From NCBI RefSeq assembly GCF_003688725.1, contig NZ_REFP01000008.1:124001-188000 (forward strand): a stretch of 64,000 bases of DNA. The letters are read 5' to 3'. Both the position numbers and the translations under genes were made by a program. Below, one piece after another: positions 1-64,000 of this stretch. How positions within the stretch are numbered: the first letter of the stretch is position 1; the number at the start of each line of letters is the position of its first letter. The notes under the pieces were generated by a model. It ran no database searches. It was given only the letters and a program-made list of their open reading frames with translations, and was not told the origin of the DNA. This DNA is from Thermoactinomyces vulgaris (GTDB lineage Bacteria > Bacillota > Bacilli > Thermoactinomycetales > Thermoactinomycetaceae).

Positions 1-187
1 GCAAGGTTTTTCGCTGATCGGGTGATAATTCCAAAGCAACACGAATAAGATGTTGAATGTCGTCGGGCAGATGGTGGATAAACGGTTGTTCTTGCCCGAG
101 TTGATTAATGAGTTGCTCGATTAAATTGCGCGATTCGTTAATGTGCTTGTAGGTTTCGATCAACAGCTTCTCTGTTGGCTGGCTCAT
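1..187 (-). CDS. Small hypothetical protein (3' end outside window)
   Basis: I do not recognise this gene. It reads from ATG at 187 off the left edge and gives 62 visible residues beginning MSQPTEKLLIETYKHINESR, followed by a hydrophilic, largely helical stretch rich in Q, L and E. No membrane segment or metal-binding motif is visible. It starts 11 bases after the stop of another small gene on the same strand (199-354), so the two are probably co-transcribed. Function unknown. Confidence 0.55.
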   Translation of the reverse strand, partial: MSQPTEKLLIETYKHINESRNLIEQLINQLGQEQPFIHHLPDDIQHLIRVALELSPDQRKTL

Positions 188-198
188 TGCAATCCATC

Positions 199-354
199 CT
201 ACTCTTTGACGGAATGAAGGATCTCATCAATTTCTTTTTTGATATAGATCAATTCTTCATGGCTCAATTTATGCAGGTCACGAATCATCATCTCGAGCTT
301 CATGGAGCGGAATTCTTCCAGAAAAGACGGCATATATTGTGGTTGCATGGACAT
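199..354 (-). CDS. Small hypothetical protein, 51 aa
   Basis: A 51-residue ORF that starts MSMQPQYMPSFLEEFRSMKL and ends with a charged helix (HKLSHEELIYIKKEIDEI). ATG at 354 is preceded by a GGGAG ribosome-binding site. It is followed after 11 bases by another small ORF on the same strand. Composition suggests a cytoplasmic helical or coiled-coil protein. No family recognised; the coding call rests on the RBS, tight spacing and amino-acid composition. Confidence 0.5.
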   Translation of the reverse strand: MSMQPQYMPSFLEEFRSMKLEMMIRDLHKLSHEELIYIKKEIDEILHSVKE

Positions 355-612
355 ACCCGTTTACTCCCTTCGGTTTATCAATCTGTGATGGGTCAGGTTT
401 TCATTCTATCAAAAATTCGACGCAGGTCAACATCGGTTTTTGACCTTGTCCTCTGTTTTTTGTCAGCTTTTTGCCGGGATGTTTCCTTTTTTTCTTTCAA
501 TCAGACAAACCCTTTGGTAATTTAGACAAAATTTTGGGTTTAATATATTGAATAACGGGTAATAATTTGTTGACTCTCGTCAAACCAAATGAAAAGAATT
601 GAGGTGCTTCGC

Positions 613-780
613 ATGATCGAACAGTTAAAAGCACTGGAAGAGCGTCTCTATTCCGTTCAACAAGAATACTTGCTGGCAAAAGAAAGACATGAATTTTTGG
701 CACAATATGATCTTTACGAAGAGTGGAAACAATTGAAAAAACAACAGAGCGAACTGAAGTCACAGTTAGGGCTCAATTAA
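613..780 (+). CDS. Small coiled-coil protein, 55 aa
   Basis: ATG at 613 is chosen over an upstream in-frame ATG at 589 because GAGGTG lies 6 bases before it. The product starts MIEQLKALEERLYSVQQEYL and is almost wholly an E/K/L/Q-rich helix, probably a short coiled coil. It is monocistronic: a strong terminator follows 12 bases after the stop. No function can be assigned. Confidence 0.6.
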   Translation: MIEQLKALEERLYSVQQEYLLAKERHEFLAQYDLYEEWKQLKKQQSELKSQLGLN

Positions 781-792
781 ATGATAAATGGC

Positions 793-836
793 AGAAAACA
801 GCCGGCGAATCCAGCCGGCTGTTTTCCATATTTTTT
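793..836 (+). terminator. Intrinsic terminator
   Basis: A perfect 12-bp stem (AAAACAGCCGGC / GCCGGCTGTTTT) with a 7-base loop, followed shortly by TTTTTT. It ends the small coiled-coil gene and insulates the SAM-riboswitch transcript downstream. Confidence 0.85.
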
Positions 837-850
837 AAGCATCCAATCAA

Positions 851-879
851 TTGACAAACAAAGGATTGCGTATTATGAT
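851..879 (+). promoter_or_regulatory. SigA-type promoter of the SAM-riboswitch/metT transcript
   Basis: TTGACA at 851-856 and TATGAT at 874-879 are separated by exactly 17 bp. It lies about 40 bases upstream of the riboswitch aptamer. Confidence 0.8.
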
Positions 880-920
880 GTCAAAAGATCATTCATGACA
901 TCGAAATCCAACACCCGATC

Positions 921-1030
921 TTCTTATCCAGAGAGGTGGAGGGACTGGCCCGATGAAACCTCGGCAACGGGCTCTTCGGAGTACTGTGCCAATTCCAGCA
1001 AGCGTTTTGAAGCTTGGAAGATAAGAAGAG
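921..1030 (+). ncRNA. SAM-I riboswitch (S-box) aptamer
   Basis: The conserved S-box core is visible: the 5' P1 strand TTCTTATC, then CAGAGAGGTGGAGGGA, CTGGCCCGATGAAACCTC, GGCAAC, ACTGTGCCAATTCC, AGCAAG, and the closing strand GATAAGAAG. In this class SAM binding stabilises the aptamer and allows the following terminator to form, so expression should rise when SAM or methionine is scarce. It controls the NhaC-family gene immediately downstream. Confidence 0.95.
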
Positions 1031-1052
1031 GTTTTCAATAACATGGAGACAG

Positions 1053-1090
1053 AAGACCTCTTCGTATGCATCGAAGAGGTCTTTTCTTTT
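1053..1090 (+). terminator. Riboswitch expression-platform terminator
   Basis: A 12-bp stem AAGACCTCTTCG / CGAAGAGGTCTT followed by a T-rich tract. It sits between the SAM-I aptamer and the coding start. Its left arm is complementary to the 3' side of P1 (AAGAAGAGGT near 1022-1032), as expected for terminator/antiterminator exchange. Confidence 0.85.
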
Positions 1091-1108
1091 AATAAAGGGG
1101 AGAGACGA

Positions 1109-2425
1109 TTGGAAAACAGAGAAAATCCATGGGCTTTATTGCCTTTTGCCGTGTTTTTGATCTTGTTTATTGGTGTGGGGGCTTATACCGGTGATTTCAC
1201 CAAAATGCCGGCCATCATTGCCGTGATGATTGCATCGGTGTTGGCCTTGTGCATGCACCGCAAAGAGTCGTTGGCATCGAAATTGCAACACTATTTTCGT
1301 GGAGCCGGCCATCCGGATATCATCATGATGATCTTGATCTTTTTGTTGTCCGGTGCCTTTTCGGCAGTGGCCAAAGGCATGGGCGCCGTGGATTCCACGG
1401 TCAACATGGCCCTGAACCTTTTGCCGGCCAATTGGTTGATGGTCGGACTGTTCGTGATCGCCTGCTTCATTTCGTTGGCGATGGGAACATCGATGGGAAC
1501 GATCGTGGCACTCGCGCCGATCGGGGTCGGAATCAGCCAACAGGCGGACATTGCACCGGCCTTGTCCATGGCGGTGGTGATCGGGGGAGCCATGTTCGGG
1601 GATAACTTGTCCTTTATCTCCGACACCACGATTGCAGCGGTCAGTACCCAAAAGATCCGGATGAAAGACAAATTTAAAGCCAACTTTTTGATTGTGTTGC
1701 CCGCCGCCATCTTGACCGCAGCGATTCTCTTCTTTTTCACGGGGGGCGGACAAGGCAGTGTGGCCGGCGGTCAAGACTTCTCCATTCTCCAGACACTGCC
1801 TTATATCGCCGTGTTGATTACGGCCTTGCTCGGGGTTCATGTATTGATCGTTTTGATCTTGGGCATTGTTTTTGCTGGAGCCATCGGACTGTTTGAGGGA
1901 AGCTACACATGGCTTTCCTTGGTGAAACATGCCGAAGAAGGGATCACCGGCATGCAATCCTTGTCGATCCTGGTGCTGTTGATCGGCGGGATGGTGGAAT
2001 TGATCCGGCATTACGGGGGCATTCAGTTTTTGTTAAATTTGTTGACGAGCAAAGTGCGGACGAAAACAGGGGCGCAGTTCGGCATTGCCGGTCTGGTGAG
2101 TTTGACCAACCTGTGCGTGGCCAACAACACCATCTCCATCATCATGACCGGACCGCTCGCCAAAGAGATTTCGGACCAATACGGAATTGACGGACGGAAA
2201 TCGGCCAGCTTGTTGGACATCTTTTCCTGCAGTGTACAGGGACTGATCCCGTACGGGCCGCAAATGTTGCTTGCTGCAGGGATTGCTTCCATCTCGCCGG
2301 TCAGCATCTTGGCTTATTCCTATTATCCGGCTTTGATCGCCGTTTGCGCCGTATTGTCCATCCTGTTCCGCTTTCCGCGCTTAAAAGCCGTGCCGGTCAG
2401 CCATCAGGAAGCAAAAGCAAGTTGA
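1109..2425 (+). CDS. metT: NhaC-family transporter, probable methionine transporter MetT
   Basis: An inner-membrane antiporter-fold protein of 438 residues with about ten hydrophobic segments. Family signatures include AMGTSMGTIVALAPIG and the GGAMFGDNLSFISDTTIA loop. TTG at 1109 is chosen because AAAGGGGAG lies just upstream; the longer ATG at 1043 would fall inside the riboswitch terminator. NhaC members are usually Na+/H+ or substrate/Na+ antiporters, but members under S-box control have been predicted to import methionine (MetT). The SAM-I leader here supports that role. It forms a single-gene transcription unit closed by a strong terminator. The substrate is inferred. Confidence 0.85.
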   Translation: MENRENPWALLPFAVFLILFIGVGAYTGDFTKMPAIIAVMIASVLALCMHRKESLASKLQHYFRGAGHPDIIMMILIFLLSGAFSAVAKGMGAVDSTVNMALNLLPANWLMVGLFVIACFISLAMGTSMGTIVALAPIGVGISQQADIAPALSMAVVIGGAMFGDNLSFISDTTIAAVSTQKIRMKDKFKANFLIVLPAAILTAAILFFFTGGGQGSVAGGQDFSILQTLPYIAVLITALLGVHVLIVLILGIVFAGAIGLFEGSYTWLSLVKHAEEGITGMQSLSILVLLIGGMVELIRHYGGIQFLLNLLTSKVRTKTGAQFGIAGLVSLTNLCVANNTISIIMTGPLAKEISDQYGIDGRKSASLLDIFSCSVQGLIPYGPQMLLAAGIASISPVSILAYSYYPALIAVCAVLSILFRFPRLKAVPVSHQEAKAS

Positions 2426-2437
2426 AATCAGAGAATG

Positions 2438-2468
2438 AAACCAGGGGAAAACGCCCCTGGTTTTTTAT
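2438..2468 (+). terminator. Intrinsic terminator of metT
   Basis: ACCAGGGG-AAAAC-GCCCCTGGTTTTTT directly after the metT stop codon. The next ~250 bases up to the end of cas6 show no convincing gene or repeat array. Confidence 0.85.
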
Positions 2469-2721
2469 TTTTTGCTCCATATTATATATGAAACTGACCA
2501 GCCGGCTGGCTGTCGGTTTGGGCAACCCGCATCCGACAGAAAATGGATTCACCTTTTATCACATATATCATCAATGTCCTTTAGGGTGATTACTACCGAA
2601 AGGGTGTTGATCCGATCGATTCTTATTCCTAATGAAAACCGGCGCATACAGGGTTTGCGGCTCGGGCTCGGGCCAAAACTTCCAATGGTTATGGCCGGTT
2701 TGTTGAAAATCCCGTTTACGA

Positions 2722-3468
2722 TCAGGACAGGGGTTCCAACATGCCAAAGCCTTGATTGGTATAACTCCCGATTCCCGCTTCCATTGCCACTTCCTGAATA
2801 CGGGGGGATGCATGGATTTGCAGAGGCATTTGGTATCCTTTGGTCTTTTTTCCTTTGATGTCGATCAAAGTGGCAGCTTGTTCAAGGCGAAAGTGTCCGG
2901 GATTCAGCAAACGGATGCGAATGGGAGCCGGGTTGGAGTCATCCACTCCCCATTTCAATTTGGCCCAACGATGGAGGGATGTTCGAATTTGGTCATAAAA
3001 ATCGCTTTCCAGCGGATGGCAAAACACCAACTTCCCTTCTTTGCGGACAGGAAACACCACTGGCCCCAAACAACGATAATTCATGACAGATTCGAAACGG
3101 GGCCGTTCCTCAAAATGAATCGAGTGCAAAGGAAAACGGTGTGAAAACAGTTGTAAATGGTTGAGTGCTTGGATGCCTTGGCAGAGTGCTTGCAACAAGG
3201 GAGGATGAATCGAATCCACTTTCCATGTCGCTTTTCCCTGTACCCGCATTTGTCCGGGGGATTTCCGGCAATGGTCAAAAGCGAGGGGGGAAAAAACGAA
3301 CGGCTTGTATTTTCGTCCTTCATAGGGGATGCCTTCCTGATGCAACCACTCAGCCAGATCCGGATCCGCCATCCTGACGGCGTGGTAAAAGTAACTCATC
3401 AGGGCATATGGATAATGGTAAGGAAGTGATGTTTCCGCCGGGATCTCAAACACAAATCGAATTCGCAT
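2722..3468 (-). CDS. cas6: CRISPR-associated endoribonuclease Cas6 (solitary)
   Basis: 248 residues. The N-terminus has the beta-rich MRIRFVFEIPAETSLPYHYP start of a RAMP-type ferredoxin fold, and the C-terminus has the glycine-rich motif GIGSYTNQGFGMLE that marks Cas6. Cas6 cleaves pre-crRNA within repeats in type I and III systems; a His near the N-terminus (HYPYALMSYFYHA) is a candidate catalytic residue. ATG at 3468 has AAAGGAG upstream. No other cas gene and no CRISPR array lie within this window, so it is isolated. It may act in trans on an array elsewhere or be a relic. Length is normal for the family. Confidence 0.85.
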   Translation of the reverse strand: MRIRFVFEIPAETSLPYHYPYALMSYFYHAVRMADPDLAEWLHQEGIPYEGRKYKPFVFSPLAFDHCRKSPGQMRVQGKATWKVDSIHPPLLQALCQGIQALNHLQLFSHRFPLHSIHFEERPRFESVMNYRCLGPVVFPVRKEGKLVFCHPLESDFYDQIRTSLHRWAKLKWGVDDSNPAPIRIRLLNPGHFRLEQAATLIDIKGKKTKGYQMPLQIHASPRIQEVAMEAGIGSYTNQGFGMLEPLS

Positions 3469-3651
3469 CAAATCGCTCCTTTAATAGTCTTCTTTCACTC
3501 TAGCAAAGGAGGAACAGGGCGAACAAGACAAGATGAAGTTGGGTCATAACCATCCGAAACCGGAGCCGGATGAAACGCTGCAAAAAGTGGTTAATCGGCT
3601 GAAAGAAAAGGATGATTGAAGTGAATATTCTAAAATGAAAGAAAAAACTAA

Positions 3652-3681
3652 TTGACTGAAAAGAGACTGAAAGTTTATACT
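3652..3681 (+). promoter_or_regulatory. Promoter of the upstream paa operon
   Basis: TTGACT at 3652 and TATACT at 3676 with 18-bp spacing (or TTATAC with 17). It lies in an AT-rich intergenic region about 90 bases before the EthD-like gene. The candidate PaaX operator begins about 15 bases after the -10. Confidence 0.6.
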
Positions 3682-3695
3682 TAATTTTAGAGCAA

Positions 3696-3714
3696 CGTTT
3701 TTATAACGTTATAT
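3696..3714 (+). promoter_or_regulatory. Candidate PaaX operator, copy 1
   Basis: The 19-base pattern CGTT-N5-AACGTTATAT occurs here and again at 10747-10765 with identical spacing, each time just downstream of the -10 box of a paa promoter. The repressor gene paaX lies between the two operons. Assignment to PaaX is inference from position and repetition. Confidence 0.5.
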
Positions 3715-3769
3715 TAAATTATGTTATATGGAGAATAACCCAAAACATTAAGGGGAGTGAAAATTCAAA

Positions 3770-4069
3770 ATGGTAAAATTAATTGCGATTTACCGTCAGC
3801 CGGAAGACAAGGAGAAATTTGACGAGCATTATTACAATGTCCATGCTCCGTTGGCTGAAAAGATGCCGGGGCTTATCAAACTGGAAGTGAATAAAATTTA
3901 CGGTTCTCCGGCCGGGAAGAGTGACCTGTATTTGATGGCCGAAATGTATTTTGAAACCAAAGAGGCGTTGAATGCGGCACTGGCATCCCCGGAAGGAAAA
4001 GCGGCTGGCAAAGATTTGATGACGTTTGCCGGCAAACTGGTGCAAATGCATTTTGCCGAGGTGGTGTAA
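3770..4069 (+). CDS. EthD family protein (dimeric alpha/beta barrel)
   Basis: 99 residues starting MVKLIAIYRQPEDKEKFDEHYYNVHAPL, which matches the EthD family pattern (YRxPxDxxxFxxHYxxxHxPL). EthD-like proteins are small ferredoxin-like dimers found in several oxygenase-linked catabolic clusters; the founding member is needed for ethyl tert-butyl ether degradation. A ribosome-binding site AGGGGAGTG precedes ATG. It is the first gene of the paa operon, 130 bases before paaI. Its role in phenylacetate breakdown is unknown; housekeeping of a reactive intermediate is one possibility. Confidence 0.8.
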   Translation: MVKLIAIYRQPEDKEKFDEHYYNVHAPLAEKMPGLIKLEVNKIYGSPAGKSDLYLMAEMYFETKEALNAALASPEGKAAGKDLMTFAGKLVQMHFAEVV

Positions 4070-4198
4070 CAGGCGGCATGATGTCAACCGTGTGTGCATG
4101 CGGTTGGCGTCCCTCCAACATGAATTCATAGTATTCAGATCGGTTCGTGTATCGTTGTTTGAAAGCGCTACCGAAATGATGCGGACAGGTGGTTTGAG

Positions 4199-4618
4199 AT
4201 GAAAAATGTAAGTGAGCATTCCACAAACGAAACGGTGATCAATCGTTTTAACCATGCCCTTGGCATTGAGATCGAGCAGTTGGATGAAGAAGGATGCACG
4301 GCATCTTTAAAAATCCGCCCGGAATTTTACAACAGCATGGAGGGCGTGGTGCATGGCGGCGTGACGGCCACGTTGGCTGATGTCGCTATGGGGCACGGGG
4401 CGGCTCCGCCTGTCAACGGTTTGCAACAATGCGTCACGGTGGAAAGCAAAATCAATTACCTTGCACCGGCAAGAGGCGACCGTTTGATTGCCGAGGCCAA
4501 GGTGATCAAAAGGGGATTGAAGATCATCGTGATGGAAGCCCGGGTCAGGACCGGTGACAGAAAGCTGGTGGCGGTCGCGGTTGGCACGTATGCCCGCATC
4601 CAGCCCAAACATGAATGA
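4199..4618 (+). CDS. paaI: Hotdog-fold acyl-CoA thioesterase PaaI
   Basis: 139 residues of the PaaI/YdiI hotdog type. The conserved core is NSMEGVVHGGVTATLADVAMG, in which the HGG loop and the following acidic residue form the active site. PaaI hydrolyses phenylacetyl-CoA and hydroxylated derivatives, and is thought to rescue CoA when the pathway stalls. Position inside the paa operon agrees. ATG at 4199 has a modest AGGTGG site. The hydratase gene follows after 24 bases. Confidence 0.85.
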   Translation: MKNVSEHSTNETVINRFNHALGIEIEQLDEEGCTASLKIRPEFYNSMEGVVHGGVTATLADVAMGHGAAPPVNGLQQCVTVESKINYLAPARGDRLIAEAKVIKRGLKIIVMEARVRTGDRKLVAVAVGTYARIQPKHE

Positions 4619-4642
4619 AAATTTTCACTCAAGGAGCCATGC

Positions 4643-5431
4643 ATGATGGGAAAAGAAACGGTATTGCTGGAGAAAGAAGGCTATTTGGGGATCATCCGGC
4701 TGAACCGCCCGGACCGGATGAATGCCTTGGATTACTCCACCTTGGTTCGGCTCGGGGAAGTGATTGGCGAACTGGAACAGGATCTCAAAGAAACCCGGGC
4801 CGTCATCGTGACCGGAGAAGGAAAAGCGTTTTGCGCCGGAGCGGATTTGAAAGAGCGGAGAACCCTGAATGAACAGCAAGTCCGCCGCAATGTGAAAAAA
4901 ATCCGGGAGGTGTTTTCGGCACTGGAGAGGCTTCCGCAACCCACCATTGCCGCCATCAACGGACATGCTTTTGGCGGAGGGTTTGAGTTGGCACTGGCAT
5001 GTGATTTCCGGTTTGCCGTACAGGAAGCCAGGATGGGACTGACCGAGGTCAGTCTGGGGATCATTCCGGGAGCCGGCGGAACACAGCGGCTGACGCGGTT
5101 GACCGGCCTGGCCAGGGCCAAGGAACTGATCTTGACCGCCCGGAAAATCACGGCAAACGATGCGGAGGAATATGGCATATTAAACGGGGTTGCCGAAAAC
5201 CGCGATCATCTGTTTAAGCTGTGCCGTTCCTTGGCCGGTGAGATGCTTTCCAACGCCCCGCTGGCGGTGTATCAGGCGAAATATGCCATCGACCGGGGAG
5301 TCGGGTTGGATCTGCAAAGCGGATTGGATCTGGAGTCCAAAGCGTATGAGGTGTTGATCCCCACCAAAGACCGGGTGGAAGCGTTGGAAGCATTTCGTGA
5401 AAAAAGGAAGCCGGTGTTTCGGGGAGAGTAA
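4643..5431 (+). CDS. paaF: Enoyl-CoA hydratase/isomerase of the paa pathway (PaaF/PaaG type)
   Basis: 262-residue crotonase-fold protein. The oxyanion-hole segment AFCAGADLKE, the catalytic segment GHAFGGGFELALACD and TEVSLGIIPGAGGTQRL are present, so both glutamates typical of a genuine hydratase are in place. It probably hydrates 2,3-dehydroadipyl-CoA (PaaF reaction). E. coli has separate paaF and paaG; only one crotonase gene is found here, so it might also perform the PaaG isomerisation, or a second copy lies elsewhere. AAGGAG precedes the ATG. Confidence 0.8.
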   Translation: MMGKETVLLEKEGYLGIIRLNRPDRMNALDYSTLVRLGEVIGELEQDLKETRAVIVTGEGKAFCAGADLKERRTLNEQQVRRNVKKIREVFSALERLPQPTIAAINGHAFGGGFELALACDFRFAVQEARMGLTEVSLGIIPGAGGTQRLTRLTGLARAKELILTARKITANDAEEYGILNGVAENRDHLFKLCRSLAGEMLSNAPLAVYQAKYAIDRGVGLDLQSGLDLESKAYEVLIPTKDRVEALEAFREKRKPVFRGE

Positions 5432-5464
5432 CCGTCGGCCTGGCCGAAAGGGAGGGACATTCTG

Positions 5465-6793
5465 GTGATATTCAATCAAGCGATGGAAACCGCATCACGG
5501 GAGGACATGCAAAAACTTCAGCTGGCTCGTCTGAAAGAAACGGTAAAGCGTTGCTATGATAACGTTCCTTTCCACCGGGAAAATTTCGACCGTGCCGGGG
5601 TGAAACCGGAAGACATCCGGTGCTTGGAAGACATCCGGCGTTTGCCGTTCATGAAAAAGACAGACTTGCGCGAAAACTATCCGTTTAAACTTTTTGCGGT
5701 GGATCTCAGCAAAGTGATTCGCATTCACGGCTCTTCCGGAACCAAAGGAAAGCCGACGGTGGTCGGTTATACGAGAAAGGATATCGAAAATTGGGCAGAG
5801 ATTGTCGCCAGGGCGATTTGCTGTGCCGGCGGCCGTCCGGGTGATATTTTTCATAATGCATATGGATATGGTTTATTCACCGGTGGCCTCGGATTGCACT
5901 ATGGAATGGAATACCTCGGTATGACGGCCGTTCCGGTTTCGGGAGGGAACACGCCCCGTCAGGTTACGCTGATTGAAGATTTCAAACCCCGCGGCATTTC
6001 CGGAACGCCTTCTTATATCCTGAACCTCGTGGAAGAAATGGAAAGGCGGGGAATGGATCCCCGGGAAACCAGCCTGGAATACGGCATTTTTGGGGCGGAG
6101 CCATGGTCAGAGGAAATGCGCCGGCAGTTGGAAGAAAAGCTCTGCATCAAAGCAGTGGACATTTACGGATTGAGCGAAGTGATGGGGCCGGGTGTGGCGA
6201 TTGAATGCCACGAAGCGCAGGACGGACTCCACATTGCGGAAGACCATTTTCTGGCGGAGGTGATTGACCCTGAAACCGGGGAAGTGCTTCCCGATGGTGC
6301 TGAAGGAGAGTTGGTCTTCACTTCGTTGACCAAAGAAGCGTTTCCGGTGATCCGCTACCGGACGGGCGACATTGCATCCCTTCATCCGGAAAAATGCAAA
6401 TGCGGACGCACAACCCTCCGGATGTCGCGGATCAAAGGGCGCGTGGATGACATGCTGATCATCCGCGGTGTCAATGTTTTTCCGACCGAGATCGAATCGG
6501 TGCTTTTGAGTTTTCCGCAACTGGCACCCCATTATCAGGCGGTGGTGGAACGGGAAGGGGCGTTGGACCGGATTGAAGTGCACTGCGAAGTCACCCCGGA
6601 ATTTATGGAGCAGGGCGGGGATATAGAAAACAGTCCGGAAATGGAAAAGCTGTCCAAAGAGATCGGGCATGCCATGAAAAGCACGCTGGGGGTTTCCATC
6701 TTGTTGAAGGTTTGCAAACCGCACACCATCCCGCGCAGTGAGGGGAAAGCGATCCGGGTGGTGGACAACCGGAACAATGCAACTGCAGGCTGA
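5465..6793 (+). CDS. paaK: Phenylacetate-CoA ligase PaaK
   Basis: 442 residues, typical PaaK length. The AMP/ATP-binding P-loop IHGSSGTKGKPTVVGYT, the YGLSEVMGPGV motif and the C-terminal hinge with GRVDDMLIIRGVNVFP show an adenylate-forming enzyme. It converts phenylacetate, ATP and CoA into phenylacetyl-CoA, the committed first step. A four-Cys-like metal site fragment (CKCG) occurs near the C-terminal domain. Start is GTG at 5465 after GGGAGGG; the gene is 33 bases after the hydratase. Confidence 0.92.
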   Translation: MIFNQAMETASREDMQKLQLARLKETVKRCYDNVPFHRENFDRAGVKPEDIRCLEDIRRLPFMKKTDLRENYPFKLFAVDLSKVIRIHGSSGTKGKPTVVGYTRKDIENWAEIVARAICCAGGRPGDIFHNAYGYGLFTGGLGLHYGMEYLGMTAVPVSGGNTPRQVTLIEDFKPRGISGTPSYILNLVEEMERRGMDPRETSLEYGIFGAEPWSEEMRRQLEEKLCIKAVDIYGLSEVMGPGVAIECHEAQDGLHIAEDHFLAEVIDPETGEVLPDGAEGELVFTSLTKEAFPVIRYRTGDIASLHPEKCKCGRTTLRMSRIKGRVDDMLIIRGVNVFPTEIESVLLSFPQLAPHYQAVVEREGALDRIEVHCEVTPEFMEQGGDIENSPEMEKLSKEIGHAMKSTLGVSILLKVCKPHTIPRSEGKAIRVVDNRNNATAG

Positions 6794-6849
6794 AGCATCG
6801 GCGGAAGAGGAATGGAAGGGAAACCAAAACCGGACAAGGAGGGGAGTTT

Positions 6850-7707
6850 GTGACCGGATATCAGATTGGCGTCGTCGGGGCAGGCACGATGGGATCGGGG
6901 ATTGCCCTGGTTTGCGCCAAAAAAGGGCACCGGGTCTTATTGCTGGATGTGGATCCGACGATGCTGGAAAAAGCCAAAGCTTATTTTCAATCGGTTTTAT
7001 CGAGAGACGTCAAGAAAGGACGAATCAGCGAAGAGGGAAAAGCGTCGGTTTTCCGGTCCGTCCAATTTGTACAAGACCTGAAGAAGTTGGCGGACTCGGA
7101 CATTGTGATCGAAGCGGTCTCGGAACGGATGGACCTGAAAAAATCAATTTTCCGGTCGTTAAGTGAAATTTGCCGGCCCGATGCCTTGCTTTTGACAAAT
7201 ACTTCTTCGCTTTCCATTACCGAAATTGCCGGCGGCCTGAGGAACCCGGAGCGGATTCTGGGGATGCACTTTTTCAATCCGGCTCCTGTCATGCCGCTGG
7301 TGGAAGTGGTCCGGGGGAAGAAATCGGGCGAAAAGCAGGCAAAGTTTGTTTATGAATTTGCGCAAAATCTGGGAAAAGTGCCGGTGTATGCCAATGATAC
7401 GCCGGGATTCATCGTCAATCGCGTGGCCCGGCCTTACTACAATGAAGCGCTCCGCATCTTGGAAGACCGGGTGGCCGGCGTCGAGCAAATCGACCGCATT
7501 CTCACCGAAGCCGGCGGATTTAAAATGGGGCCGTTTGAACTCCAGGATCTGATCGGCATCGATGTGAATTTTGCGGTGACCGAGTCGGTTTACTCCGGTT
7601 TTTTCCATGAACGCCGGTTTCAGCCGAGCCGCATTCAACAAAAGATGGTTCAGGCGGGAACCATCGGCCGGAAGTCAGGTGAGGGATATTATGACTACGA
7701 CAAGTAA
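6850..7707 (+). CDS. paaH: 3-hydroxyacyl-CoA dehydrogenase (PaaH)
   Basis: 285 residues, the standard one-module length. N-terminal Rossmann motif GVVGAGTMGSGIALVCAKKG; catalytic region GMHFFNPAPVMPLVEVVRG holds the active His; the C-terminal dimerisation domain has NDTPGFIVNRVARPYYNEAL. It should oxidise 3-hydroxyadipyl-CoA to 3-oxoadipyl-CoA with NAD+. GTG start at 6850 follows AGGAGGGG. Its 3' end overlaps the next gene by 17 bases, implying coupled translation. Confidence 0.88.
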   Translation: MTGYQIGVVGAGTMGSGIALVCAKKGHRVLLLDVDPTMLEKAKAYFQSVLSRDVKKGRISEEGKASVFRSVQFVQDLKKLADSDIVIEAVSERMDLKKSIFRSLSEICRPDALLLTNTSSLSITEIAGGLRNPERILGMHFFNPAPVMPLVEVVRGKKSGEKQAKFVYEFAQNLGKVPVYANDTPGFIVNRVARPYYNEALRILEDRVAGVEQIDRILTEAGGFKMGPFELQDLIGIDVNFAVTESVYSGFFHERRFQPSRIQQKMVQAGTIGRKSGEGYYDYDK

Positions 7708-8464
7708 CACCGTTTTGCTGACGGGCGAGAGTGTGCTGCTTCCTGAATTGAAGGAACTTTTTACGGACAAGAATTATGAAGTGGTGACAGAAAAAACCGT
7801 TGAAAACGATGCACAGAAGATTGGGCTCGCCGTTGAAGTTTCCAATCTCGACTTGGAATTGAAAAAAGCCGTGATCCAAAAGCTGGACCGGGAGCTTCCG
7901 CCGGATGTTCCCATTCTCACGACTTCATTGGGAGTGTCGGCCACCGAAGTGGCGTCGTGGACCCGGAATCCGGAAAGAGTTTGCGGTTTTGGCACCTTCC
8001 GTCCGTTGTCGGAACGGAAATTGCTGGAGCTGGCTCCCGGTCTCAGGACATCTATGGAAACGTTGAAACGGGCGGAGGCGTTTTTTCAGTCGCTGGGCAA
8101 AAATACCGCTGTGGTGCAAGATGAGACCGGACTGGTCTTTCCGAGGGTTTTGTCACTCATCATCAATGAAGCCGTTTTTGCCGTGATGGAGGGGACCGCA
8201 ACCCCCAAAGACATCGATATTGCCATGAAAAAAGGGACGAATTATCCATACGGACCGCTGGAATGGGCTGACCAAATCGGCTTGGACGAGGTTTACGCGG
8301 TGATTCGCGGACTGCATCGGGATTTGGCGGAAGAACGGTACCGGCCGGCTCCCTTGCTCCGGAAAATGGTGCTGGCCGGGATGCTTGGCGTCCGAAGCGG
8401 CGAGGGATTTTATACTTATTCCGGGGAAGCGGCCCGGCCATCGACAAGGGGGGACGAACGATGA
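7691..8464 (+). CDS. Degenerate 3-hydroxyacyl-CoA dehydrogenase-like protein
   Basis: 257 residues. The C-terminal half is a clear HCDH C-terminal domain ([20 protein letters not shown], then [16 protein letters not shown]). In the N-terminal half the glycine-rich GxGxxG loop is absent and the catalytic HFFNP is replaced by GFGTFRPL, so NAD+ binding and catalysis are unlikely. E. coli PaaH carries a second C-terminal HCDH domain in one long chain; this gene may supply the equivalent as a separate subunit partnering PaaH. ATG 7691 lies within the end of paaH; the stop overlaps the next ATG by 4 bases (ATGA). Confidence 0.75.
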
Positions 8465-9660
8465 GAATTCCGGTGATCGTGGATGCCGTACGGACAGCCA
8501 TCGGAAGATACGGCGGCGCATTGAAAGAGGTCCGTCCCGATGACTTGGGAGCCGTGGTGATCCGCTATCTGATGGAACGAAACGACATCCCTTTGGAACG
8601 GATTGACGACGTGATCTTGGGGTGTGCCAATCAAGCCGGTGAAGACAACCGGAATGTGGCGAGAATGTCTTTGTTGCTGGCGGGCCTTCCGGTGACGGTG
8701 CCGGGAGTGACGGTAAACCGTTTGTGCGGCTCGGGACTGGAAGCGGTGAATCAGTGTGCCAATGCCATTGAAGCGGGGCGCGGAGAAGTTTATGTTGCCG
8801 GCGGAACGGAAAGCATGACAAGGGCTCCGTATGTGATGCCAAAACCCGAAAAGGGTTTTGCGCGCGGAGAGCAAAAACTGTATGACACCACGCTCGGTTG
8901 GCGGTTTGTGAATGAAAAGCTTGCCGAAATGTATTATCCGTACAGCATGGGGGAAACCGCGGAAAATGTGGCGGAACAATACGGCATCAGCCGGGAAGAA
9001 CAGGACCGCTTTGCGTTGGAAAGCCAGCGAAAATACGCCAAAGCCCGGGAGGAAGGCAAGTTCAAAAGCGAGATTGTCCCGGTGGAAATCCCCGGGCATA
9101 AAGGGCAGGTCACCCTTTTTGCCGAGGATGAGCATCCCCGTCCGGATACGACCCTTGAACAGTTGTCCCGGTTGAAACCGGTTTTCCGCCAAGGCGGGAC
9201 GGTCACGGCCGGCAATTCTTCCGGCATCAATGACGGGGCCGCCGCCTTGTTGCTGATGGAAATGGAAACGGCCGTGAAGCTCGGCTTGAAGCCAAGGGCC
9301 CGTGTGGTGGCTTCGGCTGTGGCCGGTGTGGATCCGTCCGTCATGGGAACCGGGCCGGTCCCGGCCACGAAAAAAGCGTTGAAACAGGCCGGTCTCACCA
9401 TCGATGAGATCGATTTGATCGAATTGAATGAAGCGTTTGCCGCCCAATCCCTGGCCTGCATCCGCGAGTTGGGGATGAATCCCGCCCGGGTGAATGTCAA
9501 CGGGGGAGCCATTGCCATCGGCCATCCCTTGGGATGCAGCGGGGCACGCATTCTGACCACCTTGCTGTATGAAATGGAGCGGAGGGGTGTGCGCTACGGG
9601 TTGGCGACGATGTGCATCGGGGTCGGACAGGGCATTGCCACGATAATAGAAAGGTTATAA
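8461..9660 (+). CDS. paaJ: Beta-ketoadipyl-CoA thiolase (acetyl-CoA acyltransferase) PaaJ
   Basis: 399-residue thiolase. Nucleophilic Cys in [21 protein letters not shown]-terminal catalytic motifs [17 protein letters not shown] and TMCIGVGQG are intact. In the phenylacetate route the enzyme cleaves 3-oxoadipyl-CoA (and the C8 dehydro intermediate) with CoA to release acetyl-CoA. It is the last gene of the first paa operon; ATG overlaps the previous stop. Confidence 0.88.
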
Positions 9661-9704
9661 CCAAGAGCCCGATAACAGTCACAGAAGAAAGTTGACAAAC
9701 TCCG

Positions 9705-9735
9705 TTCAACATTTGAAATATTTTTTTGTTATAAT
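9705..9735 (+). promoter_or_regulatory. Probable paaX promoter (extended -10)
   Basis: TGTTATAAT at 9727-9735 is a perfect -10 with a TG extension. The best -35-like hexamer, TTCAAC at 9705, is 19 bp away. The CGTT-N5-AACGTTATAT motif of the two structural promoters is not found here. Confidence 0.5.
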
Positions 9736-9793
9736 AGGCGAATAGGTTTGAGATGGAGAAAAACAGGCAACGGTTGAATGGAGTTGAAAGAGA

Positions 9794-10618
9794 TTGAAGC
9801 CTCAATCGATGATTTTTACGATATATGGCGAATATGTCCGCCATTTTGGCGGGGAAATCTGGGTGGGCAGTTTGACCCGGTTATTGGGGCAATTCGGCAT
9901 GTCCGAACAAGCCGTGCGCGTCGCCATATCCCGCATTGCCAGCCAGGGATGGCTGAAAGCGCGCAAAGTCGGCAACCGCTCCTACTACTCTTTGACGCCC
10001 CGCGGAAAAAAGCGGATGAATGAAGCCAGTGCCCGGATTTATAAGCAATCCCCGGGCCGGTGGGACGGAAAATGGTGCATCATTCATTACAACATTCCGG
10101 AAAAGCAGAGGGCCAAACGGGATCAATTGCGAAAAGAATTGTCTTGGATGGGCTTTGGCATGCTGGCCAACAGCGTGTGGATCAGCCCGAATGACTTGGC
10201 CGACCGGGTCAAAGAAATTGCCGAATCTTATGATGCCAGCGAATATATTGAAGTCTTCCGGTCCGAACATCTCGGCGTCAGCACGGATAAGCAGTTGGTG
10301 GAAAAATGCTGGAATCTGGATGAAATCAACAAGGCCTACGAAGAATTCATCAGCCACTATCAACCGCAATATGAAAGATTGAAAGAACAAGTGAAAAACC
10401 AGGAAGACATATCGGATGCAAAATGCTTTGTGGAGAAAACCAAACTGGTGCACGAATATCGCAAATTTTTGTTTATTGATCCGAGCCTGCCGGAAGAGTT
10501 GTTGCCCGATTTTTGGACGGGACGGGAGGCGGACCGGATATTCCGCCATTATTATGAGCTGTTGCATCCCGGTGCGGTCCGGTTTTTCCTGAGTGTTTTC
10601 AAAAGTGCTCCGGAGTAG
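9794..10618 (+). CDS. paaX: Phenylacetate operon transcriptional repressor PaaX
   Basis: 274 residues. The N-terminal PaaX winged-helix domain is clear: YVRHFGGEIWVGSLTRLL, then SEQAVRVAISRIASQGWL, then GNRSYYSLTPRGKKRM. The central Cas2-like and C-terminal PaaX domains follow. Family members bind operators in paa promoters and are released by phenylacetyl-CoA. TTG at 9794 is preferred (GGAGTTGAAAGAGA upstream); ATG at 9809 is possible. It sits between the two paa operons under its own promoter and is followed by a terminator. Confidence 0.9.
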   Translation: MKPQSMIFTIYGEYVRHFGGEIWVGSLTRLLGQFGMSEQAVRVAISRIASQGWLKARKVGNRSYYSLTPRGKKRMNEASARIYKQSPGRWDGKWCIIHYNIPEKQRAKRDQLRKELSWMGFGMLANSVWISPNDLADRVKEIAESYDASEYIEVFRSEHLGVSTDKQLVEKCWNLDEINKAYEEFISHYQPQYERLKEQVKNQEDISDAKCFVEKTKLVHEYRKFLFIDPSLPEELLPDFWTGREADRIFRHYYELLHPGAVRFFLSVFKSAPE

Positions 10619-10635
10619 AATCCAAGAGTGGACGC

Positions 10636-10670
10636 TAAACAAAGAGGGGGAGATTCTCCCTTCTTTTTTT
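10636..10670 (+). terminator. Terminator after paaX
   Basis: GGGAG-ATT-CTCCC flanked by AAGAG/TTCTT and followed by seven T residues. Short loop, but the T-tract is strong. Confidence 0.6.
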
Positions 10671-10715
10671 GTGTTAATTTATTCTGACAATAAATATATT
10701 AATGAATTTTGTGCA

Positions 10716-10744
10716 TTGAAAAACATGTTACAATATGTTAATAT
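10716..10744 (+). promoter_or_regulatory. Promoter of paaABCD operon
   Basis: TTGAAA at 10716-10721 and TAATAT at 10739-10744 with 17-bp spacing, in an AT-rich gap. The candidate PaaX operator begins two bases after the -10. Confidence 0.7.
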
Positions 10745-10746
10745 AT

Positions 10747-10765
10747 CGTTAAACAAACGTTATAT
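10747..10765 (+). promoter_or_regulatory. Candidate PaaX operator, copy 2
   Basis: Matches copy 1 at 3696-3714 in the pattern CGTT-N5-AACGTTATAT with the same 5-base spacer length. It covers the likely transcription start, a position suited to repression. Confidence 0.5.
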
Positions 10766-10777
10766 AAAAAGGTTGTG

Positions 10778-11791
10778 ATGTGGATGCATATCTATGACCG
10801 GAGACTGTTGGAAGATCAGGAACATGGCAACGGGCATCCCGATGACGAAAAACGGCAAGAATTTCTTGCCCGGATTGAGCGCGGCGAAAAAATTGAAGCG
10901 GATGACTGGATGCCGGATGATTACCGCCGGCAGTTGATTAAATTGATCGCGATGCACGGGATCAGCGAAGTCATGGGGGCGTTGCCGGAGAAAGAATGGG
11001 TTCCCAAAGCACCAACGTTACGGCGCAAGCTGGCGATCATGGCCAAAGTTCAGGATGAGATGGGGCACGGACAATTGTTGCTGAGGGTGGCGGAAGATTT
11101 GCTGGCCCCGATTGGAAAAACCCGGGAAGACCTGATGAACGACTTATTTGTCGGAAAATTAAAATTTCATAATGTATTCCACATGGAGGCACCGACCTGG
11201 GCTGATGCCGGCGTGATCGGATGGTTGGTGGACGGGGCGGCGATCATCACGCAAACGATGTCGCTTAGCACCTCGTATGCGCCTTATGCCCGGGCGCTGC
11301 AACGGATTTGTGCCGAAGAAAAATTTCACATGCAACACGGCGAAAGCATCGTGTTGAGCCTGGCGGAAGGAACCCCCCGACAGCGCCGGATGTTGCAGGA
11401 AGCGGTCAACCGCTGGTGGCCGGCACTGCTCATGTTCTTCGGGCCGCCGGAAGACGGGGGGATTTCCAGCAACCAACGCCTGAACCTCCGGTATAAAATC
11501 CGTTCCAAAACCAATGAAGAGTTGAGGCAGGAGTTTTTCCACAAGTATGTTCCGCGGATTTTCCATCTCGGGTTGACCTTGCCGGATGAAACCATTCATT
11601 ACGACGAAAAAGAAGGACGTTGGCATTACCGGCAACCGGACTGGAATGAATTCAAACAGATCATCAAAGGAAACGGGCCCCGATCCAAAGAGCGGCTGAG
11701 ATTGAGAAAAGTTTCTTATGAAGAAGGAAAATGGGTGCGTGATGCCCTGCTCGCCAAGCAACGAAACGCGGTTCGGGGGGGAAGCGTATGA
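10778..11791 (+). CDS. paaA: Phenylacetyl-CoA 1,2-epoxidase catalytic subunit PaaA
   Basis: 337 residues of the bacterial multicomponent mono-oxygenase-like ferritin fold. Two di-iron ExxH motifs are visible: KVQDEMGHGQ near residue 90 and EEKFHMQHGES near residue 185. With PaaB and PaaC it inserts one oxygen atom into the ring of phenylacetyl-CoA. ATG at 10778 is selected 5 bases after AAAAAGG; ATG 10784 is also possible. First gene of the second paa operon; its stop overlaps paaB. Confidence 0.93.
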   Translation: MWMHIYDRRLLEDQEHGNGHPDDEKRQEFLARIERGEKIEADDWMPDDYRRQLIKLIAMHGISEVMGALPEKEWVPKAPTLRRKLAIMAKVQDEMGHGQLLLRVAEDLLAPIGKTREDLMNDLFVGKLKFHNVFHMEAPTWADAGVIGWLVDGAAIITQTMSLSTSYAPYARALQRICAEEKFHMQHGESIVLSLAEGTPRQRRMLQEAVNRWWPALLMFFGPPEDGGISSNQRLNLRYKIRSKTNEELRQEFFHKYVPRIFHLGLTLPDETIHYDEKEGRWHYRQPDWNEFKQIIKGNGPRSKERLRLRKVSYEEGKWVRDALLAKQRNAVRGGSV

Positions 11792-12126
11792 CAATCGGGG
11801 ACAAGGAAAAGAAAGACTTTTTCGTGTTTGAAGTTTTCAGCCAAAAAAGCCCGAATGCCCATTTTGTCCACCAGTTCAGCTTGCTGGCCCCGAATCACGA
11901 GGTGGCCATGTCCATGGCGCGTGAAAACTTCCTCCGGCGTGAACCGTGCGTCAATTTGTGGGTGGTCAAACGGGACGATATCTGGGTTTTGCCTCCGGAA
12001 CAGCGCCGGTACTTGGAAAAGCTGGACAACAAGAGTTACCGGGAAACGAAAGGGTACGGCGATTTGCAATCGAAATGGCGCCGGCACAAAGAGCGGTACG
12101 AGAAGAAAAATGCTTCGGGAAAGTAA
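11788..12126 (+). CDS. paaB: Phenylacetyl-CoA epoxidase subunit PaaB
   Basis: 112 residues. Family pattern is visible: FFVFEVFSQKSPNAHFVHQF, then ALxMARENFLRREPCVNLWVV-like segment ending in the KRDDIW strand. PaaB is a small non-catalytic subunit that bridges PaaAC dimers. ATGA overlap with paaA indicates translational coupling, and paaC follows after 15 bases. Confidence 0.9.
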   Translation: MTIGDKEKKDFFVFEVFSQKSPNAHFVHQFSLLAPNHEVAMSMARENFLRREPCVNLWVVKRDDIWVLPPEQRRYLEKLDNKSYRETKGYGDLQSKWRRHKERYEKKNASGK

Positions 12127-12141
12127 AAGGAGGGTCAGCAT

Positions 12142-12972
12142 GTGAGCAATTTCCGTGTCGAATCGGCAGAGCAAGCCAAGCAGAATCCGGAATATTTATC
12201 GGCTTTGAAGGACTTGCTGCTTCAAATCGCCGATGATGATTTCATTATGGCTTTCCGGGGATCGGAATGGCTGGGACTTGCCCCCCATATTGAAGAAGAT
12301 GTCGCTTTTTCCTCCATTTCACAAGACATGATGGGACATGCCGTGCTCTTTTATGAAATGTTGGAAGCATTGGGGGCCGGAAGAGCCGATGATCTGGCAC
12401 AACTCCGCAAGCCGGAAGACTTCCGTAATGCCGTCCTGGTGGAGCGGGTGAACGGCCCCGGCCTTTATCTGGAAGAACCCCGCTATGATTGGGCTTATGC
12501 CATTGTGCGTTCGTATTTTTACAGTGTGTTCAAGCAAATCCGGTTTGAATCTTTGTCCCATGCTTCCTACCTTCCGCTGAAGCAGTCGGCGCGTAAAATC
12601 CTGACGGAACACCATTACCATCTGTTTCACTGGCGGGTGTGGATGAAACAATTGGCCGACAGTACGGAGGAAGCCCGGTCCCGTCTGAAGGAGGCGACGG
12701 AAAGGGCGTGGGAGGATGCAGGCGGATTGTTTCAGTTGGGGCCTGAAGCTTCCGCCATGGTCCGATACGGATTGATTGAAGGAGAAGAGCCGTTGACGAA
12801 GCGGTGGTTGGAGCAAGTGAACAAAGATTTTGAGGACTATGGCTTGCCTCCGGCCGGCGGGCTGAAAGCGCCCGGATGGAACGGACGGGCCGGGGAGCAC
12901 ACACCGGATCTCGCCGCGGCACTAAATACTTTGTCAGAAGTTTACCGGCTGGATCCCACAGCCCGTTGGTAA
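12142..12972 (+). CDS. paaC: Phenylacetyl-CoA epoxidase subunit PaaC
   Basis: 276 residues, ferritin-like helical fold paired with PaaA. Recognisable features are the N-terminal DDDFIMAFRGSEWLGLAPHI, the FSSISQDMMGHAVLFYEML helix and the HYHLFHWRVWMKQL helix. PaaC is the structural partner that stabilises PaaA. GTG at 12142 is used, after AAAGGAGGGTC; an overlapping ATG at 12140 is out of frame. Confidence 0.9.
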   Translation: MSNFRVESAEQAKQNPEYLSALKDLLLQIADDDFIMAFRGSEWLGLAPHIEEDVAFSSISQDMMGHAVLFYEMLEALGAGRADDLAQLRKPEDFRNAVLVERVNGPGLYLEEPRYDWAYAIVRSYFYSVFKQIRFESLSHASYLPLKQSARKILTEHHYHLFHWRVWMKQLADSTEEARSRLKEATERAWEDAGGLFQLGPEASAMVRYGLIEGEEPLTKRWLEQVNKDFEDYGLPPAGGLKAPGWNGRAGEHTPDLAAALNTLSEVYRLDPTARW

Positions 12973-12986
12973 AGGAGAGGATCTGG

Positions 12987-13463
12987 GTGGCAGGGAAGGA
13001 AGAGATTTTTTTGGAACTGCTGCAAGAAGTGAAGGATCCGGAAATCCCGACGGTCAGCATGGTGGAAATGGGCATGATCCATCAGGTTCGTGTCGAGGAT
13101 GATGTGGTGTCCGTGGATGTTTTGCCCACTTTTGCCGGTTGCCCCGCTTTGGACATCATGAAAAAAGCGATTGAAAAGAAACTGGGCGCGGTGGAAGGGG
13201 TCCGGGAGGTCCGGGTGAAATTTTTGCTCGAACCGGCGTGGTCCTCCGACCGCATCAGTGATGAGGGAAGGGAAAAGCTGAAAAAAATGGGCATCATGCC
13301 GCCGCCACGCAAGGATGAGCAAAAGGAAACCTGGGAAGTGAAATGTCCGTATTGCGGTTCTTCATACACCGCTCTGGAGAACTTGTTCGGGCCGGCCGCA
13401 TGCCGGAGCATTTTATATTGCAAAAACTGCAAAAATCCGTTTGAAGCGTTGAAAATGATTTAA
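12987..13463 (+). CDS. paaD: PaaD, MIP18/DUF59-type metal-cluster assembly protein
   Basis: 158 residues. N-terminal DUF59 domain (LQEVKDPEIPTVSMVEMGMI) with the conserved Cys in PTFAGCPALDIM, plus a C-terminal zinc-ribbon-like part with CPYCGS and CKNC. PaaD is needed for the epoxidase in vivo and is thought to mature an Fe-S or metal centre, usually that of the reductase PaaE. GTG at 12987 follows AAAGGAGAGG; the long upstream reading frame overlaps paaC and is not used. Confidence 0.88.
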   Translation: MAGKEEIFLELLQEVKDPEIPTVSMVEMGMIHQVRVEDDVVSVDVLPTFAGCPALDIMKKAIEKKLGAVEGVREVRVKFLLEPAWSSDRISDEGREKLKKMGIMPPPRKDEQKETWEVKCPYCGSSYTALENLFGPAACRSILYCKNCKNPFEALKMI

Positions 13464-13491
13464 ATCCAAATGGAGAAAGGGTGGCCAATCC

Positions 13492-14934
13492 ATGAGTGAG
13501 ATCAAAAAAATGTATATCCGGGGAGAATGGGTGGAAGCAGAAAGCGGAGAAACACTGGAAGTATTCAATCCGGCCACGGGAGAATGTGTGGGAGTGGTCA
13601 GTTACGGGGATGAACGGGATGCGAAAAAAGCCATTGATGCGGCGCATGAAGCGTTCAGAGACTGGTCCCGGTTGCCCGGACGCCAAAGATCCAAATATCT
13701 CACCAAATTGTACGAGCTGGTGATGAAACACCGCAATGAGCTCGCCGAACTGATGTCGGCGGAGATGGGAAAGCCTTTCGGGGAAGCCAAATTTGAAGCC
13801 GTGGGCAGTGCGGACAATTTCTTGTGGTATGCCGAGGAAGCCAAGCGGATTTACGGGGAAACCATCCCGTCCTATGACGGCAGTAAACGGTTGATGGCCA
13901 TCAAACAGCCGGTGGGTGTCGTGGCCGCCATCACTCCCTGGAACTTCCCGGTCAACATGGTGGCGAGAAAAATTGCCCCGGCACTTGCCGCCGGGTGTAC
14001 CGTCGTTTTAAAACCCGCGATGGAAAGCCCGTTGAGCGCGGTCCGGCTGTTTGAGCTGATGGAAGAAGCCGGGTTCCCCAAAGGCGTGGTCAATCTGGTG
14101 CTGGCCAAGGCGGAAAAGTTTGGCGACGAAGTGTTGCAAAACCGGAAAGTGGCGAAGATCACCTTCACCGGTTCGACCGCCGTCGGCAAGCATTTGATGG
14201 AAGGTGCGGCCAAGCAGGTGAAACGGATCAGCATGGAGCTTGGCGGACACGCTCCCTTCATTGTGTTTGAAGACGCCGATCTCGATGCGGCGGTTGCCGG
14301 TTTCTTTGAAAGCAAATTCCGCAACTCCGGGCAAATGTGCATTAGCACCAACCGTTTGTATGTCCATGAGTCCGTGGTTGATGCGTTTACGGAAAAACTG
14401 GTCGCACGGTTGAAAAAAACCAAGGTGGGTGACGGGCGCCAAAAAGGCGTGGAGATCGGGCCGCTGGTGGATGAAGAAGCATTAAACGGGGTGATGGAAC
14501 ACATCCGTGATGCCAAAGAAAAAGGAGGCCGCGTGATCTTTGGCGGAAACAGGCTGACAGAAGGGGAATACAGCAAAGGATTTTTCCTGGAACCGACTGT
14601 CATCACCCATGTCACCCCGGATATGAAAATTACTTATGAAGAAACATTTGGTCCCGTCGTGCCGATTATTCCCTTTAAAGAGGAAGAGGCCGTGTTGGAG
14701 ATGGCAAACGACACCCGCTACGGATTGGCCGCCTACTGCTATACAAAGGACAACAGCCGCTGCTTCCGGGTGGCGGAGGCCTTGGAATATGGCATCATCG
14801 GCGTCAATGACGGCACCCCGACCCAGACCCAGGCACCTTTCGGCGGGTTGAAGGAAAGCGGCTTGGGCCGTGAAGGAGGTCGCTATGCGATGGAAAGCTT
14901 CCTGGAAACCAAGTTTATTTCCATGTCCATTTAG
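13492..14934 (+). CDS. NAD(P)+-dependent aldehyde dehydrogenase in the paa operon
   Basis: 480 residues, full-length ALDH. Motifs: AAITPWNFPVNMVARKIAPA (cofactor site), ISMELGGHAPFIVFEDADLD (general-base Glu) and FRNSGQMCISTNRLYV (catalytic Cys). Sequence style is that of succinate-semialdehyde dehydrogenases. By position it may oxidise the semialdehyde made after ring opening, the ALDH half of E. coli PaaZ, but it lacks the MaoC-like hydratase domain of PaaZ. A role on phenylacetaldehyde is the alternative. Last gene before a terminator. Confidence 0.85.
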   Translation: MSEIKKMYIRGEWVEAESGETLEVFNPATGECVGVVSYGDERDAKKAIDAAHEAFRDWSRLPGRQRSKYLTKLYELVMKHRNELAELMSAEMGKPFGEAKFEAVGSADNFLWYAEEAKRIYGETIPSYDGSKRLMAIKQPVGVVAAITPWNFPVNMVARKIAPALAAGCTVVLKPAMESPLSAVRLFELMEEAGFPKGVVNLVLAKAEKFGDEVLQNRKVAKITFTGSTAVGKHLMEGAAKQVKRISMELGGHAPFIVFEDADLDAAVAGFFESKFRNSGQMCISTNRLYVHESVVDAFTEKLVARLKKTKVGDGRQKGVEIGPLVDEEALNGVMEHIRDAKEKGGRVIFGGNRLTEGEYSKGFFLEPTVITHVTPDMKITYEETFGPVVPIIPFKEEEAVLEMANDTRYGLAAYCYTKDNSRCFRVAEALEYGIIGVNDGTPTQTQAPFGGLKESGLGREGGRYAMESFLETKFISMSI

Positions 14935-14996
14935 CCATTACTTCGAATTCTTTCCTTGCTTTTATTTTTAAACACTGAATTTGGATGGTGTCTGCA

Positions 14997-15030
14997 GAAG
15001 AGCTGAACCCTTGCGGATTCAGCTCTTTTC
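14997..15030. terminator. Bidirectional terminator between paa operon and nitronate monooxygenase
   Basis: GAAGAGCTGAA / TTCAGCTCTTTTC stem-loop between two converging genes. Confidence 0.75.
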
Positions 15031-15052
15031 ATTAGTTGTCCCGGTTATGGGC

Positions 15053-16132
15053 TTAATGCTCGCCGGCCAGTTGCGACAAACATTGATCAACTTGGGTCAT
15101 GATTCTTTGCATCAGTTCTTCGACCTGTTCAAAACGGCTGAGGGCAGCGGCTTGGCCGGCCCACAAAGCCATGTAGTCCTTGTTTCCTTTTTTGGAGGCT
15201 GCTTGGCGCAGGTGCTTGGTCAAGGCGTTTTGGACCGGGTATGGGGGAAGGGGATGGGGATAGTTCTCCATTTCCCGGATAAATTCGTTTTGGATGGCTC
15301 GTGCCGGCTTTCCGGAAAAGACGGTTGTCATGACGGTGCTTTCATCGGTGCTTTGCAGGACGGCTTCTTTGTGTTTGTCATGGGCGCTGCTTTCCAAGGT
15401 GGGTAAAAAGGCCGAGCCCATTTGAACCCCGTCCGCCCCCAGAGCCAGGCTGGCCAGAACCCCGCGACCGTCCATGACCCCGCCGGCGGCAACGACCGGA
15501 ATCCGGACATGATCCACCACTTGAGGGATCAGGGCCATCGTTCCGACATATGGAAATTCGGCGGAGAGAAAGGTTCCCCGGTGGCCTCCCGCTTCACTTC
15601 CTTGGGCTACGACGGCATCCATCCCGCTCTTTTCCACTTCGACAGCTTCCCGCACCGAAGTGGCTGTCCCGATGACCACCGTGTGACGGGCATGCAGTTC
15701 CTGGATGACGGCGGGGGACGGAATTCCAAAAGTGAAGCATGCGACAGGGACCTTTTCTTCCAGAATGACGTGAATTTGTTCTTCAAAGGAAATGGCGGCA
15801 TGGCTTGTGGTTTCTTGGCCGGAGGCACCGGCGGCTTCTTCAAACCGCTTGAGATGATTTTTCATCAGGCGTTCTTGTTCCGCATTGGTTTCATAAGGCG
15901 CGGGAACCATCAAGTTGACGGCAAACGGACGGTCGGTTTGCTTCCGGATTTCCCGGATGGCTTGGCGGATGTCTTCGGGAGACATATAGCCCGCTCCCAG
16001 TGATCCCAGACCGCCGGCATTGGATACCGCCGCAACGAGCCGGGGACTTGTGATCCCGCCGGCCATTCCTGCCTGGATAATGGGGCGGGAGATTTGCAAT
16101 AATTCGGTTAACCGGGTTTGATACCAAGGCAT
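15053..16132 (-). CDS. Nitronate monooxygenase / FabK-like flavoprotein
   Basis: 359-residue FMN-binding TIM barrel of the NPD family. Signature segments: RPIIQAGMAGGITSPRLVAAVSNAGGLG, VVAQGSEAGGHRG (catalytic His region of nitronate monooxygenases), and VVAAGGVMDGRGVLASLALGADGVQMGSAF (phosphate binding). Such enzymes oxidise propionate 3-nitronate or related nitronates; the enoyl-ACP reductase FabK is a close relative, so the substrate stays open. ATG at 16132 follows GGGAGGG. Convergent with the paa operon and not part of it. Confidence 0.85.
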   Translation of the reverse strand: MPWYQTRLTELLQISRPIIQAGMAGGITSPRLVAAVSNAGGLGSLGAGYMSPEDIRQAIREIRKQTDRPFAVNLMVPAPYETNAEQERLMKNHLKRFEEAAGASGQETTSHAAISFEEQIHVILEEKVPVACFTFGIPSPAVIQELHARHTVVIGTATSVREAVEVEKSGMDAVVAQGSEAGGHRGTFLSAEFPYVGTMALIPQVVDHVRIPVVAAGGVMDGRGVLASLALGADGVQMGSAFLPTLESSAHDKHKEAVLQSTDESTVMTTVFSGKPARAIQNEFIREMENYPHPLPPYPVQNALTKHLRQAASKKGNKDYMALWAGQAAALSRFEQVEELMQRIMTQVDQCLSQLAGEH

Positions 16133-16460
16133 GTGAATCCCTCCCTGATCATGTTGTAAAATCCATCCGGGATCGTTTCTTTTGCACGGAATGCGATTTG
16201 AAGGTGGATTTTCAACAACCTAAATAAAACCTTAACTTTATTCTATGAAATTTACGGAATGATTTGAATTATCGTGTCAGACGATCTCTTGATAAATGCA
16301 TTCGATTTATACAGTTCCTGTCCAAAATTCTCACAGGAACGCCTCTTTATAAGGAAGAATGATCATGCAAAAAAGAAGATAAATTTTTAAGCTGGTGAAG
16401 ATGATTTGATTCATTTTAGAGAGGGAATCGGATGAACATTGAAAAAGAAAGCAGTAAACC
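16133..16460. other. Intergenic region without recognised gene
   Basis: AT-rich gap between divergent genes. It must contain the promoter of the nitronate monooxygenase on the minus strand. I see no ORF with a credible start, no tRNA and no repeat array here. Confidence 0.5.
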
Positions 16461-16462
16461 TC

Positions 16463-16491
16463 TTGACAAAAAAATTAATTTGTGCTATAAT
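16463..16491 (+). promoter_or_regulatory. Strong SigA promoter of the methyltransferase gene
   Basis: Consensus TTGACA (16463) and consensus TATAAT (16486) with a 17-bp spacer. Confidence 0.85.
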
Positions 16492-16516
16492 TTAAAATTA
16501 ATTCTATATTATATAT

Positions 16517-16553
16517 AATGGGATTCCCGGACGTGGGGGATCCCATTTTTTTT
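16517..16553 (+). terminator. Terminator-like hairpin in the methyltransferase leader
   Basis: AATGGGATTCCC / GGGGATCCCATT followed by eight T residues, located between a consensus promoter and the RBS. It looks like a transcription attenuator: full-length transcription would need read-through. No known riboswitch class is recognisable in the short leader. Confidence 0.65.
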
Positions 16554-16563
16554 AAAGGGGTGT

Positions 16564-17493
16564 ATGGACGTGAAAAAAGGGGAATCCAGTTTAACCGCGC
16601 TGATTTCCGCATTTGGCAGGGCTTATCACAGCCAATTTGATACACCAAAGATTTTCGACGATTTTCTCGCCAAACAATTGATGACACAAGAAGAATATGA
16701 TGCCATTAAAACCCATATGGTTCAAGGAATTTCGTTTTTCAACCCGGAAATGGCCGAGCAACATCGGGACAATCCGGATGAAATATTGAAATGGATCACC
16801 CAAGTTCAGTTATCGCCAACGCCTTTGGCACGGGCGGACTATTGCGAAGCGGTATTGCAAAAGGAAATCGAATCAGGGGTCAGGCAATATGTCATTCTCG
16901 GTGCAGGCATGGACACGTTTGCCCAGCGGTATCCGGAACTGAAAAACAGATTGGAAATCTTCGAATTGGATCACCCTTTCACCCAAACGTTTAAATTGCA
17001 AAGATTGCAGGAGGCGGGTTTGGAAATACCGGATCATCTTCATTTCATTGCTTGTGATTTTACAAAGCCGTTTTCTTACGAAAAACTGTATGAAAAAGGC
17101 TTTGGCGATCAAAAAACCTTTTTCAGTTTGCTGGGCGTTTCTTATTATTTAAGCAAAGAGGAGTTGGCCGATTTGCTCCGGCATTTGTTTGCGAACGTTC
17201 CGGCGGGAAGTTCCATTGTTTTCGATTTTGCCGATGAACGACTTTTTGAAGAAAAAGGGTTCTGCAACCGGGTGGAGAACATGGTGAAAATGGCCGCGGC
17301 TGCCGGAGAGCCGATGAAATCTTGCTTTTCATTGCCGGAAATGGAGAACATGTTGGAGAAACCGGGCTTGCGGATCGTTGAACATTTATCGCCGGTCGAT
17401 ATTCAGGAGCGGTATTTTCGCAATCGGAATGATCATTTGTCTGCCTGCGAAACGATCCATTTTCTTCATGCCGTAAAAAGGGAAGAACTTTGA
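16564..17493 (+). CDS. Class I SAM-dependent methyltransferase, LCMT/TcmP-like family
   Basis: 309 residues. The SAM-binding motif QYVILGAGMDTFAQRYPEL, the acidic motif IFELDHPFTQTFKLQRL and the FFSLLGVSYYLSKEELADLL segment match the leucine carboxyl methyltransferase-like family (PPM1/TcmP/OmcJ), whose bacterial members O-methylate small molecules. ATG at 16564 is preceded by AAAGGGGTGT. The gene is alone between an attenuator-like hairpin and a GNAT gene 30 bases downstream. Substrate unknown. Confidence 0.8.
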   Translation: MDVKKGESSLTALISAFGRAYHSQFDTPKIFDDFLAKQLMTQEEYDAIKTHMVQGISFFNPEMAEQHRDNPDEILKWITQVQLSPTPLARADYCEAVLQKEIESGVRQYVILGAGMDTFAQRYPELKNRLEIFELDHPFTQTFKLQRLQEAGLEIPDHLHFIACDFTKPFSYEKLYEKGFGDQKTFFSLLGVSYYLSKEELADLLRHLFANVPAGSSIVFDFADERLFEEKGFCNRVENMVKMAAAAGEPMKSCFSLPEMENMLEKPGLRIVEHLSPVDIQERYFRNRNDHLSACETIHFLHAVKREEL

Positions 17494-17525
17494 TAAGATT
17501 CTTTCTTTCAAAGAGAGGATGAAGG

Positions 17526-18026
17526 ATGATTCTGGAAACAGAAAGATTGTACTTGAGGGAATTGAAACAGGAGGATCTGGACCGTCTTCATGCCATCTTC
17601 TCCGATGAAGAGACCATGCGGTTTTACCCGGCGCCTTTCACCCGGGAACAAACCGGGCAATGGATCCAAAAAAATCAAGAACGATACCGGAAAGACGGGT
17701 TCGGACTGTGGGGGGTGTGCCTGAAAGAAACAGATGAACTCATTGGTGATTGCGGACTGGTTCGCCAGACCGTGGACGGCCGCACGGAAATTGAAATCGG
17801 GTATCATATCCATAAAAAGTATTGGTCCAGGGGATTTGCCACGGAAGCGGCCAAAGCATGCAAAGCATATGGCTTTCATCAATTGCATTTCAATAAATTG
17901 ATCTGTCTCATCGATCCGAAAAATATTCCTTCCATCCGGGTGGCGGAAAAAATCGGTTTTACCAAAGAAAAAGAGGTTTTTATATTTGGCAAAAACCATG
18001 CGGTTTATTCGGGGGATAAGGAATAA
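17526..18026 (+). CDS. GNAT family N-acetyltransferase (RimJ/RimL type)
   Basis: 166 residues. It begins MILETERLYLRELKQEDLD and holds the acetyl-CoA pyrophosphate loop KKYWSRGFATEAAKACKAYG and the terminal IPSIRVAEKIGFTKE segment, all typical of RimJ/RimL-like acetyltransferases that act on protein N-termini or small amines. It lies 32 bases after the methyltransferase and probably shares its transcript. A strong terminator follows. Confidence 0.85.
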   Translation: MILETERLYLRELKQEDLDRLHAIFSDEETMRFYPAPFTREQTGQWIQKNQERYRKDGFGLWGVCLKETDELIGDCGLVRQTVDGRTEIEIGYHIHKKYWSRGFATEAAKACKAYGFHQLHFNKLICLIDPKNIPSIRVAEKIGFTKEKEVFIFGKNHAVYSGDKE

Positions 18027-18065
18027 GCTTACCGGGGATCCATCGGGTCTTGTATAAATCATCAT

Positions 18066-18106
18066 CAGAAGCACTTGCCCTGTGTATTTGCAGGCAAGTG
18101 CTTCAT
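18066..18106. terminator. Intrinsic terminator after the GNAT gene
   Basis: Perfect 12-bp stem GAAGCACTTGCC / GGCAAGTGCTTC with a 13-base loop. It separates the plus-strand genes from the minus-strand toxin cassette. Confidence 0.75.
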
Positions 18107-18214
18107 TGGCAATTAAAGATTGTTTTTTAATTTTTCCGGATCATGCTGAGGGTTTTTTATCATTCATCCAACTCTCCTCCGGGAAGAGCCGTAATCACGT
18201 GATCTTATGATTGA

Positions 18215-18808
18215 TTAAACCACGTGGTTCATGAGCCATTCTTTGGCTTTATCGCCTTCAAGCATTATTGGATTTTCAGGTGTACCGATATTAATGCTTT
18301 TTATATATGCATTATCAATACCTCTGATGTCTGTTAATTTTGCCCCTTTAATCAAAACATCTTCAAAAACGGAGACACTTACATCCACATGTTTCAAAGT
18401 AGCCTCACGAAAGTCAGCCTCCACAAAAAGACTGTTCACTAACTTGGCATGTGTCAGGTCTGTTTTGTAAAAGATGGTTTCAAAGCACTCACATTTAACA
18501 AACCTTGCATTTTTGGCATTAGCATGAGAGAAATTCACATAAGATAAATTTGCTTTCGTAAAATCAGCATGGGCCAAATTGGTATATTGAAATGTGGAGG
18601 AACACAGATGTGATGCAAACCAATCTTTACTTTTTAAGTTCATTCCATCAAATACACAATCTGTTAAAAAAGATTGATCCAAGGGATATTCCATTAAATT
18701 CATTTCACGAAAATCGATTGCGTCCAATTTTAATTTTTCGCCTTTTTTGCCAATCGTTTTAATCCATATTTTATGGGCTTCCAGACAATTCAATATTTTT
18801 TCTTGCAT
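18215..18808 (-). CDS. Pentapeptide-repeat protein, probable immunity protein
   Basis: 197 residues with a run of A(D/N)LXX/F-type pentapeptide repeats from about residue 70 to 165 (FTKANLSYVNFSHANAKNAR, then KTDLTHAKLVNSLF, then ADFREATLKHVDV). These form a right-handed quadrilateral beta-helix. No transmembrane segment. The gene starts 15 bases after the secreted toxin, with AAAGAGG as RBS, and is last in the cassette, the usual place for an immunity gene. The immunity role is inferred from position; a few toxin loci are known to use this fold. Confidence 0.75.
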   Translation of the reverse strand: MQEKILNCLEAHKIWIKTIGKKGEKLKLDAIDFREMNLMEYPLDQSFLTDCVFDGMNLKSKDWFASHLCSSTFQYTNLAHADFTKANLSYVNFSHANAKNARFVKCECFETIFYKTDLTHAKLVNSLFVEADFREATLKHVDVSVSVFEDVLIKGAKLTDIRGIDNAYIKSINIGTPENPIMLEGDKAKEWLMNHVV

Positions 18809-18823
18809 TTTGAAAACCTCTTT

Positions 18824-19960
18824 CTATGGATACCATATGATTCGGTCCTCAACCCCATTCTTTTTAATTGCATCTTCTAACTCTTTGACATGTTGAGGAA
18901 TTAAATCTCTTTTATCAATAATTACATTATGACCTCTGCGAAACTCCGCATTAATCTTTTTCATTGCTTTTTCAACAGTAAAAGCGCCCTTTCTTGGAGA
19001 AGTGTGACCATTTGGATAGGAAACAAAACTTTTTATGTCCCATTTTATACCTGTGGTGGTATCAATAAATTCTGCGCCCCCGTCAGACTGTGGATCACGA
19101 ATGATTTTTCCCAGCTTTCCTTGACTTTCAAGCGCTAAACCTATTTCTCTTTCTTTAATCCCCTGTTCTGTAATTTGTCCGCCATGAGAAGGGTCTCTTG
19201 CTAAATCGTCATATTCCTCTTGGGTTCTTTTGACAGGATGATTTTTCTGATTTTTTCCACCCCCGTTTGTGCCTTCAATCCGATTCACCTCAGGTCTCCG
19301 GGGAATGTCCGGGGGTCCGCCGGCAGGCTGCAGTTTGGGACCGAATCCGAATCGTTCAGCCAGATCATCAATATAGACACCAAATTTCTTTAATAATTTC
19401 TTTCCGCCATTAAATATTCCTTTCAGGATCACCCCTGCTTTTTTGCCGGGGCCGGAAGCAATGCCGATGGCTGAGATCACTTTATCGACCGGGCTCAGTT
19501 TGTCCCCGGAGATGGAATCTTTTCCGGTAAAGAGGTCCTTCAAATTTTTGATGTTGGAGATGACCGGAATACAGTCGACAACGCTGCTTAACGCCCGGTC
19601 TGCCTCTTTTTTCCTTTCGCCTTGCAATGGATCGCCTGTGTATAGATCATATCCCAACAAACTTTCGACTGATTTTTTGAAGAAGCCGTCCAAAAATTCG
19701 TCATTTGCCTGCTTGCTTAATTTCTCCAAGTCTTTTTTATCCTTGGCGGCACCGATCCAGATAAGAAAATCGCCCAGCCAGGTGTTTTCGTCTTTTTTCT
19801 GTTGCGCACCTTGATTCGGTTTGACTTTGGTAAAGTCCTCATTCACTTCGGGAACCTCAAAACCTCCCGATGGATCGGCATAGCATGTTCCCGCCGACAT
19901 GAAAAGAACAGCGAAACAAACAACAAGCCTGAACAAGGTCATGCAGAATCTTTTGATCAT
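18824..19960 (-). CDS. Secreted polymorphic toxin: signal peptide, PT-TG pre-toxin region, CdiA_C-like tRNase domain
   Basis: 378 residues from ATG at 19960 (AGGGTG upstream; GTG 19969 is alternative). Residues 1-31 form a Sec signal peptide ending CYA before DPSGG. Around residues 110-180 two TG motifs (DLYTGDPLQGE and DLFTGKDSISGDKLSP) mark a pre-toxin TG region. A Pro/Gly linker (PAGGPPDIPRRPEV) leads to a C-terminal domain with EREIGLALESQGKLGKIIRD, FIDTTTGIKWDIKSF and NVIIDKRDLIPQHVKEL, ending RIIWYP. This resembles CdiA C-terminal tRNase domains of PD-(D/E)xK-like type, with Asp and Lys of WDIK as candidate catalytic residues. Toxicity is inferred. Confidence 0.75.
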   Translation of the reverse strand: MIKRFCMTLFRLVVCFAVLFMSAGTCYADPSGGFEVPEVNEDFTKVKPNQGAQQKKDENTWLGDFLIWIGAAKDKKDLEKLSKQANDEFLDGFFKKSVESLLGYDLYTGDPLQGERKKEADRALSSVVDCIPVISNIKNLKDLFTGKDSISGDKLSPVDKVISAIGIASGPGKKAGVILKGIFNGGKKLLKKFGVYIDDLAERFGFGPKLQPAGGPPDIPRRPEVNRIEGTNGGGKNQKNHPVKRTQEEYDDLARDPSHGGQITEQGIKEREIGLALESQGKLGKIIRDPQSDGGAEFIDTTTGIKWDIKSFVSYPNGHTSPRKGAFTVEKAMKKINAEFRRGHNVIIDKRDLIPQHVKELEDAIKKNGVEDRIIWYP

Positions 19961-19974
19961 GATGATCACCCTGT

Positions 19975-20589
19975 TTAAAAAATCATAAGAATTATGGCAA
20001 TCAAAAGGTTAACCAATACAACCAACAGCAGGGAAATGAGCATGGCGAAAAATCCCCTGAGTTTGGAAAAAGAGTGGATTTCTCCCAATGCAACGGCCAT
20101 AAAGACGGCCCACCAAATTAAGATGGCCAGATCAAGCAGATGGAGGAAAATAAATAAGATTGATAAAAATGTACTGTTTTCCACGGTGGGTTGAACGGTT
20201 TGAAAAATTTCGTTTCCCAGGATCAGGATTTCCAAAAATCGGATGATCAGCGAAGCGGCAAAAAAGATCCCTGACCATGCGACGACGGGTTTGATTTCTT
20301 TGGTTGATCCTGTGCCTCCCAACCATTGTCCGGTAATGGAAAACAAATAGGTGGAAATCCAGACAAACAGGTAACCGGTCACCGGACTAAAGATGATTGC
20401 AATCAGCAAGATGGCGGACAAGCTCAAGGTATCCCCTGTGGAGTTGAAATAAGAATTGTCCAGATTCATGGAAAGGCCGGTCAGCAATATCAGCATAACG
20501 GGTATTTTCTTGTTGTTTAAAATCCGCTGGACCGTGTCCCCGGGGTTTAACCATATGGACAACCATGGAATGTTGAATTTGTTTTTCAA
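19975..20589 (-). CDS. Yip1-like multispan membrane protein of the toxin cassette
   Basis: 204 residues with five hydrophobic segments (about 30-45, 60-85, 105-130, 145-165, 175-200) and the arrangement of Yip1-domain proteins. TTG at 20589 is chosen because GGGAGG lies 9 bases upstream; the in-frame TTG at 20598 abuts the RBS. The toxin follows after 14 bases, so the two are almost certainly co-transcribed. It may help export or anchor the toxin, or protect the membrane; no function is shown by the sequence. Confidence 0.7.
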   Translation of the reverse strand: MKNKFNIPWLSIWLNPGDTVQRILNNKKIPVMLILLTGLSMNLDNSYFNSTGDTLSLSAILLIAIIFSPVTGYLFVWISTYLFSITGQWLGGTGSTKEIKPVVAWSGIFFAASLIIRFLEILILGNEIFQTVQPTVENSTFLSILFIFLHLLDLAILIWWAVFMAVALGEIHSFSKLRGFFAMLISLLLVVLVNLLIAIILMIF

Positions 20590-20711
20590 TGGAGACAACC
20601 TCCCGTAAAAATGTAATGTTCCGTACGGATCTCATGGATCAATCACCAAACCGGCGCAAGGTGACAGTCCTATTGGCCGGATTTAACGATGTGAAACAAG
20701 AAGTTGTTTTT

Positions 20712-20740
20712 ATTATAGAATATATAAAATATTTTAAAAA
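20712..20740 (-). promoter_or_regulatory. Possible promoter of the toxin cassette
   Basis: On the minus strand a perfect TATAAT (plus-strand 20712-20717) is preceded by a weak TTTTTA at 17-bp spacing in a very AT-rich stretch. It would give a leader of about 110 bases. Confidence 0.4.
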
Positions 20741-20806
20741 CAATGAACTCAAAAGATTTGTAGATTATTTCCATCGGGGCTGAGGCTGTCCCTTGCGCCA
20801 AAACAC

Positions 20807-20841
20807 AAAAACCGCCCCTTGAAATGGTGGCGGCTTTTTTA
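20807..20841. terminator. Terminator downstream of cotJC
   Basis: AAAACCGCC / GGCGGCTTTTTT stem-loop with T-tracts on both strands, located just after the cotJC stop (minus strand). Confidence 0.65.
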
Positions 20842-20866
20842 TCTGAGACGGGATGACGTCGCTCGT

Positions 20867-21436
20867 TTAAAAATACTTCTTCTGCCCCTGATACTCTTTC
20901 AGGATTTCCACCGCTTCACGGAAACGCTGTGCATGCACCACTTCCCGTTCACGCAAGAATTTCAACGCATCATTGATGTCCGGGTCATCGGACATGTCAA
21001 TCAGCCATTGGTATGTGGCCCGTGCCTTTTCTTCGGCGGCGATGTCTTCATACAGATCGGCAATGGGATCTCCTTTGGCCTGGATATAGGTGGCCGTAAA
21101 TGGAACACCGGCGGCATTATGGTAAAACAGGGCTTTGTCATGATCTGCAAAATGGGCGCCCAGTCCCGCTTCTTTCAGCTGTTCCGGCGTTGCATCTTTG
21201 GTCAATTTGTACACCATGGTGGCGATCATTTCCAAGTGGGCAAATTCTTCCGTGCCGATATCCGTCAAAAGGGCTTTGACCTTGTCCGGCAACGTGTAGC
21301 GCTGGTTTAAGTAGCGCAGGGCTGCGGCCAGTTCCCCGTCAGCGCCCCCGTATTGTTCAATCAGAAATTTGGCCAGTCTCGGGTTGCATTGGCTGACCCG
21401 GACCGGGTATTGCAATTTTTTTTCATAAATCCACAC
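20867..21436 (-). CDS. cotJC: Spore coat manganese catalase-like protein CotJC
   Basis: 189 residues of the Mn-catalase ferritin-like family. Di-metal ligands are visible in TDIGTEEFAHLEMIATM and LREREVVHAQRFREAVEIL, with an acidic central helix DLYEDIAAEEKARATYQWL. CotJC is made in the mother cell late in sporulation and is incorporated in the coat, where it may remove peroxide. It is the third gene of cotJA-cotJB-cotJC, 15 bases after cotJB. Probably under SigE, not verifiable here. Confidence 0.92.
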   Translation of the reverse strand: MWIYEKKLQYPVRVSQCNPRLAKFLIEQYGGADGELAAALRYLNQRYTLPDKVKALLTDIGTEEFAHLEMIATMVYKLTKDATPEQLKEAGLGAHFADHDKALFYHNAAGVPFTATYIQAKGDPIADLYEDIAAEEKARATYQWLIDMSDDPDINDALKFLREREVVHAQRFREAVEILKEYQGQKKYF

Positions 21437-21451
21437 CGAATCTTTCCCCCT

Positions 21452-21718
21452 TTATATTTCCCAAGGCCAGGGACCTTCATTCCATCCGTCGGGATACTGG
21501 TTAAAACTGTGTCCGAAATGCATCAGGGGACCGAACTGTTTTTCATATCGGCGGCGGAGTTTGTCGCGTTCTTTGGCGTACCAGTTGTATTGGTCAATGG
21601 CGGACAGATCATCCGGATGGGTATCCAAATAAAGGTTCAATTCAGTCAACACAAAATCCACTTCCTGTAACTGCTTGAGCATTTGGAAGCGTTTGGCGTG
21701 ATCCGGATACGTATCCAT
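21452..21718 (-). CDS. cotJB: Spore coat peptide assembly protein CotJB
   Basis: 88 residues. The family pattern LKQLQEVDFVLTELNLYLDT followed by DYNWYAKERDKLRRRYEKQFGPL-like sequence and a W/P/G-rich tail (GWNEGPWPWEI) identifies CotJB. Its ATG at 21718 overlaps the cotJA stop (TAATG), implying coupled translation. Confidence 0.9.
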   Translation of the reverse strand: MDTYPDHAKRFQMLKQLQEVDFVLTELNLYLDTHPDDLSAIDQYNWYAKERDKLRRRYEKQFGPLMHFGHSFNQYPDGWNEGPWPWEI

Positions 21719-21975
21719 TATCTTTCCTCCCTTGGCGTTTTTTTCGGAGGATAAGGGCTGTATAAAATAGGCCACAGTGTTCCGCGGCGCAGGGCTTTGT
21801 GCGGCGGATATTGGGGGAGGCCGGGCGGTTGAAAACCAAGGAATTGGTTGGGTGCAACGACGTAAGTTTTGACTCTTTGCGGAGGGCAGGGATCCAAAGG
21901 GCTGATGTACGGATACCAAACCCGCTGTTGATAACGGTACGGGTCGGGCGTATTGCGGTCGCGGCAGTCTTTCAC
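21718..21975 (-). CDS. cotJA: Spore coat associated protein CotJA
   Basis: 85 residues, Pro/Tyr-rich. The motif YISPLDPCPPQRVKTYVVAPNQFLGFQPP corresponds to the conserved SPxDPCPPxxxKxYxxPPNLYxxFQPP core of CotJA. GTG at 21975 is chosen, 9 bases after AGGAAGG; the longer ORF would start inside the upstream region without a good RBS. First gene of the cotJ operon. Confidence 0.88.
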   Translation of the reverse strand: MKDCRDRNTPDPYRYQQRVWYPYISPLDPCPPQRVKTYVVAPNQFLGFQPPGLPQYPPHKALRRGTLWPILYSPYPPKKTPREER

Positions 21976-22199
21976 TCCAATCACCCTTCCTGTGAAAAAT
22001 AAAATGGGAGGCATAATAACGATATGTATAAAAAAAGCATTTTAGAATGAAAAACATATTTTCCGTTTACAAAAAAACGGTGATGATGCAAGAAAACTAC
22101 TGATGACGGAAAACGGCTCGAATACCAAATTTTCCTATGCATTGGCTGATTTGATCCGACACAAGCTATAGACAACAAAGCCAAGGAGGTGAAAAACAC

Positions 22200-22412
22200 A
22201 TGGCACAACAAGATCGCACTCGCAGTTCTAATCAATTGCTGGTGGCTGGTGCTGCTCAAGCAATCGATCAAATGAAATATGAGATTGCTCAAGAGTTTGG
22301 CGTTCAATTGGGAGCTGACACCACTTCCCGCGCAAACGGTTCTGTCGGGGGAGAAATCACGAAACGTCTGGTTTCCATGGCTCAACAACAGCTTGGAGGA
22401 AGCAACTTCTAA
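22200..22412 (+). CDS. Alpha/beta-type small acid-soluble spore protein
   Basis: 70 residues with the complete family signature: [25 protein letters not shown], containing the GPR protease cleavage region (EIAQEF), then [22 protein letters not shown]. These proteins coat and protect spore DNA and are degraded on germination. Strong RBS AAGGAGGTG. Single gene, divergent from cotJ, followed by a hairpin. Expected to be under forespore SigG. Confidence 0.95.
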
Positions 22413-22440
22413 TTCAGGACAATGAAATAGCATGGTCATT

Positions 22441-22470
22441 GGGTGGCGGCTGTGGAAGCCGCCACTTTCA
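22441..22470 (+). terminator. Terminator after the alpha/beta SASP gene
   Basis: GTGGCGGCT-GTGGA-AGCCGCCAC followed by a short T run. Confidence 0.6.
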
Positions 22471-22603
22471 ATGGAAAGAAATACATCCATCCGGGATGTT
22501 CCATTATTCATAATTTGTTTTATTCAAATTCTCTACTTTTTGGCGAAAAGGGTTTATTTTATAAACAATAGTTGCAATTATGAGAGATTGGGAGGGGATT
22601 TGG

Positions 22604-24163
22604 ATGGCGAAACTTTACAATTTGACACAAGATATTGACCGCCATGCCCAAAGCGGCAAGGAAGCGATCCGCTGGGTCAACGCAGAGGGGAAAAGACGTT
22701 CGTTTTCTTATTCTGAATTAAAAGAGAGATCAGATCGTTTGGCCAAAGGGATGGTGGAGCTCGGACTGGACAAGGGAGACCGGGTCATGATTTTATTGCC
22801 GCGAATCCCTGAGGCTTACCTATCATACATAGCGTGCTTAAAAGCCGGATTGGTGGTGATTCCGGGATCGGAAATGTTAAGGGCCAGCGACATTGCCTAC
22901 CGGCTTCGCCATTCCGGTGCGAAAGCGGTGATTGCCCATGCTTCACTTGCGGAACGGGTGGAAGAGGCGGAAAAACAATCTCAATCATTGCACAGCCGGC
23001 TGATTCACGGAGAGGAACGGGATGGCTGGAAACCTCTTTTATCCTTAAATGGAAGCGCTTTAACGGAACTCCCGGAAACCACCGAAGAGGATATGGCCTT
23101 TTTGTCTTACACATCGGGAACCACCGGCAATCCCAAAGGTGTGATCCATCACCACAGTTGGGCGATTGCCCATCAAAAGACGGCGACCGAAGCCTGGCTG
23201 GACATACAGACGGATGATGTGGTCTGGGCCACTGCCAGCCCGGGATGGGCCAAATGGATTTGGAGCCCGTTTGTATCCACTTTGGGAGCCGGGGCGACGG
23301 CGTTTGTATATCACGGGACGTTTGATGCCAAAACGTATCTGGAGCTCCTGCAGGATGAAAAAATCAATGTGCTTTGCTGTACCCCCACCGAGTATCGCAT
23401 GATGGCGAAACTGGACAACTTAAAGGATTATCAGTTGTACTTGAGAAGCGCAGTCAGCGCCGGGGAACCCTTAAACCGGGAAGTGATTCAGGTCTTCCAA
23501 ACCCATTTCGGGATCCGGGTGCGGGACGGTTACGGTCAGACCGAAAACACACTGTTGGTGGCCACCATGAAAGATATGGAAACCAAACAAGGTTCCATGG
23601 GCAAACCGACTCCCGGCAACAAGGTGGCCATTATCAACGACGAAGGAAAAGAAGTCCCGGCAGGGGAAGTGGGGCATATTGCGGTTCATCGTTCCTCACC
23701 GGCTTTGTTTAAAGGGTATTATCAGGATCCGGAAAGAACCCGGCAAGCATTTATTGGTGATTGGTACCTGACCGGAGACCGGGCAAGAAAAGATGAAGAC
23801 GGATATTTCTGGTTTGAAGGCCGGGCGGATGATATTATTATCAGCTCTGGATACACCATCGGCCCCTTTGAGGTGGAGGACGCCTTGGTCAAGCACCCTG
23901 CCGTGAAAGAGTGTGCGGTGGTGGCCAGTCCGCATGAAGTGAGGGGGTCGATTGTCAAAGCGTTTGTGGTTTTGAAAGAAGGATTTTCCCCATCCGAAGA
24001 GCTGATCCAAAAGTTGCAAGATCATGTCAAAAAGATAACGGCTCCTTACAAATATCCGCGGGAAATCGAGTTTGTCGGCCACTTGCCCAAAACAGCCAGC
24101 GGAAAAATCCGCCGGGTCGAACTTCGGAATTTGGAAAAGCAAAGAAAACAGGCATCGTCTTGA
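22604..24163 (+). CDS. Acyl-CoA synthetase (medium-chain/acetyl-CoA synthetase-like, AMP-forming)
   Basis: 519 residues from ATG 22604 (GGGAGGGG upstream). AMP-binding motifs: AFLSYTSGTTGNPKGVIHHH, RDGYGQTENTLLV, WYLTGDRARKDEDGYFWFEGRADDIIISSGYTIGPFEVE, and the C-terminal catalytic Lys in PKTASGKIRRVEL. The sequence class is that of medium-chain acyl-CoA synthetases (like Bacillus YtcI). It activates a carboxylic acid to its CoA thioester; chain length is not readable. Monocistronic or with the downstream unknown gene. Confidence 0.88.
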   Translation: MAKLYNLTQDIDRHAQSGKEAIRWVNAEGKRRSFSYSELKERSDRLAKGMVELGLDKGDRVMILLPRIPEAYLSYIACLKAGLVVIPGSEMLRASDIAYRLRHSGAKAVIAHASLAERVEEAEKQSQSLHSRLIHGEERDGWKPLLSLNGSALTELPETTEEDMAFLSYTSGTTGNPKGVIHHHSWAIAHQKTATEAWLDIQTDDVVWATASPGWAKWIWSPFVSTLGAGATAFVYHGTFDAKTYLELLQDEKINVLCCTPTEYRMMAKLDNLKDYQLYLRSAVSAGEPLNREVIQVFQTHFGIRVRDGYGQTENTLLVATMKDMETKQGSMGKPTPGNKVAIINDEGKEVPAGEVGHIAVHRSSPALFKGYYQDPERTRQAFIGDWYLTGDRARKDEDGYFWFEGRADDIIISSGYTIGPFEVEDALVKHPAVKECAVVASPHEVRGSIVKAFVVLKEGFSPSEELIQKLQDHVKKITAPYKYPREIEFVGHLPKTASGKIRRVELRNLEKQRKQASS

Positions 24164-24222
24164 AAGGATCAAAGCGCTTTCGGTATAATGAATGGGACTT
24201 GAATGGAAAAGGAGTCCATGAA

Positions 24223-24756
24223 ATGAAGGTATTTGCGCATGGTTGCAATATCAACTTCCAGGAATCCGTCCGGGAAATGGTGATTTCCGATTGGAAGCGG
24301 CTTTTGGATAAAATGCTCGATCAGCAGGAAAAAACGCTTTTTGGGAAAATCGATCTTGAAGCAAAAGAAGTCAGGGTTTACGGCCGCTTGGAAAGCTTTG
24401 ATTATGATGAGGAAGGGAACCGGTGCACGTTTTCTTTCCAATGCATGGATGAACCGAAGCAAGAGGAAGAGAACCGGAAGCTGGAAGATGTGTATTTGAG
24501 CCACGAAGCCAGCTTTGATATTGTGGATGAACAAGCTGGTCCCGTTCATTACCGGGTTTTATATATCACGTTTATGGATGAAGAGACGGGAGATGAAACC
24601 ACTTATTTCTTTGCGGATGAAGATGGCGTCTTGGAACCGTTGGCTTGTGTGGCGGAATTTTGGCAGCAGGTATGGGAGTTGGGACGGGACATCGATTTTG
24701 AAATGTTTGGATGTTCGGTTTATGACATCAATCGCAAACCATGCGGTTGTGAATGA
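24223..24756 (+). CDS. Hypothetical acidic cytoplasmic protein, 177 aa
   Basis: No family recognised. ATG at 24223 is used because AAAAGGAG lies 9 bases before; the longer frame overlaps the acyl-CoA synthetase stop. The product is acidic (many EE/DE runs), soluble, with 5 Cys including a C-terminal CGCE. Beta-rich strands such as VHYRVLYITFMDEETGDETTYFF suggest a compact domain. A strong terminator follows immediately. Confidence 0.65.
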   Translation: MKVFAHGCNINFQESVREMVISDWKRLLDKMLDQQEKTLFGKIDLEAKEVRVYGRLESFDYDEEGNRCTFSFQCMDEPKQEEENRKLEDVYLSHEASFDIVDEQAGPVHYRVLYITFMDEETGDETTYFFADEDGVLEPLACVAEFWQQVWELGRDIDFEMFGCSVYDINRKPCGCE

Positions 24757-24766
24757 AATCACGGGA

Positions 24767-24803
24767 TAAAGGGCAGAAGTCTTTGGACTTCTGCCCTTTT
24801 TTC
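24767..24803 (+). terminator. Intrinsic terminator
   Basis: AAAGGGCAGAAGTC-TTTG-GACTTCTGCCCTTTTTT, a 14-bp perfect stem. Confidence 0.9.
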
Positions 24804-24876
24804 GTTTTTTAGGTATATAACGTGTGACTTTGAACGGCTGTTTCATACAACTAAATCAACCGGAAAAAGCCATCGT

Positions 24877-25206
24877 TCACCATTTTCGCTTGTTTTTGAA
24901 GACCTCTTTAAACACGTTGCTGATGGCCGGAGTGTTCATGAGCTGAACCAGAAATTCATCAGAGCCGCTGCTTTCAGCGGATTGTTTGGAAACGGTTTTT
25001 TCTTTTTGGGGTTTGGTTTGGACTTGGTTCAACTTTGCGAGGGCAGAGATGAGTTCTTTTAAAACTTCTTTATCTGTCACCGCCAAGTTGACCGATTGCA
25101 TAGCTTTCACGATGTCATCGAATTGTTTGATCCGTTTGGACAACAAGCCGGACCAGTTTTGGATTTCTTTCCAATAATCAAGAGAATCTTCCGGCTTTTT
25201 TTCCAT
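24877..25206 (-). CDS. Hypothetical protein, 109 aa
   Basis: Unrecognised. ATG at 25206 has AAAGGCGG about 11 bases upstream; GTG at 25218 would abut it. The protein is helical and charged (SLDYWKEIQNWSGLLSKRIK, then a K/Q/S-rich linker, then DEFLVQLMNTPAISNVFKEV) and ends in basic KNKRKW. No signal peptide. It is divergent from the subtilisin-like protease gene. Confidence 0.6.
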   Translation of the reverse strand: MEKKPEDSLDYWKEIQNWSGLLSKRIKQFDDIVKAMQSVNLAVTDKEVLKELISALAKLNQVQTKPQKEKTVSKQSAESSGSDEFLVQLMNTPAISNVFKEVFKNKRKW

Positions 25207-25292
25207 CGTCGTACGCACCGCCTTTCAGGAGAAGGATTCGATGGAAATATATTCACAAAATTGTGAATCAGTGAAACCGGGGAGTGAAAATC

Positions 25293-26426
25293 ATGGAATA
25301 CACCAATGGTCTGCTCCCTTCTTCGGCAGAGAAGTGGAATGCGCGGCCGCCGCAAGGCATCCGGAAAATTTTTTACCTCCGCAGCGGCCATTCTTTGGAC
25401 CGTTGTTTGAAGGGAATGAGATATTCAGGGGTCCGGCCGATTCGTTACTTGTCCCATTTGGGGATGATCATCGGGGAATACACCCGGCCTTCCCGCTCGC
25501 ATAAACTGGAAGGAATCGAGTACTGGGAAAGCGACATCCGGATAACGATCACCGAACCTTATGTCGGAACATTGAGCACTCCTGTCAAGCAGGAAAATTT
25601 GCCTTGGGGAATTGAAAGAATCAAGGCACACAAGGCTTGGAAATGGAGTAAAGGAAGAGGGATACGGGTCGCTGTGATCGACACGGGCATTGCGGATGAT
25701 CATCCGGCGATCCGTGACAATTACCGGGGTGGGATCAATATTCTCTCTCCTTACCATACCCCGAGGGATTATAACGGCCACGGCACGCATGTCGCAGGGA
25801 TTATTGCCGGACGGACGGCAGAGGCCGGGATTGTGGGGGTTGCCCCGGAGACGCATATTTACGGGGTGAAGGCGTTTAACCGCAAAGGAAGTGCCAACCT
25901 TTCCGACTTATTGAGTGCGATCAACTGGTGCATCGAAAATAAAATGCATGTCATCAACATGAGCTTTGGCATGGACAAAGTCAGCGAATCCCTTCGCCAT
26001 GCCATCCAGATTGCTCACCGGAAAGGGATTTTGATGGTTGCGGCGGCAGGGAATCAAGGAATGTCTTCCCGGATTGATTTTCCGGCCCGCTATCCGGAAA
26101 CCATCGCGGTGACATCGATTTCGAAAAACGGGGAATTGTCGGTGTTTAGCAATATCAGCAAAGGAGTGGACATTGCCGCCCCGGGGGACCGGATCCTGTC
26201 TGCCTGGCTGAATCATTCCAAACGGGAGATGAGCGGGACTTCCATGGCGGTTCCCCATGTGACCGGAACCATTTCGCTCTTGTTGCATCTCAATCCGTAT
26301 CTCAATCCGGAGCAAGTCCGTTACATTCTCACACAATCGGCGGAAAAGCACGATCACCTCAAGGAGATCGGCGCGTTGAATGCCTACGAGGTACTGCGGT
26401 TTTATCACAAGATCTACCGATATTAG
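25293..26426 (+). CDS. Subtilisin-like serine protease (S8) without a signal peptide
   Basis: 377 residues. Catalytic triad: Asp in RVAVIDTGIADDHP (about residue 127), His in NGHGTHVAGIIAG (about 161), Ser in SGTSMAVPHVTG (about 316); oxyanion Asn in VAAAGNQG. About 110 residues precede the catalytic domain and resemble an I9-type propeptide, but no hydrophobic signal peptide is seen. It may therefore act inside the cell or within the sporangium, or leave by another route. ATG 25293 has GGGGAG 8 bases upstream. Confidence 0.88.
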   Translation: MEYTNGLLPSSAEKWNARPPQGIRKIFYLRSGHSLDRCLKGMRYSGVRPIRYLSHLGMIIGEYTRPSRSHKLEGIEYWESDIRITITEPYVGTLSTPVKQENLPWGIERIKAHKAWKWSKGRGIRVAVIDTGIADDHPAIRDNYRGGINILSPYHTPRDYNGHGTHVAGIIAGRTAEAGIVGVAPETHIYGVKAFNRKGSANLSDLLSAINWCIENKMHVINMSFGMDKVSESLRHAIQIAHRKGILMVAAAGNQGMSSRIDFPARYPETIAVTSISKNGELSVFSNISKGVDIAAPGDRILSAWLNHSKREMSGTSMAVPHVTGTISLLLHLNPYLNPEQVRYILTQSAEKHDHLKEIGALNAYEVLRFYHKIYRY

Positions 26427-26545
26427 GCCGGGTTTCCATTCAAAGAAAGGTTGGAAAAGAAAGATCGATTCCGGTGATTTTATGTTAAACTTATTATCGT
26501 GGTCAAAAGCGACAGCACCATATTGAAAAAGGATTGATCAAGGCG

Positions 26546-28519
26546 ATGAAGAAGTCAAAGCAAAAAACAGGGGGCGCAGGGCTGGTTACCCAGCGTTTGC
26601 ACATCCTGTGGTTCATTGTTGTTCTGCTCTTTGTCGCTGTGATATTGCGATTGGGTTGGATCCAGCTGGGCTCGGGAGAAAAATATCAACTGTTGGCCGA
26701 ACAAAACAACTTCAAAAAAATCCCGATCGTTGCCTCAAGGGGGCAAATTTTTGACCGGAACGGTACGGAGCTTGTCGGGAATCAATCGCTGTTTGCCGCA
26801 ATGTATATTGAACCGGATATCAGCAAAGAACAAAAATTGCAGACGGCAAAGAATCTGGCAAACACATTGGGGATGACCGTGAGCGAAGTCCTTGAAGCCA
26901 TGGATGTCGGATTGGATGAAAAAGGAAACACCGTGATGCGCAAACAGCCCCCCTATTACCCGAAGAGCATCAAAGACCAATTGAGTGAGAAGGAAATTGT
27001 CAAAATCTCTGAAAACCCTGATCTTTTTCCCGGCGTGAATATTTTTTCCCAGCCGCTTCGCAAATACCGGACGGATACATTTGCCGTTCAAACCATCGGC
27101 TATGTCCGTCCGTTTGCCGGAGCAAAATCCTCGCTTTCCAGGTATAAAGATGCGGCGGAAAAAAAGGACCAAGGCGGTTACCTGGACTGGGAGCAAGTCG
27201 GAATTGACGGATTGGAATACACCTATCAGGATGAGCTCCGGGGAAAAAACGGTTATCGGCTGGTCCGGGTGAACTCCAGGGGAAAACTGGTTGAGGTGTT
27301 GAAAGAAGTTTATCCGAAATCGGGAAATCACTTGTATTTGACCCTGGATGAAAAAATGCAGCTGGATGCCGAAACATTTATCGAGCAACATTTGCGCCAC
27401 TTGCGCACCACTTCCGGAAAAGACCGGGCACCGTATGCCAAAAATGCCTATGCCGTCGCCATGGAAGTCAAAACCGGAAAAATCCGGGCGATGGTCAGTT
27501 ATCCGGACTATGATCCGGGGATTTGGAATCAAAAAGTGTCCCAAAAAGATTATCAAAATCTGAGTTATGTGATGAGAAACGGAACCATCACCGAAGCTCC
27601 TTATGATGCAAGGGGTGCGGCGAACCCGGAAAAAGAGATGCAAAAACATCCGCTGTCCGTTTTGCCGCCCGGATCCACTTTTAAGCCGCTCATGGTTTGG
27701 ATGGGGTTGGAGAAAGGATTGATTTCGCCGAACACACACTGGGCCGATCCGGGAAAATATTATTATGCGAAAGCCACTCCCCCGGTGCGGAATTCCGGCG
27801 GGCACAATTACGGGATGTTAACTCCGGAAAAAGCGTTGCAAAAGTCTTCCAACACGTTTATGGCCTGGCTCGGTACCCGTTGGTATTGGAAAGAGAAGAC
27901 GGAGGCGGTCCGCGAATTCCGTGAACTCACGCACCGCTTTGGTTTGGGGGTGAAAACGGGGGTTCCTTTAAAAGGAGAACAGGATGGATCGGAAGATTAT
28001 CTTGTCACCGCCGAGAAATTCTCAGGTTTGGGCGCAATGGCTCTTTCTTCTTTTGGCCAAGCCCAACGGTACACCACGATGCAGTTGACCCAATATGCGG
28101 CGACGCTGGCGAACAAGGGGAAACGAATGAAGCCGCAACTGGTGGAAAAAGTGGTCAATCCCCATACGCGTGAAACCAAAGAGACCAAACCGGAAGTGTT
28201 AAACCAAACGGACATCAAGCCGGAACATTGGCAAACCGTTGTCAACGGCATGGTGAAAGTGACCAAGTCCGGCGGAACCGCCAGCGGACTGTTTGGCCAT
28301 TTGCCCTTTGACGTTGCGGCAAAAACGGGTACGTCCGAACAAGACATTCCCGGCAGAGGCCGTGTGGAAAATTCCGTGTTTATTGCCTTTGCCCCGGCCG
28401 ACGATCCGGAAATTGCGGTGGCTGTCGTTGTACCGGAAGGCGGATATGGTGCAGTGGCTGCCGGCCCGATTGCGGAGCGGTTGATCACTTCCTATTATGA
28501 GCAGTTTATGGCAAAGTGA
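26546..28519 (+). CDS. Class B penicillin-binding protein (PBP2/PbpA-like transpeptidase)
   Basis: 657 residues. One N-terminal membrane anchor (LWFIVVLLFVAVILRLGWIQL), a pedestal domain starting ASRGQIFDRNGTEL, then the transpeptidase domain with SxxK in PPGSTFKPL, SxN in KSSNTFMAW and KTG in AAKTGTSEQ. It cross-links peptidoglycan, probably for rod shape or spore wall synthesis. ATG 26546 is uncertain: TTG 26534 is in frame but sits directly on the RBS-like AAAAAGGA. No PASTA domain at the C-terminus. Confidence 0.9.
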   Translation: MKKSKQKTGGAGLVTQRLHILWFIVVLLFVAVILRLGWIQLGSGEKYQLLAEQNNFKKIPIVASRGQIFDRNGTELVGNQSLFAAMYIEPDISKEQKLQTAKNLANTLGMTVSEVLEAMDVGLDEKGNTVMRKQPPYYPKSIKDQLSEKEIVKISENPDLFPGVNIFSQPLRKYRTDTFAVQTIGYVRPFAGAKSSLSRYKDAAEKKDQGGYLDWEQVGIDGLEYTYQDELRGKNGYRLVRVNSRGKLVEVLKEVYPKSGNHLYLTLDEKMQLDAETFIEQHLRHLRTTSGKDRAPYAKNAYAVAMEVKTGKIRAMVSYPDYDPGIWNQKVSQKDYQNLSYVMRNGTITEAPYDARGAANPEKEMQKHPLSVLPPGSTFKPLMVWMGLEKGLISPNTHWADPGKYYYAKATPPVRNSGGHNYGMLTPEKALQKSSNTFMAWLGTRWYWKEKTEAVREFRELTHRFGLGVKTGVPLKGEQDGSEDYLVTAEKFSGLGAMALSSFGQAQRYTTMQLTQYAATLANKGKRMKPQLVEKVVNPHTRETKETKPEVLNQTDIKPEHWQTVVNGMVKVTKSGGTASGLFGHLPFDVAAKTGTSEQDIPGRGRVENSVFIAFAPADDPEIAVAVVVPEGGYGAVAAGPIAERLITSYYEQFMAK

Positions 28520-28618
28520 TCTGAAGCCGGCGGCGAGCCTGGCGGATAATTCCGTTTTCCGGTTCGTTTTGGGTAAAAGGATGGGTCGACCCTGAAACGG
28601 GTGATGTCAAGAAGAAAG

Positions 28619-28654
28619 AAAATCCCATCTACATCGCCGGTAGATGGGATTTCA
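28619..28654. terminator. Bidirectional terminator between PBP and gamma-type SASP genes
   Basis: AAATCCCATCTAC / GTAGATGGGATTT, a 13-bp perfect stem between converging genes. Confidence 0.8.
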
Positions 28655-28671
28655 TCTTCTGATGAGGCCAA

Positions 28672-28962
28672 TTATTGTTGTTGTTGGCCTTTTTTGGCTT
28701 GAGATTGCTGATTTTGTTGACGAACTTGTTGTGCATTGGTTTCGGAAGCAAACTCAGTTCCGAATTTACCAGCTTGTTGCCCTTGGCGTTGAGCTTGGCG
28801 AGCTTGTTGTTGCTGTTGTTGTTGTTGAGCTGCACCAGCTTGAGAAGCAAACTCGGTACCATATTTACCGGTTTGACGTTGAGCGGATTGCTGATTTTGC
28901 TGACGAACTTGTTGTGCATTGGTTTTGGATTCTTGCGGTCCAAAGTTTTTGTTGTTCATCAT
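28672..28962 (-). CDS. sspE: Gamma-type small acid-soluble spore protein (SspE-like)
   Basis: 96 residues dominated by Gln and Asn. Two tandem units carry the gamma-SASP signature T(E)FASxTNAQQVRQQNQQS: KTNAQQVRQQNQQS near residue 14 and TEFASETNAQQVRQQNQQ near residue 72, with TEFAS protease recognition sites. Gamma-type SASPs are amino-acid stores for germination and do not bind DNA. RBS GGGAGGTG precedes the ATG. The DNA contains matching direct repeats. Confidence 0.92.
   Translation of the reverse strand: MMNNKNFGPQESKTNAQQVRQQNQQSAQRQTGKYGTEFASQAGAAQQQQQQQQARQAQRQGQQAGKFGTEFASETNAQQVRQQNQQSQAKKGQQQQ
28703..28926. repeat. Pair of ~41-bp direct repeats inside the gamma-SASP gene
   Basis: The segments at 28703-28743 and 28886-28926 differ at about one position and encode the repeated SASP peptide unit. 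Intragenic duplication is normal for this family. Confidence 0.8.
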
Positions 28963-29063
28963 TCGTTCACCTCCCGTTAACTATGGTGTCCCCTTATGGA
29001 GCAATTATGTTTACCGTTTTTTTCCTGTTCGTTTGAAATTGAATGAACCCATAGGAGGCGCAC

Positions 29064-29933
29064 ATGAAACAGAGATATTTACAATGGGTTTTGAAATATC
29101 TTCCGAAAAGAACCATATCCCGGTGGATGGGGAAGCTTGCCCGGCAGCCGTGGAGCCGCAGGTTGATTCCCATCTACATCCGGTATTTTCGAGTCGATCT
29201 CACACCTGTAAAAAAGCCTGTTCACGAATTTGAAAATCTGCTTGCCTTTTTTATCCGGGAATTGCGGCCGGATATGCGGCCGGTTGCCCGAGAAGATGAT
29301 TTGATCATCAGTCCCGTGGATGGTACGATTTCGCAGGTTGGTGAGATAACAGAAGGAAAGTTGTTTCAGGCCAAAGGAATCACTTATTCTTTGGAAGAGT
29401 TGCTGGGACATCAGAAAAAATATGTCAAGTCTTTTTTTGGCGGTCGTTTTATGACCATTTATCTGAGTCCGAGCGATTACCATCGCTTTCATATGCCGTT
29501 GGACGGCAAAATTCACGCTTGTACTCATTTGCCCGGCGAATTGTATCCGGTGAATCCGATGGTGGTAAATTGTATGAAAGGCATTTTTGTTATAAATGAG
29601 CGTTTGATTTCTTACATTGATTCCATGGATTGCGGAAAAGTGGCGATGGTCAAAGTTGGCGCAACCAACGTGGGGAGCATCAAAGTTTCCTACGACCGGA
29701 ATATTGCCACCAACCAGAAGGCGAAAAAGGAATCTTTCCAAACGTACGATCCGGCTTTTTCCTTTAAAAAAGGCGAGGAATTGGGTTGGTTTGAATTCGG
29801 ATCCACCGTCATCCTGTTGTTTGAACCCAATCAGATCGACTGGATGAATCATTGTGTCCCGGGTGCAAAAGTCCAAATGGGACAAGCCGTGGCACGGATT
29901 ATAAAAAACGGAGGGGAGGCCATTGAACCATAG
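29064..29933 (+). CDS. psd: Phosphatidylserine decarboxylase proenzyme
   Basis: 289 residues. Conserved PSD segments: ISPVDGTISQVGEI, the YHRFHMPLDGKI motif (catalytic His), VKVGATNVGSI, and the self-cleavage/pyruvoyl motif GSS/T region in WFEFGSTVILLFEP near residue 250. The enzyme decarboxylates phosphatidylserine to phosphatidylethanolamine at the membrane. RBS ATAGGAGGCGC. Stop overlaps the next gene by 11 bases, so the pair is probably translated together. Confidence 0.93.
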   Translation: MKQRYLQWVLKYLPKRTISRWMGKLARQPWSRRLIPIYIRYFRVDLTPVKKPVHEFENLLAFFIRELRPDMRPVAREDDLIISPVDGTISQVGEITEGKLFQAKGITYSLEELLGHQKKYVKSFFGGRFMTIYLSPSDYHRFHMPLDGKIHACTHLPGELYPVNPMVVNCMKGIFVINERLISYIDSMDCGKVAMVKVGATNVGSIKVSYDRNIATNQKAKKESFQTYDPAFSFKKGEELGWFEFGSTVILLFEPNQIDWMNHCVPGAKVQMGQAVARIIKNGGEAIEP

Positions 29934-30531
29934 ACGCGTCATCATCCCCTTGCATCAGTTTCCGCGTATGTTTCCAGTGGTGACCAGCATTTTAATCATT
30001 CAAGCCATCGTGTTTTTCTTTTTTTTGATATCGGGCCATCAGCATCACCCGATGCAATGGGTTCAGTTTGGAGCCATTGTGCAATGGCGTGTGGAAGAAG
30101 GGGAATTTTGGCGATTGCTTTTTTCTTTGTTTTTGCATGTGAACCTTTTCCAATGGCTGATGGTGTCTTTTACCATTTATTTGTTGGCTCCGCAGTTGGA
30201 ATGGCTGTTTGGAAGAAGTGTTTTTTTGCTTCTCTTTTTGGTGACCGGCATGATCGGCAACTGGGGAATTTGCTGGATGGATTTCCAAGGGATTTATACA
30301 GGTGCGACGGAAGCTGTTTTTGGCTTGATGGGGGTTTACTTATATCTGCTTTTGCGTGGCATCATTCATCCCTTATTCGGAAGAGCCATGATCTTGTTGA
30401 TTGTTTTGAGCCTGGCTTTGGGCCATGCATTTTTGTTTGCGCATATTTTGGCTTTGCTTGCGGGATTTGTCATGGCCATGGTGATTATTCAAATCAAACA
30501 ATTCACAGCACGAAACAAGAGTGGTTTTTAA
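29923..30531 (+). CDS. Rhomboid-family membrane protein with altered catalytic motif
   Basis: 202 residues, six hydrophobic segments. Rhomboid landmarks are the FWRLLFSLFLHVNLFQW segment after TM1, the usual GASGAVFGLxG replaced by GATEAVFGLMG, and the late AHILALLAGF helix in which the catalytic His persists. The nucleophilic Ser of GxSG is thus replaced, so it is likely proteolytically inactive, like iRhom/derlin-type members. TTG at 29923 follows GGAGGGGAGG. Coupled to psd. Confidence 0.7.
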   Translation: MNHRRVIIPLHQFPRMFPVVTSILIIQAIVFFFFLISGHQHHPMQWVQFGAIVQWRVEEGEFWRLLFSLFLHVNLFQWLMVSFTIYLLAPQLEWLFGRSVFLLLFLVTGMIGNWGICWMDFQGIYTGATEAVFGLMGVYLYLLLRGIIHPLFGRAMILLIVLSLALGHAFLFAHILALLAGFVMAMVIIQIKQFTARNKSGF

Positions 30532-30537
30532 GGATTT

Positions 30538-30568
30538 CGGGACAGGCGGAAAAAGTCTGTCCTTTTTT
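30538..30568 (+). terminator. Terminator after the rhomboid-like gene
   Basis: GGACAGGC-GGAAAAA-GTCTGTCC followed by six T residues. Confidence 0.75.
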
Positions 30569-30619
30569 GTTTTGTGGTAAAAAATCCGGGCTTGGATAAG
30601 CTAATACCGGTGATGGGTG

Positions 30620-31852
30620 ATGCAAATCTTAAACATGGACCGGATGGACCGGGAAGCATGGCTTCTTTTGTTGACCAGCACCCTTTTTTTTATGGCCACT
30701 TCTCTGTCCAGCACTTTTGTGAATGTATACCTCTTTAAAATGGAAGAAGATTGGGTTTTCATCAGCATGTTTAATCTCATCCAGTACTTGACGACTGCGG
30801 TCACTTTTGCGCTGGGAGGCTGGCTGATCAAAAAACGGGACCGGGTGATGGCGATCCGGTTGGGGGTTGCGGTTCTGTCCTTTTTTTATCTCAGTGTATG
30901 GTGGTTGGGCGCCCGGTCGGTTGACTGGTTCGCCGCGCTCGGTGTCATCTTGGGGATGGGTTCCGGTTTTTATTGGCTGGCTTTCCATGTAATGTATTTC
31001 GAGATCACGGAAAAGGAGAACCGGGATATTTTTAACGGCCTTCACGGTTTCTGCACATCCGTGGGAGGAATCGTGGCCCCTTTTGTATCCGGGTTCCTGA
31101 TCAGTCAGATGGGGGAGCTGAAGGGATACCGGCTGATTTTTGGCATTTCGTTGATCATCTTTTTATGCGCCGTTTTGGCCAGCTTTTTTTTCCGTTCCCG
31201 AAAAGCCCGGGGAAACTATCAATTGCACTCGGTTTTAGCTTTGGCACGGGATCGGGATACGGATTGGTTTTGGGTGAATTTGGCCATGATCGGCCAGGGG
31301 TTTCGCGAAGGGGTTTTTGCTTTTTTGCTTGGTTTGCTCTTTTTTGTCATTGTGAAGAGTGAATTGGCGCTGGGAAGTTTCTACACGGTTTCCTCCGCGA
31401 TGTCCTGTCTTTCCTTCTTTATTGTCAGTCGCTATCTGAGGCCGGATTTGCGAAACCGTTACATGCTGGTCGGCGCCTGGATGATGGGATTGGCTGCGGT
31501 GCCGTTTGTTTTTCAAACCAATGAATGGACGATCTGGATCCTGGGGGTGATCGTTTCCCTGTTTTATCCTTTATACCTGTCCCCGATGACTTCCGTTGTC
31601 TTTGATGTGATCGGTCAATCCAGGGAAACCGCCAAGTACCGGGTGGAATATGTGGTTTCCAGGGAAATGGCATTAAATTTGGGACGCATGGCCGGTGTTT
31701 TGTTGTTTGTGGGATGGGTTCAATATTCGACGTCCCTTTCGTCGATCCGGTGGTTTGTTTTGGCCATCAGCTTTGTCCCGATTTTTGCATGGTGGGCGAT
31801 GCGAAAGATTCCGGTACCAAAGCGCGTGGAAAACCACGCCCGGAGGATGTGA
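30620..31852 (+). CDS. Major facilitator superfamily transporter
   Basis: 410 residues with twelve predicted membrane segments. MFS features include the loop GGWLIKKRDRVMAIRLG after TM2 and a long central loop (FFFRSRKARGNYQ to RDRDTDW). The family is that of uncharacterised Bacillus MFS permeases such as YttB/YkrP. Substrate unknown. ATG 30620 is in a weak Shine-Dalgarno context (GGTGATGG). It is preceded by a terminator and so has its own promoter. Confidence 0.82.
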   Translation: MQILNMDRMDREAWLLLLTSTLFFMATSLSSTFVNVYLFKMEEDWVFISMFNLIQYLTTAVTFALGGWLIKKRDRVMAIRLGVAVLSFFYLSVWWLGARSVDWFAALGVILGMGSGFYWLAFHVMYFEITEKENRDIFNGLHGFCTSVGGIVAPFVSGFLISQMGELKGYRLIFGISLIIFLCAVLASFFFRSRKARGNYQLHSVLALARDRDTDWFWVNLAMIGQGFREGVFAFLLGLLFFVIVKSELALGSFYTVSSAMSCLSFFIVSRYLRPDLRNRYMLVGAWMMGLAAVPFVFQTNEWTIWILGVIVSLFYPLYLSPMTSVVFDVIGQSRETAKYRVEYVVSREMALNLGRMAGVLLFVGWVQYSTSLSSIRWFVLAISFVPIFAWWAMRKIPVPKRVENHARRM

Positions 31853-31946
31853 AAGACAGGACATCCTCAATGGATTTAACATTTCTGAATATATCAATTA
31901 TTTTTGATTTGATACAATAAAAGAAAGCAAGGGAGGGGGGGCCGGA

Positions 31947-32411
31947 TTGATCCTTTACTTTGCTTACGGTTCGTGCATGGATGAATTGAGTTTTAAGCGG
32001 ACAGTGGGCGAAAACGGGTATAAACTCATGGGCAGAGCCGTTTTGCCGGATTTTCGGTTGGCTTTTACCTTGTACAGCCCGAACCGGAAAGGAGGGGTTG
32101 CGGATATTCTTTGGTCTCCGGGTGAAACAGTGGAAGGGATCCTGTATCAGTTGAACCCGAAGGCACTGCCGGATCTGGATGAACGGGAAGGGGTGAGCCG
32201 CGGGCGATACAAGCGGATCCAAGTGAATGTCTGCCATCAGGGGAAAAAGAAGATGGCGATGACTTACACGGTGGTGAAGAAAGAAAGCAAAGAGGTTTGC
32301 CCGCATCCGTCATACTTGAAAGAAATCATGCGGGGAGCCGGAAGGTTGAGTCGGGAATATCAGGAGCAATTGCGAAAGGCATGCAAGGAACGGTTTGGCA
32401 TTTTCGTGTAA
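31947..32411 (+). CDS. Gamma-glutamylcyclotransferase-like (GGCT/AIG2) protein
   Basis: 154 residues. The N-terminal substrate-binding motif YFAYGSCMDELSF and a catalytic Glu in ALPDLDEREGVSRGRYKR match the GGCT fold. Family enzymes release 5-oxoproline from gamma-glutamyl amines or peptides; the true substrate is not readable. TTG start at 31947 follows GGGAGGGGGG. An aldehyde dehydrogenase gene follows after 24 bases, probably in the same operon. Confidence 0.82.
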   Translation: MILYFAYGSCMDELSFKRTVGENGYKLMGRAVLPDFRLAFTLYSPNRKGGVADILWSPGETVEGILYQLNPKALPDLDEREGVSRGRYKRIQVNVCHQGKKKMAMTYTVVKKESKEVCPHPSYLKEIMRGAGRLSREYQEQLRKACKERFGIFV

Positions 32412-32435
32412 CCGGAAAAAAGGGAGGGGAAACGG

Positions 32436-33803
32436 ATGGATTTGTCCGGATTGGTCCGGAGGCAAAAAGCTTTTTTTTACAGTGGGAAAACCAGGGAGCT
32501 TTCGTTTCGGTTGAACAACTTGCAAAAACTGCTGGATGCGGTGAAAAGGTATGAGCCGGATATCCTGACGGCATTGAAAAGAGATTTAAACAAGTCGGAG
32601 TATGAAGCCTATGTGATGGAAATTATGGTGATCAAAGAAGAAATCAAATGGATGAAAAAGAATTTGCGCAAGTGGGCAAAGCGGCGCAGGGTCAAAACTC
32701 CGCTGGTTTTATTCGGCGCCCGGAGTTATGTTTATCCGGAACCTTATGGCGTCAATTTGATTATTGGTCCGTGGAATTATCCGGTTCAATTGATTTTGTG
32801 CCCGTTGACGGGTGCCGTTGCGGCCGGGAATTGTGCCGTGATCAAACCGTCGGAATATACCCCGCATACCTCCAAAGTATTAAAGCAAATGATTGAAGGA
32901 ATATTTGATCCGGAATATGTGGCTGTGGTCGAAGGGGAGGCGGAAACAGCCCAAGCATTGATCCGGGAGCCTTTTGACCATATTTTCTTCACGGGGAGTG
33001 TGGCCGTCGGCCGATCTGTCATGGAGAGTGCAGCCAAATCATTGACCCCGGTGACCTTGGAGCTGGGCGGCAAAAGCCCGGTGATTGTCAGTCCAGACTG
33101 TAATCTGGAGTTGACTGCCCGCCGGATTGTCTGGGGCAAGTTTACCAATGCCGGGCAAACTTGTGTGGCGCCGGACTATGTGTATGTTCCGGAAGAGATC
33201 AAAGAGGCCCTTTTGAATCGGATGAAAGAGGAGATCAAGCGTTTTTACGGGGAGAATCCGCTGGAAAATCCGGATTATACACGGATTGTGTCCGAAAAGC
33301 ATTTCCATCGGTTGCAGTCCTTTCTGGCACCGGACCGTATTGTCGTTGGCGGCAAAAGCGATCCAAAGTCGCTTAAGATTGAACCGACCATCCTGGATCC
33401 CGTTTCTTGGGAAGATCCCGTCATGCAGGAAGAAATTTTCGGCCCGGTCTTGCCGGTGTTGACCTATTGCAAGCTGGATGAAGTGATCCAAACCATCCGG
33501 CAGAAACCGAAACCGCTTGCACTCTATGTGTTTGCAGAAAACAAAAACGTGCAGGAAAAAGTGATTGCTTCCTTGCCTTTCGGCGGGGGATGCGTCAATG
33601 ACACGCTGATGCATGTCGGAACCCCGCATCTGCCCTTCGGGGGAGTGGGCCCCAGCGGGATCGGAAGGTATCACGGTAAATACAGTTTTGATTGTTTCTC
33701 CCACCAGAAGGGAATGATAAAACAAACCACGCGGTTTGATATGGCTTTGCGTTATCCTTATGTGAGAAGCGGTTTGAAATGGATCCGGAGATTGACAAGA
33801 TAA
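32436..33803 (+). CDS. Class 3 aldehyde dehydrogenase (YwdH-like)
   Basis: 455 residues. Cofactor segment NLIIGPWNYPVQLILCPL, general-base Glu in VTLELGGKSPVIV, catalytic Cys in FTNAGQTCVAPDYVYV. The shorter length and the C-terminal HLPFGGVGPSGIGRYHGKYSFD are typical of class 3 fatty-aldehyde-type enzymes. It ends with a basic amphipathic tail (LKWIRRLTR) that could associate with membrane. Probably oxidises medium or long-chain aldehydes. RBS AGGGAGGGG. Confidence 0.88.
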   Translation: MDLSGLVRRQKAFFYSGKTRELSFRLNNLQKLLDAVKRYEPDILTALKRDLNKSEYEAYVMEIMVIKEEIKWMKKNLRKWAKRRRVKTPLVLFGARSYVYPEPYGVNLIIGPWNYPVQLILCPLTGAVAAGNCAVIKPSEYTPHTSKVLKQMIEGIFDPEYVAVVEGEAETAQALIREPFDHIFFTGSVAVGRSVMESAAKSLTPVTLELGGKSPVIVSPDCNLELTARRIVWGKFTNAGQTCVAPDYVYVPEEIKEALLNRMKEEIKRFYGENPLENPDYTRIVSEKHFHRLQSFLAPDRIVVGGKSDPKSLKIEPTILDPVSWEDPVMQEEIFGPVLPVLTYCKLDEVIQTIRQKPKPLALYVFAENKNVQEKVIASLPFGGGCVNDTLMHVGTPHLPFGGVGPSGIGRYHGKYSFDCFSHQKGMIKQTTRFDMALRYPYVRSGLKWIRRLTR

Positions 33804-33850
33804 AAACCGCGGAGCGGGGAAGAGGGTTCCCTGCTTCTGCGGTTTTTTTG
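33803..33850. terminator. Bidirectional terminator
   Basis: AAAACCGCGGAGCGGGGAA / TTCCCTGCTTCTGCGGTTTTTTT imperfect stem between converging genes. Confidence 0.7.
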
Positions 33851-33864
33851 TCGGTCGCCTACGT

Positions 33865-34908
33865 TTACAAATCAATCCGCCGGCCTTCCCGGTGGCTTTG
33901 GATGACGGCTTCAATGATGCGGATGGTTTCACGGGCTTCTTCGGCGGTCACGGGCGGCCGGGAGCCGGTGCGGATGGCTTCGGCCAGCTTTTGATAATAC
34001 ATTTCATAGCAGCCGGCAAGAGAAGGAATGGTCGCCGAAATTTCCAATCCGTCCTTTTCGTAAACCGCTTTTAAATAGTGTTCCGGACGTTCTTTGCCCC
34101 ATTCGGGGGCATGGGGGGTCAGGCCGTTTTTCAATTGCTCTTCTTGCGGATCCATCCCGTATTTAATCAAAGTTCCCTGCCTTCCGTGTATTTCGTAACG
34201 GGGACCCGGCGATTTCACCAGACAGCCGGCTTCCAGCCGGACCCTCAAACCGGATTCATAGCCGAGAACCAGGTGAAAGGCGTCCGTGGTTTGCGCCTGC
34301 GGGCGTTGTTTGAACAACTCCGCGGACACGAATTGAGGCAACCCGAATAAGACCAATGCCTGATCGACCAAATGGGAACCCAAGTCATAGAGCAATCCGG
34401 AGCCGGGAAGATCCCATTCGCGCCACCGGTCTTTGACTTGCGGGCGGAACCGGTGAAAATGGGCATGATAAGTGTGAACCGTTCCGATCAATTCTTGACT
34501 CAGGCATTTTTGGACGGTCAAAAAATCGCTGTCAAAACGACGGTTTTGGTAGACGCTTAAGATGCGGTTTTGCTTTCGGGCGAGTTGAATCAGTTCATCG
34601 GCTTCTTCGGTGCGAATGACAAAAGGTTTTTCCACCACCACATGTTTGCCGGCCGCCAGCGCTTCTTTGGCATAGGGATAATGGGTTTCATTGGGGGATG
34701 TGATGATGACCAGTTCCAATTCGGGATCGTTGAGCATCTCCTCCAATGTTCCGGTAATTTCTGCTTCCGGGAGCGATTGTTTGACCACTTCGGGTTTGGA
34801 AGAAAGGACTTTGGTCAATTTCAGGGCCGGTACGGCCTGAATGACCGGCGCATGAAAAGTGGACCCGGAAAAACCAAAGCCGATCAGTCCCGTCTGAATG
34901 GGTTTCAT
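33865..34908 (-). CDS. Gfo/Idh/MocA family oxidoreductase
   Basis: 347 residues. Rossmann motif TGLIGFGFSGSTFHAPVI and the family motif AGKHVVVEKPFVIRTEEA with catalytic-region Lys. The C-terminal domain (DLGSHLVDQALVLFGLP) is typical of inositol/sugar dehydrogenase relatives. Uses NAD(P) on an unidentified polyol or sugar. ATG 34908 has AAAGGAAGTG upstream. It lies 22 bases after the amidase gene and likely shares its transcript. Confidence 0.88.
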   Translation of the reverse strand: MKPIQTGLIGFGFSGSTFHAPVIQAVPALKLTKVLSSKPEVVKQSLPEAEITGTLEEMLNDPELELVIITSPNETHYPYAKEALAAGKHVVVEKPFVIRTEEADELIQLARKQNRILSVYQNRRFDSDFLTVQKCLSQELIGTVHTYHAHFHRFRPQVKDRWREWDLPGSGLLYDLGSHLVDQALVLFGLPQFVSAELFKQRPQAQTTDAFHLVLGYESGLRVRLEAGCLVKSPGPRYEIHGRQGTLIKYGMDPQEEQLKNGLTPHAPEWGKERPEHYLKAVYEKDGLEISATIPSLAGCYEMYYQKLAEAIRTGSRPPVTAEEARETIRIIEAVIQSHREGRRIDL

Positions 34909-34930
34909 ATGAAAACACTTCCTTTGCTGC

Positions 34931-36343
34931 TTAAGAATCATAGTGTGTGGCCCGACGATAGCCTCGAAAACGGGTTTCCAGCTCCGTACCCAGCCGGAAC
35001 AAAGCATCTTCCTGTCCAGGGATGGTCACCAGCTGATAAGCAACTGGCAGGTGTTCTTCACTTTCCCCGATGGGAATGGTGAGGGAACACAGTCCGTATG
35101 TGTTGGCATACGTGATAAACTGCAGGTATTTAAAAATCGTTTTCCGGATGGAAAAGAGTTCGCGGTAAAGTTCACCATGCTTCAGGGCCGGGCTGTGATA
35201 AACAGGCAAAACCAAGATGCGTTGTTTTAGAAAATCATACACTTCCATTTTCGTTTTTTTCCACCGGATGAGCAAGTCTTTCCATTCCCGGGGGGAGGGT
35301 TTGAGAAATTCAGCGGCCAAAAGAGCCCAGGTCAAATAGTGGTGATAACGGGGCTTGAGGCCGGTTTTGGATTTGAGCCAATCCCAAAACACTTGTCCGA
35401 TATGGTCAAACTCGGTCTGCTGGAGAAAGGATCGGGCGCCGTCAAAAGTCATGATCCAAAACCACGTTTGTGTCGAGTCCGAAAAGTGAGGCGGGAGGGT
35501 CCGGTCGATGGGGAAATCTTGTTTTAAAAAGGAATGGATTTGGTCATACAGTTGCCTGGTTGTAGTGTTGACAGGAGTGAAAAAACAAAGATCAGGCACC
35601 GACAGGGTGTACTCGGAGAGATTTTGGCTTGGAGACGGTTTTCCGGCGATAATTTCATGGATCAATTGGGCATCGGCGACGGATTTGGAAAGGGCGCCGA
35701 TTCCCAGCATATTTTGCTGCAAGGGATGAGCCAGCTTTGGAAACAATCCTTCATCCGGCACTTGATTCATACCGGACTTGAAACCGATCACTCCATTGAA
35801 ATGGGCCGGAAACCGGATGGATCCCCCGATGTCGGCTCCGATGCCGACCGCAGCTCCGCCCGCGGCAATCAGTGCACCTTCCCCTCCGCTGGATCCCCCG
35901 CATGACCTGGACAAATTCCACGGGTTATTGGTGCGGCCATAAAGAAGATTATCGGTTTCTTGGCAGAAGCAGAGTGAAGGTGTGTTGGTTTTGGTAAGGA
36001 TAATGGCTCCCTCTTTTTTCAAACGCCGGACAACTTCGGCATCGCACGGCCGGGGAGCGGAAGCATGGTGGGGAAGGCCTCCTGAGGTGACCGTTCCTTT
36101 GACGAAAAAAGATTCTTTCATGCTGACCGGGACACCGGCCAACCGCCCTTTCAAACCTTGACTCTTGATTTCCCGGGCTTCTTTCAACGCGTCATCCCAC
36201 CGGGTTTCAACAACGGCATTCAAATGCGGATTGATTTTTTGAATGTGGTGATAATAAGTTCGCAAAACCTCTTCCACATCCCAGGTTCCCTTTTTTAATT
36301 CCCTGGACAAGATCGTTGCATCCATGTTCAGGATTTCTTTCAT
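34931..36343 (-). CDS. Amidase signature family hydrolase
   Basis: 470 residues. The Ser-cisSer-Lys triad is complete: Lys in GVPVSMKESFFVKG, and serines in SRSCGGSSGGEGALIAAGGAAVG; the nucleophile lies in GADIGGSIRFP. Similar to fatty acid amide hydrolase-like amidases rather than to GatA, as no gatB/gatC neighbours exist. Substrate unknown. RBS GGGGGAAT... upstream of ATG 36343. Confidence 0.88.
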   Translation of the reverse strand: MKEILNMDATILSRELKKGTWDVEEVLRTYYHHIQKINPHLNAVVETRWDDALKEAREIKSQGLKGRLAGVPVSMKESFFVKGTVTSGGLPHHASAPRPCDAEVVRRLKKEGAIILTKTNTPSLCFCQETDNLLYGRTNNPWNLSRSCGGSSGGEGALIAAGGAAVGIGADIGGSIRFPAHFNGVIGFKSGMNQVPDEGLFPKLAHPLQQNMLGIGALSKSVADAQLIHEIIAGKPSPSQNLSEYTLSVPDLCFFTPVNTTTRQLYDQIHSFLKQDFPIDRTLPPHFSDSTQTWFWIMTFDGARSFLQQTEFDHIGQVFWDWLKSKTGLKPRYHHYLTWALLAAEFLKPSPREWKDLLIRWKKTKMEVYDFLKQRILVLPVYHSPALKHGELYRELFSIRKTIFKYLQFITYANTYGLCSLTIPIGESEEHLPVAYQLVTIPGQEDALFRLGTELETRFRGYRRATHYDS

Positions 36344-36549
36344 TGAATTCCCCCTGTATGGAGTCAGAGTATTCTGTTATTATTATATCATTGTTGCTCA
36401 CAGGGAGGGTGTGGGCGCATGGAAGAAAACGGAAAATATTTCGGGGATTCTTGGAAAGATTAGCAGGGAAAAAAGGTTTATTGGTCGAATATTATAGAGA
36501 TTGAAAATGCAGTTATGGTACCTTTGCATGATGAACAGGAGGAAGATCA

Positions 36550-37536
36550 TTGGGTCACCGTGTTTTTGTTACAAGTTTGATCAACCAACATTATTTATCC
36601 AAATTAAAAGAGCATATGGAAGTGGAACTGAATCCGATGAACCGGCAATTGACACAGTCGGAAATCATGCAATTCGCCAAGGATAAAGATGCCCTTTTAT
36701 GTACGGTGTCCGATGAAATTAATTCAGAGGTGATGGATGCTTGCCCCCGGTTAAAAATCATCAGCAACTATGGGGTTGGATACAACAATATTGATTTGGA
36801 AGCTGCGACATCGTCCGGGGTCATCGTGACGAACACGCCGGGTGTGTTGACCGATGCAACCGCGGATTTGACGTGGGCACTGTTGCTTGATGTGGCCCGC
36901 CGTGTGTCGGAAGGAGACCGGTTGGTCCGGTTCGGGGAATGGAAGGGATGGGAACCCGGGTTTTTGCTGGGGACGGAGGTGACCGGAAAAACCCTGGGAA
37001 TCATCGGTATGGGGCGAATCGGCCAAGCCGTGGCATATCGGGCGCGGGCTTTTCATATGAATGTGATCTATCACTCGCGCACACGCTTGTCTTCTGAAGA
37101 AGAGCAGAAGCTGGGGGTCCGGTGGAGTTCATTTTTTGATCTGCTGGAAGAAGCCGATTTCGTTTCGCTGCACGCCCCTTACACTCCGGAGACGCACCGC
37201 TTGATCGGGCGACAGGCGCTGAAAAAAATGAAAAAAAGTGCGTATCTCATTAATACCGCACGAGGTTCTCTGGTGGATGAACGGGCATTGGCCGAAGCGT
37301 TGCGGAATCAAGAAATTGCCGGAGCGGCGCTGGATGTTTACGAAAGGGAACCGGAAGTTCCGGCAGAGCTCAAAGAAATGGAAAACGTTGTGCTGGCTCC
37401 CCATATGGGAAGTGCCACCGTCGAAACGAGAGAAGCGATGGCCCGCTTGGCCGTGGAAAACTTGATCTGCTTCTTTAAAGGGAAGCGTCCGCCGCATGTT
37501 GTCAACACCCGGGTCTGGGAAGAGCTTTACGGGTAA
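36550..37536 (+). CDS. D-2-hydroxyacid dehydrogenase (glyoxylate/hydroxypyruvate reductase type)
   Basis: 328 residues. NAD(P) motif LGIIGMGRIGQAVAYRARAF; catalytic Arg in NTARGSLVDERAL, Glu in YEREPEVP and His in VLAPHMGSAT. The ISNYGVGYNNIDLEAA segment is that of glyoxylate/hydroxypyruvate/gluconate reductases (GyaR/GhrB-like). TTG start at 36550 follows AGGAGG with 7-base spacing. Confidence 0.88.
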   Translation: MGHRVFVTSLINQHYLSKLKEHMEVELNPMNRQLTQSEIMQFAKDKDALLCTVSDEINSEVMDACPRLKIISNYGVGYNNIDLEAATSSGVIVTNTPGVLTDATADLTWALLLDVARRVSEGDRLVRFGEWKGWEPGFLLGTEVTGKTLGIIGMGRIGQAVAYRARAFHMNVIYHSRTRLSSEEEQKLGVRWSSFFDLLEEADFVSLHAPYTPETHRLIGRQALKKMKKSAYLINTARGSLVDERALAEALRNQEIAGAALDVYEREPEVPAELKEMENVVLAPHMGSATVETREAMARLAVENLICFFKGKRPPHVVNTRVWEELYG

Positions 37537-37827
37537 TTTTGACAAGGTGGTGGCTAAAAGAAAAAAGTTTGGTTCTTTACTTGGAGGAAGAAATAAAATG
37601 TGTTAATATATTCCTCAGTTTAATTTCGTGGTTTGATTCTTGGCTTCGGCCAATCAAGTTCAGCGTTGAATCGCAAGGTGAAATCGCTTACAACCACCGT
37701 TTGACGGGATTGAAACTTCATAAAATGCTTGTGAATAAGAGAATGGGATCAGAAGACTGGCGGTGGATCGCCGGGGAACACAAGCGATGAGAAGAGCTTG
37801 TGTTGTATTAAAGGAGGATGAGTTAGC
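37537..37827. other. Intergenic region with one CRISPR-repeat-like unit
   Basis: About 290 bases between the dehydrogenase and greA. It should hold the greA promoter. At 37687-37716 a 30-base stretch ends in GGGATTGAAAC, the common 3' end (8-base crRNA handle ATTGAAAC) of Cas6-type CRISPR repeats. Only one copy is seen, so this is not an array. No ORF here is convincing. Confidence 0.35.
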
Positions 37828-38304
37828 ATGTCGCAAAATAAAGAAGTTTATTTGACAGAAGAAGGGCTCGAAAAGGTAAAAGAAGAGCTGGAATATTTAA
37901 GAACGGAAAAGCGCCAACAAGTCGCCCAACGGTTAAAAGAAGCCATTGCCCAAGGGGACCTGAGCGAAAACTCCGAATATGACGCAGCCAAAGAAGAACA
38001 AGCTTTTGTGGAGTCCCGTATCATTACGCTTGAAAACATGATCCGCAACGCAAAAATCATTGATGCGGCCAATCAGGATAAAAACGTGGTGAACGTGGGA
38101 AGCAAAGTGACGATTGAAGAACAGCCGGACGGGGATCGCGAGACCTATACGATTGTGGGAAGCGCCGAATCCGACCCTGCTTCTTTCAAAATTTCCAATG
38201 AATCCCCGATCGGGAAAGAGTTGATCGGCAAAAAAGTGGGCGAAATCGTCAATGTTTCCACTCCGTCCGGAACCATTCAGTTTAAAATCATTGAAATTGA
38301 ATAA
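37828..38304 (+). CDS. greA: Transcription elongation factor GreA
   Basis: 158 residues, full length. The N-terminal antiparallel coiled coil (LTEEGLEKVKEELEYLRTEK to AIAQGDLSENSEYDAAKEEQ) carries the acidic tip DLSENSEYDAAK, and the C-terminal FKBP-like domain contains SNESPIGKELIGKKVGE. GreA rescues backtracked RNA polymerase by stimulating transcript cleavage. RBS AAAGGAGGATG. A strong terminator follows. Confidence 0.96.
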   Translation: MSQNKEVYLTEEGLEKVKEELEYLRTEKRQQVAQRLKEAIAQGDLSENSEYDAAKEEQAFVESRIITLENMIRNAKIIDAANQDKNVVNVGSKVTIEEQPDGDRETYTIVGSAESDPASFKISNESPIGKELIGKKVGEIVNVSTPSGTIQFKIIEIE

Positions 38305-38320
38305 GAGGATTCTTAACATA

Positions 38321-38360
38321 AATAACAGGGAAGCGGCCGGTGCCGCTTCCCTGTTATTTA
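38321..38360. terminator. Bidirectional terminator greA / truncated haemoglobin
   Basis: A 17-bp perfect stem AATAACAGGGAAGCGGC / GCCGCTTCCCTGTTATT; the haemoglobin stop codon lies within the right arm. Confidence 0.88.
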
Positions 38361-38728
38361 TTAATGATATGTGGCTTTACACTGCGCAGAAATGCCTCGA
38401 TTTTGGCGATATCACCCAGACCCACATTGTATTTCCTCAGCGAACTGTTTAAATGTTTGATGGCGATTTCATATTCTTCCGAGGTGATGTTCAAACCGGT
38501 ATGGGCTTCTCTCAGGGTTGCTTTGTCGTAGAGCGGGGTCCCGCTTATGGCATAGCTCATGAAGTTGGTGATTTGTTTCTGCCGCAATTGTTCGATGTTG
38601 ACACCGATAAAATGATGGTTGACCCGGTCATCCTGCATCATCCGGTTGAAAAATTCCGCAATCACTGCTGCAATGGCCTGTTCTCCGCCCAGGCGTTCAT
38701 AGAGAGTGCTTTTGGTACTTCTTAACAT
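38354..38728 (-). CDS. Group I truncated haemoglobin
   Basis: 124 residues. The tHb N-terminal motif TLYERLGGEQAIAAVIAEFF, a B/C region with FFNRMMQDDRVNHHF, and the proximal His region of REAHTGLNITSEEYE are present. Such 2-over-2 globins bind O2 or NO; candidate roles are NO detoxification or sensing. ATG 38728 follows GGAGGATG. Single gene. Confidence 0.88.
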   Translation of the reverse strand: MLRSTKSTLYERLGGEQAIAAVIAEFFNRMMQDDRVNHHFIGVNIEQLRQKQITNFMSYAISGTPLYDKATLREAHTGLNITSEEYEIAIKHLNSSLRKYNVGLGDIAKIEAFLRSVKPHIINK

Positions 38729-38764
38729 AAAACATCCTCCGTTCGTAGGGGAGAAAAGTAAAAA

Positions 38765-38905
38765 TTAACAAAAAATTTCATCGAATATATTTCCAGTGAA
38801 GCAATCCGTGCGATTAAACAAGATACATATAGGAAAAAATGGAATATATTTGCCGATTGGTTTCATAAGAAAAGTTTATTCGATTTTGAATGGGAGTGCA
38901 AATAA
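38765..38905 (+). pseudogene. Possible integrase N-terminal remnant without start codon
   Basis: An open stretch of 46 codons with no usable start, between stops. It reads FIEYISSEAIRAIKQDTYRK, then KWNIFADWFHKKSLF, and ends WECK. The spacing of F, Y, T-Y, F-W and K resembles the SAM-like N-terminal domain of tyrosine recombinases. The stretch is AT-rich, unlike its neighbours. It may be a decayed fragment, but chance cannot be ruled out for so short a match. Confidence 0.2.
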
Positions 38906-38914
38906 AAATAAAAA

Positions 38915-38950
38915 TCTAAAAAAGCCCCATGAAAATGCATGGGGCTTTCT
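38915..38950 (-). terminator. Terminator of the small minus-strand gene
   Basis: AAAGCCCCAT / ATGGGGCTTT stem; on the minus strand it is followed by a long T-rich tract. Confidence 0.85.
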
Positions 38951-38962
38951 GAGCGGACCCGG

Positions 38963-39139
38963 TTACTTGGTGCGTTCGACATCCTCTGGTCCGGATTGGC
39001 TGTACATTTCCTGGATGGCACTCATGACTTTCCGGGTGGATTCATCCTCAAAAAACTCGGATGCAAATTCGGTTTGTTCCTGATCGCGCCGGGCTTTTGG
39101 TTTTTTCATTTTGTCTTGTTTCATTGGTTCTTCTTTCAT
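38963..39139 (-). CDS. Small hypothetical hydrophilic protein, 58 aa
   Basis: ATG at 39139 has a strong GGAGGTG site 5 bases upstream. The product starts MKEEPMKQDKMKKPKARRDQ, followed by EQTEFASEFFEDESTRKVMS, and ends in VERTK. It is highly charged with one helix. The TEFASE string recalls SASP protease sites, but the rest does not fit a SASP. It is followed by a strong terminator, which supports it as a real transcription unit. Function unknown. Confidence 0.65.
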   Translation of the reverse strand: MKEEPMKQDKMKKPKARRDQEQTEFASEFFEDESTRKVMSAIQEMYSQSGPEDVERTK

Positions 39140-39301
39140 TTGCTCACCTCCATATGGTAACAGATAATCTTAACCTGTCATTTTCAACGGATTTTATTCG
39201 GGAACCTGATTTCAACTGATGGAATTGCAGGAAACAGGAGATTGCATTATTATTGTTAAAAGATTATGTTTGAATTTTTTTATTAAGGAGAGAGGACGCG
39301 C

Positions 39302-39667
39302 GTGGAATCATTTCAGGAAGGATTCACATCATTTATCACGGGATTTTCGATCATATTGTTGATCGCAGTAGTGATTTGGATGATTGGGCTCGTTGTTTTG
39401 TTGTTTCGTGAGTTATTTTCACCGACCCGGTTGGATCTGCGTGATTATCTGTATAAAGTGTTGCGTATGCTGATTGTGAGCGTGGAGTGCACCATCTATG
39501 GCACTGTGGTCATCGCGCCCATCATGATGTATGTGACAGAAGAATATTTGCGGTACGGGATGATTACGGTCGCCGCTGTCATTTTGACCGTCATCAGTTT
39601 ATATATCCGCAGCCAGACCGGAGGATGGGGCCGGTCCGGGATGTTCCGGATCCGCCGGCATAAATAA
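39302..39667 (+). CDS. Small membrane protein, 121 aa
   Basis: Three hydrophobic segments (about 12-37, 52-76 and 80-100) with a basic C-terminal tail RSGMFRIRRHK. GTG start at 39302 is preceded by AAGGAGAGAGG. No family recognised. It has its own terminator and so is transcribed separately from rel. Confidence 0.65.
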   Translation: MESFQEGFTSFITGFSIILLIAVVIWMIGLVVLLFRELFSPTRLDLRDYLYKVLRMLIVSVECTIYGTVVIAPIMMYVTEEYLRYGMITVAAVILTVISLYIRSQTGGWGRSGMFRIRRHK

Positions 39668-39698
39668 ACCGATTGGGATCACCGATCGGTTTATTTCC
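39662..39698. terminator. Intrinsic terminator
   Basis: AAATAAACCGATTGG / CCGATCGGTTTATTT stem with T-rich end, upstream of rel. Confidence 0.75.
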
Positions 39699-39780
39699 TA
39701 TATCTGCATTTCCCTTTACTTTCAAAGACCATTGAGTGATAATAGAAGGAAAACTTATTTTTTGTACGGATGTGAGAGGA

Positions 39781-41934
39781 ATGCCGATCGATGCATTAGT
39801 CGACATTGCAGAATCGTATTTATCGAAAGAAGATGTGATGTGCCTGAAGGCGGCTTATGAATTTGCCGCCAAAGCGCATGAGAGACAAACCCGGAAATCC
39901 GGAGAGCCTTATATTCATCATCCGGTGGAAGTGGCCATCATTTTGGCGGAACTGAAGATGGATTTAACGACACTGATCGCCGCCCTGCTGCATGATGTGG
40001 TGGAAGACACCAGTGTCACCTTGGAAGAAGTGGAAGAAAAATTCGGGCCTGCTGTCGGGAAACTGGTGGATGGTCTGACCAAGTTGCGCAAACGCATGAA
40101 ATTCAAGTCGAATCAGGAGCATCAAGCTGAAAACCACCGGAAAATGTTTGTGGCCATGGCCAAAGACATTCGCGTGATTTTGATCAAGTTGGCAGACCGT
40201 CTCCATAACATGAGAACGTTAAAATACATGCCCGAAAAGAAACAAAGGGAAAAGTCCAGGGAAACGCTGGAAATTTACGCCCCGCTTGCTCACCGGCTCG
40301 GGATTTCCAAGATCAAATGGGAATTGGAGGACACCGCTCTCCGTTATTTGAACCCGCAACAATATTACCGGATCGTGCATCTGATGAAGAAAAAAAGGGC
40401 GGAACGCGAACAATATCTGGATGAAATCATTTCGACGTTGTCCGAACGCCTGGAAGGTTCGGATGTCCCGGTGCTGGATATTTCCGGGCGCCCGAAGCAT
40501 ATATACAGCATTTATCGCAAGATGGTGACGCAAAACAAAGAATTCAATGAGATATATGATTTGATGGCGGTGCGGGTCATCGTCAACACGGTTCGGGATT
40601 GTTACACGGTGTTGGGAATCATTCATACGATTTGGAAGCCGATGCCCGGCCGTTTCAAAGATTACATTGCCATGCCGAAAGCCAATATGTATCAATCGTT
40701 GCACACGACGGTGATTGGTCCCAAAGGAGAGCCGATCGAGGTGCAAATCCGCACCATGAAAATGCATCGGACGGCTGAATACGGGATTGCGGCCCATTGG
40801 GCTTATAAAGAGGGAAGCACCATTGAGAACAGCAAGTTTGAAGAAAAGCTCAAATGGTTCCGTGAAATGATGGAGCTTCAGCAAGAAACGAAAGATGCGC
40901 TGGAGTTTGTGGAAAGCCTGAAGGTGGATTGGTTTTCGGATTCGGTCTTTGTGTTTACCCCCAAAGGGGATGTGATTGAGTTGCCGCAAGGCTCGGTTCC
41001 GCTCGATTTTGCCTACCGGATTCATACGGATATCGGCAATATGTGCATCGGGGCAAAGGTGAACGGAAAGATTGTCCCCTTGGATTATCAGCTTCACACG
41101 GGAGACATTGTCGAGATCCTTACTTCCAAGCACAGTTACGGCCCCAGCCAGGATTGGCTCAAAATCGTCAAATCCTCCAATGCACGCAATAAAATCCGCA
41201 GCTGGTTCAAAAAGCAAAGACGGGAAGAGAGCATTGCCAAAGGCCGCGAGATGGTGGAAGCGCTGCTGAAAAAACATGATTTTAAAGTGAGCGAAGTATT
41301 AACCAATGAACGCATTCAAGAAGTGACCCGGAAATTTAATTTTCAGGATCCGGATGACTTGTTTGCGGCCGTCGGATACGGGGGGATCACCACCGCACAG
41401 GTTGTGAACCGGTTAACAGACGGTCTCAAAGAGGAAGAACAACCGGTTATTCTGCCGGACGTGAAAACGATGCGTCACCGAAACCATAAGGCGGATCAGG
41501 GAGTCCGGGTCAAGGGTGTCGACAATCTGCTTATTCGCTTGTCCCGATGTTGCAATCCCGTTCCCGGGGACGATATTGCCGGATATGTGACACAAGGGCG
41601 CGGGGTCACGGTCCACCGGGCCGATTGCCCCAACCTGAATAATGTCCCGAAAGAGCGTAGAATCGAAGTGGAATGGGACAGCCAAACTTCCCAACATTAT
41701 CAGGTCGACATCGAGGTCTCCGGATTTGACCGGCAAGGATTGTTGAATGAAGTGCTCCAGGTCATCAGCGACACCCAGACCAGTTTGTCGGCCGTCAGTG
41801 CCAAGGGGGACCGGCGCGGCATCGCTTCCATCCACATCCGGGTGGGAATCCAAAACATCAATCACTTGAAATCCGTGGTGGAACGGGTCAAAGGAGTTCG
41901 CGACATTTACAGCGTTCGTCGGATTATTCAATGA
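39781..41934 (+). CDS. relA: Bifunctional (p)ppGpp synthetase/hydrolase Rel
   Basis: 717 residues, the normal long-RSH length. The HD hydrolase domain is intact (RKSGEPYIHHPVEVA, ALLHDVVEDTSVT, LADRLHNMRTL); the synthetase domain holds RVIVNTVRDCYTVLG and KANMYQSLHTTVIGPKGEP; then TGS (DVIELPQGSVPLDFAYRIH), a Cys-rich zinc-finger region (RLSRCCNPVPGDDIAGY) and a C-terminal ACT/RRM domain. It controls the stringent response. ATG 39781 is chosen, although GAGAGGA lies very near; dtd follows 21 bases downstream, as in Bacillus. Confidence 0.95.
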   Translation: MPIDALVDIAESYLSKEDVMCLKAAYEFAAKAHERQTRKSGEPYIHHPVEVAIILAELKMDLTTLIAALLHDVVEDTSVTLEEVEEKFGPAVGKLVDGLTKLRKRMKFKSNQEHQAENHRKMFVAMAKDIRVILIKLADRLHNMRTLKYMPEKKQREKSRETLEIYAPLAHRLGISKIKWELEDTALRYLNPQQYYRIVHLMKKKRAEREQYLDEIISTLSERLEGSDVPVLDISGRPKHIYSIYRKMVTQNKEFNEIYDLMAVRVIVNTVRDCYTVLGIIHTIWKPMPGRFKDYIAMPKANMYQSLHTTVIGPKGEPIEVQIRTMKMHRTAEYGIAAHWAYKEGSTIENSKFEEKLKWFREMMELQQETKDALEFVESLKVDWFSDSVFVFTPKGDVIELPQGSVPLDFAYRIHTDIGNMCIGAKVNGKIVPLDYQLHTGDIVEILTSKHSYGPSQDWLKIVKSSNARNKIRSWFKKQRREESIAKGREMVEALLKKHDFKVSEVLTNERIQEVTRKFNFQDPDDLFAAVGYGGITTAQVVNRLTDGLKEEEQPVILPDVKTMRHRNHKADQGVRVKGVDNLLIRLSRCCNPVPGDDIAGYVTQGRGVTVHRADCPNLNNVPKERRIEVEWDSQTSQHYQVDIEVSGFDRQGLLNEVLQVISDTQTSLSAVSAKGDRRGIASIHIRVGIQNINHLKSVVERVKGVRDIYSVRRIIQ

Positions 41935-41955
41935 AAGCAAAGGACGGTGTCAGGC

Positions 41956-42405
41956 ATGAAGGTGGTTTTGCAGCGGGTGAAAAATGCCAGTGTGACCGTG
42001 GATGGAGAGGTGACGGGAGCCATTGATCACGGGCTCCTGCTCCTTGTCGGCTTTAAAGAAGGGGATACGGAAGAGGATTTGCGCTATTTGGCCGACAAGG
42101 CGGTCCATCTCCGGATTTTTGAGGACGAGAGCGGGAAAATGAATCACTCATTGCTGGATGTGAAGGGTGCTATCCTTTCGGTATCCCAGTTTACATTGTA
42201 CGGGGACTGCCGGAAGGGCCGGCGCCCCAATTTCATGCGCTCGGCCAAACCGGAAGTGGCAGAACCGTTGTACCGGCGCTTTAATGAAATTTTGAGAAGT
42301 TACGGGGTGCCGGTCGAAACCGGCGTTTTTGGCGCGATGATGGAAGTTTCTTTCACCAACGACGGGCCGGTCACTTTTATTTTGGAGAGCAAAGAAGCAT
42401 CCTAA
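41956..42405 (+). CDS. dtd: D-aminoacyl-tRNA deacylase
   Basis: 149 residues. Both signature motifs are present: [20 protein letters not shown] and the cross-subunit Gly-cisPro motif in [13 protein letters not shown]. The homodimer hydrolyses D-amino acids (and Gly mischarged on tRNA-Ala) from tRNA. ATG 41956 is preceded by AAAGGACGG. It is in the conserved rel-dtd pair and probably co-transcribed with rel. Confidence 0.95.
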
Positions 42406-42417
42406 AAGAGACAGATA

Positions 42418-42426
42418 TGTTATAAT
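42418..42426 (+). promoter_or_regulatory. Extended -10 promoter of tkt
   Basis: TGTTATAAT (TGn plus consensus TATAAT) just after dtd; no good -35 is visible at 17 bp, which suits an extended -10 promoter. Confidence 0.5.
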
Positions 42427-42467
42427 ACCCGCTGAGTAATCAGTCAGATGAAAAAGGAGGATACATA

Positions 42468-44471
42468 GTGTCCAACGTGGATCAATTAGCTGTTAACACC
42501 ATTCGTATGTTGTCGATTGATCAAATTGAAGAAGCAAATTCAGGACATCCGGGATTGCCGATGGGAGCAGCCCCGATGGCCTACGAACTTTGGGCAAAAT
42601 ATATGAAACACAATCCGAAAAATCCGAAATGGTTCAACCGCGACCGGTTTGTGTTGTCTGCCGGTCATGGCAGTGCCTTGCTGTACAGTCTCCTGCATTT
42701 GTTCGGATATCCGCTTTCCATCGATGATCTGAAAAATTTCCGCCAGTGGGGAAGTTTAACGCCGGGACATCCGGAAGCCAATTACACCCCCGGGGTGGAA
42801 GCGACCACAGGTCCGCTCGGACAAGGGATTTCCACGGCGGTCGGGATGGCGATGGCGGAAGCGCATTTGGCCGCACGTTTCAACCGTGACGGTTTGAATG
42901 TCGTGGACCATTACACCTATGTATTATGCAGCGACGGCGATCTGATGGAAGGGGTTTCGGCGGAAGCTGCATCGCTGGCGGGACATTTGCGTTTGGGCAA
43001 ATTGATCGCCCTGTATGACTCCAACGATATTTCCCTGGATGGAGAATTGGCCCACGCCTTTACCGAAAGTGTGAAAAAACGCTATGAATCTTACGGCTGG
43101 CATTATCTCCTGGTGGAAGACGGAAATGATCTGGATGCCATCGGCAAAGCGATTGAAGAAGCGCAAAAAGTGACCGACCGCCCGACTTTGATTGAAGTGC
43201 GCACGATCATCGGGTATGGAAGCCCCAACCGGGCCGGCACTTCCGAAGTCCATGGAAAACCACTCGGCAAAGACGAAGTGGAGGCGGTGAAAAAAGAATA
43301 CGGCTGGCCTTATGAAGAACCTTTTACGGTTCCGGCGGAAGTGCGGAAATACTTTGATGATCTCGCTTCCAAACTTGGTGAATCGGAAGCGGCATGGCAA
43401 GACTTGTTGAAACAGTATGAAGCCAAACACCCGGAACTGGCACGGGAGTTCCACCGGGTGATGAGAGGGGAACTGCCGGCAGATTGGGAACAACAATTGC
43501 CGAAGTTTACCACAGAGGACAAGCCGCTCGCCACCCGGGCCGCCTCCGGTCAAACGTTGCAGGCCCTGGCCAAAGCGGTTCCGGAATTGATCGGCGGATC
43601 AGCGGATCTGGCTTCGTCCAACAATACCATGATGAAAGAAGAGGGCGTGTTCCATGCCGAAGATTACTCGGGAAGAAACATTTGGTTCGGTGTGCGCGAA
43701 CATGCCATGGGTGCGGCTTTAAACGGAATGCTGCTCCACGGCGGGGTTCGGGCGTATGGCGGAACCTTCCTGGTCTTCTCCGATTATTTGCGGCCGTCCA
43801 TCCGTCTTGCCGCTTTGTCCAAACTGCCTGTTGTTTATGTCTTTACGCATGACAGCATTGCAGTCGGGGAAGACGGACCGACACATGAACCGGTGGAACA
43901 TGTTCCGTCTTTGCGTCTGATTCCGGGACTCAAGGTGATCCGTCCGGCGGATGCGAATGAAACGGTTGCCGCTTGGGCATATGCATTGAGCCAAAAAGAA
44001 CATCCTGTTGCGCTTGTTTTGACGCGGCAAGGATTGCCGGTTCTGGAAGGAACAGTGGACAAAGACCGCACGGTGATTGAACGAGGGGCTTATGTCCTGT
44101 CCGAAGCCCAAGGCGGGAAACCGGAAGGCATCATCCTGGCCACCGGTTCTGAAGTGAGCCTGGCGGTTGAGGCACAACAAAAACTGGCTGAAAAAGGAAT
44201 CCATGTCCGTGTTGTCAGCATGCCTTGCCGTGAATTGTTTGACGCACAGCCCGAGGATTACCGCGAATCGGTGTTGCCTTCCAACATCAAGGCACGCCTT
44301 GCGGTGGAAGCCGCTCATCCGATGGGATGGGATCATTATGTCGGCGACAACGGCGCAGTGATCGGCATCGATCGCTTCGGTGCATCGGCGCCTGGATCCC
44401 GGGTGATGAAAGAGTATGGTTTCCATGTGGATAATGTGGTCTCGCATATGGAAAATCTGTTGCGGGGCTGA
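42468..44471 (+). CDS. tkt: Transketolase
   Basis: 667 residues, full length. ThDP/Mg2+ region [22 protein letters not shown]-terminal [35 protein letters not shown], and the pyrimidine domain [23 protein letters not shown] with [15 protein letters not shown]. The enzyme moves two-carbon units in the pentose phosphate pathway. GTG at 42468 follows AAGGAGGATACATA. Single gene bounded by a terminator. Confidence 0.96.
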
Positions 44472-44474
44472 ACA

Positions 44475-44515
44475 AAAAATCCCTGTCACTGTCCTCAGTG
44501 GCAGGGATTTTTTTG
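44475..44515. terminator. Bidirectional terminator tkt / DUF423 gene
   Basis: AAAAATCCCTGTCACTG / CAGTGGCAGGGATTTTTTT between converging genes. Confidence 0.88.
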
Positions 44516-44525
44516 GAACGTGTCC

Positions 44526-44906
44526 TTATTCGATGGCCATTTTGGCGGTGGCAACGGCAACCAAGATCCATCCGACAATGAAACAGACACCGCCAATCGG
44601 TGTAATCATGCCGAATTTGCTTACATTGGTCAAGACCAGCGTATACAAACTTCCGGAAAAGATGACGATGCCGGCAAACAAGAGCCAGCCGCCGATGTTC
44701 ATTAATGACGAAGCTTGGCCTGCTTTGCTCATCAACAGGCCGACGGCAATCAATGCAAGGGCATGAATGATGTGATAATGAGCGCCTGTTTCCCAAGTTT
44801 GAAGCATTTTATCCGTTACCCTTGGAGCCAGTCCGTGAGCGCCAAAAGCCCCGATGGCCACCGCAAGAGCCATGTTGATGCTTCCCAGGATGACGAACAC
44901 TTTCAT
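44526..44906 (-). CDS. DUF423 family small membrane protein (YwdK-like)
   Basis: 126 residues with four membrane segments. The family signature MALAVAIGAFGAHGLAPRVTDKM and WETGAHYHIIHALALIAVGLL is clear, with ITPIGGVCFIVGW in the last helix. The biological role of DUF423 is unknown. RBS GGAGGG upstream of ATG 44906. Confidence 0.9.
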   Translation of the reverse strand: MKVFVILGSINMALAVAIGAFGAHGLAPRVTDKMLQTWETGAHYHIIHALALIAVGLLMSKAGQASSLMNIGGWLLFAGIVIFSGSLYTLVLTNVSKFGMITPIGGVCFIVGWILVAVATAKMAIE

Positions 44907-44989
44907 GATGATCCCTCCTGTCCATCATTACCATACCATGATTCACGATTTCATCACACAGTGCAAAAGAAAAAAGATGGATCTTTTTC

Positions 44990-45018
44990 TTGACAAATGC
45001 AATCTCCCTCATTAAAAT
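44990..45018 (+). promoter_or_regulatory. Promoter of the hisS-aspS T-box transcript
   Basis: TTGACA at 44990 and TAAAAT at 45013 with a 17-bp spacer. Confidence 0.75.
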
Positions 45019-45029
45019 CTTAAGATAAA

Positions 45030-45312
45030 TCAACTTGAAATGGATATTTGCACGATGATGGGAAAAGTAACTGTCTGGCGAGCAACCAGAGAGGGGAATC
45101 CTGAGGCTGGAAGATTCCCTTTGTGACGGGGCAGTGAAAGACACCCGGAGTATCTAACCGAACGCCAATGTTGGCCAGTAGACTTAGACGTATCTCGGCG
45201 ATAACGAGTATGAAAGCGGGAAACTCAAAGTTTCCAACTAGGGTGGCACCACGGGAATCGTTAAACCAATCTCTCGTCCCTGACAATAAGTCAGTGGCGG
45301 GAGATTTTTTAA
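45030..45312 (+). ncRNA. T-box leader of hisS-aspS
   Basis: The 14-base T-box consensus AGGGTGGCACCACG is at 45240-45253, preceded by a long stem I region with AGAGAGG and GTGAAAGACACC. The candidate specifier region at 45140-45144 reads GACAC, which contains an Asp codon (GAC) and, shifted by two bases, a His codon (CAC). Uncharged tRNA binding would favour the antiterminator over the terminator at 45269-45310 and turn the operon on. Confidence 0.93.
45269..45312 (+). terminator. T-box regulated terminator before hisS
   Basis: TCTCTCGTCCCTGAC-AATAA-GTCAGTGGCGGGAGATTTTTT; its left arm overlaps the antiterminator region downstream of the T-box sequence. Confidence 0.88.
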
Positions 45313-45354
45313 TTTGTAAATACGGAAAACGGGTGTTTAGGAGGGAATGCGTTC

Positions 45355-46644
45355 ATGAAATATCAAGCATCGCCGAAATATTTTGTTCCGCGCGGAACGG
45401 ACGATCTTCTGCCGGGTGAAGTGGAGAAATGGCAATGGATGGAAGAAACGGCGCGCAAGATTTGCCGCCTTTACGGTTTTCGGGAAATCCGCACTCCTTT
45501 GTTTGAACACACGGAGATTTATCAACGCGGGGTGGGGGAAGCGACCGATATCGTTGAAAAAGAAATGTACAGTTTTTATGACCGCGGCGAACGGGCGTTA
45601 ACGCTTCGTCCGGAAGGAACGGCCGGAGTGGTCCGGTCTTTTGTGGAGAAGAAAGTGTTTGCCGATCCGCAACCGACGAAATGGTATTATATCGGGCCGA
45701 TGTTCCGGTATGAAAATCCCCAGGCCGGAAGGAGACGCCAGTTTCACCAGTTCGGGGTGGAAGTGTTTGGAAGCGCGGATCCGGCGTTGGACGCGGAAGT
45801 GATTGCGCTCGGGATGCATTTTTATCAAGCGTTGGGACTGAAAGATGTCCGGGTTGAAATCAACAGCGTGGGTGATCAGGAAACGCGGGAACGGTACCGG
45901 AGGCGCCTGATCGATTATTTTGAGCCGGTAAAGGAATCGTTATCAAAAGAAGCCAGGGAACGCTTGTATAAAAACCCTCTGCGTATTTTGGACAGCAAAG
46001 ATCCGAAAACCAAAGAGATTGCGATGGAGGCGCCGTCGATTTTGGACGATCTGAGTGAGCCGGCCCGGCAGCATTTTGAGCAAGTCAAGTCGTATTTGGA
46101 TGTTTTAAAAATCCCGTATGTGATCAATGACCGTCTGGTGCGTGGCCTGGACTATTACACACACACCGCATTTGAGTTTATGGTGGATGTGCCGGGGGCG
46201 CAAGCGGGAACCATCGGCGGAGGCGGCCGGTATAACGGGCTGGTTGAAGAATTCGGCGGGCCGGAAATGCCCGGTTTTGGTTTTGGCATCGGGCTGGAGC
46301 GGGTGCTTCTTGCTTTGGAGGAGCAAAAGGTGGAAATACCCGTCGAAGACGGCATCGATTGTTATTTGATCACCATTGGGGAAAAAGCAAAAACAGCCGG
46401 TGCGAAATGGCTGAAAGCATTGAGGGAAGCCGGAATCGCCGCTGATCAGGACTATTTGGGCCGGAAAATGAAGGCGCAATTCAAAGCAGCGGACCGGAGC
46501 AATGCCCGCTTTGCCGTCATCTTGGGCGAAGACGAAATGGAGCAAGGCAGAATCAACGTCAAACACCTGGACTCCGGAGAACAGGAAACGATTGAGCTTG
46601 AACAATTGATTCCATATATCAAAGCAAACATCAGGAGGAGATAA
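45355..46644 (+). CDS. hisS: Histidyl-tRNA synthetase
   Basis: 429 residues, class II aaRS. Motif 1 region [22 protein letters not shown], motif 2 [30 protein letters not shown], histidine-binding [15 protein letters not shown], motif 3 [16 protein letters not shown], and a C-terminal anticodon-binding domain. ATG 45355 follows TAGGAGGGAAT. It forms an operon with aspS, whose start is 3 bases beyond the hisS stop. Confidence 0.96.
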
Positions 46645-46646
46645 GC

Positions 46647-48440
46647 GTGGAACAGGTTTACCGTACTCATTATGTTTCCGAATGCACCAAAGAACTGACC
46701 GGAAAAATGATTGTGTTAAATGGATGGGTTCAAAAGCGCCGGGACTTGGGCGGTCTCATTTTTATCGACTTGCGCGATCGCACCGGGCTGGTGCAGGTTG
46801 TGTTTAATCCGGAGATTTCGGCGGAAGCGGCGGCGGTTGCCGACCAAATCCGAAGCGAGTATGTTTTGGCGGTGCGCGGGGAAGTGGTCAAACGCGACCC
46901 GGAAAATGTCAATCCCAACATGGAAACCGGTGAAATCGAGGTACTCGCAAAAGAGGTGCACGTGTTTAATGCTGCCAAAACCCCGCCTTTCATGATTGCC
47001 GATGATGAAGAAGTGGATGAATCCATCCGCTTAAAATACCGTTATCTGGATCTCCGCCGCCCGGGCATGCAAACCACCATGCAAATTCGCCATAAAGCGA
47101 TGCAAGTGGTTCGCCGCTTTTTGGACCGGCACCACTTTATGGAATTGGAGACCCCGATGCTCACACGTAGCACACCGGAGGGGGCACGCGATTATTTGGT
47201 GCCGAGCCGTTTGCACGAAGGGGAATTTTATGCCCTTCCCCAATCGCCTCAATTGTTTAAACAGTTGTTCATGGTGGCGGGCATGGACCGGTATTTCCAA
47301 TTTGCCCGTTGTTTCCGGGATGAGGATCTGCGTGCAGACCGGCAACCGGAATTTACCCAAATCGACATTGAAGCTTCCTTCTTGCCGGCCGAAGAACTGC
47401 AGTCGATGATGGAGCAAATGATGGCCGAATTGTTCCAAGAGACCATCGGGGTCAAGGTGGAAACCCCTTTCCCGCGCCTCACTTATCTGGAAGCCATGGA
47501 ACGCTACGGATCGGATAAACCGGATTTGCGTTTTGGCATGGAGCTGAACGATCTGTCGGAAGCCTTGAAAAAAACTTCTTTCCAAGTCTTTGCCAAAACC
47601 ATCCAAAACGGCGGGCAAGTCAAAGCGATTTGTGCCAAAGGGTGTGCCGGCTGGAGCCGGAAAATAATCGACGGTTGGAGCACCAAGGCCCAGGAACTGG
47701 GGGCAAAAGGATTGGCATGGTTGGCATTTAAAGAGTCCGGCGTGAAAGGATCGGTGGTCAAGTTTTTAACGGAGGAAGAGATTGCCCGGATTCAGGAAAT
47801 CACCGGTGCCGGGACGGGAGATTTGTTGTTCTTTGTCGCAGACCGGCCCTCCGTGGTGGCTCATGTGCTGGGGCAATTGCGGTTGCTGCTGGGACAGGAG
47901 CTGGGCTTGATCGACCCGGATGTATACCGGTTCGCCTGGATTGTCGATTTCCCTCTGCTTGAGTATTCGGAAGAAGACGGACGCTATTATGCGATGCATC
48001 ATCCGTTTACGATGCCAGTGGAAGAAGACATCGATCTGTTGGAAACCGAACCGGGCAAAGTGCGGGCCAAAGCCTATGACATGGTTTTAAACGGTTATGA
48101 AATCGGCGGGGGAAGCCAACGGATTTATCAACGTGAAATTCAGGAAAAAATGTTTAAAGCGTTGGGCATCACCGAAGAAGAAAGCAAAGAAAAATTCGGC
48201 TTTTTGCTGAGAGCTTTCGAGTACGGGGCTCCGCCGCACGGAGGAATTGCTTTCGGGTTTGACCGGATTGTCATGTTGCTGGCCAAACGGAGCAATCTCA
48301 GGGAATGCATCGCCTTCCCGAAAACCGCGCAAGCCAGTTGCTTGTTGACCGAAGCGCCATCTCCGGTTGAAGAAAGCCAGTTGGATGAACTGCACATCCA
48401 AATCAAACCAAAGAAGAAGGCAGAAGACGTTCTGGCTTGA
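46647..48440 (+). CDS. aspS: Aspartyl-tRNA synthetase
   Basis: 597 residues, the bacterial type with OB-fold anticodon domain ([24 protein letters not shown]), class II motifs ([21 protein letters not shown]) and the GAD insertion, ending [27 protein letters not shown] start 46647 follows AGGAGGAGATAAGC. It charges tRNA-Asp; discriminating or non-discriminating type cannot be read with certainty here. Confidence 0.96.
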
Positions 48441-48465
48441 TGCATCTATAAATTTTTGGTAATAT
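48437..48465 (+). promoter_or_regulatory. 6S RNA promoter overlapping the aspS stop
   Basis: TTGATG at 48437 and TAATAT at 48460 with a 17-bp spacer. The -35 covers the aspS stop codon. Confidence 0.65.
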
Positions 48466-48479
48466 AGAAGCAACCAAAC

Positions 48480-48665
48480 GAGTCCTGCGATGTACGTGTC
48501 CGCCGGGATGTTTTGAGCCAACACCCACGAAAAGGGAGTCTGCGTCATCCATGCTAGGGGAAGCCACGCAATGTGAGTGGACCTTCGAACATGGATGCAG
48601 GACACCCACCTGCGAGAGAGCAGGTTCAAAACAAACGGAGCACGGCATAACGGGACTCTTTTTTA
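48480..48665 (+). ncRNA. ssrS: 6S RNA (SsrS; BsrA type)
   Basis: A ~185-base structured region. The outer ends pair (GAGTCCTG near 48480 with CGGGACTC near 48651) and run into a T tract that ends the transcript. The inner part has GATGTTTTGAGCCAACACC, the characteristic Gram-positive 6S element, then long complementary arms (CATCCATG ... CATGGATG) and a large central bubble. The position directly after aspS matches B. subtilis bsrA. 6S RNA mimics an open promoter and binds SigA RNA polymerase. Confidence 0.85.
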
Positions 48666-48697
48666 TTATGTGTGGATGGCAGAGGAAGGCGAAAAAC

Positions 48698-49294
48698 ATG
48701 ATTATTGGTGTGGATATCGATAATACCATCAAAGATACTCACCGTGCCGCTGTGGAAATTTACAACCGGAAATTGAATCAACAAGTCAAAGTGGAAGATG
48801 TGCAAGACTTCTATTTGGATAAAGCGTATGGCTTGACACCGAAAGAAGGGCAAAAACTGTGGCGTTCTCTGGAAGAAGAAATTTACCAACTGGGTGTTCC
48901 GTTAAATCATGCTGTGGAAGTATTAAATGATTTGGCTGACCAAGGACACCAGATTTATTTTATCACCGCACGACCCGGTTTGAAAAATATTGAAAGCGTT
49001 ACCAGGAAGTGGCTGAAAGAACATGGCTTTCCCTATAACGGAAAAAATCTGATCATGAATTCGCAAGATAAAGGAAAAGTTGCCAAGGAATTGGGAGTGG
49101 AGCTGTTTTTCGAAGATGCTCCCGATCATTTGGAAAAACTGGTGAAAAGCCAGGTGCCCACGGTGATCGTCGATGCCGTCTACAATCGCGACTTTCCGGT
49201 GCCTTTAAAACGGATCACCAACTGGCGGCAAGTGTATTCATTGGTTGAAGAAATGGAACGTTCCAAACAAAAAAAGGACACTGATGAACCGTAA
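48698..49294 (+). CDS. HAD-family 5' nucleotidase (YqfW/NT5C-like)
   Basis: 198 residues from ATG 48698 (AGAGGAAGG upstream); the longer ORF runs into the 6S RNA and is not used. HAD motifs: nucleophile DxD in IIGVDIDNTIKD, motif II in IYFITARPGLKNI, and the acidic motif ELFFEDAPDHLEKL. This pattern is that of 5'(3')-deoxyribonucleotidase-like NT5C family proteins. It probably dephosphorylates nucleoside monophosphates. It may be co-transcribed by read-through from the 6S promoter. Confidence 0.8.
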   Translation: MIIGVDIDNTIKDTHRAAVEIYNRKLNQQVKVEDVQDFYLDKAYGLTPKEGQKLWRSLEEEIYQLGVPLNHAVEVLNDLADQGHQIYFITARPGLKNIESVTRKWLKEHGFPYNGKNLIMNSQDKGKVAKELGVELFFEDAPDHLEKLVKSQVPTVIVDAVYNRDFPVPLKRITNWRQVYSLVEEMERSKQKKDTDEP

Positions 49295-49336
49295 AGCGCC
49301 CCACCGATGCTTTGCGGCTTTTGTTTTGCAAAAAAT

Positions 49337-49369
49337 GCAAACCGCCCCTTTGAAAGGAGCGGTTTTCCC
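49337..49369. terminator. Bidirectional terminator
   Basis: AAACCGCCCCTTT-GAA-AGGAGCGGTTTT between the nucleotidase and the convergent coat protein gene. Confidence 0.7.
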
Positions 49370-49371
49370 GT

Positions 49372-50010
49372 TTATTGCACCGGTGCCTGGGGGGAAGAGG
49401 ACATCGTGGCATTGGACGGTTGGTAAGATTGGATCATTTGTTGCATGACATTGGCCGGGAGCTGAGGCACCTGATAGTACCCTTTTTTGTTTTGATACAG
49501 GAAGATTTCGTACGCCATTTCCAGGCAGTTGGCCACGCTGTCTTGAACGACGCGGCGTACCACGGGATTGGTGATTTCGCAGGCAGCTCTTGCTTTCTCG
49601 GTGGCAGAGGTTTTCATCAGCCCCATCATTTGTTGGGAAATGTTCTCGTTGTTCCATTCATTGGCGGATTGGATCGGCTTCTTGGGCGTACCGGCTTCCA
49701 AGCCGTAAATCACATTGTTTCCTTGCTTCATTTCATACTTTCCGGTGGGTTGTTGAGGCGGGGTACCGGTGGAGAAACATTCAAGCAATGTATTATATTC
49801 TTGTGTCATGAAGTCATGTTGCCGCCGGATGATATCGCGAAGCTCTTGGCAAGTGCATTGCTGTTCCATCATGGTATATTGGTTCAATGTGTTGATGCCA
49901 AAAGATAAAAGTTCATGCACATCCATTATTTCATGAGCACCATGGTTCAGTGAAGGGGGAACCGAGGGGTTCATGGTTTGATTTTCCTGTTGATGTTGAA
50001 ATTGATTCAT
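49372..50010 (-). CDS. CotF-family spore coat protein
   Basis: 212 residues. A Gln/Asn/Pro-rich N-terminus is followed by a ferritin-like coat domain: DVHELLSFGINTLNQYTMMEQQCTCQELRDIIRRQHDFM and a second helical pair ending EMAYEIFLYQNKKGYYQVPQ. The terminal KGYYQVP motif is typical of CotF/CotF-like coat proteins. RBS GGAGGAAG precedes ATG. Expected to be mother-cell expressed during sporulation. Confidence 0.85.
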   Translation of the reverse strand: MNQFQHQQENQTMNPSVPPSLNHGAHEIMDVHELLSFGINTLNQYTMMEQQCTCQELRDIIRRQHDFMTQEYNTLLECFSTGTPPQQPTGKYEMKQGNNVIYGLEAGTPKKPIQSANEWNNENISQQMMGLMKTSATEKARAACEITNPVVRRVVQDSVANCLEMAYEIFLYQNKKGYYQVPQLPANVMQQMIQSYQPSNATMSSSPQAPVQ

Positions 50011-50174
50011 AATTTCTTCCTCCTTTCTGAGTCAACATTAGGTAATATGACCAAATAGATAAATGATACTCTTGTTTTTTTTAGTAAATAGTTGGTAAAG
50101 TAAAGGGTTCATTTAAACGATGTCGAAGATTCCATATTTATGATCTAAATTCTCTACATAAGGAGGATTTTTCA

Positions 50175-50765
50175 TTGAAAATCAAAGTGGTTACACGGAA
50201 GGTGTCGGGATCGACCTTGCCGCCGCTTCCTTCCTCCAGAAAGAAACAACGCATCCCCAACAAGCTGGTGTGGACGTGTGTGATTTTGCTGGCTGTGGGA
50301 CTGGGTGCCGGACGTTTGATGGATAATGAAGATCAAAGAGAGGCTGTCCACGGGTTGTCTGCGGAAAGGGTCGTGGTGCGGCATGTTCCTGAGATTCCCG
50401 AGATCACCCGGACGTTCCATGCACCGGAGCCCGCGGCTCAAGCGTCGGAAGAAGACACCGATACCCAAACATTCGAAGCCGACATTCATGAGGAAAGAAC
50501 CAGAGAAGTGGAAAAAACCCCCGAACCGGTTCAGGTGCCAAAGGTGAACCCGGTCGACAAAGATGAACCGGAAACCACGAGTCCGGACCCCAAAGAAGAG
50601 GAAAGACCCGTTGAACCTTGGCAAGCCGACCGGGTTTATCAACCGGGAGATTATGTCCGGTATGAAGACAGGGTTTATGTGGCGGAAAGAGAGAATCAGG
50701 GGATTCAACCGGGGACCGGGTTAAACGGCGATGAGGAAAACCCTTGGAAACAGGTGGAACGGTAG
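50175..50765 (+). CDS. Membrane-anchored protein with C-terminal CBM5/12-like domain
   Basis: 196 residues. A basic N-terminus (SSRKKQRIPNK) precedes one membrane anchor, LVWTCVILLAVGLGAG. Then comes a long Pro/Glu/Thr-rich linker (about 60-145) and a C-terminal domain PWQADRVYQPGDYVRYEDRVYVAERENQG with PGTGLNGDEENPWKQV, the pattern of chitin/carbohydrate-binding module families 5/12. No catalytic domain is attached. It may bind cell-wall or external polysaccharide. TTG at 50175 follows GGAGG by 8 bases. Confidence 0.7.
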   Translation: MKIKVVTRKVSGSTLPPLPSSRKKQRIPNKLVWTCVILLAVGLGAGRLMDNEDQREAVHGLSAERVVVRHVPEIPEITRTFHAPEPAAQASEEDTDTQTFEADIHEERTREVEKTPEPVQVPKVNPVDKDEPETTSPDPKEEERPVEPWQADRVYQPGDYVRYEDRVYVAERENQGIQPGTGLNGDEENPWKQVER

Positions 50766-50812
50766 ATATCCCTTCCATGAAGGGATCACTTTTGTAAGAA
50801 TTTGAAATCATC

Positions 50813-50841
50813 TTGACAGAAATTCAATCTTTTTGTATGAA
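50813..50841 (+). promoter_or_regulatory. Promoter of the small membrane protein gene
   Basis: TTGACA at 50813 and TATGAA at 50836, 17-bp spacer. Confidence 0.65.
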
Positions 50842-50902
50842 TTAGATGACTTGGAATCTTTACATAACAATCGATAATATCTGGAAAAAAAGGAGCCGGG
50901 GA

Positions 50903-51085
50903 ATGAAGATCAAACATTTTGGGATCATGATGCTCGTGATCGCGGTGATTTATGCTTTGGTTGAGATTTTGACCTATGACGGGGGATTTAACTTTTTTGT
51001 GCCCTTTGCTTTGGTACTGGCCGGGATCGCTGCTCTGAAACGAAAAGACCGGGAAGAAAAAATATTTAAAAAGAAAGAAAGCTGA
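50903..51085 (+). CDS. Small membrane protein, 60 aa
   Basis: Two hydrophobic segments (HFGIMMLVIAVIYALVEIL and FFVPFALVLAGIAAL) flank a short loop with DGGFN, and the tail is Lys/Glu-rich. ATG 50903 has AAGGAGCCGGGG upstream. Own promoter and terminator. No family recognised. Confidence 0.6.
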   Translation: MKIKHFGIMMLVIAVIYALVEILTYDGGFNFFVPFALVLAGIAALKRKDREEKIFKKKES

Positions 51086-51098
51086 CGGGGAAAGATTG

Positions 51099-51132
51099 AA
51101 TCAGGTACGAGCCGTACCTGATTTTATTTTTG
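51099..51132. terminator. Bidirectional terminator before rarA
   Basis: AATCAGGTACG-AGC-CGTACCTGATT followed by T-rich sequence; it overlaps the rarA stop region. Confidence 0.8.
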
Positions 51133-52461
51133 GGATTCCCCGGGCGTTTCCTTCATCCAGTTCATAAACAGTTGCAATTTTTTCTCATAACCGTGTGTTG
51201 TCGGATGGTAAAAGGTTTTCCCGCGATGTTCCGCCGGTAAATAATCTTGCCGCACATAACCGCGGGGATAGTCGTGCGGATACAAATATCCTTTTCCTCT
51301 GCCTTGTTCTTTGGCGCCGTGGAAGTGCGCATCGCGCAAATGCGGGGGAACGGATCCGTCTTTTTCGTTCTCGACAGCTTGCATGGCTTCTTGAATTCCC
51401 CTCACCACGGCATTGCTTTTCGGGGCGGTGGCGATGTAAATCACCGCTTGTGCCATGGGGATTTGTGCTTCAGGCAGGCCCACCAGGTCCACCGAGTGTG
51501 CAGCGGCTGAGGCGATCAACAGTGCGCGCGGATCGGCCATTCCGACATCTTCGGCCGCATGGATCAAAATCCGGCGGGCGATGAAACGGGGATCTTCCCC
51601 GGCCTTTAACATTTTCGCCAGGTAATAAAGCGCGGCATCCGGATCCGAACCGCGCATGCTTTTGATAAAGGCGGAAATGGTATCATAATGGTTGTCGCCG
51701 CTTTTATCGTAACGCACCACTTTTTTCTGAATGGATTCTTCGGCAATGTCCAACGTGATGTGGCGGACCCCGTCTTGGTCAGGGGGAGTGGTCATGACAG
51801 CGAGTTCCAACGCGTTTAAAGCGTTGCGGCTGTCTCCGCCGGCCACGCGGACGAAATGCTGAAGCGCTTCTTCATCCAAGCGGATGTTTTCCTTGCCGTA
51901 TCCCCGATCCGGGTCCTGTAAAGCTTGGAGCAGAATTTGCCGGATTTCGGAATCCTTCAGCGGTTCCAACATAAACATGCGGGAACGGGAAAGCAGCGCG
52001 GCATTCACTTCAAAAGACGGGTTTTCGGTCGTTGCGCCGATCAGGATGATGGTTCCGTTCTCCACGTGCGGGAGCAGGGCATCCTGCTGTGAGCGGTTGA
52101 AGCGGTGGATTTCGTCAATGAAGAGGACGGAACGCCGGCCGTGCATGGTTAACCGTTCTTTGGCTTCCGAGATGACTTGGCGTAAATCTTTGACGCCGGC
52201 GGTCACTGCATTCAGTTGTTCAAAGTAAGCTTGCGTGTGGTTGGCGATCACATGCGCCAGGGTCGTTTTTCCCGTGCCGGGCGGTCCGTATAGAATAATG
52301 GAAGACAGGCGATCGGCTTCGATCATCCTCCGGAGCAGTTTTCCCGGTCCGATGATATGTTGTTGTCCGATCACTTCATCGATGTGGCGGGGACGCATCC
52401 GGGCTGCCAGTGGTTCGCTTTCCTTTTTGGTTTGTTGGTATCCATATTCAAACAAGTCCAT
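51124..52461 (-). CDS. rarA: Replication-associated recombination protein A (RarA/MgsA)
   Basis: 445 residues, AAA+ ATPase. Walker A in LYGPPGTGKTTLAHVIAN, Walker B in SVLFIDEIHRFNRSQQD, sensor 1 in LIGATTENPSFEVN; the C-terminal MgsA domain has KSMRGSDPDAALYYLAKML and YPHDYPRGYVRQDYLP. It acts at stalled replication forks. ATG 52461 follows AGGAAAGGCGG; the upstream extension lacks an RBS. It is divergent from cymR, as in B. subtilis (yrvN). Confidence 0.95.
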   Translation of the reverse strand: MDLFEYGYQQTKKESEPLAARMRPRHIDEVIGQQHIIGPGKLLRRMIEADRLSSIILYGPPGTGKTTLAHVIANHTQAYFEQLNAVTAGVKDLRQVISEAKERLTMHGRRSVLFIDEIHRFNRSQQDALLPHVENGTIILIGATTENPSFEVNAALLSRSRMFMLEPLKDSEIRQILLQALQDPDRGYGKENIRLDEEALQHFVRVAGGDSRNALNALELAVMTTPPDQDGVRHITLDIAEESIQKKVVRYDKSGDNHYDTISAFIKSMRGSDPDAALYYLAKMLKAGEDPRFIARRILIHAAEDVGMADPRALLIASAAAHSVDLVGLPEAQIPMAQAVIYIATAPKSNAVVRGIQEAMQAVENEKDGSVPPHLRDAHFHGAKEQGRGKGYLYPHDYPRGYVRQDYLPAEHRGKTFYHPTTHGYEKKLQLFMNWMKETPGESQK

Positions 52462-52757
52462 ATGGTTCCGCCTTTCCTGATCAATCATCTACGTTTTATT
52501 TTTATGATAAATTCAGGAAAAGTAAAGGGAAACAGAACGTTTTCCAAGCGGAATGTAACAAAAAGTACAGGAAAAAAGATTGCTAAAAGAGAATGAAGCT
52601 ATGATACACTGACAATGAACTGTCGATCCATTCTTGCGATTGGCACACGGGCATCGGAAATTTTTGTATCCGGTTAAAAGAAAAAACGTCGGGAAGCCGG
52701 AAACGGCATATGAAAACCATAAAATGTTTGATTAAGTAAGTTAAAGGAGTGGCAATC
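52462..52757. other. Divergent promoter region rarA / cymR
   Basis: Almost 300 bases without a gene. It contains AT-rich promoter-like stretches (TTGCTA near 52579 followed by TATGATAC) and a likely 130-base cymR leader with GC-rich partial inverted repeats. No known riboswitch is recognised. Confidence 0.4.
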
Positions 52758-53177
52758 TTGAAAATTTCAACCAAGGGTCGATATGGTTTAACCATTATGA
52801 TGGATCTGGCCAAACGGTTTGGACAAGGGCCGGTTCCTTTAAAAAGCGTGGCTGAACGCCACGGGTTATCGGAGCATTATTTGGAACAGCTGATCGCCCC
52901 GCTGCGCAATGCCGGTCTGGTGCGGAGTGTACGCGGAGCTTACGGCGGATATAAACTGGCAAAAGATCCCGAAGAGATCACCGCCGGAGACATCATCCGG
53001 GTTTTGGAAGGCCCCATTAACCTGGTGGAATACACCGAAGAAGATGATCCTGCCAGGCGGAACTTGTGGAAACGCGTCCGGGATGCCATTGTCAAAGAAT
53101 TGGACAGCACCACGCTGGCCTCATTGATCAATGATTCCGATGACGGAAATCATGACGGTTATATGTTTTATATCTGA
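52758..53177 (+). CDS. cymR: Rrf2-family cysteine metabolism repressor CymR
   Basis: 139 residues. Winged-helix Rrf2 domain: KISTKGRYGLTIMMDLAKRF, the recognition helix LSEHYLEQLIAPLRNAGLVRSVRGAYGGY. The three Cys that bind Fe-S in IscR are absent, as in CymR, which instead responds to O-acetylserine through CysK. TTG 52758 is preferred (AAAGGAG 8 bases upstream); GTG 52749 overlaps the RBS. Directly upstream of a cysteine desulfurase, the conserved arrangement. Confidence 0.88.
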   Translation: MKISTKGRYGLTIMMDLAKRFGQGPVPLKSVAERHGLSEHYLEQLIAPLRNAGLVRSVRGAYGGYKLAKDPEEITAGDIIRVLEGPINLVEYTEEDDPARRNLWKRVRDAIVKELDSTTLASLINDSDDGNHDGYMFYI

Positions 53178-53257
53178 AGAAACTTTTAAAAAGAAGCGAA
53201 AAGGCGTATCTTTTTATTATAGATTTTTAAAGAGTTCAGCAGGTAAGGTGAAAATCA

Positions 53258-54400
53258 ATGCCAATTTATTTAGACCATGCAGCGACAACACCGATCCATC
53301 CAAAAGTGAAAGAAGCCATGTTGCCTTTTTTGGATCATGCGTTTGGGAACCCCTCCAGTATCCACCAATACGGCAGGGAAGTGAGAAGCGCGCTGGATCG
53401 GGCACGTGATCAAATCGCACAAAGCTTGAATGCCGACAGCAGCCGGATTGTCTTTACCAGCGGCGGAACTGAAGCAGATAACCTGGCCTTGTTCGGGGTC
53501 ATGGAGGCAGAACGCAAAAAAGGCAGAAATCATTTGATCACATCTCAAATTGAACACCATGCGGTTTTGGATACATGCCATTATTTGGAACGAAACGGGT
53601 TTGAAGTCACTTATCTTCCGGTGGATTCCAAAGGGCTTGTGGATTTGGAAGCTTTGAAAGAGGCGACCCGGCCGGATACGGCTCTTGTTTCCATCATGTA
53701 TGGAAACAATGAAGTGGGCACCCTTCAGCCTGTCCGGGAAATCGGCGAATGGGCCCGGGAACGGGGGATTTTTTTTCATACCGATGCGGTGCAGGCATTC
53801 GGGGTGGAAGAAATCGATGTAAAAACATTACCCGTGGATTTGGTTACCATCTCCAGCCATAAGATCAACGGTCCCAAAGGGGCGGGTGCCCTTTATTTCG
53901 CACCGGAGGTTCCGCTGATTCCCCGCTTTTTTGGCGGTGCCCAGGAAAGAAGGCGCCGTGCCGGAACGGAAAACGTTTTGGGAATCGTCGGATTTGGAAA
54001 AGCAGCTGAAATCGCCGGCCAAAAACGCCGGGAGCACAGGGCAAAAATGGAAGGGTTGCGGAAACTCTTTTTGAAAGAGCTGCAAAAACGCGGGACCCGT
54101 CACGTGATTAACGGCGATCCCGACCGGAGCCTTCCCCACATTGTCAATGTTAGTTTTCCCGGTACGGATTCCGAAACGTTACTGATGAATTTCGATTTGG
54201 AAGGAATTGCGTGTGCGAGCGGTTCGGCATGTACATCCGGAACGCTGGAAGTGTCGCATGTCTTGAAAGCGATGAATTTGCCGGATGAAGTGACAAAATC
54301 GGCCATTCGCTTCAGTTTCGGCTGGGAAAATACCGAAGAAGAAGTGAGACAGGCGGCGCAAATCACAGCGTCGGTTGTGGAGAGATTGACTTCGGTGTAA
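53258..54400 (+). CDS. iscS: Cysteine desulfurase (NifS/IscS family, YrvO-like)
   Basis: 380 residues. PLP Lys in TISSHKINGPKGAGALYF, N-terminal YLDHAATTPIHPKVKEAM, and the mobile loop with the catalytic Cys in GIACASGSACTSGTLE. It removes sulfur from cysteine for tRNA thiolation or Fe-S assembly. In B. subtilis the equivalent yrvO precedes mnmA; here mnmA is absent and an unknown gene follows. RBS AGGTGA. Confidence 0.93.
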   Translation: MPIYLDHAATTPIHPKVKEAMLPFLDHAFGNPSSIHQYGREVRSALDRARDQIAQSLNADSSRIVFTSGGTEADNLALFGVMEAERKKGRNHLITSQIEHHAVLDTCHYLERNGFEVTYLPVDSKGLVDLEALKEATRPDTALVSIMYGNNEVGTLQPVREIGEWARERGIFFHTDAVQAFGVEEIDVKTLPVDLVTISSHKINGPKGAGALYFAPEVPLIPRFFGGAQERRRRAGTENVLGIVGFGKAAEIAGQKRREHRAKMEGLRKLFLKELQKRGTRHVINGDPDRSLPHIVNVSFPGTDSETLLMNFDLEGIACASGSACTSGTLEVSHVLKAMNLPDEVTKSAIRFSFGWENTEEEVRQAAQITASVVERLTSV

Positions 54401-54470
54401 AAACCGGCAAAAGCAGGAATGGACAAGGGTGGAGATCGAAACAAATGGAAAAAGAAAGGGAGGGAGACCA

Positions 54471-54977
54471 TTGAATTTGCATGCCCTTGATCAAATGGAA
54501 GATTGGGAAAAGGAATTGGACAACATTGACTGGAAAACCATGCTTGCCGACATTGACCGTGCATTGATGGATAATTTGGCCGCCGAGTTGGGTTTTCCTT
54601 CCTACCAACGTTTGGAACAAGCTTCGGAGCGGGTGGTGGAAGACTTTTACGTCGCCCACCTTTCCGACGGCCGGTGGGTGTGGTGGAATCCGACCACGTA
54701 TGCCAAAGAAGATCCGTTGTATTTTGAGAATAAACAACAAATTATGGAGTTTATTGCCAAAGTATTAAAGTTGGAAAAAAAACATTTAAGACGCTTGGAA
54801 CAGGGGCTGGATCAAGTAGTGCAAACCAAGCGCTGCCGTTGTTGCGAACACGAATACAATCCGTTTGACCCGTCCCGCATCGATTGGGATGCGGAGCAGG
54901 AGCAAGCGGAATTTTGCTCCCCCGAATGTGCGATGGAATATGTGATGGATGAAATGAAAGAAGATTTTACGGGATAA
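54471..54977 (+). CDS. Unknown protein with C-terminal four-cysteine motif
   Basis: 168 residues from TTG 54471 (GGGAGGG 8 bases upstream). A helical acidic N-terminus (MEDWEKELDNIDWKTMLADI) is followed by a W-rich segment (DGRWVWWNPTTYAKEDPLYF) and a C-terminal region with TKRCRCCEHEYNPFDPSR and EFCSPECAMEYV, a likely zinc ribbon. It lies between iscS and recD2, where B. subtilis has mnmA and yrrB. No family recognised. Confidence 0.65.
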   Translation: MNLHALDQMEDWEKELDNIDWKTMLADIDRALMDNLAAELGFPSYQRLEQASERVVEDFYVAHLSDGRWVWWNPTTYAKEDPLYFENKQQIMEFIAKVLKLEKKHLRRLEQGLDQVVQTKRCRCCEHEYNPFDPSRIDWDAEQEQAEFCSPECAMEYVMDEMKEDFTG

Positions 54978-54984
54978 TTCTTAA

Positions 54985-55021
54985 AAGCGACCTCAGATGT
55001 TTGTTTGAGGTCCTTTTCTTT
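54985..55021 (+). terminator. Terminator before recD2
   Basis: GACCTCA / TGAGGTC stem followed by CTTTTCTTT. Moderate strength. Confidence 0.6.
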
Positions 55022-55045
55022 AAGGCATGAATCAGGGTGAGTGTC

Positions 55046-57301
55046 ATGAATACACAGTTGGATCTGTTTCAAGAAAGCTATGTCAAAGGCGTTTTCAAAC
55101 AGGAAATTTTTTATAACGAGGAAACCGGATATGGCGTGTTTATATTGAAGGTGACGGATGCTTCCGAGGAAGTGGAGGAAGAGGAGATCACCGTGGTCGG
55201 CAATATGTTGCGCCCGTATCAGGAAGAAGTTTATTGTTGCTACGGAGAGTGGAGAAACCATCCCAAGTTTGGCCGGCAATGGTATGCCCATCGCGTGCAA
55301 AAAGAGATTCCGCGCTCCAGAGACGCCATCATCCGTTATCTTTCCAGCGGGCTGTTCTCCGGCGTGGGGCAAAAGACGGCAGAAAAAATCGTTGATTTTT
55401 TGGGGACGGAGGCGCTCGACAAAATTGCAAACGATCCCCGTTGTTTGGAGGAAATCAAAGGGATTTCGGCCGCAAAAGCCCGGAAAATCGCTGAGCAACT
55501 TCATGACCATCAGGGACTGGAGCAAGCGTTGGTTTATTTGTATCAATTCGGAATCGGCCCGGCCTTGGCCTTGCGGATCGTTCAAACATATAAACATGAG
55601 ACCATCTCCATTCTGAAAGAAAACCCCTACCGGATGATTGAAGAAATTGACGGAATCGGGTTTCGGCGGGCCGATGAAATTGCCAAAGCACAAGGGCTCA
55701 GCGAAGATGCTCCGGAGCGTTTTCAAGCCGCGTTGCTGTATGTGATCAAGGAAGCCTCTCTGTCCCGGGGACATGTTTACGTCACTTGGGAACAGTTGAA
55801 CGAAGCGGTCAATGATCTGTTGGGGGAAGAGGCGGTCCGATGGTTTCCGGAAGAGAAACGGACGCTTTATATTGAGCATCTGTTGGATGATGACCGGTTG
55901 ATATTAGAAGACGGCCGCTATTATCTGCCTTCGTTGTATTACGCGGAATACGGGCTTGCCATGCGGGTCAAGCAATTGCTGGAGGAGCCGTTTGAGCCGG
56001 ATTACTCGGTGGCGGACATTTACGGAAAAATCGGGGAGATTGAAGAAGAGTTGTCAGTCAGTTATGCCGAAAAGCAGAGAGATGCCTTGATCACGGCGAT
56101 GTCGTCTTCCTTGATGATCTTGACCGGTGGGCCGGGAACGGGGAAGACCACCGTGATCCAAGGGATTTGTCAGCTGTTTTCCCGCCTGAATGAAATTTCC
56201 ATCAATCCCGAGGATTACAAAGGAACGGAGAAGCCGTTTCCCATCCGGCTGGTTGCGCCCACCGGGCGGGCCGCCAAGCGGATGTCTGAAACCACGGGGC
56301 TTCCGGCAATGACGATTCACCGGTTGTTGGGATGGAAAGGAGAATTTTTTGAGCATCATGCTGATCATCCGATTGAAGGAAGTTTGTTAATTGTGGACGA
56401 GGTTTCGATGCTCGACATCTGGCTGGCCAATTCACTTTTCCGGGCGATTCCAAAGGGGATGCAGGTGATTTTGGTCGGGGATCAAGAACAGCTTCCTTCC
56501 GTGGGACCCGGCCAGGTTTTGCATCATCTCTTGCAGGTGAAAGAAATTCCTCGTGCCGAGTTGACGGAAATTTTCCGGCAACAGGAAGGCTCTTCGATCA
56601 TTGAGCTGGCGCATGCCGTGAAAAACGGTGAGGTTCCGGATGATTTGTTGTTGCCCCGGCCCGACCGCCGTTTTTTTTCGTGCAAAAAAGAACAAGCGCT
56701 GTCCGTCATAGTGCAAACCGTCGTCAATGCCGTCAAAAAAGGGTACACGTTGTTTGACATCCAGGTTCTGGCCCCGATTTACAAAGGCCCCGTCGGGGTG
56801 AACCGCATCAACGAAGAGATTCAAGCCGTTTTAAATCCCCCGGGCCCGCAAAAAAAAGAAATTGCTTGGGGAGACACGGTGTTTCGGTTGGGAGACAAAG
56901 TGTTGCAGCTTGTCAATCACACGGAACATCCGGTTTATAACGGGGATATGGGCATCATCACCTCCATTGACGAAACGGCTTCCGGGGATCAGCCGGTGTT
57001 GTGGGTGCGGTACGACCGGTTGGAAGTTCCTTATAAAAAGACGCAATTGGGCCAAATTTCCCTGGCATATGCCTGTTCCGTCCATAAGGCGCAAGGATCC
57101 GAATTTCCGATTGTGGTGTTTCCGGTATTATTTGCTTTTCGCCGGATGCTGGAGCGGAATCTGATTTATACGGGGATTACCCGGAGCAAATCGTATCTGA
57201 TCATGTGCGGGGAAAAGGAAGCCTTGGTCGAGGGATTGAAAAACCAACGGGGTGAGGAACGAAACAGCCGGCTTCAAGATTTGATTGAGGAAGACTGGTA
57301 A
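55046..57301 (+). CDS. recD2: ATP-dependent 5'-3' DNA helicase RecD2
   Basis: 751 residues. An N-terminal OB-like and helix-hairpin-helix region (SSGLFSGVGQKTAEKIVDFLG, EIDGIGFRRADEIA) distinguishes RecD2 from RecBCD RecD. Helicase motifs: Walker A in ILTGGPGTGKTTVIQG, DE in LLIVDEVSMLD, GDQEQLPSVGPG, and the C-terminal YACSVHKAQGSEFPIVV and RNLIYTGITRSK. It works in replication-linked repair. ATG 55046 has CAGGGTGAG upstream. Confidence 0.95.
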   Translation: MNTQLDLFQESYVKGVFKQEIFYNEETGYGVFILKVTDASEEVEEEEITVVGNMLRPYQEEVYCCYGEWRNHPKFGRQWYAHRVQKEIPRSRDAIIRYLSSGLFSGVGQKTAEKIVDFLGTEALDKIANDPRCLEEIKGISAAKARKIAEQLHDHQGLEQALVYLYQFGIGPALALRIVQTYKHETISILKENPYRMIEEIDGIGFRRADEIAKAQGLSEDAPERFQAALLYVIKEASLSRGHVYVTWEQLNEAVNDLLGEEAVRWFPEEKRTLYIEHLLDDDRLILEDGRYYLPSLYYAEYGLAMRVKQLLEEPFEPDYSVADIYGKIGEIEEELSVSYAEKQRDALITAMSSSLMILTGGPGTGKTTVIQGICQLFSRLNEISINPEDYKGTEKPFPIRLVAPTGRAAKRMSETTGLPAMTIHRLLGWKGEFFEHHADHPIEGSLLIVDEVSMLDIWLANSLFRAIPKGMQVILVGDQEQLPSVGPGQVLHHLLQVKEIPRAELTEIFRQQEGSSIIELAHAVKNGEVPDDLLLPRPDRRFFSCKKEQALSVIVQTVVNAVKKGYTLFDIQVLAPIYKGPVGVNRINEEIQAVLNPPGPQKKEIAWGDTVFRLGDKVLQLVNHTEHPVYNGDMGIITSIDETASGDQPVLWVRYDRLEVPYKKTQLGQISLAYACSVHKAQGSEFPIVVFPVLFAFRRMLERNLIYTGITRSKSYLIMCGEKEALVEGLKNQRGEERNSRLQDLIEEDW

Positions 57302-57365
57302 CAAGTCCCCCGCATTTCCGACGGTGATCCGCCAATACTAAGGGTAGCGGGGGAGGCTGATATCC

Positions 57366-57869
57366 TTGCGCAAATCCCAGGAAGTGATCGGGCTTTCCAT
57401 CATCCATCTTGAAACAGGCAAGAAGTTGGGAACCGTCTGTGATCTTCTGTTTGATGAAGAGCAACAGTTCAGGGGTATTTTGATGGAAGACGGCGGTTTG
57501 TTTAAAAGGCGAAAGTTTATTTCGACGGACCATATCGTTTCCATCGGAAATGATGCCGTCGTAGTGGACAACGAGCATCCATTTTCCGCCAACCCGAAAA
57601 ACAAGAATTGGATGAGCATTTGTTCGGGAGACAAGAAATTAAAAGGACGCACCATTTTAACCAGCAGCGGATATGAAATGGGTTTGGTGGAAAATGTCTA
57701 TTTTCTGGAAGAAATGGGGACGCTGATAGGGTACGAACTCTCTGACGGCATCTTAAATGACATTCGGGACGGCAGAAAGTGGTTGAAAACGAAAAAACCG
57801 CTGATTTGGGGAGAAGATGTGTTGATTGCCCCCGCCGACCAAATTGAAGTCAAAGATGCCAATTCTTGA
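57366..57869 (+). CDS. yrrD: PRC-barrel domain protein (YrrD-like)
   Basis: 167 residues. Two PRC-barrel modules: RKSQEVIGLSIIHLETGKKL and, later, KLKGRTILTSSGYEMGLVENVYFLEE. The role is unknown; in other bacteria PRC barrels bind proteins or RNA (RimM). Start TTG 57366 follows GGGGAGG. Order recD2-yrrD is the same as in B. subtilis. Confidence 0.88.
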   Translation: MRKSQEVIGLSIIHLETGKKLGTVCDLLFDEEQQFRGILMEDGGLFKRRKFISTDHIVSIGNDAVVVDNEHPFSANPKNKNWMSICSGDKKLKGRTILTSSGYEMGLVENVYFLEEMGTLIGYELSDGILNDIRDGRKWLKTKKPLIWGEDVLIAPADQIEVKDANS

Positions 57870-57884
57870 AGGAAGGAAATCAGT

Positions 57885-58085
57885 ATGCTTCGTTGTCCGA
57901 ATTGCAATTCTCACGACCTGGGAAAAGTGGGAACCAATCAGCTGTATTGCTGGCACTGCTTTGTGGAAATCACCACAGAAGAAGATCAAATTACCTCGGT
58001 GTATCAAGTGGAAGAAGACGGAACCCTGACTTCCCTCAATGACCTGTTTTTGGAGGAAAGCTCTCACCTTTCGTATTTGGACTGA
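57885..58085 (+). CDS. yrzR: Small zinc-ribbon protein, 66 aa
   Basis: N-terminal CPNCNSHDLGKVGTNQLYCWHC is a CxxC...CxxC zinc ribbon; an acidic tail (EEDQITSVYQVEEDG) follows. RBS GAAGGAAGG. Its place between yrrD and the next small gene matches yrzR of B. subtilis. Function unknown. The symbol is assigned by synteny. Confidence 0.75.
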   Translation: MLRCPNCNSHDLGKVGTNQLYCWHCFVEITTEEDQITSVYQVEEDGTLTSLNDLFLEESSHLSYLD

Positions 58086-58112
58086 CCTCACCCACAAGGA
58101 GGGAGCTTCGTC

Positions 58113-58313
58113 ATGCGCCGGACACTTTACACCCTTATCGCAGGCGGATTGATTTTATTCGGCTTCAGACGGATGATGCACATGCGGCAAAAAAGCAAGA
58201 TGCAGTACTATTTGCAGTCCATGATGCGTGCCATGCAAAAAAACAAATGGTTGCGCAAAATCATGATGGAAGGGCTCATGAAAGGGCTTCGTCGCTTCCA
58301 AATCGCAAGATAA
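58113..58313 (+). CDS. yrzQ: Small basic membrane-associated protein, 66 aa (YrzQ position)
   Basis: One N-terminal hydrophobic segment (TLYTLIAGGLILFGF), then a strongly basic Met-rich helical tail (RRMMHMRQKSKMQYYLQSMM). RBS AAGGAGGGAGC. Symbol inferred from gene order. Function unknown. A terminator follows. Confidence 0.65.
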   Translation: MRRTLYTLIAGGLILFGFRRMMHMRQKSKMQYYLQSMMRAMQKNKWLRKIMMEGLMKGLRRFQIAR

Positions 58314-58325
58314 CCAAACCCCGCG

Positions 58326-58363
58326 AAAATCCCCGGGCCCAAAATAAGCCCGGGGATTTTTTG
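58326..58363 (+). terminator. Strong intrinsic terminator
   Basis: AAATCCCCGGGC / GCCCGGGGATTTTTT. Confidence 0.9.
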
Positions 58364-58430
58364 CTTCTCATAAAATGAGACAGGTTTTCGTATCTTATAA
58401 GTAAGATTGGTTTTTCGGGAGGTGCCGTCC

Positions 58431-59504
58431 GTGGAGCAATGGAAAATGCCGCAATATTTGCATCGGGCTCTTTTTGTCCTTGTTCTGCTCGGCATCTTGT
58501 ATTTTCTTATGCAACTCGGACCGTGGATATCGGGCATTTTTCGTTTTTTAAAGGCGGTTTTCGGCCCTTTTTTAATTGCCATGATCATTTCCTATTTATT
58601 AAATCCGGTGGTCAATTTGTTGAGCCAGAAGTTTCTGCCGCGCAGTCTGGCGGTGTTGCTCATATACAGTTTGTTTATCCTGTCTCTGGTGATTTTGGCG
58701 ATGAACACCATTCCGCTTTTGCAACATCAATTCAAAGAGTTGGCTGAGCATCTTCCGGAATGGAATGAGCGGATCCAGCTCATGATCAAAGAATACAATG
58801 ATCACAGCAAAGAGTTGTTGCCTTTTGGGGTCAAAGAAGGCATCGAGCAAGCATTGTCAAAATTGGAGCATAAGATGACCGGTTATGTGGGAAACATGAT
58901 GAGCGGGATCGGCAGCACCATCAACCAGTTGTTTCTCGTTTTGATCATTCCTTTTTTGGCTTTTTACATGTTAAAGGACATTCAATCCATTGAACGGACA
59001 TTGCTTACTTTGTTGCCCAAAAAACAGCGCAAGCCGATTCTCCGTTTGTTGAGGGATGTGGACGATGCACTGGGCAATTACATTCGCGGGCAGTTTCTGG
59101 TTTGCGTGGTTGTCGGGGTGCTGGCATATATCGGTTATCTCATTGTGGGGTTGCCCTATGCACTCTTGATGGCGGCTTTGGTTGCCGTCTTTAATGTCAT
59201 TCCGTATCTGGGCCCCATATTTGGCCTCATTCCGTCATTGTTTGTGGCACTGACCGTTTCTCCCAAAACGGCCGTCGGCGTTGTGATCGTCAATCTCTTT
59301 GTCCAGATGCTGGAAGGGAATGTGATTTCGCCACAGATTGTCGGGCGAAGCCTGCATATGCATCCGTTGTTTATTATCTTGGCCTTATTGGTCGGTGGGG
59401 AAATCGGGGGGGTTTTGGGATTGCTTTTGGCTGTTCCCGTTTTTGCGATGGGAAAAGTGACGGTGGAGCATATTTTGCAACATTTTATTGAACGAAGGGT
59501 TTGA
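58431..59504 (+). CDS. yrrI: AI-2E family transporter (YrrI-like permease)
   Basis: 357 residues with seven to eight membrane segments. Family hallmarks: AVFGPFLIAMIISYLLNPVVNLL near the N-terminus and AVFNVIPYLGPIFGLIPSLF, then HPLFIILALLVGGEIGGVLG. Despite the family name, substrates vary (some are Na+/H+ antiporters). GTG 58431 follows GGGAGGTG. Its stop codon lies inside the alaS promoter. Confidence 0.88.
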   Translation: MEQWKMPQYLHRALFVLVLLGILYFLMQLGPWISGIFRFLKAVFGPFLIAMIISYLLNPVVNLLSQKFLPRSLAVLLIYSLFILSLVILAMNTIPLLQHQFKELAEHLPEWNERIQLMIKEYNDHSKELLPFGVKEGIEQALSKLEHKMTGYVGNMMSGIGSTINQLFLVLIIPFLAFYMLKDIQSIERTLLTLLPKKQRKPILRLLRDVDDALGNYIRGQFLVCVVVGVLAYIGYLIVGLPYALLMAALVAVFNVIPYLGPIFGLIPSLFVALTVSPKTAVGVVIVNLFVQMLEGNVISPQIVGRSLHMHPLFIILALLVGGEIGGVLGLLLAVPVFAMGKVTVEHILQHFIERRV

Positions 59505-59529
59505 AACCCGGCAAAACAGATTGTATAAT
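59501..59529 (+). promoter_or_regulatory. Promoter of the alaS T-box transcript
   Basis: TTGAAA at 59501 and consensus TATAAT at 59524 with a 17-bp spacer. The -35 covers the stop codon of the upstream permease gene. Confidence 0.8.
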
Positions 59530-59534
59530 AAAAA

Positions 59535-59818
59535 AACCAAAGAGCATCTGGAATATGTGAAACATGATGAAGGAACCGAGTGGATTGAATCCCCGCCAGA
59601 GAGAAAAGCCCGTGGGCTGAGAGGCTTTTCCGGAACCGATCGATCCACGGCCAGTTCCGGAATGCAGCTAATCCCTGCCGGCAGAATCTGCCGTTATCCT
59701 TTAATGAGGTGACCGTGTTACATACCCGGCTTCCAAAGGACCGGGATTTGACGGTAATAAGGGTGGTACCGCGAGAACAGCCTTCTCGTCCCTGATCGAG
59801 GACGGGGAGGTTTTTTAT
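59535..59818 (+). ncRNA. T-box leader of alaS
   Basis: T-box consensus AGGGTGGTACCGCG at about 59760-59773. Stem I holds CCAGAGAGAAAAGCC and GGAATGCAGCTAATCC. The probable specifier is the Ala codon GCT at 59667-59669, followed by a purine as usual (GCA at 59664 is an alternative). Uncharged tRNA-Ala should disrupt the terminator that follows. Confidence 0.93.
59781..59818 (+). terminator. T-box regulated terminator before alaS
   Basis: CCTTCTCGTCC-CTGATCGA-GGACGGGGAGGTTTTTT. Confidence 0.88.
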
Positions 59819-59840
59819 TGGAAAAAGGAGGTAAGAGTTG

Positions 59841-62471
59841 ATGAAAGCAAGTGAAATTCGCCGGAAATATCTTGAATTCTTTGCGGAAAAAGGGCACAAA
59901 ATCGAACCCAGTGCATCGCTTGTCCCTGTGGATGATCCTTCTCTGTTGTGGATCAACAGCGGGGTGGCCACATTGAAAAAGTATTTTGACGGCCGGGTGA
60001 AACCGGAAAATCCACGGATCGTCAATTCGCAAAAAGCGATCCGTACCAATGATATTGAAAATGTCGGATACACGGCCCGCCATCATACGTTTTTTGAGAT
60101 GTTGGGAAACTTTTCGGTCGGGGATTACTTTAAAGAAGAAGCGATCGAGTGGGCTTGGGAATTCCTGACCGATCCCAAATGGATGGGGCTGGATCCGGAA
60201 AAATTGTCCGTAACCATTCACCCGGAAGATGAGGAAGCTTACCGGCTGTGGAAAGAGAAAATCGGCTTGCCCGATGAGCGGATCATCCGCCTGGAAGAAA
60301 ATTTCTGGGATATCGGCGAGGGACCGAGCGGCCCCAATACCGAAATTTTCTATGACCGCGGGGCCCATCTTTGTGATCCCTCGGATCCGGAGTGTTACCC
60401 CGGCGGTGAAAACGAACGGTATCTGGAAATCTGGAACCTCGTGTTTTCCCAATACAACCACAATCCGGACGGGACTTACACGCCCCTGCCGAAAAAGAAC
60501 ATTGATACCGGCATGGGGTTGGAACGGATGGCTTCGGTGATGCAGGATGTTCCGACCAACTATGACACGGATTTGTTCCAGCCGATCATCCAGGCAACCT
60601 GTGAGAAAGCGGGAGTGGCCTACGGGGAAAAAGAGGAAACCGATGTCGCGTTGAAAGTGATTGCTGATCATGTGCGGACCATTGTTTTTGCCGTGGGGGA
60701 TGGAGCGCTTCCTTCCAATGAGGGCCGCGGCTATGTTTTGCGCCGCTTGTTGCGCCGGGCCGTTCGGTACGGACGGAAGCTGGGGATCAAACGGCCGTTC
60801 CTTTATGAATTGACCCCGATCGTGGCGGAGATCATGAAAGATTACTATCCGGAGCCGGTGCAAAAACAAGATTTCATCCAACGGGTCATCCGGGGTGAAG
60901 AAGAAAAATTCCTGGAAACATTGACCGAAGGCTTGCATATTCTTGAAAAGGTCTTGGATAAAGCAAAAACCGAAGGAAAACAAGAAATCTCCGGAAAAGA
61001 AGCATTCAAATTGTATGACACCTATGGTTTTCCTTTTGATTTAACCGAAGAAATTGCCCGCGAGCAAGGGGTTTCCGTCGACCGTCAGGGATTCGAAGAA
61101 GAAATGAAAAAACAACGGGAACGGGCCCGTTCCGCGAGGGAAGATGCGGACAGCATGCAGGTGCAAGGCGGTGTTCTCTCTGAATTGCAAGTGGACACGG
61201 AGTTTGTCGGTTATGAAAAAACCGAATGCCAGACCACCGTTTCCGTGTTGATTCATGAAGAGGAACGGGTTCGGGAATTGACGGAAGGACAAAAAGGGTT
61301 TTTGATCCTGAAAGAAACCCCGTTTTATGCGGAAAGCGGCGGGCAGGTCGCCGACCGGGGCGTCATTTTGTCCGGCCAGGCGGAACTGACCGTGCTGGAT
61401 GTGCAAAAAGGACCGCGTGGTGAGCATGTCCACAACATTCAGGTTGAAAAAGGGACGATCCGCGAAGGAGAAACGGTCAAAGCCGCCATCCATCGCGATT
61501 TGCGCCAGGACACGGTGAAAAACCATACGGCCACTCACTTGTTGCACCAAGCCTTAAAAGATGTCTTGGGCGAACATGTGAACCAAGCCGGTTCTTTGGT
61601 TGCGCCGGATCGCCTCCGCTTTGATTTCACACACATCGGCGCGATGTCCGAAGAGGAAATCAAAGAAGTGGAACGGCGTGTAAACGAACAGATTTGGGCT
61701 AATAATAAGGTGGAAGTCATGATCAAGCCGCTGGACGAGGCCAAAGCGATGGGAGCCATGGCTTTGTTTGGCGAAAAATATGGCAGCATCGTGCGGGTCG
61801 TGAAAATTGACGACTACAGCTTGGAGCTTTGCGGCGGAACCCATGTGAAATTCACCGGTGAGATTGGTCTTTTCAAAATTACCGGGGAAAGCGGAATCGG
61901 TTCCGGAACCCGCCGGATCGAAGCAGTGACCGGGCGCCATGCTTATGCGTTCGTTGAAGAGCAGATCGGATGGCTCAACCAGGCTGCCCGGCAGTTGAAA
62001 AGCAAAGCGCAAGATGTTCCGGAACGGATTGAACAATTGCAAAACCGCCAGAAAGAGTTGGAAAGGGAAAACGAATCCCTCACGGCCAAGTTAAACCAGG
62101 CTCAGGTTGCCAAATTGCTGAATCAGGTGCAGGAAGTGTCCGGAGTCCCGGTGCTCGCCACACAAGTGCAAGCCGGCGGCATGGAACCGTTGCGCTCGTT
62201 AATGGACGATTTGCGTAAGCACCTCGAAGAAGGAGTCATCGTGCTGGGCGCGGCTTCAAACGGAAAAGTGTCCATTGTGGCTTCGGTCTCCCCCAAATAC
62301 GTAAAGGAAGGGTTGCACGCCGGAAAATTGGTGAAAGAAGTGGCTGTCCAATGCGGTGGCGGCGGTGGCGGCCGTCCGGATATGGCGCAAGCCGGAGGCA
62401 AGAAACCGGAACAATTGCCGGCTGCTTTGGCCGGAGTCAGTGAGTGGATCCGCCGGCAAATGTCCTGTTAA
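59841..62471 (+). CDS. alaS: Alanyl-tRNA synthetase
   Basis: 876 residues, full length. Class II catalytic core ([34 protein letters not shown]), editing domain with zinc/His motif [19 protein letters not shown] and the distal CGGTHV, then a coiled coil and a C-terminal DHHA1 domain with [15 protein letters not shown]. Charges tRNA-Ala and clears Ser/Gly mischarging. ATG 59841 follows AAAGGAGG; T-box regulated. Confidence 0.97.
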
Positions 62472-62547
62472 AAACAAAGGATAATCCATTGCAAAAGGCG
62501 AAGGATTAAAGTGCGGATCTTCATAAGAGAGGGGTGTGAGATCATCC

Positions 62548-62805
62548 ATGGATGAAACGATGAAGTTTAATTTCCGAGGTGGAAATGAGATCGACCCTAA
62601 AGATTTGTTGTTCCACGTTTATGAGGCCTTGAAGGAAAAAGGTTACAATCCGATCAGCCAAATTGTGGGCTACCTTATTTCAGGAGATCCGGCTTATATT
62701 CCGCGCCATAAAAATGCCCGTGCCATGATCCGGAAAATGGAACGGGATGAAATTATCGAAGAACTCGTCAAGCACTACTTGGGTGTGGAAAGGCAGAATC
62801 AATAA
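62548..62805 (+). CDS. yrzL: UPF0297/IreB family regulator (YrzL, ReoM homologue)
   Basis: 85 residues, starting [11 protein letters not shown], with a conserved Thr at position 4 in the place phosphorylated by PASTA kinases in IreB/ReoM. The core [20 protein letters not shown] and [20 protein letters not shown] is the family signature. In Listeria, ReoM controls MurA degradation by ClpCP. ATG 62548 is chosen over GTG 62536, which overlaps the RBS. First gene after alaS in the yrzL-ruvX-yrzB operon. Confidence 0.93.
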
Positions 62806-62820
62806 GAAAGGTATTGGAAA

Positions 62821-63279
62821 ATGGATTTGGATGAACTCTCTTCAAAGCATATAGATGATTTCCCCCGGATTCTGGGACTGGATGCAGGAGACCGGAGAAT
62901 TGGCGTGGCGGTCAGCGATGCATTAGGGCTGACCGCTCAGGGCGTCAAAGTCATTGACCGCAAAAACAGTAACTGGTTGAAAGAATTGGACCAACTTGTG
63001 GAACAATATCAAATAAAAGAGCTGGTTGTCGGCTTCCCCCGCAACATGAACGGGACCATCGGTCCCCGCGGGGAGTTGAGCCGGCAACTGGCCGAAGAAT
63101 TAAAAAAGCGATATGGATATCCTGTGCACTTGTGGGATGAACGCTTGTCAACAGCAGCGGCAGAGCGCACCTTGATTGATGCCGATCTTTCCCGCCGCAA
63201 ACGGAAAAAGGTGGTTGACCAACTGGCTGCGACATGGATTTTGCAAGGATATCTGGATGCAAAGAGGAGGCAATTTTAA
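62821..63279 (+). CDS. ruvX: YqgF/RuvX-type Holliday junction resolvase-like protein (YrrK)
   Basis: 152 residues. RNase H fold motifs: LGLDAGDRRIGVAVSDALGL (first acidic residue), LVVGFPRNMNGTIGPRG, and VHLWDERLSTAAAERTL. The family is linked to pre-16S rRNA 5' processing and to junction resolution. Stop TAA overlaps the next ATG (TAATG). Confidence 0.92.
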   Translation: MDLDELSSKHIDDFPRILGLDAGDRRIGVAVSDALGLTAQGVKVIDRKNSNWLKELDQLVEQYQIKELVVGFPRNMNGTIGPRGELSRQLAEELKKRYGYPVHLWDERLSTAAAERTLIDADLSRRKRKKVVDQLAATWILQGYLDAKRRQF

Positions 63280-63605
63280 TGGCACATAATCATGAACCGG
63301 AATACTTGATCATTCCGACGGAAAACGGGAAAGAGGAAAAGTTTGAGATCTTATATACGTTTGATCATGATGAAACAGGCAAAAGCTATATGTTTGTCAC
63401 GCCGGTCGACGGGGAACAAGGCGGGGAACCGGACGAACAGGAGCCTTACCAAGAAGTGATGGCTTTTCGCTATACCGAAGAGGATGGCAATTTGAATCTG
63501 GAAATGATTGAAGAAGAGAATGAAGAAGAATGGGATATGGTGGAAGAAGTGTTTAACACACTGGTGAGTGAATTGGAAGAGGAAAGTGAGGAAAATGAAC
63601 AATAA
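63279..63605 (+). CDS. yrzB: DUF1292 family protein (YrzB)
   Basis: 108 residues, very acidic. The pattern KEEKFEILYTFDHDETGKSYMFV and a Glu-rich tail (EMIEEENEEEWDMVEEVFN) identify DUF1292. The ATG at 63279 follows GAGGAGG and overlaps the ruvX stop; the longer frame inside ruvX is rejected. Function unknown. Confidence 0.9.
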   Translation: MAHNHEPEYLIIPTENGKEEKFEILYTFDHDETGKSYMFVTPVDGEQGGEPDEQEPYQEVMAFRYTEEDGNLNLEMIEEENEEEWDMVEEVFNTLVSELEEESEENEQ

Positions 63606-63891
63606 CAACCTGTCGGTTCACGGAGCAAGAGAAGTGAATATCTTGCGTCAGCAATATCCGGATCACATGGTTTCCAATGTCGAACCGGCCGGCACTCCTT
63701 ACCGGATTGTCCATGAAGTTGAAGTGAACGGACAACACTATGCTTTGTTGCAAAAAGACGGCGATCATCCGGATGATCTGCACTTGTTTCATGTCAATCA
63801 AGGGCGCATCGAAGAAATTGAGGATGAGCAAGAGTGGGAAAATATTGCCGATGCCGTTGACGAAATGTTATATTTTCATGACTTTCAGTAA
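63595..63891 (+). CDS. Second DUF1292-like acidic protein
   Basis: 98 residues. Its architecture (beta strands PYRIVHEVEVNGQHYALLQK, acidic tail EEIEDEQEWENIADAVDEML) parallels YrzB and suggests a diverged tandem paralogue. ATG 63595 overlaps the yrzB 3' end by 11 bases, with GGAAAGTGAGG upstream. A terminator follows. Confidence 0.75.
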   Translation: MNNNNLSVHGAREVNILRQQYPDHMVSNVEPAGTPYRIVHEVEVNGQHYALLQKDGDHPDDLHLFHVNQGRIEEIEDEQEWENIADAVDEMLYFHDFQ

Positions 63892-63918
63892 AAACGGGGG
63901 GAACCCCGTTTTCTTTTT
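63890..63918 (+). terminator. Terminator of the yrzL-yrzB operon
   Basis: AAAACGGGG-GGAA-CCCCGTTTTCTTTTT. Confidence 0.88.
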
Positions 63919-63994
63919 GATAAACTGTGCTAACATAGAGAAGGGTTTCTTGTAATAAAGAAGAGATTTAATCAGAAAAAGGAGTCCACGTCTC

Positions 63995-64000
63995 ATGAAA
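63995..64000 (+). CDS. First two codons of the next gene (expected mltG)
   Basis: ATGAAA at the right edge is preceded by AAAAAGGAG 9 bases before. In B. subtilis the gene here is yrrL (mltG, endolytic transglycosylase). The identity is inferred from synteny only. Confidence 0.4.

Follow-up and report, generated by a model that had tools for sequence, protein, structure and literature searches.

What does a cell do with a Cas6 protein whose gene stands apart from every array and every other cas gene around it? The question is raised by a cas6 gene of the PF01881 class at positions 2722..3468 (reverse strand) of the window, that is, the whole 64-kb stretch of DNA analyzed (G000:C2:124001-188000), which belongs to a 2.56-Mb draft genome of 15 contigs listed as 99.99% complete. 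The initial annotation described the gene as intact and solitary and proposed that it either serves arrays in trans or has been repurposed.

The solitary cas6 gene and its surroundings

The gene starts with an ATG at 3468, encodes 248 amino acids followed by a stop codon, and carries, on reading of the sequence, the ribosome-binding site AAAGGAG (3476..3482, reverse strand) 7 nt ahead of the ATG. The protein scored above the cut-offs of the Pfam models Cas_Cas6_C (57.6 bits; cut-off, 23) and Cas6_I-A (31.2 bits; cut-off, 27) and of the NCBIfam model cas_cas6 (65.1 bits; curated cut-off, 58.65), which places it in PF01881 / TIGR01877 above the curated cut-offs, and its top PADLOC model was Cas6b (E 1.7e-43). 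Its C-terminal glycine-rich loop reads GIGSYTNQGFGM, and the family consensus is GLGSYGSQGFGM. Numbered from the ATG, Y28, H43, and K55 align with Tyr31, His46, and Lys52 of the P. furiosus Cas6, which are given as the catalytic triad of that enzyme in a passage of PMC3652601. The active-site histidine and lysine were present in all 14 aligned Cas6 sequences and the tyrosine in 13 of the 14, the window Cas6 among them. At the 38 columns that are invariant across 13 relatives, the window Cas6 deviated once (Ile to Val), while in a leave-one-out comparison each of the other sequences deviated at 0 to 9 columns. An AlphaFold model built from 12 sequences (pLDDT, 82.9) had Cas6 proteins as its top PDB matches, the best being the catalytic P. 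furiosus Cas6 (3I4H; TM 0.78). However, the noncatalytic paralogue 3UFC was nearly as close (TM 0.77), and the fold alone therefore is no proof of catalysis. Judged from its sequence, the gene is thus confirmed as an intact cas6 with the described loop and a conserved active site; the decayed catalytic site that the initial annotation named as a counterargument was not found, Tyr, His, and Lys all being retained. Across the genome PF01881 matched only this protein, and no second Cas6 was found with PF01881 or PF10040 (0 matches for the latter), giving a copy count of one by these two models.

The solitary position of the gene was also borne out. A script found no array with at least three repeats in the 64-kb window, no site in the window resembled either of the repeat classes described below (36 nt and 30 nt) with up to 3 mismatches, and none of the 10 proteins flanking cas6 matched a Cas model, although one of them, an ATPase, matched two other defense models. 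A cas operon adjoining cas6 was rejected as a candidate: it was absent from the flanking proteins and from a 20-kb stretch (L015) reaching 10 kb past the near end of the window, in which cas6 alone resembled the cas genes of the fetched loci. No operon was thus found just outside the window on the near side within those 10 kb, and genome-wide searches with five Cas families gave no further match on the cas6 contig. At lower window coordinates lie a 63-aa gene (589..780, forward strand), a SAM riboswitch (921-1027; 94.8 bits), and, directly after it, the gene of a 460-aa membrane transporter (1043-2425), which appears NhaC-like. Elsewhere in the window we observed a T-box leader barely above its gathering score (45046-45284) and a 6S RNA (48479-48660).

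A second solitary cas6 was found in Seinonella peptonophila (L039:9885-10646; G013:C28) beside the same conserved genes, among them a homologue of the 63-aa gene (68% over 44 aa), but in the opposite orientation and with no transporter gene in between. Common descent of the two solitary genes was considered but not adopted: they have the same conserved neighbors, but the tree places them with different relatives, the Seinonella gene grouping with that of G004 (support, 97/96). Since the tree partners differ, a shared insertion site is equally likely.

Effector and arrays elsewhere in the genome

The initial annotation had pointed to the rest of the genome for arrays with a set repeat ending and for type I or III cas operons, and both small arrays ending in ATTGAAAC and a type III operon are present there, unlinked to cas6. 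The operon, at C1:249.7-256.0 kb, was marked by three RAMP matches; Cmr1 to Cmr6 were all recognized in it, as in type III-B, and Cmr2 has the GGDD motif. The 20-kb stretch around it (L036) contained neither repeat class and no cas6. Cas1 and Csc2 each had 0 matches in the genome, and with neither matched, a type I-D system was not assigned. As to type I-B, three stretches of this genome were clustered (L015, L036, and L037), and none of their genes resembled Cas8b or Cas3 from L043. Upstream of cmr1, a gene for a membrane and coiled-coil protein (L036:8783-9769) gave weak PADLOC matches to membrane-protein models and has homologues adjoining Cmr operons in six more fetched loci; it may be a Cmr signaling effector. 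Two genes near the operon (L036:6421-8399) matched the PADLOC candidate defense family PDC-M14B.

Two places, C1:736-746 kb and C5:181 kb, contain the arrays with ATTGAAAC at the repeat end; these arrays are built on a 36-nt repeat as small units, each with one to four spacers. Five units have a leader of about 190 bp that is at least 91% identical to the reference, a sixth keeps 123 bp of it, and most units finish with the last repeat followed by a terminator-like hairpin. Of the 19 sites listed for this class, 15 (nine distinct) were taken as good, with their last 11 columns invariant; three terminal repeats ending in ATTACAAA and one divergent site ending in ATTGAAAC were omitted. A one-spacer array of a 30-nt repeat lies at C5:165.3 kb, where a degenerate last repeat, also omitted from the count, is followed by a hairpin. 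Fifteen of the 16 good repeats in the genome therefore belong to the 36-nt class and one to the 30-nt class. The 30-nt pattern matched exactly at one site, which was the one examined, and with 3 mismatches at seven more, against one for the reversed-pattern control.

The C1 units sit in a prophage-like region, with broken units among them; among 10 proteins from this region, matches were to tail tape-measure families (two proteins) and to endolysins (one). Because the C1 and C5 contig ends have 285 identical bases in common, in opposite orientation, the two array clusters may be one region over an assembly break. Two mini-arrays (L013:1611-1866 and 11102-11357) have flanks that are 97% identical but different spacers, as if duplication of a cassette had preceded uptake of the present spacers. 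Of the 15 spacers, 11 were compared with phages by BLAST, as three array stretches and one single spacer; no target was found for them, the matches all being short and weak (lowest E value, 0.2). The exact repeat pattern had 0 occurrences in viral contigs. With no match to Cas1, expansion of the arrays by the established mechanism is not expected.

We also looked at the fold of the repeats ahead of the expected cut. For this we drew on the trimmed 3' parts of consensus repeats from multiple genomes rather than on folding of whole repeats: in 14 of the 16, a short stem stops precisely ahead of the final 8 nt (36-37-nt class, 9 of 10; 30-nt class, 5 of 6). Across the consensus repeats, a stem pair was altered on both sides yet preserved in some genomes. 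As whole repeats, two of the 36-nt class were equaled in folding by 73/200 and 21/200 shuffles, and the whole 30-nt repeat stretch, one base out of register, lacked the expected stem. A stem at this place in both classes makes a single enzyme for both plausible rather than demonstrated.

Cas6 and repeat classes among relatives

Seinonella, Laceyella, Thermoflavimicrobium, and Lihuaxuella belong to the Thermoactinomycetaceae, and all four were included in a comparison set of 23 family genomes. The window Cas6 had matches in 14 of the 23, its own genome counted, two of them being distant (24-25% identity); RAMPs were matched in 12, Cas1 in 15, and Csc2 in 8. Two classes of Cas6 were set by similarity clusters, and the two members of the other class that were scanned with profiles both matched PF10040. 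By strict pattern, the 14 fetched loci of relatives with a window-type Cas6 contained the 36-nt repeat in no case, the 30-nt repeat in 5, and neither in 9. The seven fetched loci with a PF10040-type Cas6 contained the 30-nt repeat in no case; four had the 36-nt repeat by pattern, and in the remaining three 36-37-nt arrays were found that did not match the pattern. Six of these seven loci carry Csc2 and Cas10d and are of type I-D (the L054 operon by profile scan, the others by cluster); the remaining one, L059, is a Cmr locus. No Cas6 was called in another I-D locus, L064, although 14 repeats of this kind lie there. Two window-type cas6 genes at contig edges were uncalled: G022:C30 has neither repeat, and G019:C79 is an exception with both kinds. 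Judged by this association in relatives, the genome studied here has one 30-nt array that matches the class of its Cas6, whereas its 36-nt arrays do not. In the 36-nt mini-arrays, the leader is similar to the one found at arrays of the I-D locus in G018, of the same genus (65% over 137 bases); the I-D locus of G017 gave a shorter match. The leader of the 30-nt array resembles leaders near Cmr in G007. As a separate observation, a distant Cas6 in G011 (L052:9639-10394; C27) adjoins arrays whose 30-nt repeat is different again, and clustering placed no further cas gene in that 20-kb stretch.

The trees separate the enzyme from the effector. In its tree, the window Cas6 has its sister in a Cmr locus of G021 (support, 100/99). 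For the Cmr2 of the window's own genome, the sister sequence is in G018 (100/100), followed by the one in G007 (100/99); cas6 and Cmr therefore have different histories. The fetched stretches of the Cmr loci of this genome, G018, and G007 contain no cas6, and the Cmr clade probably relied on a Cas6 from elsewhere before I-D was lost. Trees and gene content together suggest that the I-D system, which brings a matching Cas6 in relatives, has been lost from this genome. In G007, Cmr occurs with 30-nt arrays (L062; G007:C6:177001-195000), and the window Cas6 has no match; the I-D locus of that genome (L061) carries a Cas6 belonging to the other class.

Role of Cas6 and comparison with known systems

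Taken as a whole, the results are best explained by the sole Cas6 found processing the unlinked arrays and feeding the unlinked Cmr, a reading that we hold to be moderately probable. On this view the window Cas6, the sole Cas6 that the searches revealed in the genome, is a catalytic-type endoribonuclease that would cut transcripts of the unlinked small arrays within each repeat, 8 nt short of its 3' end. The guides would thereby carry a AUUGAAAC handle and would then pass to the type III-B (Cmr) complex. We infer that the gene is expressed, that cleavage and loading into Cmr take place, and that a single enzyme acts on the two repeat classes. Because arrays ending in ATTGAAAC and a Cmr operon exist unlinked in a genome with a single Cas6 by two Pfam models, service in trans is the best reading of the solitary gene, and crRNA maturation in trans for Cmr is its most likely role. 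The other half of the proposal in the initial annotation did not hold up: that Cas6 has been repurposed to process another cellular RNA, outside CRISPR, is highly improbable. Nothing in the genome beyond the isolation of cas6 speaks for it, although Sulfolobus Cas6-3 is described in a passage of PMC4041471 as also cutting a repeat-like noncoding RNA; the window has no repeat-like site, the genome offers CRISPR substrates and an effector, and the columns conserved in CRISPR-linked relatives are kept. It is also quite unlikely that Cas6 serves only the single 30-nt mini-array, with the 36-nt arrays handled by another nuclease or left unprocessed. That array does match the enzyme in class and has a leader like those of the 30-nt arrays near Cmr in G007, but one spacer and a degenerate last repeat are a thin reason for keeping cas6, and the two Pfam models revealed no second Cas6, though another nuclease could act.

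Somewhat unlikely, though a stronger competitor, is that I-D and III-B or I-B systems were lost and left behind cas6, the small arrays, and possibly Cmr as remnants that no longer cooperate, cas6 being intact through recent loss or a marginal job. The missing matches to Cas1 and Csc2, the broken units in a prophage-like region, and the mismatch between Cas6 class and repeat class are all consistent with this, as is G019, which retains a window-type Cas6 with no match to Cas1, Csc2, or RAMPs, so that cas6 can persist without Cmr. The terminal branch of the window Cas6 is also long (0.79, versus 0.31 in its sister). However, that of its own Cmr2 is longer to a similar degree (0.71 versus 0.30), which fits a faster lineage, although relaxed selection on both would produce the same; the Cmr operon is complete, and active-site and family-invariant columns are preserved as in relatives. 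Either Cas6 adopted repeats orphaned by the loss of I-D, or most of the arrays are relics. We suggest the first only tentatively and on balance lean away from it, as an exchange of enzymes in which the I-D system and its own Cas6 disappeared, the I-D-type repeats fell to a Cas6 from another class, and that enzyme feeds them to Cmr; G007 may be the mirror case. If such an exchange occurred, the family provides natural pairs with which to ask what enables a single Cas6 to cut repeats of a foreign class and which properties a guide needs for use by a type III complex. Otherwise, the picture is one of CRISPR disassembly, in which adaptation and type I genes are lost while Cas6, arrays, and Cmr linger apart. 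The mismatch of enzyme and repeat is the part worth testing at the bench.

Published work bears on whether one enzyme can span both classes. Passages of PMC4041471 describe Cas6 enzymes ranging from strict to relaxed specificity, with a specific Cas6-1 and a broad Cas6-3 in Sulfolobus and two Cas6 proteins of Methanosarcina mazei reported without differential specificity. In the part of PMC5576922 that deals with it, a Marinomonas III-B system failed to process I-F repeats without Cas6f, and caution is therefore needed in assuming cutting across classes. Among the matches listed from the open-licence literature, no paper described a solitary cas6 in this family.

The closest characterized protein, P. 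furiosus Cas6 (PDB 3I4H and 3PKM; PF01881 / TIGR01877), is like the window Cas6 in fold (TM 0.78) and in the aligned Tyr, His, and Lys but differs in sequence (about 20% identity in the fold alignment), and the window Cas6 is six residues longer between His and Lys. Among the 23 family genomes the nearest relative, at 55% identity, is the Cas6 of the Cmr locus of Thermoflavimicrobium dichotomicum (G021:C75), whose gene overlaps tail to tail with a Cmr5/6-cluster gene in a locus with Cas1 and Cas2 about 9 kb off and with cmr1 and cmr4 uncalled, whereas the window cas6 stands alone. Cmr operons without an adjoining cas6 or array, as found here, are described in passages of PMC12669027 and PMC5576922, and the crRNAs of such an operon must therefore come from elsewhere. 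A passage of PMC12669027 has most type III loci apparently relying on Cas6 in trans, and a passage of PMC5294841 puts the share of type III cas loci isolated from arrays at 28%. In the trans cases presented in the relevant parts of PMC12669027 and PMC5576922, Cas6 comes from another CRISPR-cas locus, whereas in the present genome cas6, effector, and arrays are all separate and Cas1 was not found. The unlinked array and Cas6 alongside Cmr in the same genome are nevertheless an arrangement of a known kind, mostly ordinary for this type of CRISPR system.

What the first reader, a model, noticed from the sequence alone, without database searches (positions are those of the whole stretch)
18215..20589. 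Three-gene secreted toxin cassette: Yip1-like membrane protein, PT-TG toxin, pentapeptide-repeat protein
Seen: three minus-strand genes with 14- and 15-base gaps and AT-richer DNA than neighbours. The middle one has a Sec signal peptide, two TG motifs and a C-terminal domain resembling CdiA_C tRNase toxins; the last is a pentapeptide-repeat protein in the immunity position. Known: PT-TG regions precede toxin domains in polymorphic toxins. Inference: a small secreted toxin-immunity system with a dedicated membrane protein. Use of a pentapeptide beta-helix as cognate immunity and of a Yip1-like partner would be unusual.
Basis: partly seen in the sequence, partly recalled or inferred. Interest (0 to 1): 0.75.

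Follow-up and report, generated by a model that had tools for sequence, protein, structure and literature searches.

The report
Secreted nuclease toxin with pentapeptide-repeat immunity
The three genes are a mosaic bacterial weapon locus: a secreted, probably DNA- or RNA-cutting toxin whose tip is always encoded right next to a square-helix-shaped "pentapeptide" protein that most likely protects the producer, plus a membrane protein that accompanies this kind of toxin body in related bacteria; I found no earlier description of an immunity protein of that shape.

Summary

Module 1: toxin C-terminus (residues 248-381) plus pentapeptide gene. The C-terminus matches no Pfam, NCBIfam or PHROG family; AlphaFold (pLDDT 92) gives a PD-(D/E)xK-type core with invariant E, D and DxK. 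Relatives in Paenibacillus, Brevibacillus, Bacillus and Clostridium sit on unrelated carriers (LXG, WXG100, phage baseplate hub, MuF, PT-TG). In all 23 named loci with a recognisable domain, and on one plasmid, the next gene is the pentapeptide protein, and the two diverge together (r = 0.92). This is textbook toxin/immunity behaviour, with an immunity fold I did not find described.

Module 2: Yip1 plus the PT-TG toxin body. In 42 genomes of the order, 18 of 43 PT-TG hits lie within 3 kb of a Yip1 gene (about 0.2 expected). In a related genus the same Yip1 and toxin N-terminus carry an Ntox47 tip and another last gene, so Yip1 serves the body, not the tip. Most such relatives have Flp/Tad-prepilin leaders.

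CdiA_C membership is not supported. Nuclease activity and neutralisation are untested.

The parts
19975..20589 (-). Yip1-family multi-pass membrane protein gene (TTG start), first gene of the apparent operon
   Evidence: Pfam Yip1 4e-13; paired with PT-TG genes in 11 of 21 genomes that have PT-TG over the cut-off
18824..19960 (-). Secreted polymorphic toxin gene, 378 aa from ATG (381 aa from the in-frame GTG at 19969)
19877..19960 (-). Signal peptide (read by eye), cleavage likely after TCYA
   Evidence: sequence; same arrangement in 16 other hits in this genome and three related ones
19832..19867 (-). GG-F-[ED]-VP-x-[IV]-N-E-D-F motif directly after the signal peptide, shared N-terminal module of a toxin family
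   Evidence: 17 hits in 15 searched sequences (one gene counted twice across a contig break), 0 in 569 kb of control sequence
19400..19597 (-). PT-TG (pre-toxin TG) domain
   Evidence: Pfam PF14449 2.8e-11; G000:C2:143400-143597
19229..19336 (-). Junction linker KLQPAGGPPDIPRRPEVNRIEGTNGGG...: homology to sister toxins ends here, C-terminal homology begins
   Evidence: G+C change
18827..19228 (-). C-terminal toxin domain (residues 248-381), new PD-(D/E)xK-like family; invariant E273, E281, D303, D311, K313 (381-aa numbering)
   Evidence: alignments A1, A2; AlphaFold model pLDDT 92.3
18215..18808 (-). Pentapeptide-repeat protein, 197 aa, predicted cognate immunity protein

Best explanation
This is a polymorphic-toxin locus. 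The middle gene makes a Sec-exported protein: signal peptide, a short GGFEVPEVNEDF module, a PT-TG region and a C-terminal toxin of the PD-(D/E)xK nuclease type. After release or processing, the C-terminus enters a competing, probably related, bacterium and cuts nucleic acid (DNA or RNA not decided). The pentapeptide-repeat protein has no signal peptide, stays in the producer's cytoplasm and most likely binds and blocks this particular C-terminus. The Yip1-like membrane protein belongs with the toxin body: it probably helps export, membrane passage or maturation, and does not confer immunity. SHOWN: gene content; a mosaic junction at residues 238-248; C-terminus and pentapeptide gene always together, on unrelated carriers; swap of C-terminus plus last gene under a conserved Yip1 and N-terminus; Yip1-PT-TG adjacency across genera. 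INFERRED: nuclease activity, the target, direct binding, and the role of Yip1.
For: C-terminus and pentapeptide gene adjacent in all 23 named loci with a recognisable domain (24 copies) and on a P. polymyxa plasmid, gaps mostly -13 to +15 bases; also in the genomes, some of which are the same strains. Remnants keep the pair: G019 has only the last 31 residues of the domain, next to a degenerate pentapeptide gene 57% identical. Carriers are unrelated: LXG, WXG100, baseplate hub GPD, MuF, PT-TG. Distances of the two partners correlate, r=0.92, 0 of 20000 permutations. Direct swap: G009 has Yip1 (60% identity) and a toxin whose homology stops exactly at GTNGGG, then Ntox47 and another last gene. 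Fold and invariant E, D, DxK; top fold matches enriched in PD-(D/E)xK nucleases. Several orphan pentapeptide genes sit in rows of other small immunity-like genes. Yip1 next to PT-TG in 18 of 43 hits, about 0.2 expected.
Against: No fold match is significant (E>0.05 in PDB), so the nuclease class rests on topology and motif. Of 26 pentapeptide relatives in the class survey, 12 have no such domain beside them, and four in one genus (L168-L170, L172) stand in an ordinary chromosomal neighbourhood. Linked genes share history, so correlated divergence alone does not prove contact. No biochemical evidence. The signal peptide was judged by eye.
Confidence: 0.82

Rival explanations
1. The pentapeptide protein protects the target, not by binding the toxin: like MfpA, Qnr, AlbG or McbG it mimics DNA on gyrase, and the toxin acts on a gyrase-DNA complex.
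For: Same fold; the closest solved structures are AlbG and MfpA. Mostly acidic relatives (pI 4.4-5.0, window copy 6.2).
Against: Matches to Qnr/MfpA models are far below cut-off. It diverges in step with the toxin domain, whereas protectors of a conserved target need not. The toxin has a nuclease-type core.
Confidence: 0.1
2. Yip1 is itself an immunity or resistance factor at the membrane, guarding against import of the toxin.
For: It is a membrane protein in the same apparent operon; membrane-acting immunity proteins exist in other systems (general knowledge).
Against: Yip1 stays while C-terminus and last gene are swapped and is absent from the other loci with this C-terminus that were examined. 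It precedes the toxin gene, whereas the variable immunity gene follows it.
Confidence: 0.12
3. The pentapeptide protein is a chaperone or loading adaptor, like the pentapeptide-DUF2169 proteins of type VI systems, not an immunity protein.
For: Pentapeptide proteins are found as accessory proteins near VgrG spikes (PMC11883445, PMC3942780). Baseplate-type carriers here have a second pentapeptide gene at the other end of their locus.
Against: The gene follows the C-terminus on Sec, LXG, WXG100, MuF and baseplate carriers alike, so it cannot be specific to a secretion route; several orphan copies occur in rows of immunity-like genes.
Confidence: 0.08
4. The C-terminus is not a nuclease (for example an ADP-ribosyltransferase or a binding domain).
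For: Weak, sub-threshold Pfam hits to ADPrib_exo_Tox and no significant structural match.
Against: Topology and the invariant E...D...DxK set fit PD-(D/E)xK; fold matches are enriched in restriction, Hjc and mismatch endonucleases.
Confidence: 0.12

Closest known systems
Polymorphic toxin systems (Zhang et al. 2012, PMC3482391), Sec-exported class
   Same: N-terminal export module, pre-toxin domain, variable C-terminal toxin, downstream immunity gene, C-terminus/immunity swapping, orphan cassettes
   Different: A pentapeptide-repeat immunity protein and a Yip1 partner are absent from the held text of that survey (0 mentions each)
Tox-REase families 1-10 (PMC3482391) and CdiA_C (PF18451)
   Same: PD-(D/E)xK-type core with E, D and (D/E)xK
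   Different: No detectable sequence relationship at curated thresholds; DxK in a WDVKSF strand instead of the ExK common in those families; different immunity partner
Qnr / MfpA / AlbG / HetL pentapeptide-repeat proteins
   Same: Right-handed quadrilateral beta-helix; some (McbG, AlbG) give self-protection against an antibacterial
   Different: Qnr, MfpA, AlbG and McbG protect DNA gyrase; this family is encoded directly behind one toxin domain and co-diverges with it
LXG and WXG100 toxins of Bacillota (type VII)
   Same: The same C-terminus+pentapeptide pair occurs on LXG and WXG100 proteins
   Different: The window toxin has a Sec signal peptide and the GGFxVPxINEDF module instead
Tad-like Kil apparatus of Myxococcus (PMC8460266)
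   Same: Links Tad machinery with contact killing
   Different: No toxin-bearing pilins are reported there; here relatives of the window toxin body have Flp-prepilin leaders

Membership tests
Polymorphic toxin system | Same C-terminal toxin domain on different N-terminal trafficking modules | tested here: met
   LXG, WXG100, Phage_GPD, MuF and PT-TG carriers
Polymorphic toxin system | Same N-terminus with swapped C-termini and immunity genes | tested here: met
   G009 Ntox47 variant, G018 variants
Polymorphic toxin system | Cognate immunity gene directly downstream | tested here: met
   23 of 23 named loci with a recognisable domain, plus one plasmid, by position; neutralisation not testable
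Polymorphic toxin system | Toxicity and specific neutralisation | not testable with these tools
   needs bench work
PT-TG proteins (PF14449) | Match over the curated cut-off | tested here: met
   43.7 bits against 23.5
CdiA_C (PF18451) toxins | Sequence match over the curated cut-off | tested here: not met
   only 1 of 11 members, at E=0.083
PD-(D/E)xK (restriction endonuclease-like) superfamily | alpha-beta-beta-beta-alpha-beta core with E, D, (D/E)xK | tested here: met
   model pLDDT 92.3; invariant residues
PD-(D/E)xK (restriction endonuclease-like) superfamily | Significant structural match to a solved member | tested here: inconclusive
   best MunI E=0.058, TM 0.32; BFVD endonuclease-like E=0.005
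Pentapeptide-repeat proteins (PF00805) | Repeat match and quadrilateral beta-helix | tested here: met
   E=6e-16; model pLDDT 97.5 matches AlbG, MfpA
Qnr / MfpA gyrase protectors | Match over the equivalog cut-off | tested here: not met
   MfpA 40 of 360 bits, Qnr 29 of 240 bits
Yip1 family (PF04893) | Match over the curated cut-off | tested here: met
   50 against 28.6 bits

The most novel reading that the evidence does not exclude
The Yip1+PT-TG part comes from a Tad-pilus toxin route: in related genomes PT-TG toxins are made as Flp-type prepilins (DUF4244-like leader) together with Yip1, often a dedicated S26 signal peptidase, and in some loci Tad genes, so polymorphic toxins may be assembled into or exported by Tad pili. 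In the window's genome, which has no detectable TadE, the prepilin leader has been replaced by a Sec leader while Yip1 and PT-TG were kept. Together with a pentapeptide beta-helix as toxin-specific immunity this would be a new delivery route and a new immunity fold.
Probability: 0.4. Interest if true: 0.82.

Novelty: new variant of a known kind. Interest (0 to 1): 0.64.

Why it matters
It adds a new toxin domain family and, if confirmed, a new kind of immunity protein: a pentapeptide beta-helix that would recognise one nuclease specifically. Pentapeptide proteins are known mainly as gyrase protectors, and most have no known role, so a defined partner makes the function of one subfamily directly testable. 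Because the pair rides on at least five carrier types in Bacillota, it is also a clean marker for horizontal exchange of toxin tips. The Yip1-PT-TG link gives a lead to a role for these bacterial Yip1 proteins and points to Tad pili as a possible toxin route.

Tried and rejected
CdiA_C tRNase membership (sub-threshold only). Sequence matches to solved structures for the toxin: none meaningful. NCBIfam, PHROGs and PADLOC for the toxin: nothing over a cut-off. Phage records: no match. A three-gene unit conserved as such: not found beyond the window. Yip1 as part of the C-terminus module: rejected, absent from the Paenibacillus, Brevibacillus and Bacillus loci examined. Promoter/terminator scan: no more hits than in shuffles. 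Organism: unnamed; class Bacilli is inferred because genome G164, listed as same class, has a contig of the same length (101557 bases) as a named Brevibacillus borstelensis contig. Literature: no paper found in the held library describes a pentapeptide protein as cognate immunity of a polymorphic toxin, a Yip1 partner, or pilin-fused toxins in Tad loci; absence from that library is not proof.

Full report
OBSERVATION. The three minus-strand genes exist at 18215-20589 with 14- and 15-base gaps. Pfam confirms Yip1, PT-TG and Pentapeptide, all over their cut-offs. The toxin begins with what reads as a Sec signal peptide. The AT-rich stretch is not the whole trio: G+C at third positions is 0.57 (Yip1), 0.53 (toxin N-part), 0.28 (toxin C-terminus) and 0.32 (pentapeptide gene). 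The change falls inside the toxin gene, which suggested that the C-terminus and last gene arrived together.

JUNCTION. Against the G009 relative, homology ends exactly at residue 238 (...NRIEGTNGGG). Against a Bacillus changyiensis LXG toxin, homology starts at residue 248 and runs at 75% identity to the end. G018 keeps the same linker and then diverges, and a second, orphan copy of that linker there leads into yet another C-terminus. This is the classical boundary between toxin body and toxin tip.

C-TERMINUS AND PENTAPEPTIDE GENE. A survey of 400 genomes of the class found the C-terminal domain or remnants in 14. A scan of named genomes gave 25 loci from Paenibacillus, Brevibacillus, Bacillus, Lysinibacillus, Priestia, Fictibacillus and Clostridium; some of these are the same strains as. 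In all 23 named loci with a recognisable domain (24 copies), and on a P. polymyxa plasmid, the next gene is the pentapeptide protein, most with an overlap of 13 bases or a gap of up to 15. The two partners diverge in step: r=0.92 over 18 pairs, 0 of 20000 permutations as high. The bodies differ: LXG, WXG100, phage baseplate hub, MuF-like, PT-TG and unassigned. Remnants show the same pairing: G019 keeps 31 residues of the domain beside a decayed pentapeptide gene behind a lipase-type toxin array. The reverse search found 26 pentapeptide relatives in 21 of 400 genomes; 14 have the domain or its remnant beside them. Of the 12 others, several stand in rows of small immunity-like genes, but four in one genus have an ordinary chromosomal neighbourhood.

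STRUCTURE. The 136-residue C-terminal model (21 sequences) has pLDDT 92.3 and the order alpha, beta-beta-beta, alpha, beta. Invariant E273, E281, D303, D311 and K313 (381-aa numbering; alignment positions 28, 36, 58, 66, 68) sit on the long helix that opens the core and on the core strands. Foldseek gives no significant hit, but MunI, Hjc, PA endonucleases, mismatch and restriction endonucleases recur. I conclude a divergent PD-(D/E)xK-type family, probably a nuclease; substrate open. No Pfam, NCBIfam or PHROG family covers it. CdiA_C appears once at E=0.083, which is not membership. The pentapeptide model (pLDDT 97.5) is a regular quadrilateral helix with terminal helices, nearest to AlbG and MfpA, but it is far below the Qnr/MfpA family cut-offs.

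YIP1. In 42 genomes of the order, 43 PT-TG hits over the cut-off were compared with Yip1 hits: 18 have a Yip1 gene within 3 kb on the same strand, in 11 genomes, against roughly 0.2 expected for random placement. G009 has the same Yip1 (60%) and toxin N-terminus but an Ntox47 tip and another last gene. So Yip1 goes with the toxin body; I infer a role in export or maturation. Looking at the other Yip1-linked toxins, nearly all have an Flp-type prepilin leader ([KR]G-x-x-x-EY plus a hydrophobic stretch), matched by DUF4244 in four of five tested (two of these matches just under its cut-off). Neighbours include S26 signal peptidases, TadE-like genes and, in L141 and L144, Tad genes; in L144 Pfam confirms a type IV leader peptidase, RcpC/CpaB (sub-threshold), an AAA ATPase and a T2SSE ATPase. 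The two genomes with Sec-type leaders and Yip1 (window, G009) have no TadE hit. Tad-borne toxins would be new as far as the held literature shows, but this is a lead, not a result.

N-TERMINAL MODULE. The signal peptide is followed by GGFEVPEVNEDF. The same arrangement occurs in 16 further hits in this genome and three related ones (one gene counted twice across a contig break), and not in 569 kb of control sequence. Their tips include lipase-like (sub-threshold), ADP-ribosyltransferase, amidase, transglycosylase and EndoU domains. The window toxin is therefore one of a sizeable arsenal in this genome.

MECHANISM AND LIMITS. Most likely the toxin is exported, its tip reaches the cytoplasm of a competitor and cuts nucleic acid, while the pentapeptide protein blocks the tip in the producer. 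Shown here: anatomy, modularity, pairing, predicted folds. Inferred: activity, substrate, binding, role of Yip1. Rivals are listed with their tests. Compared with known systems (PMC3482391) this is a member of the polymorphic-toxin kind with a new toxin family and an immunity fold I did not find described.

Noticed in passing
L040, L139-L150 (related genomes): PT-TG toxins with Flp/Tad-type prepilin leaders (DUF4244-like), encoded with Yip1, often an S26 signal peptidase and, in L141 and L144, Tad pilus genes: possible polymorphic toxins of Tad pili.
   Followed up: partly
window 19832-19960; L011, L012-L014, L016, L035-L039, L041, L042: A shared N-terminal module, Sec signal plus GGxFxVPxINEDF, heads many toxins with different C-termini in this genome and three relatives; no Pfam family.
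   Followed up: partly
L011 162-11321: Tandem array of about eight related lipoproteins beside lipase-type toxins, probably surface immunity proteins against a lipase.
   Followed up: no
L076 787-1893, L093 668-1774, L045 1007-2173, L071 9772-10917: Contractile-injection-type loci carry a second, longer pentapeptide protein (368-388 aa) at the other end, distinct from the immunity-type one.
   Followed up: no
L168, L169, L170, L172: Four genomes of one genus keep a stand-alone pentapeptide relative between ordinary genes with no toxin nearby.
   Followed up: no
L090 5110-6420 (Clostridium yunnanense): The same toxin tip is fused to a phage MuF-like protein, next to phage-like genes.
   Followed up: no
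L069 5606-6253 and 7772-9534: A complete toxin/pentapeptide pair followed by an orphan pentapeptide gene with a 33-residue remnant of its former toxin tip: a trace of tip replacement.
   Followed up: partly
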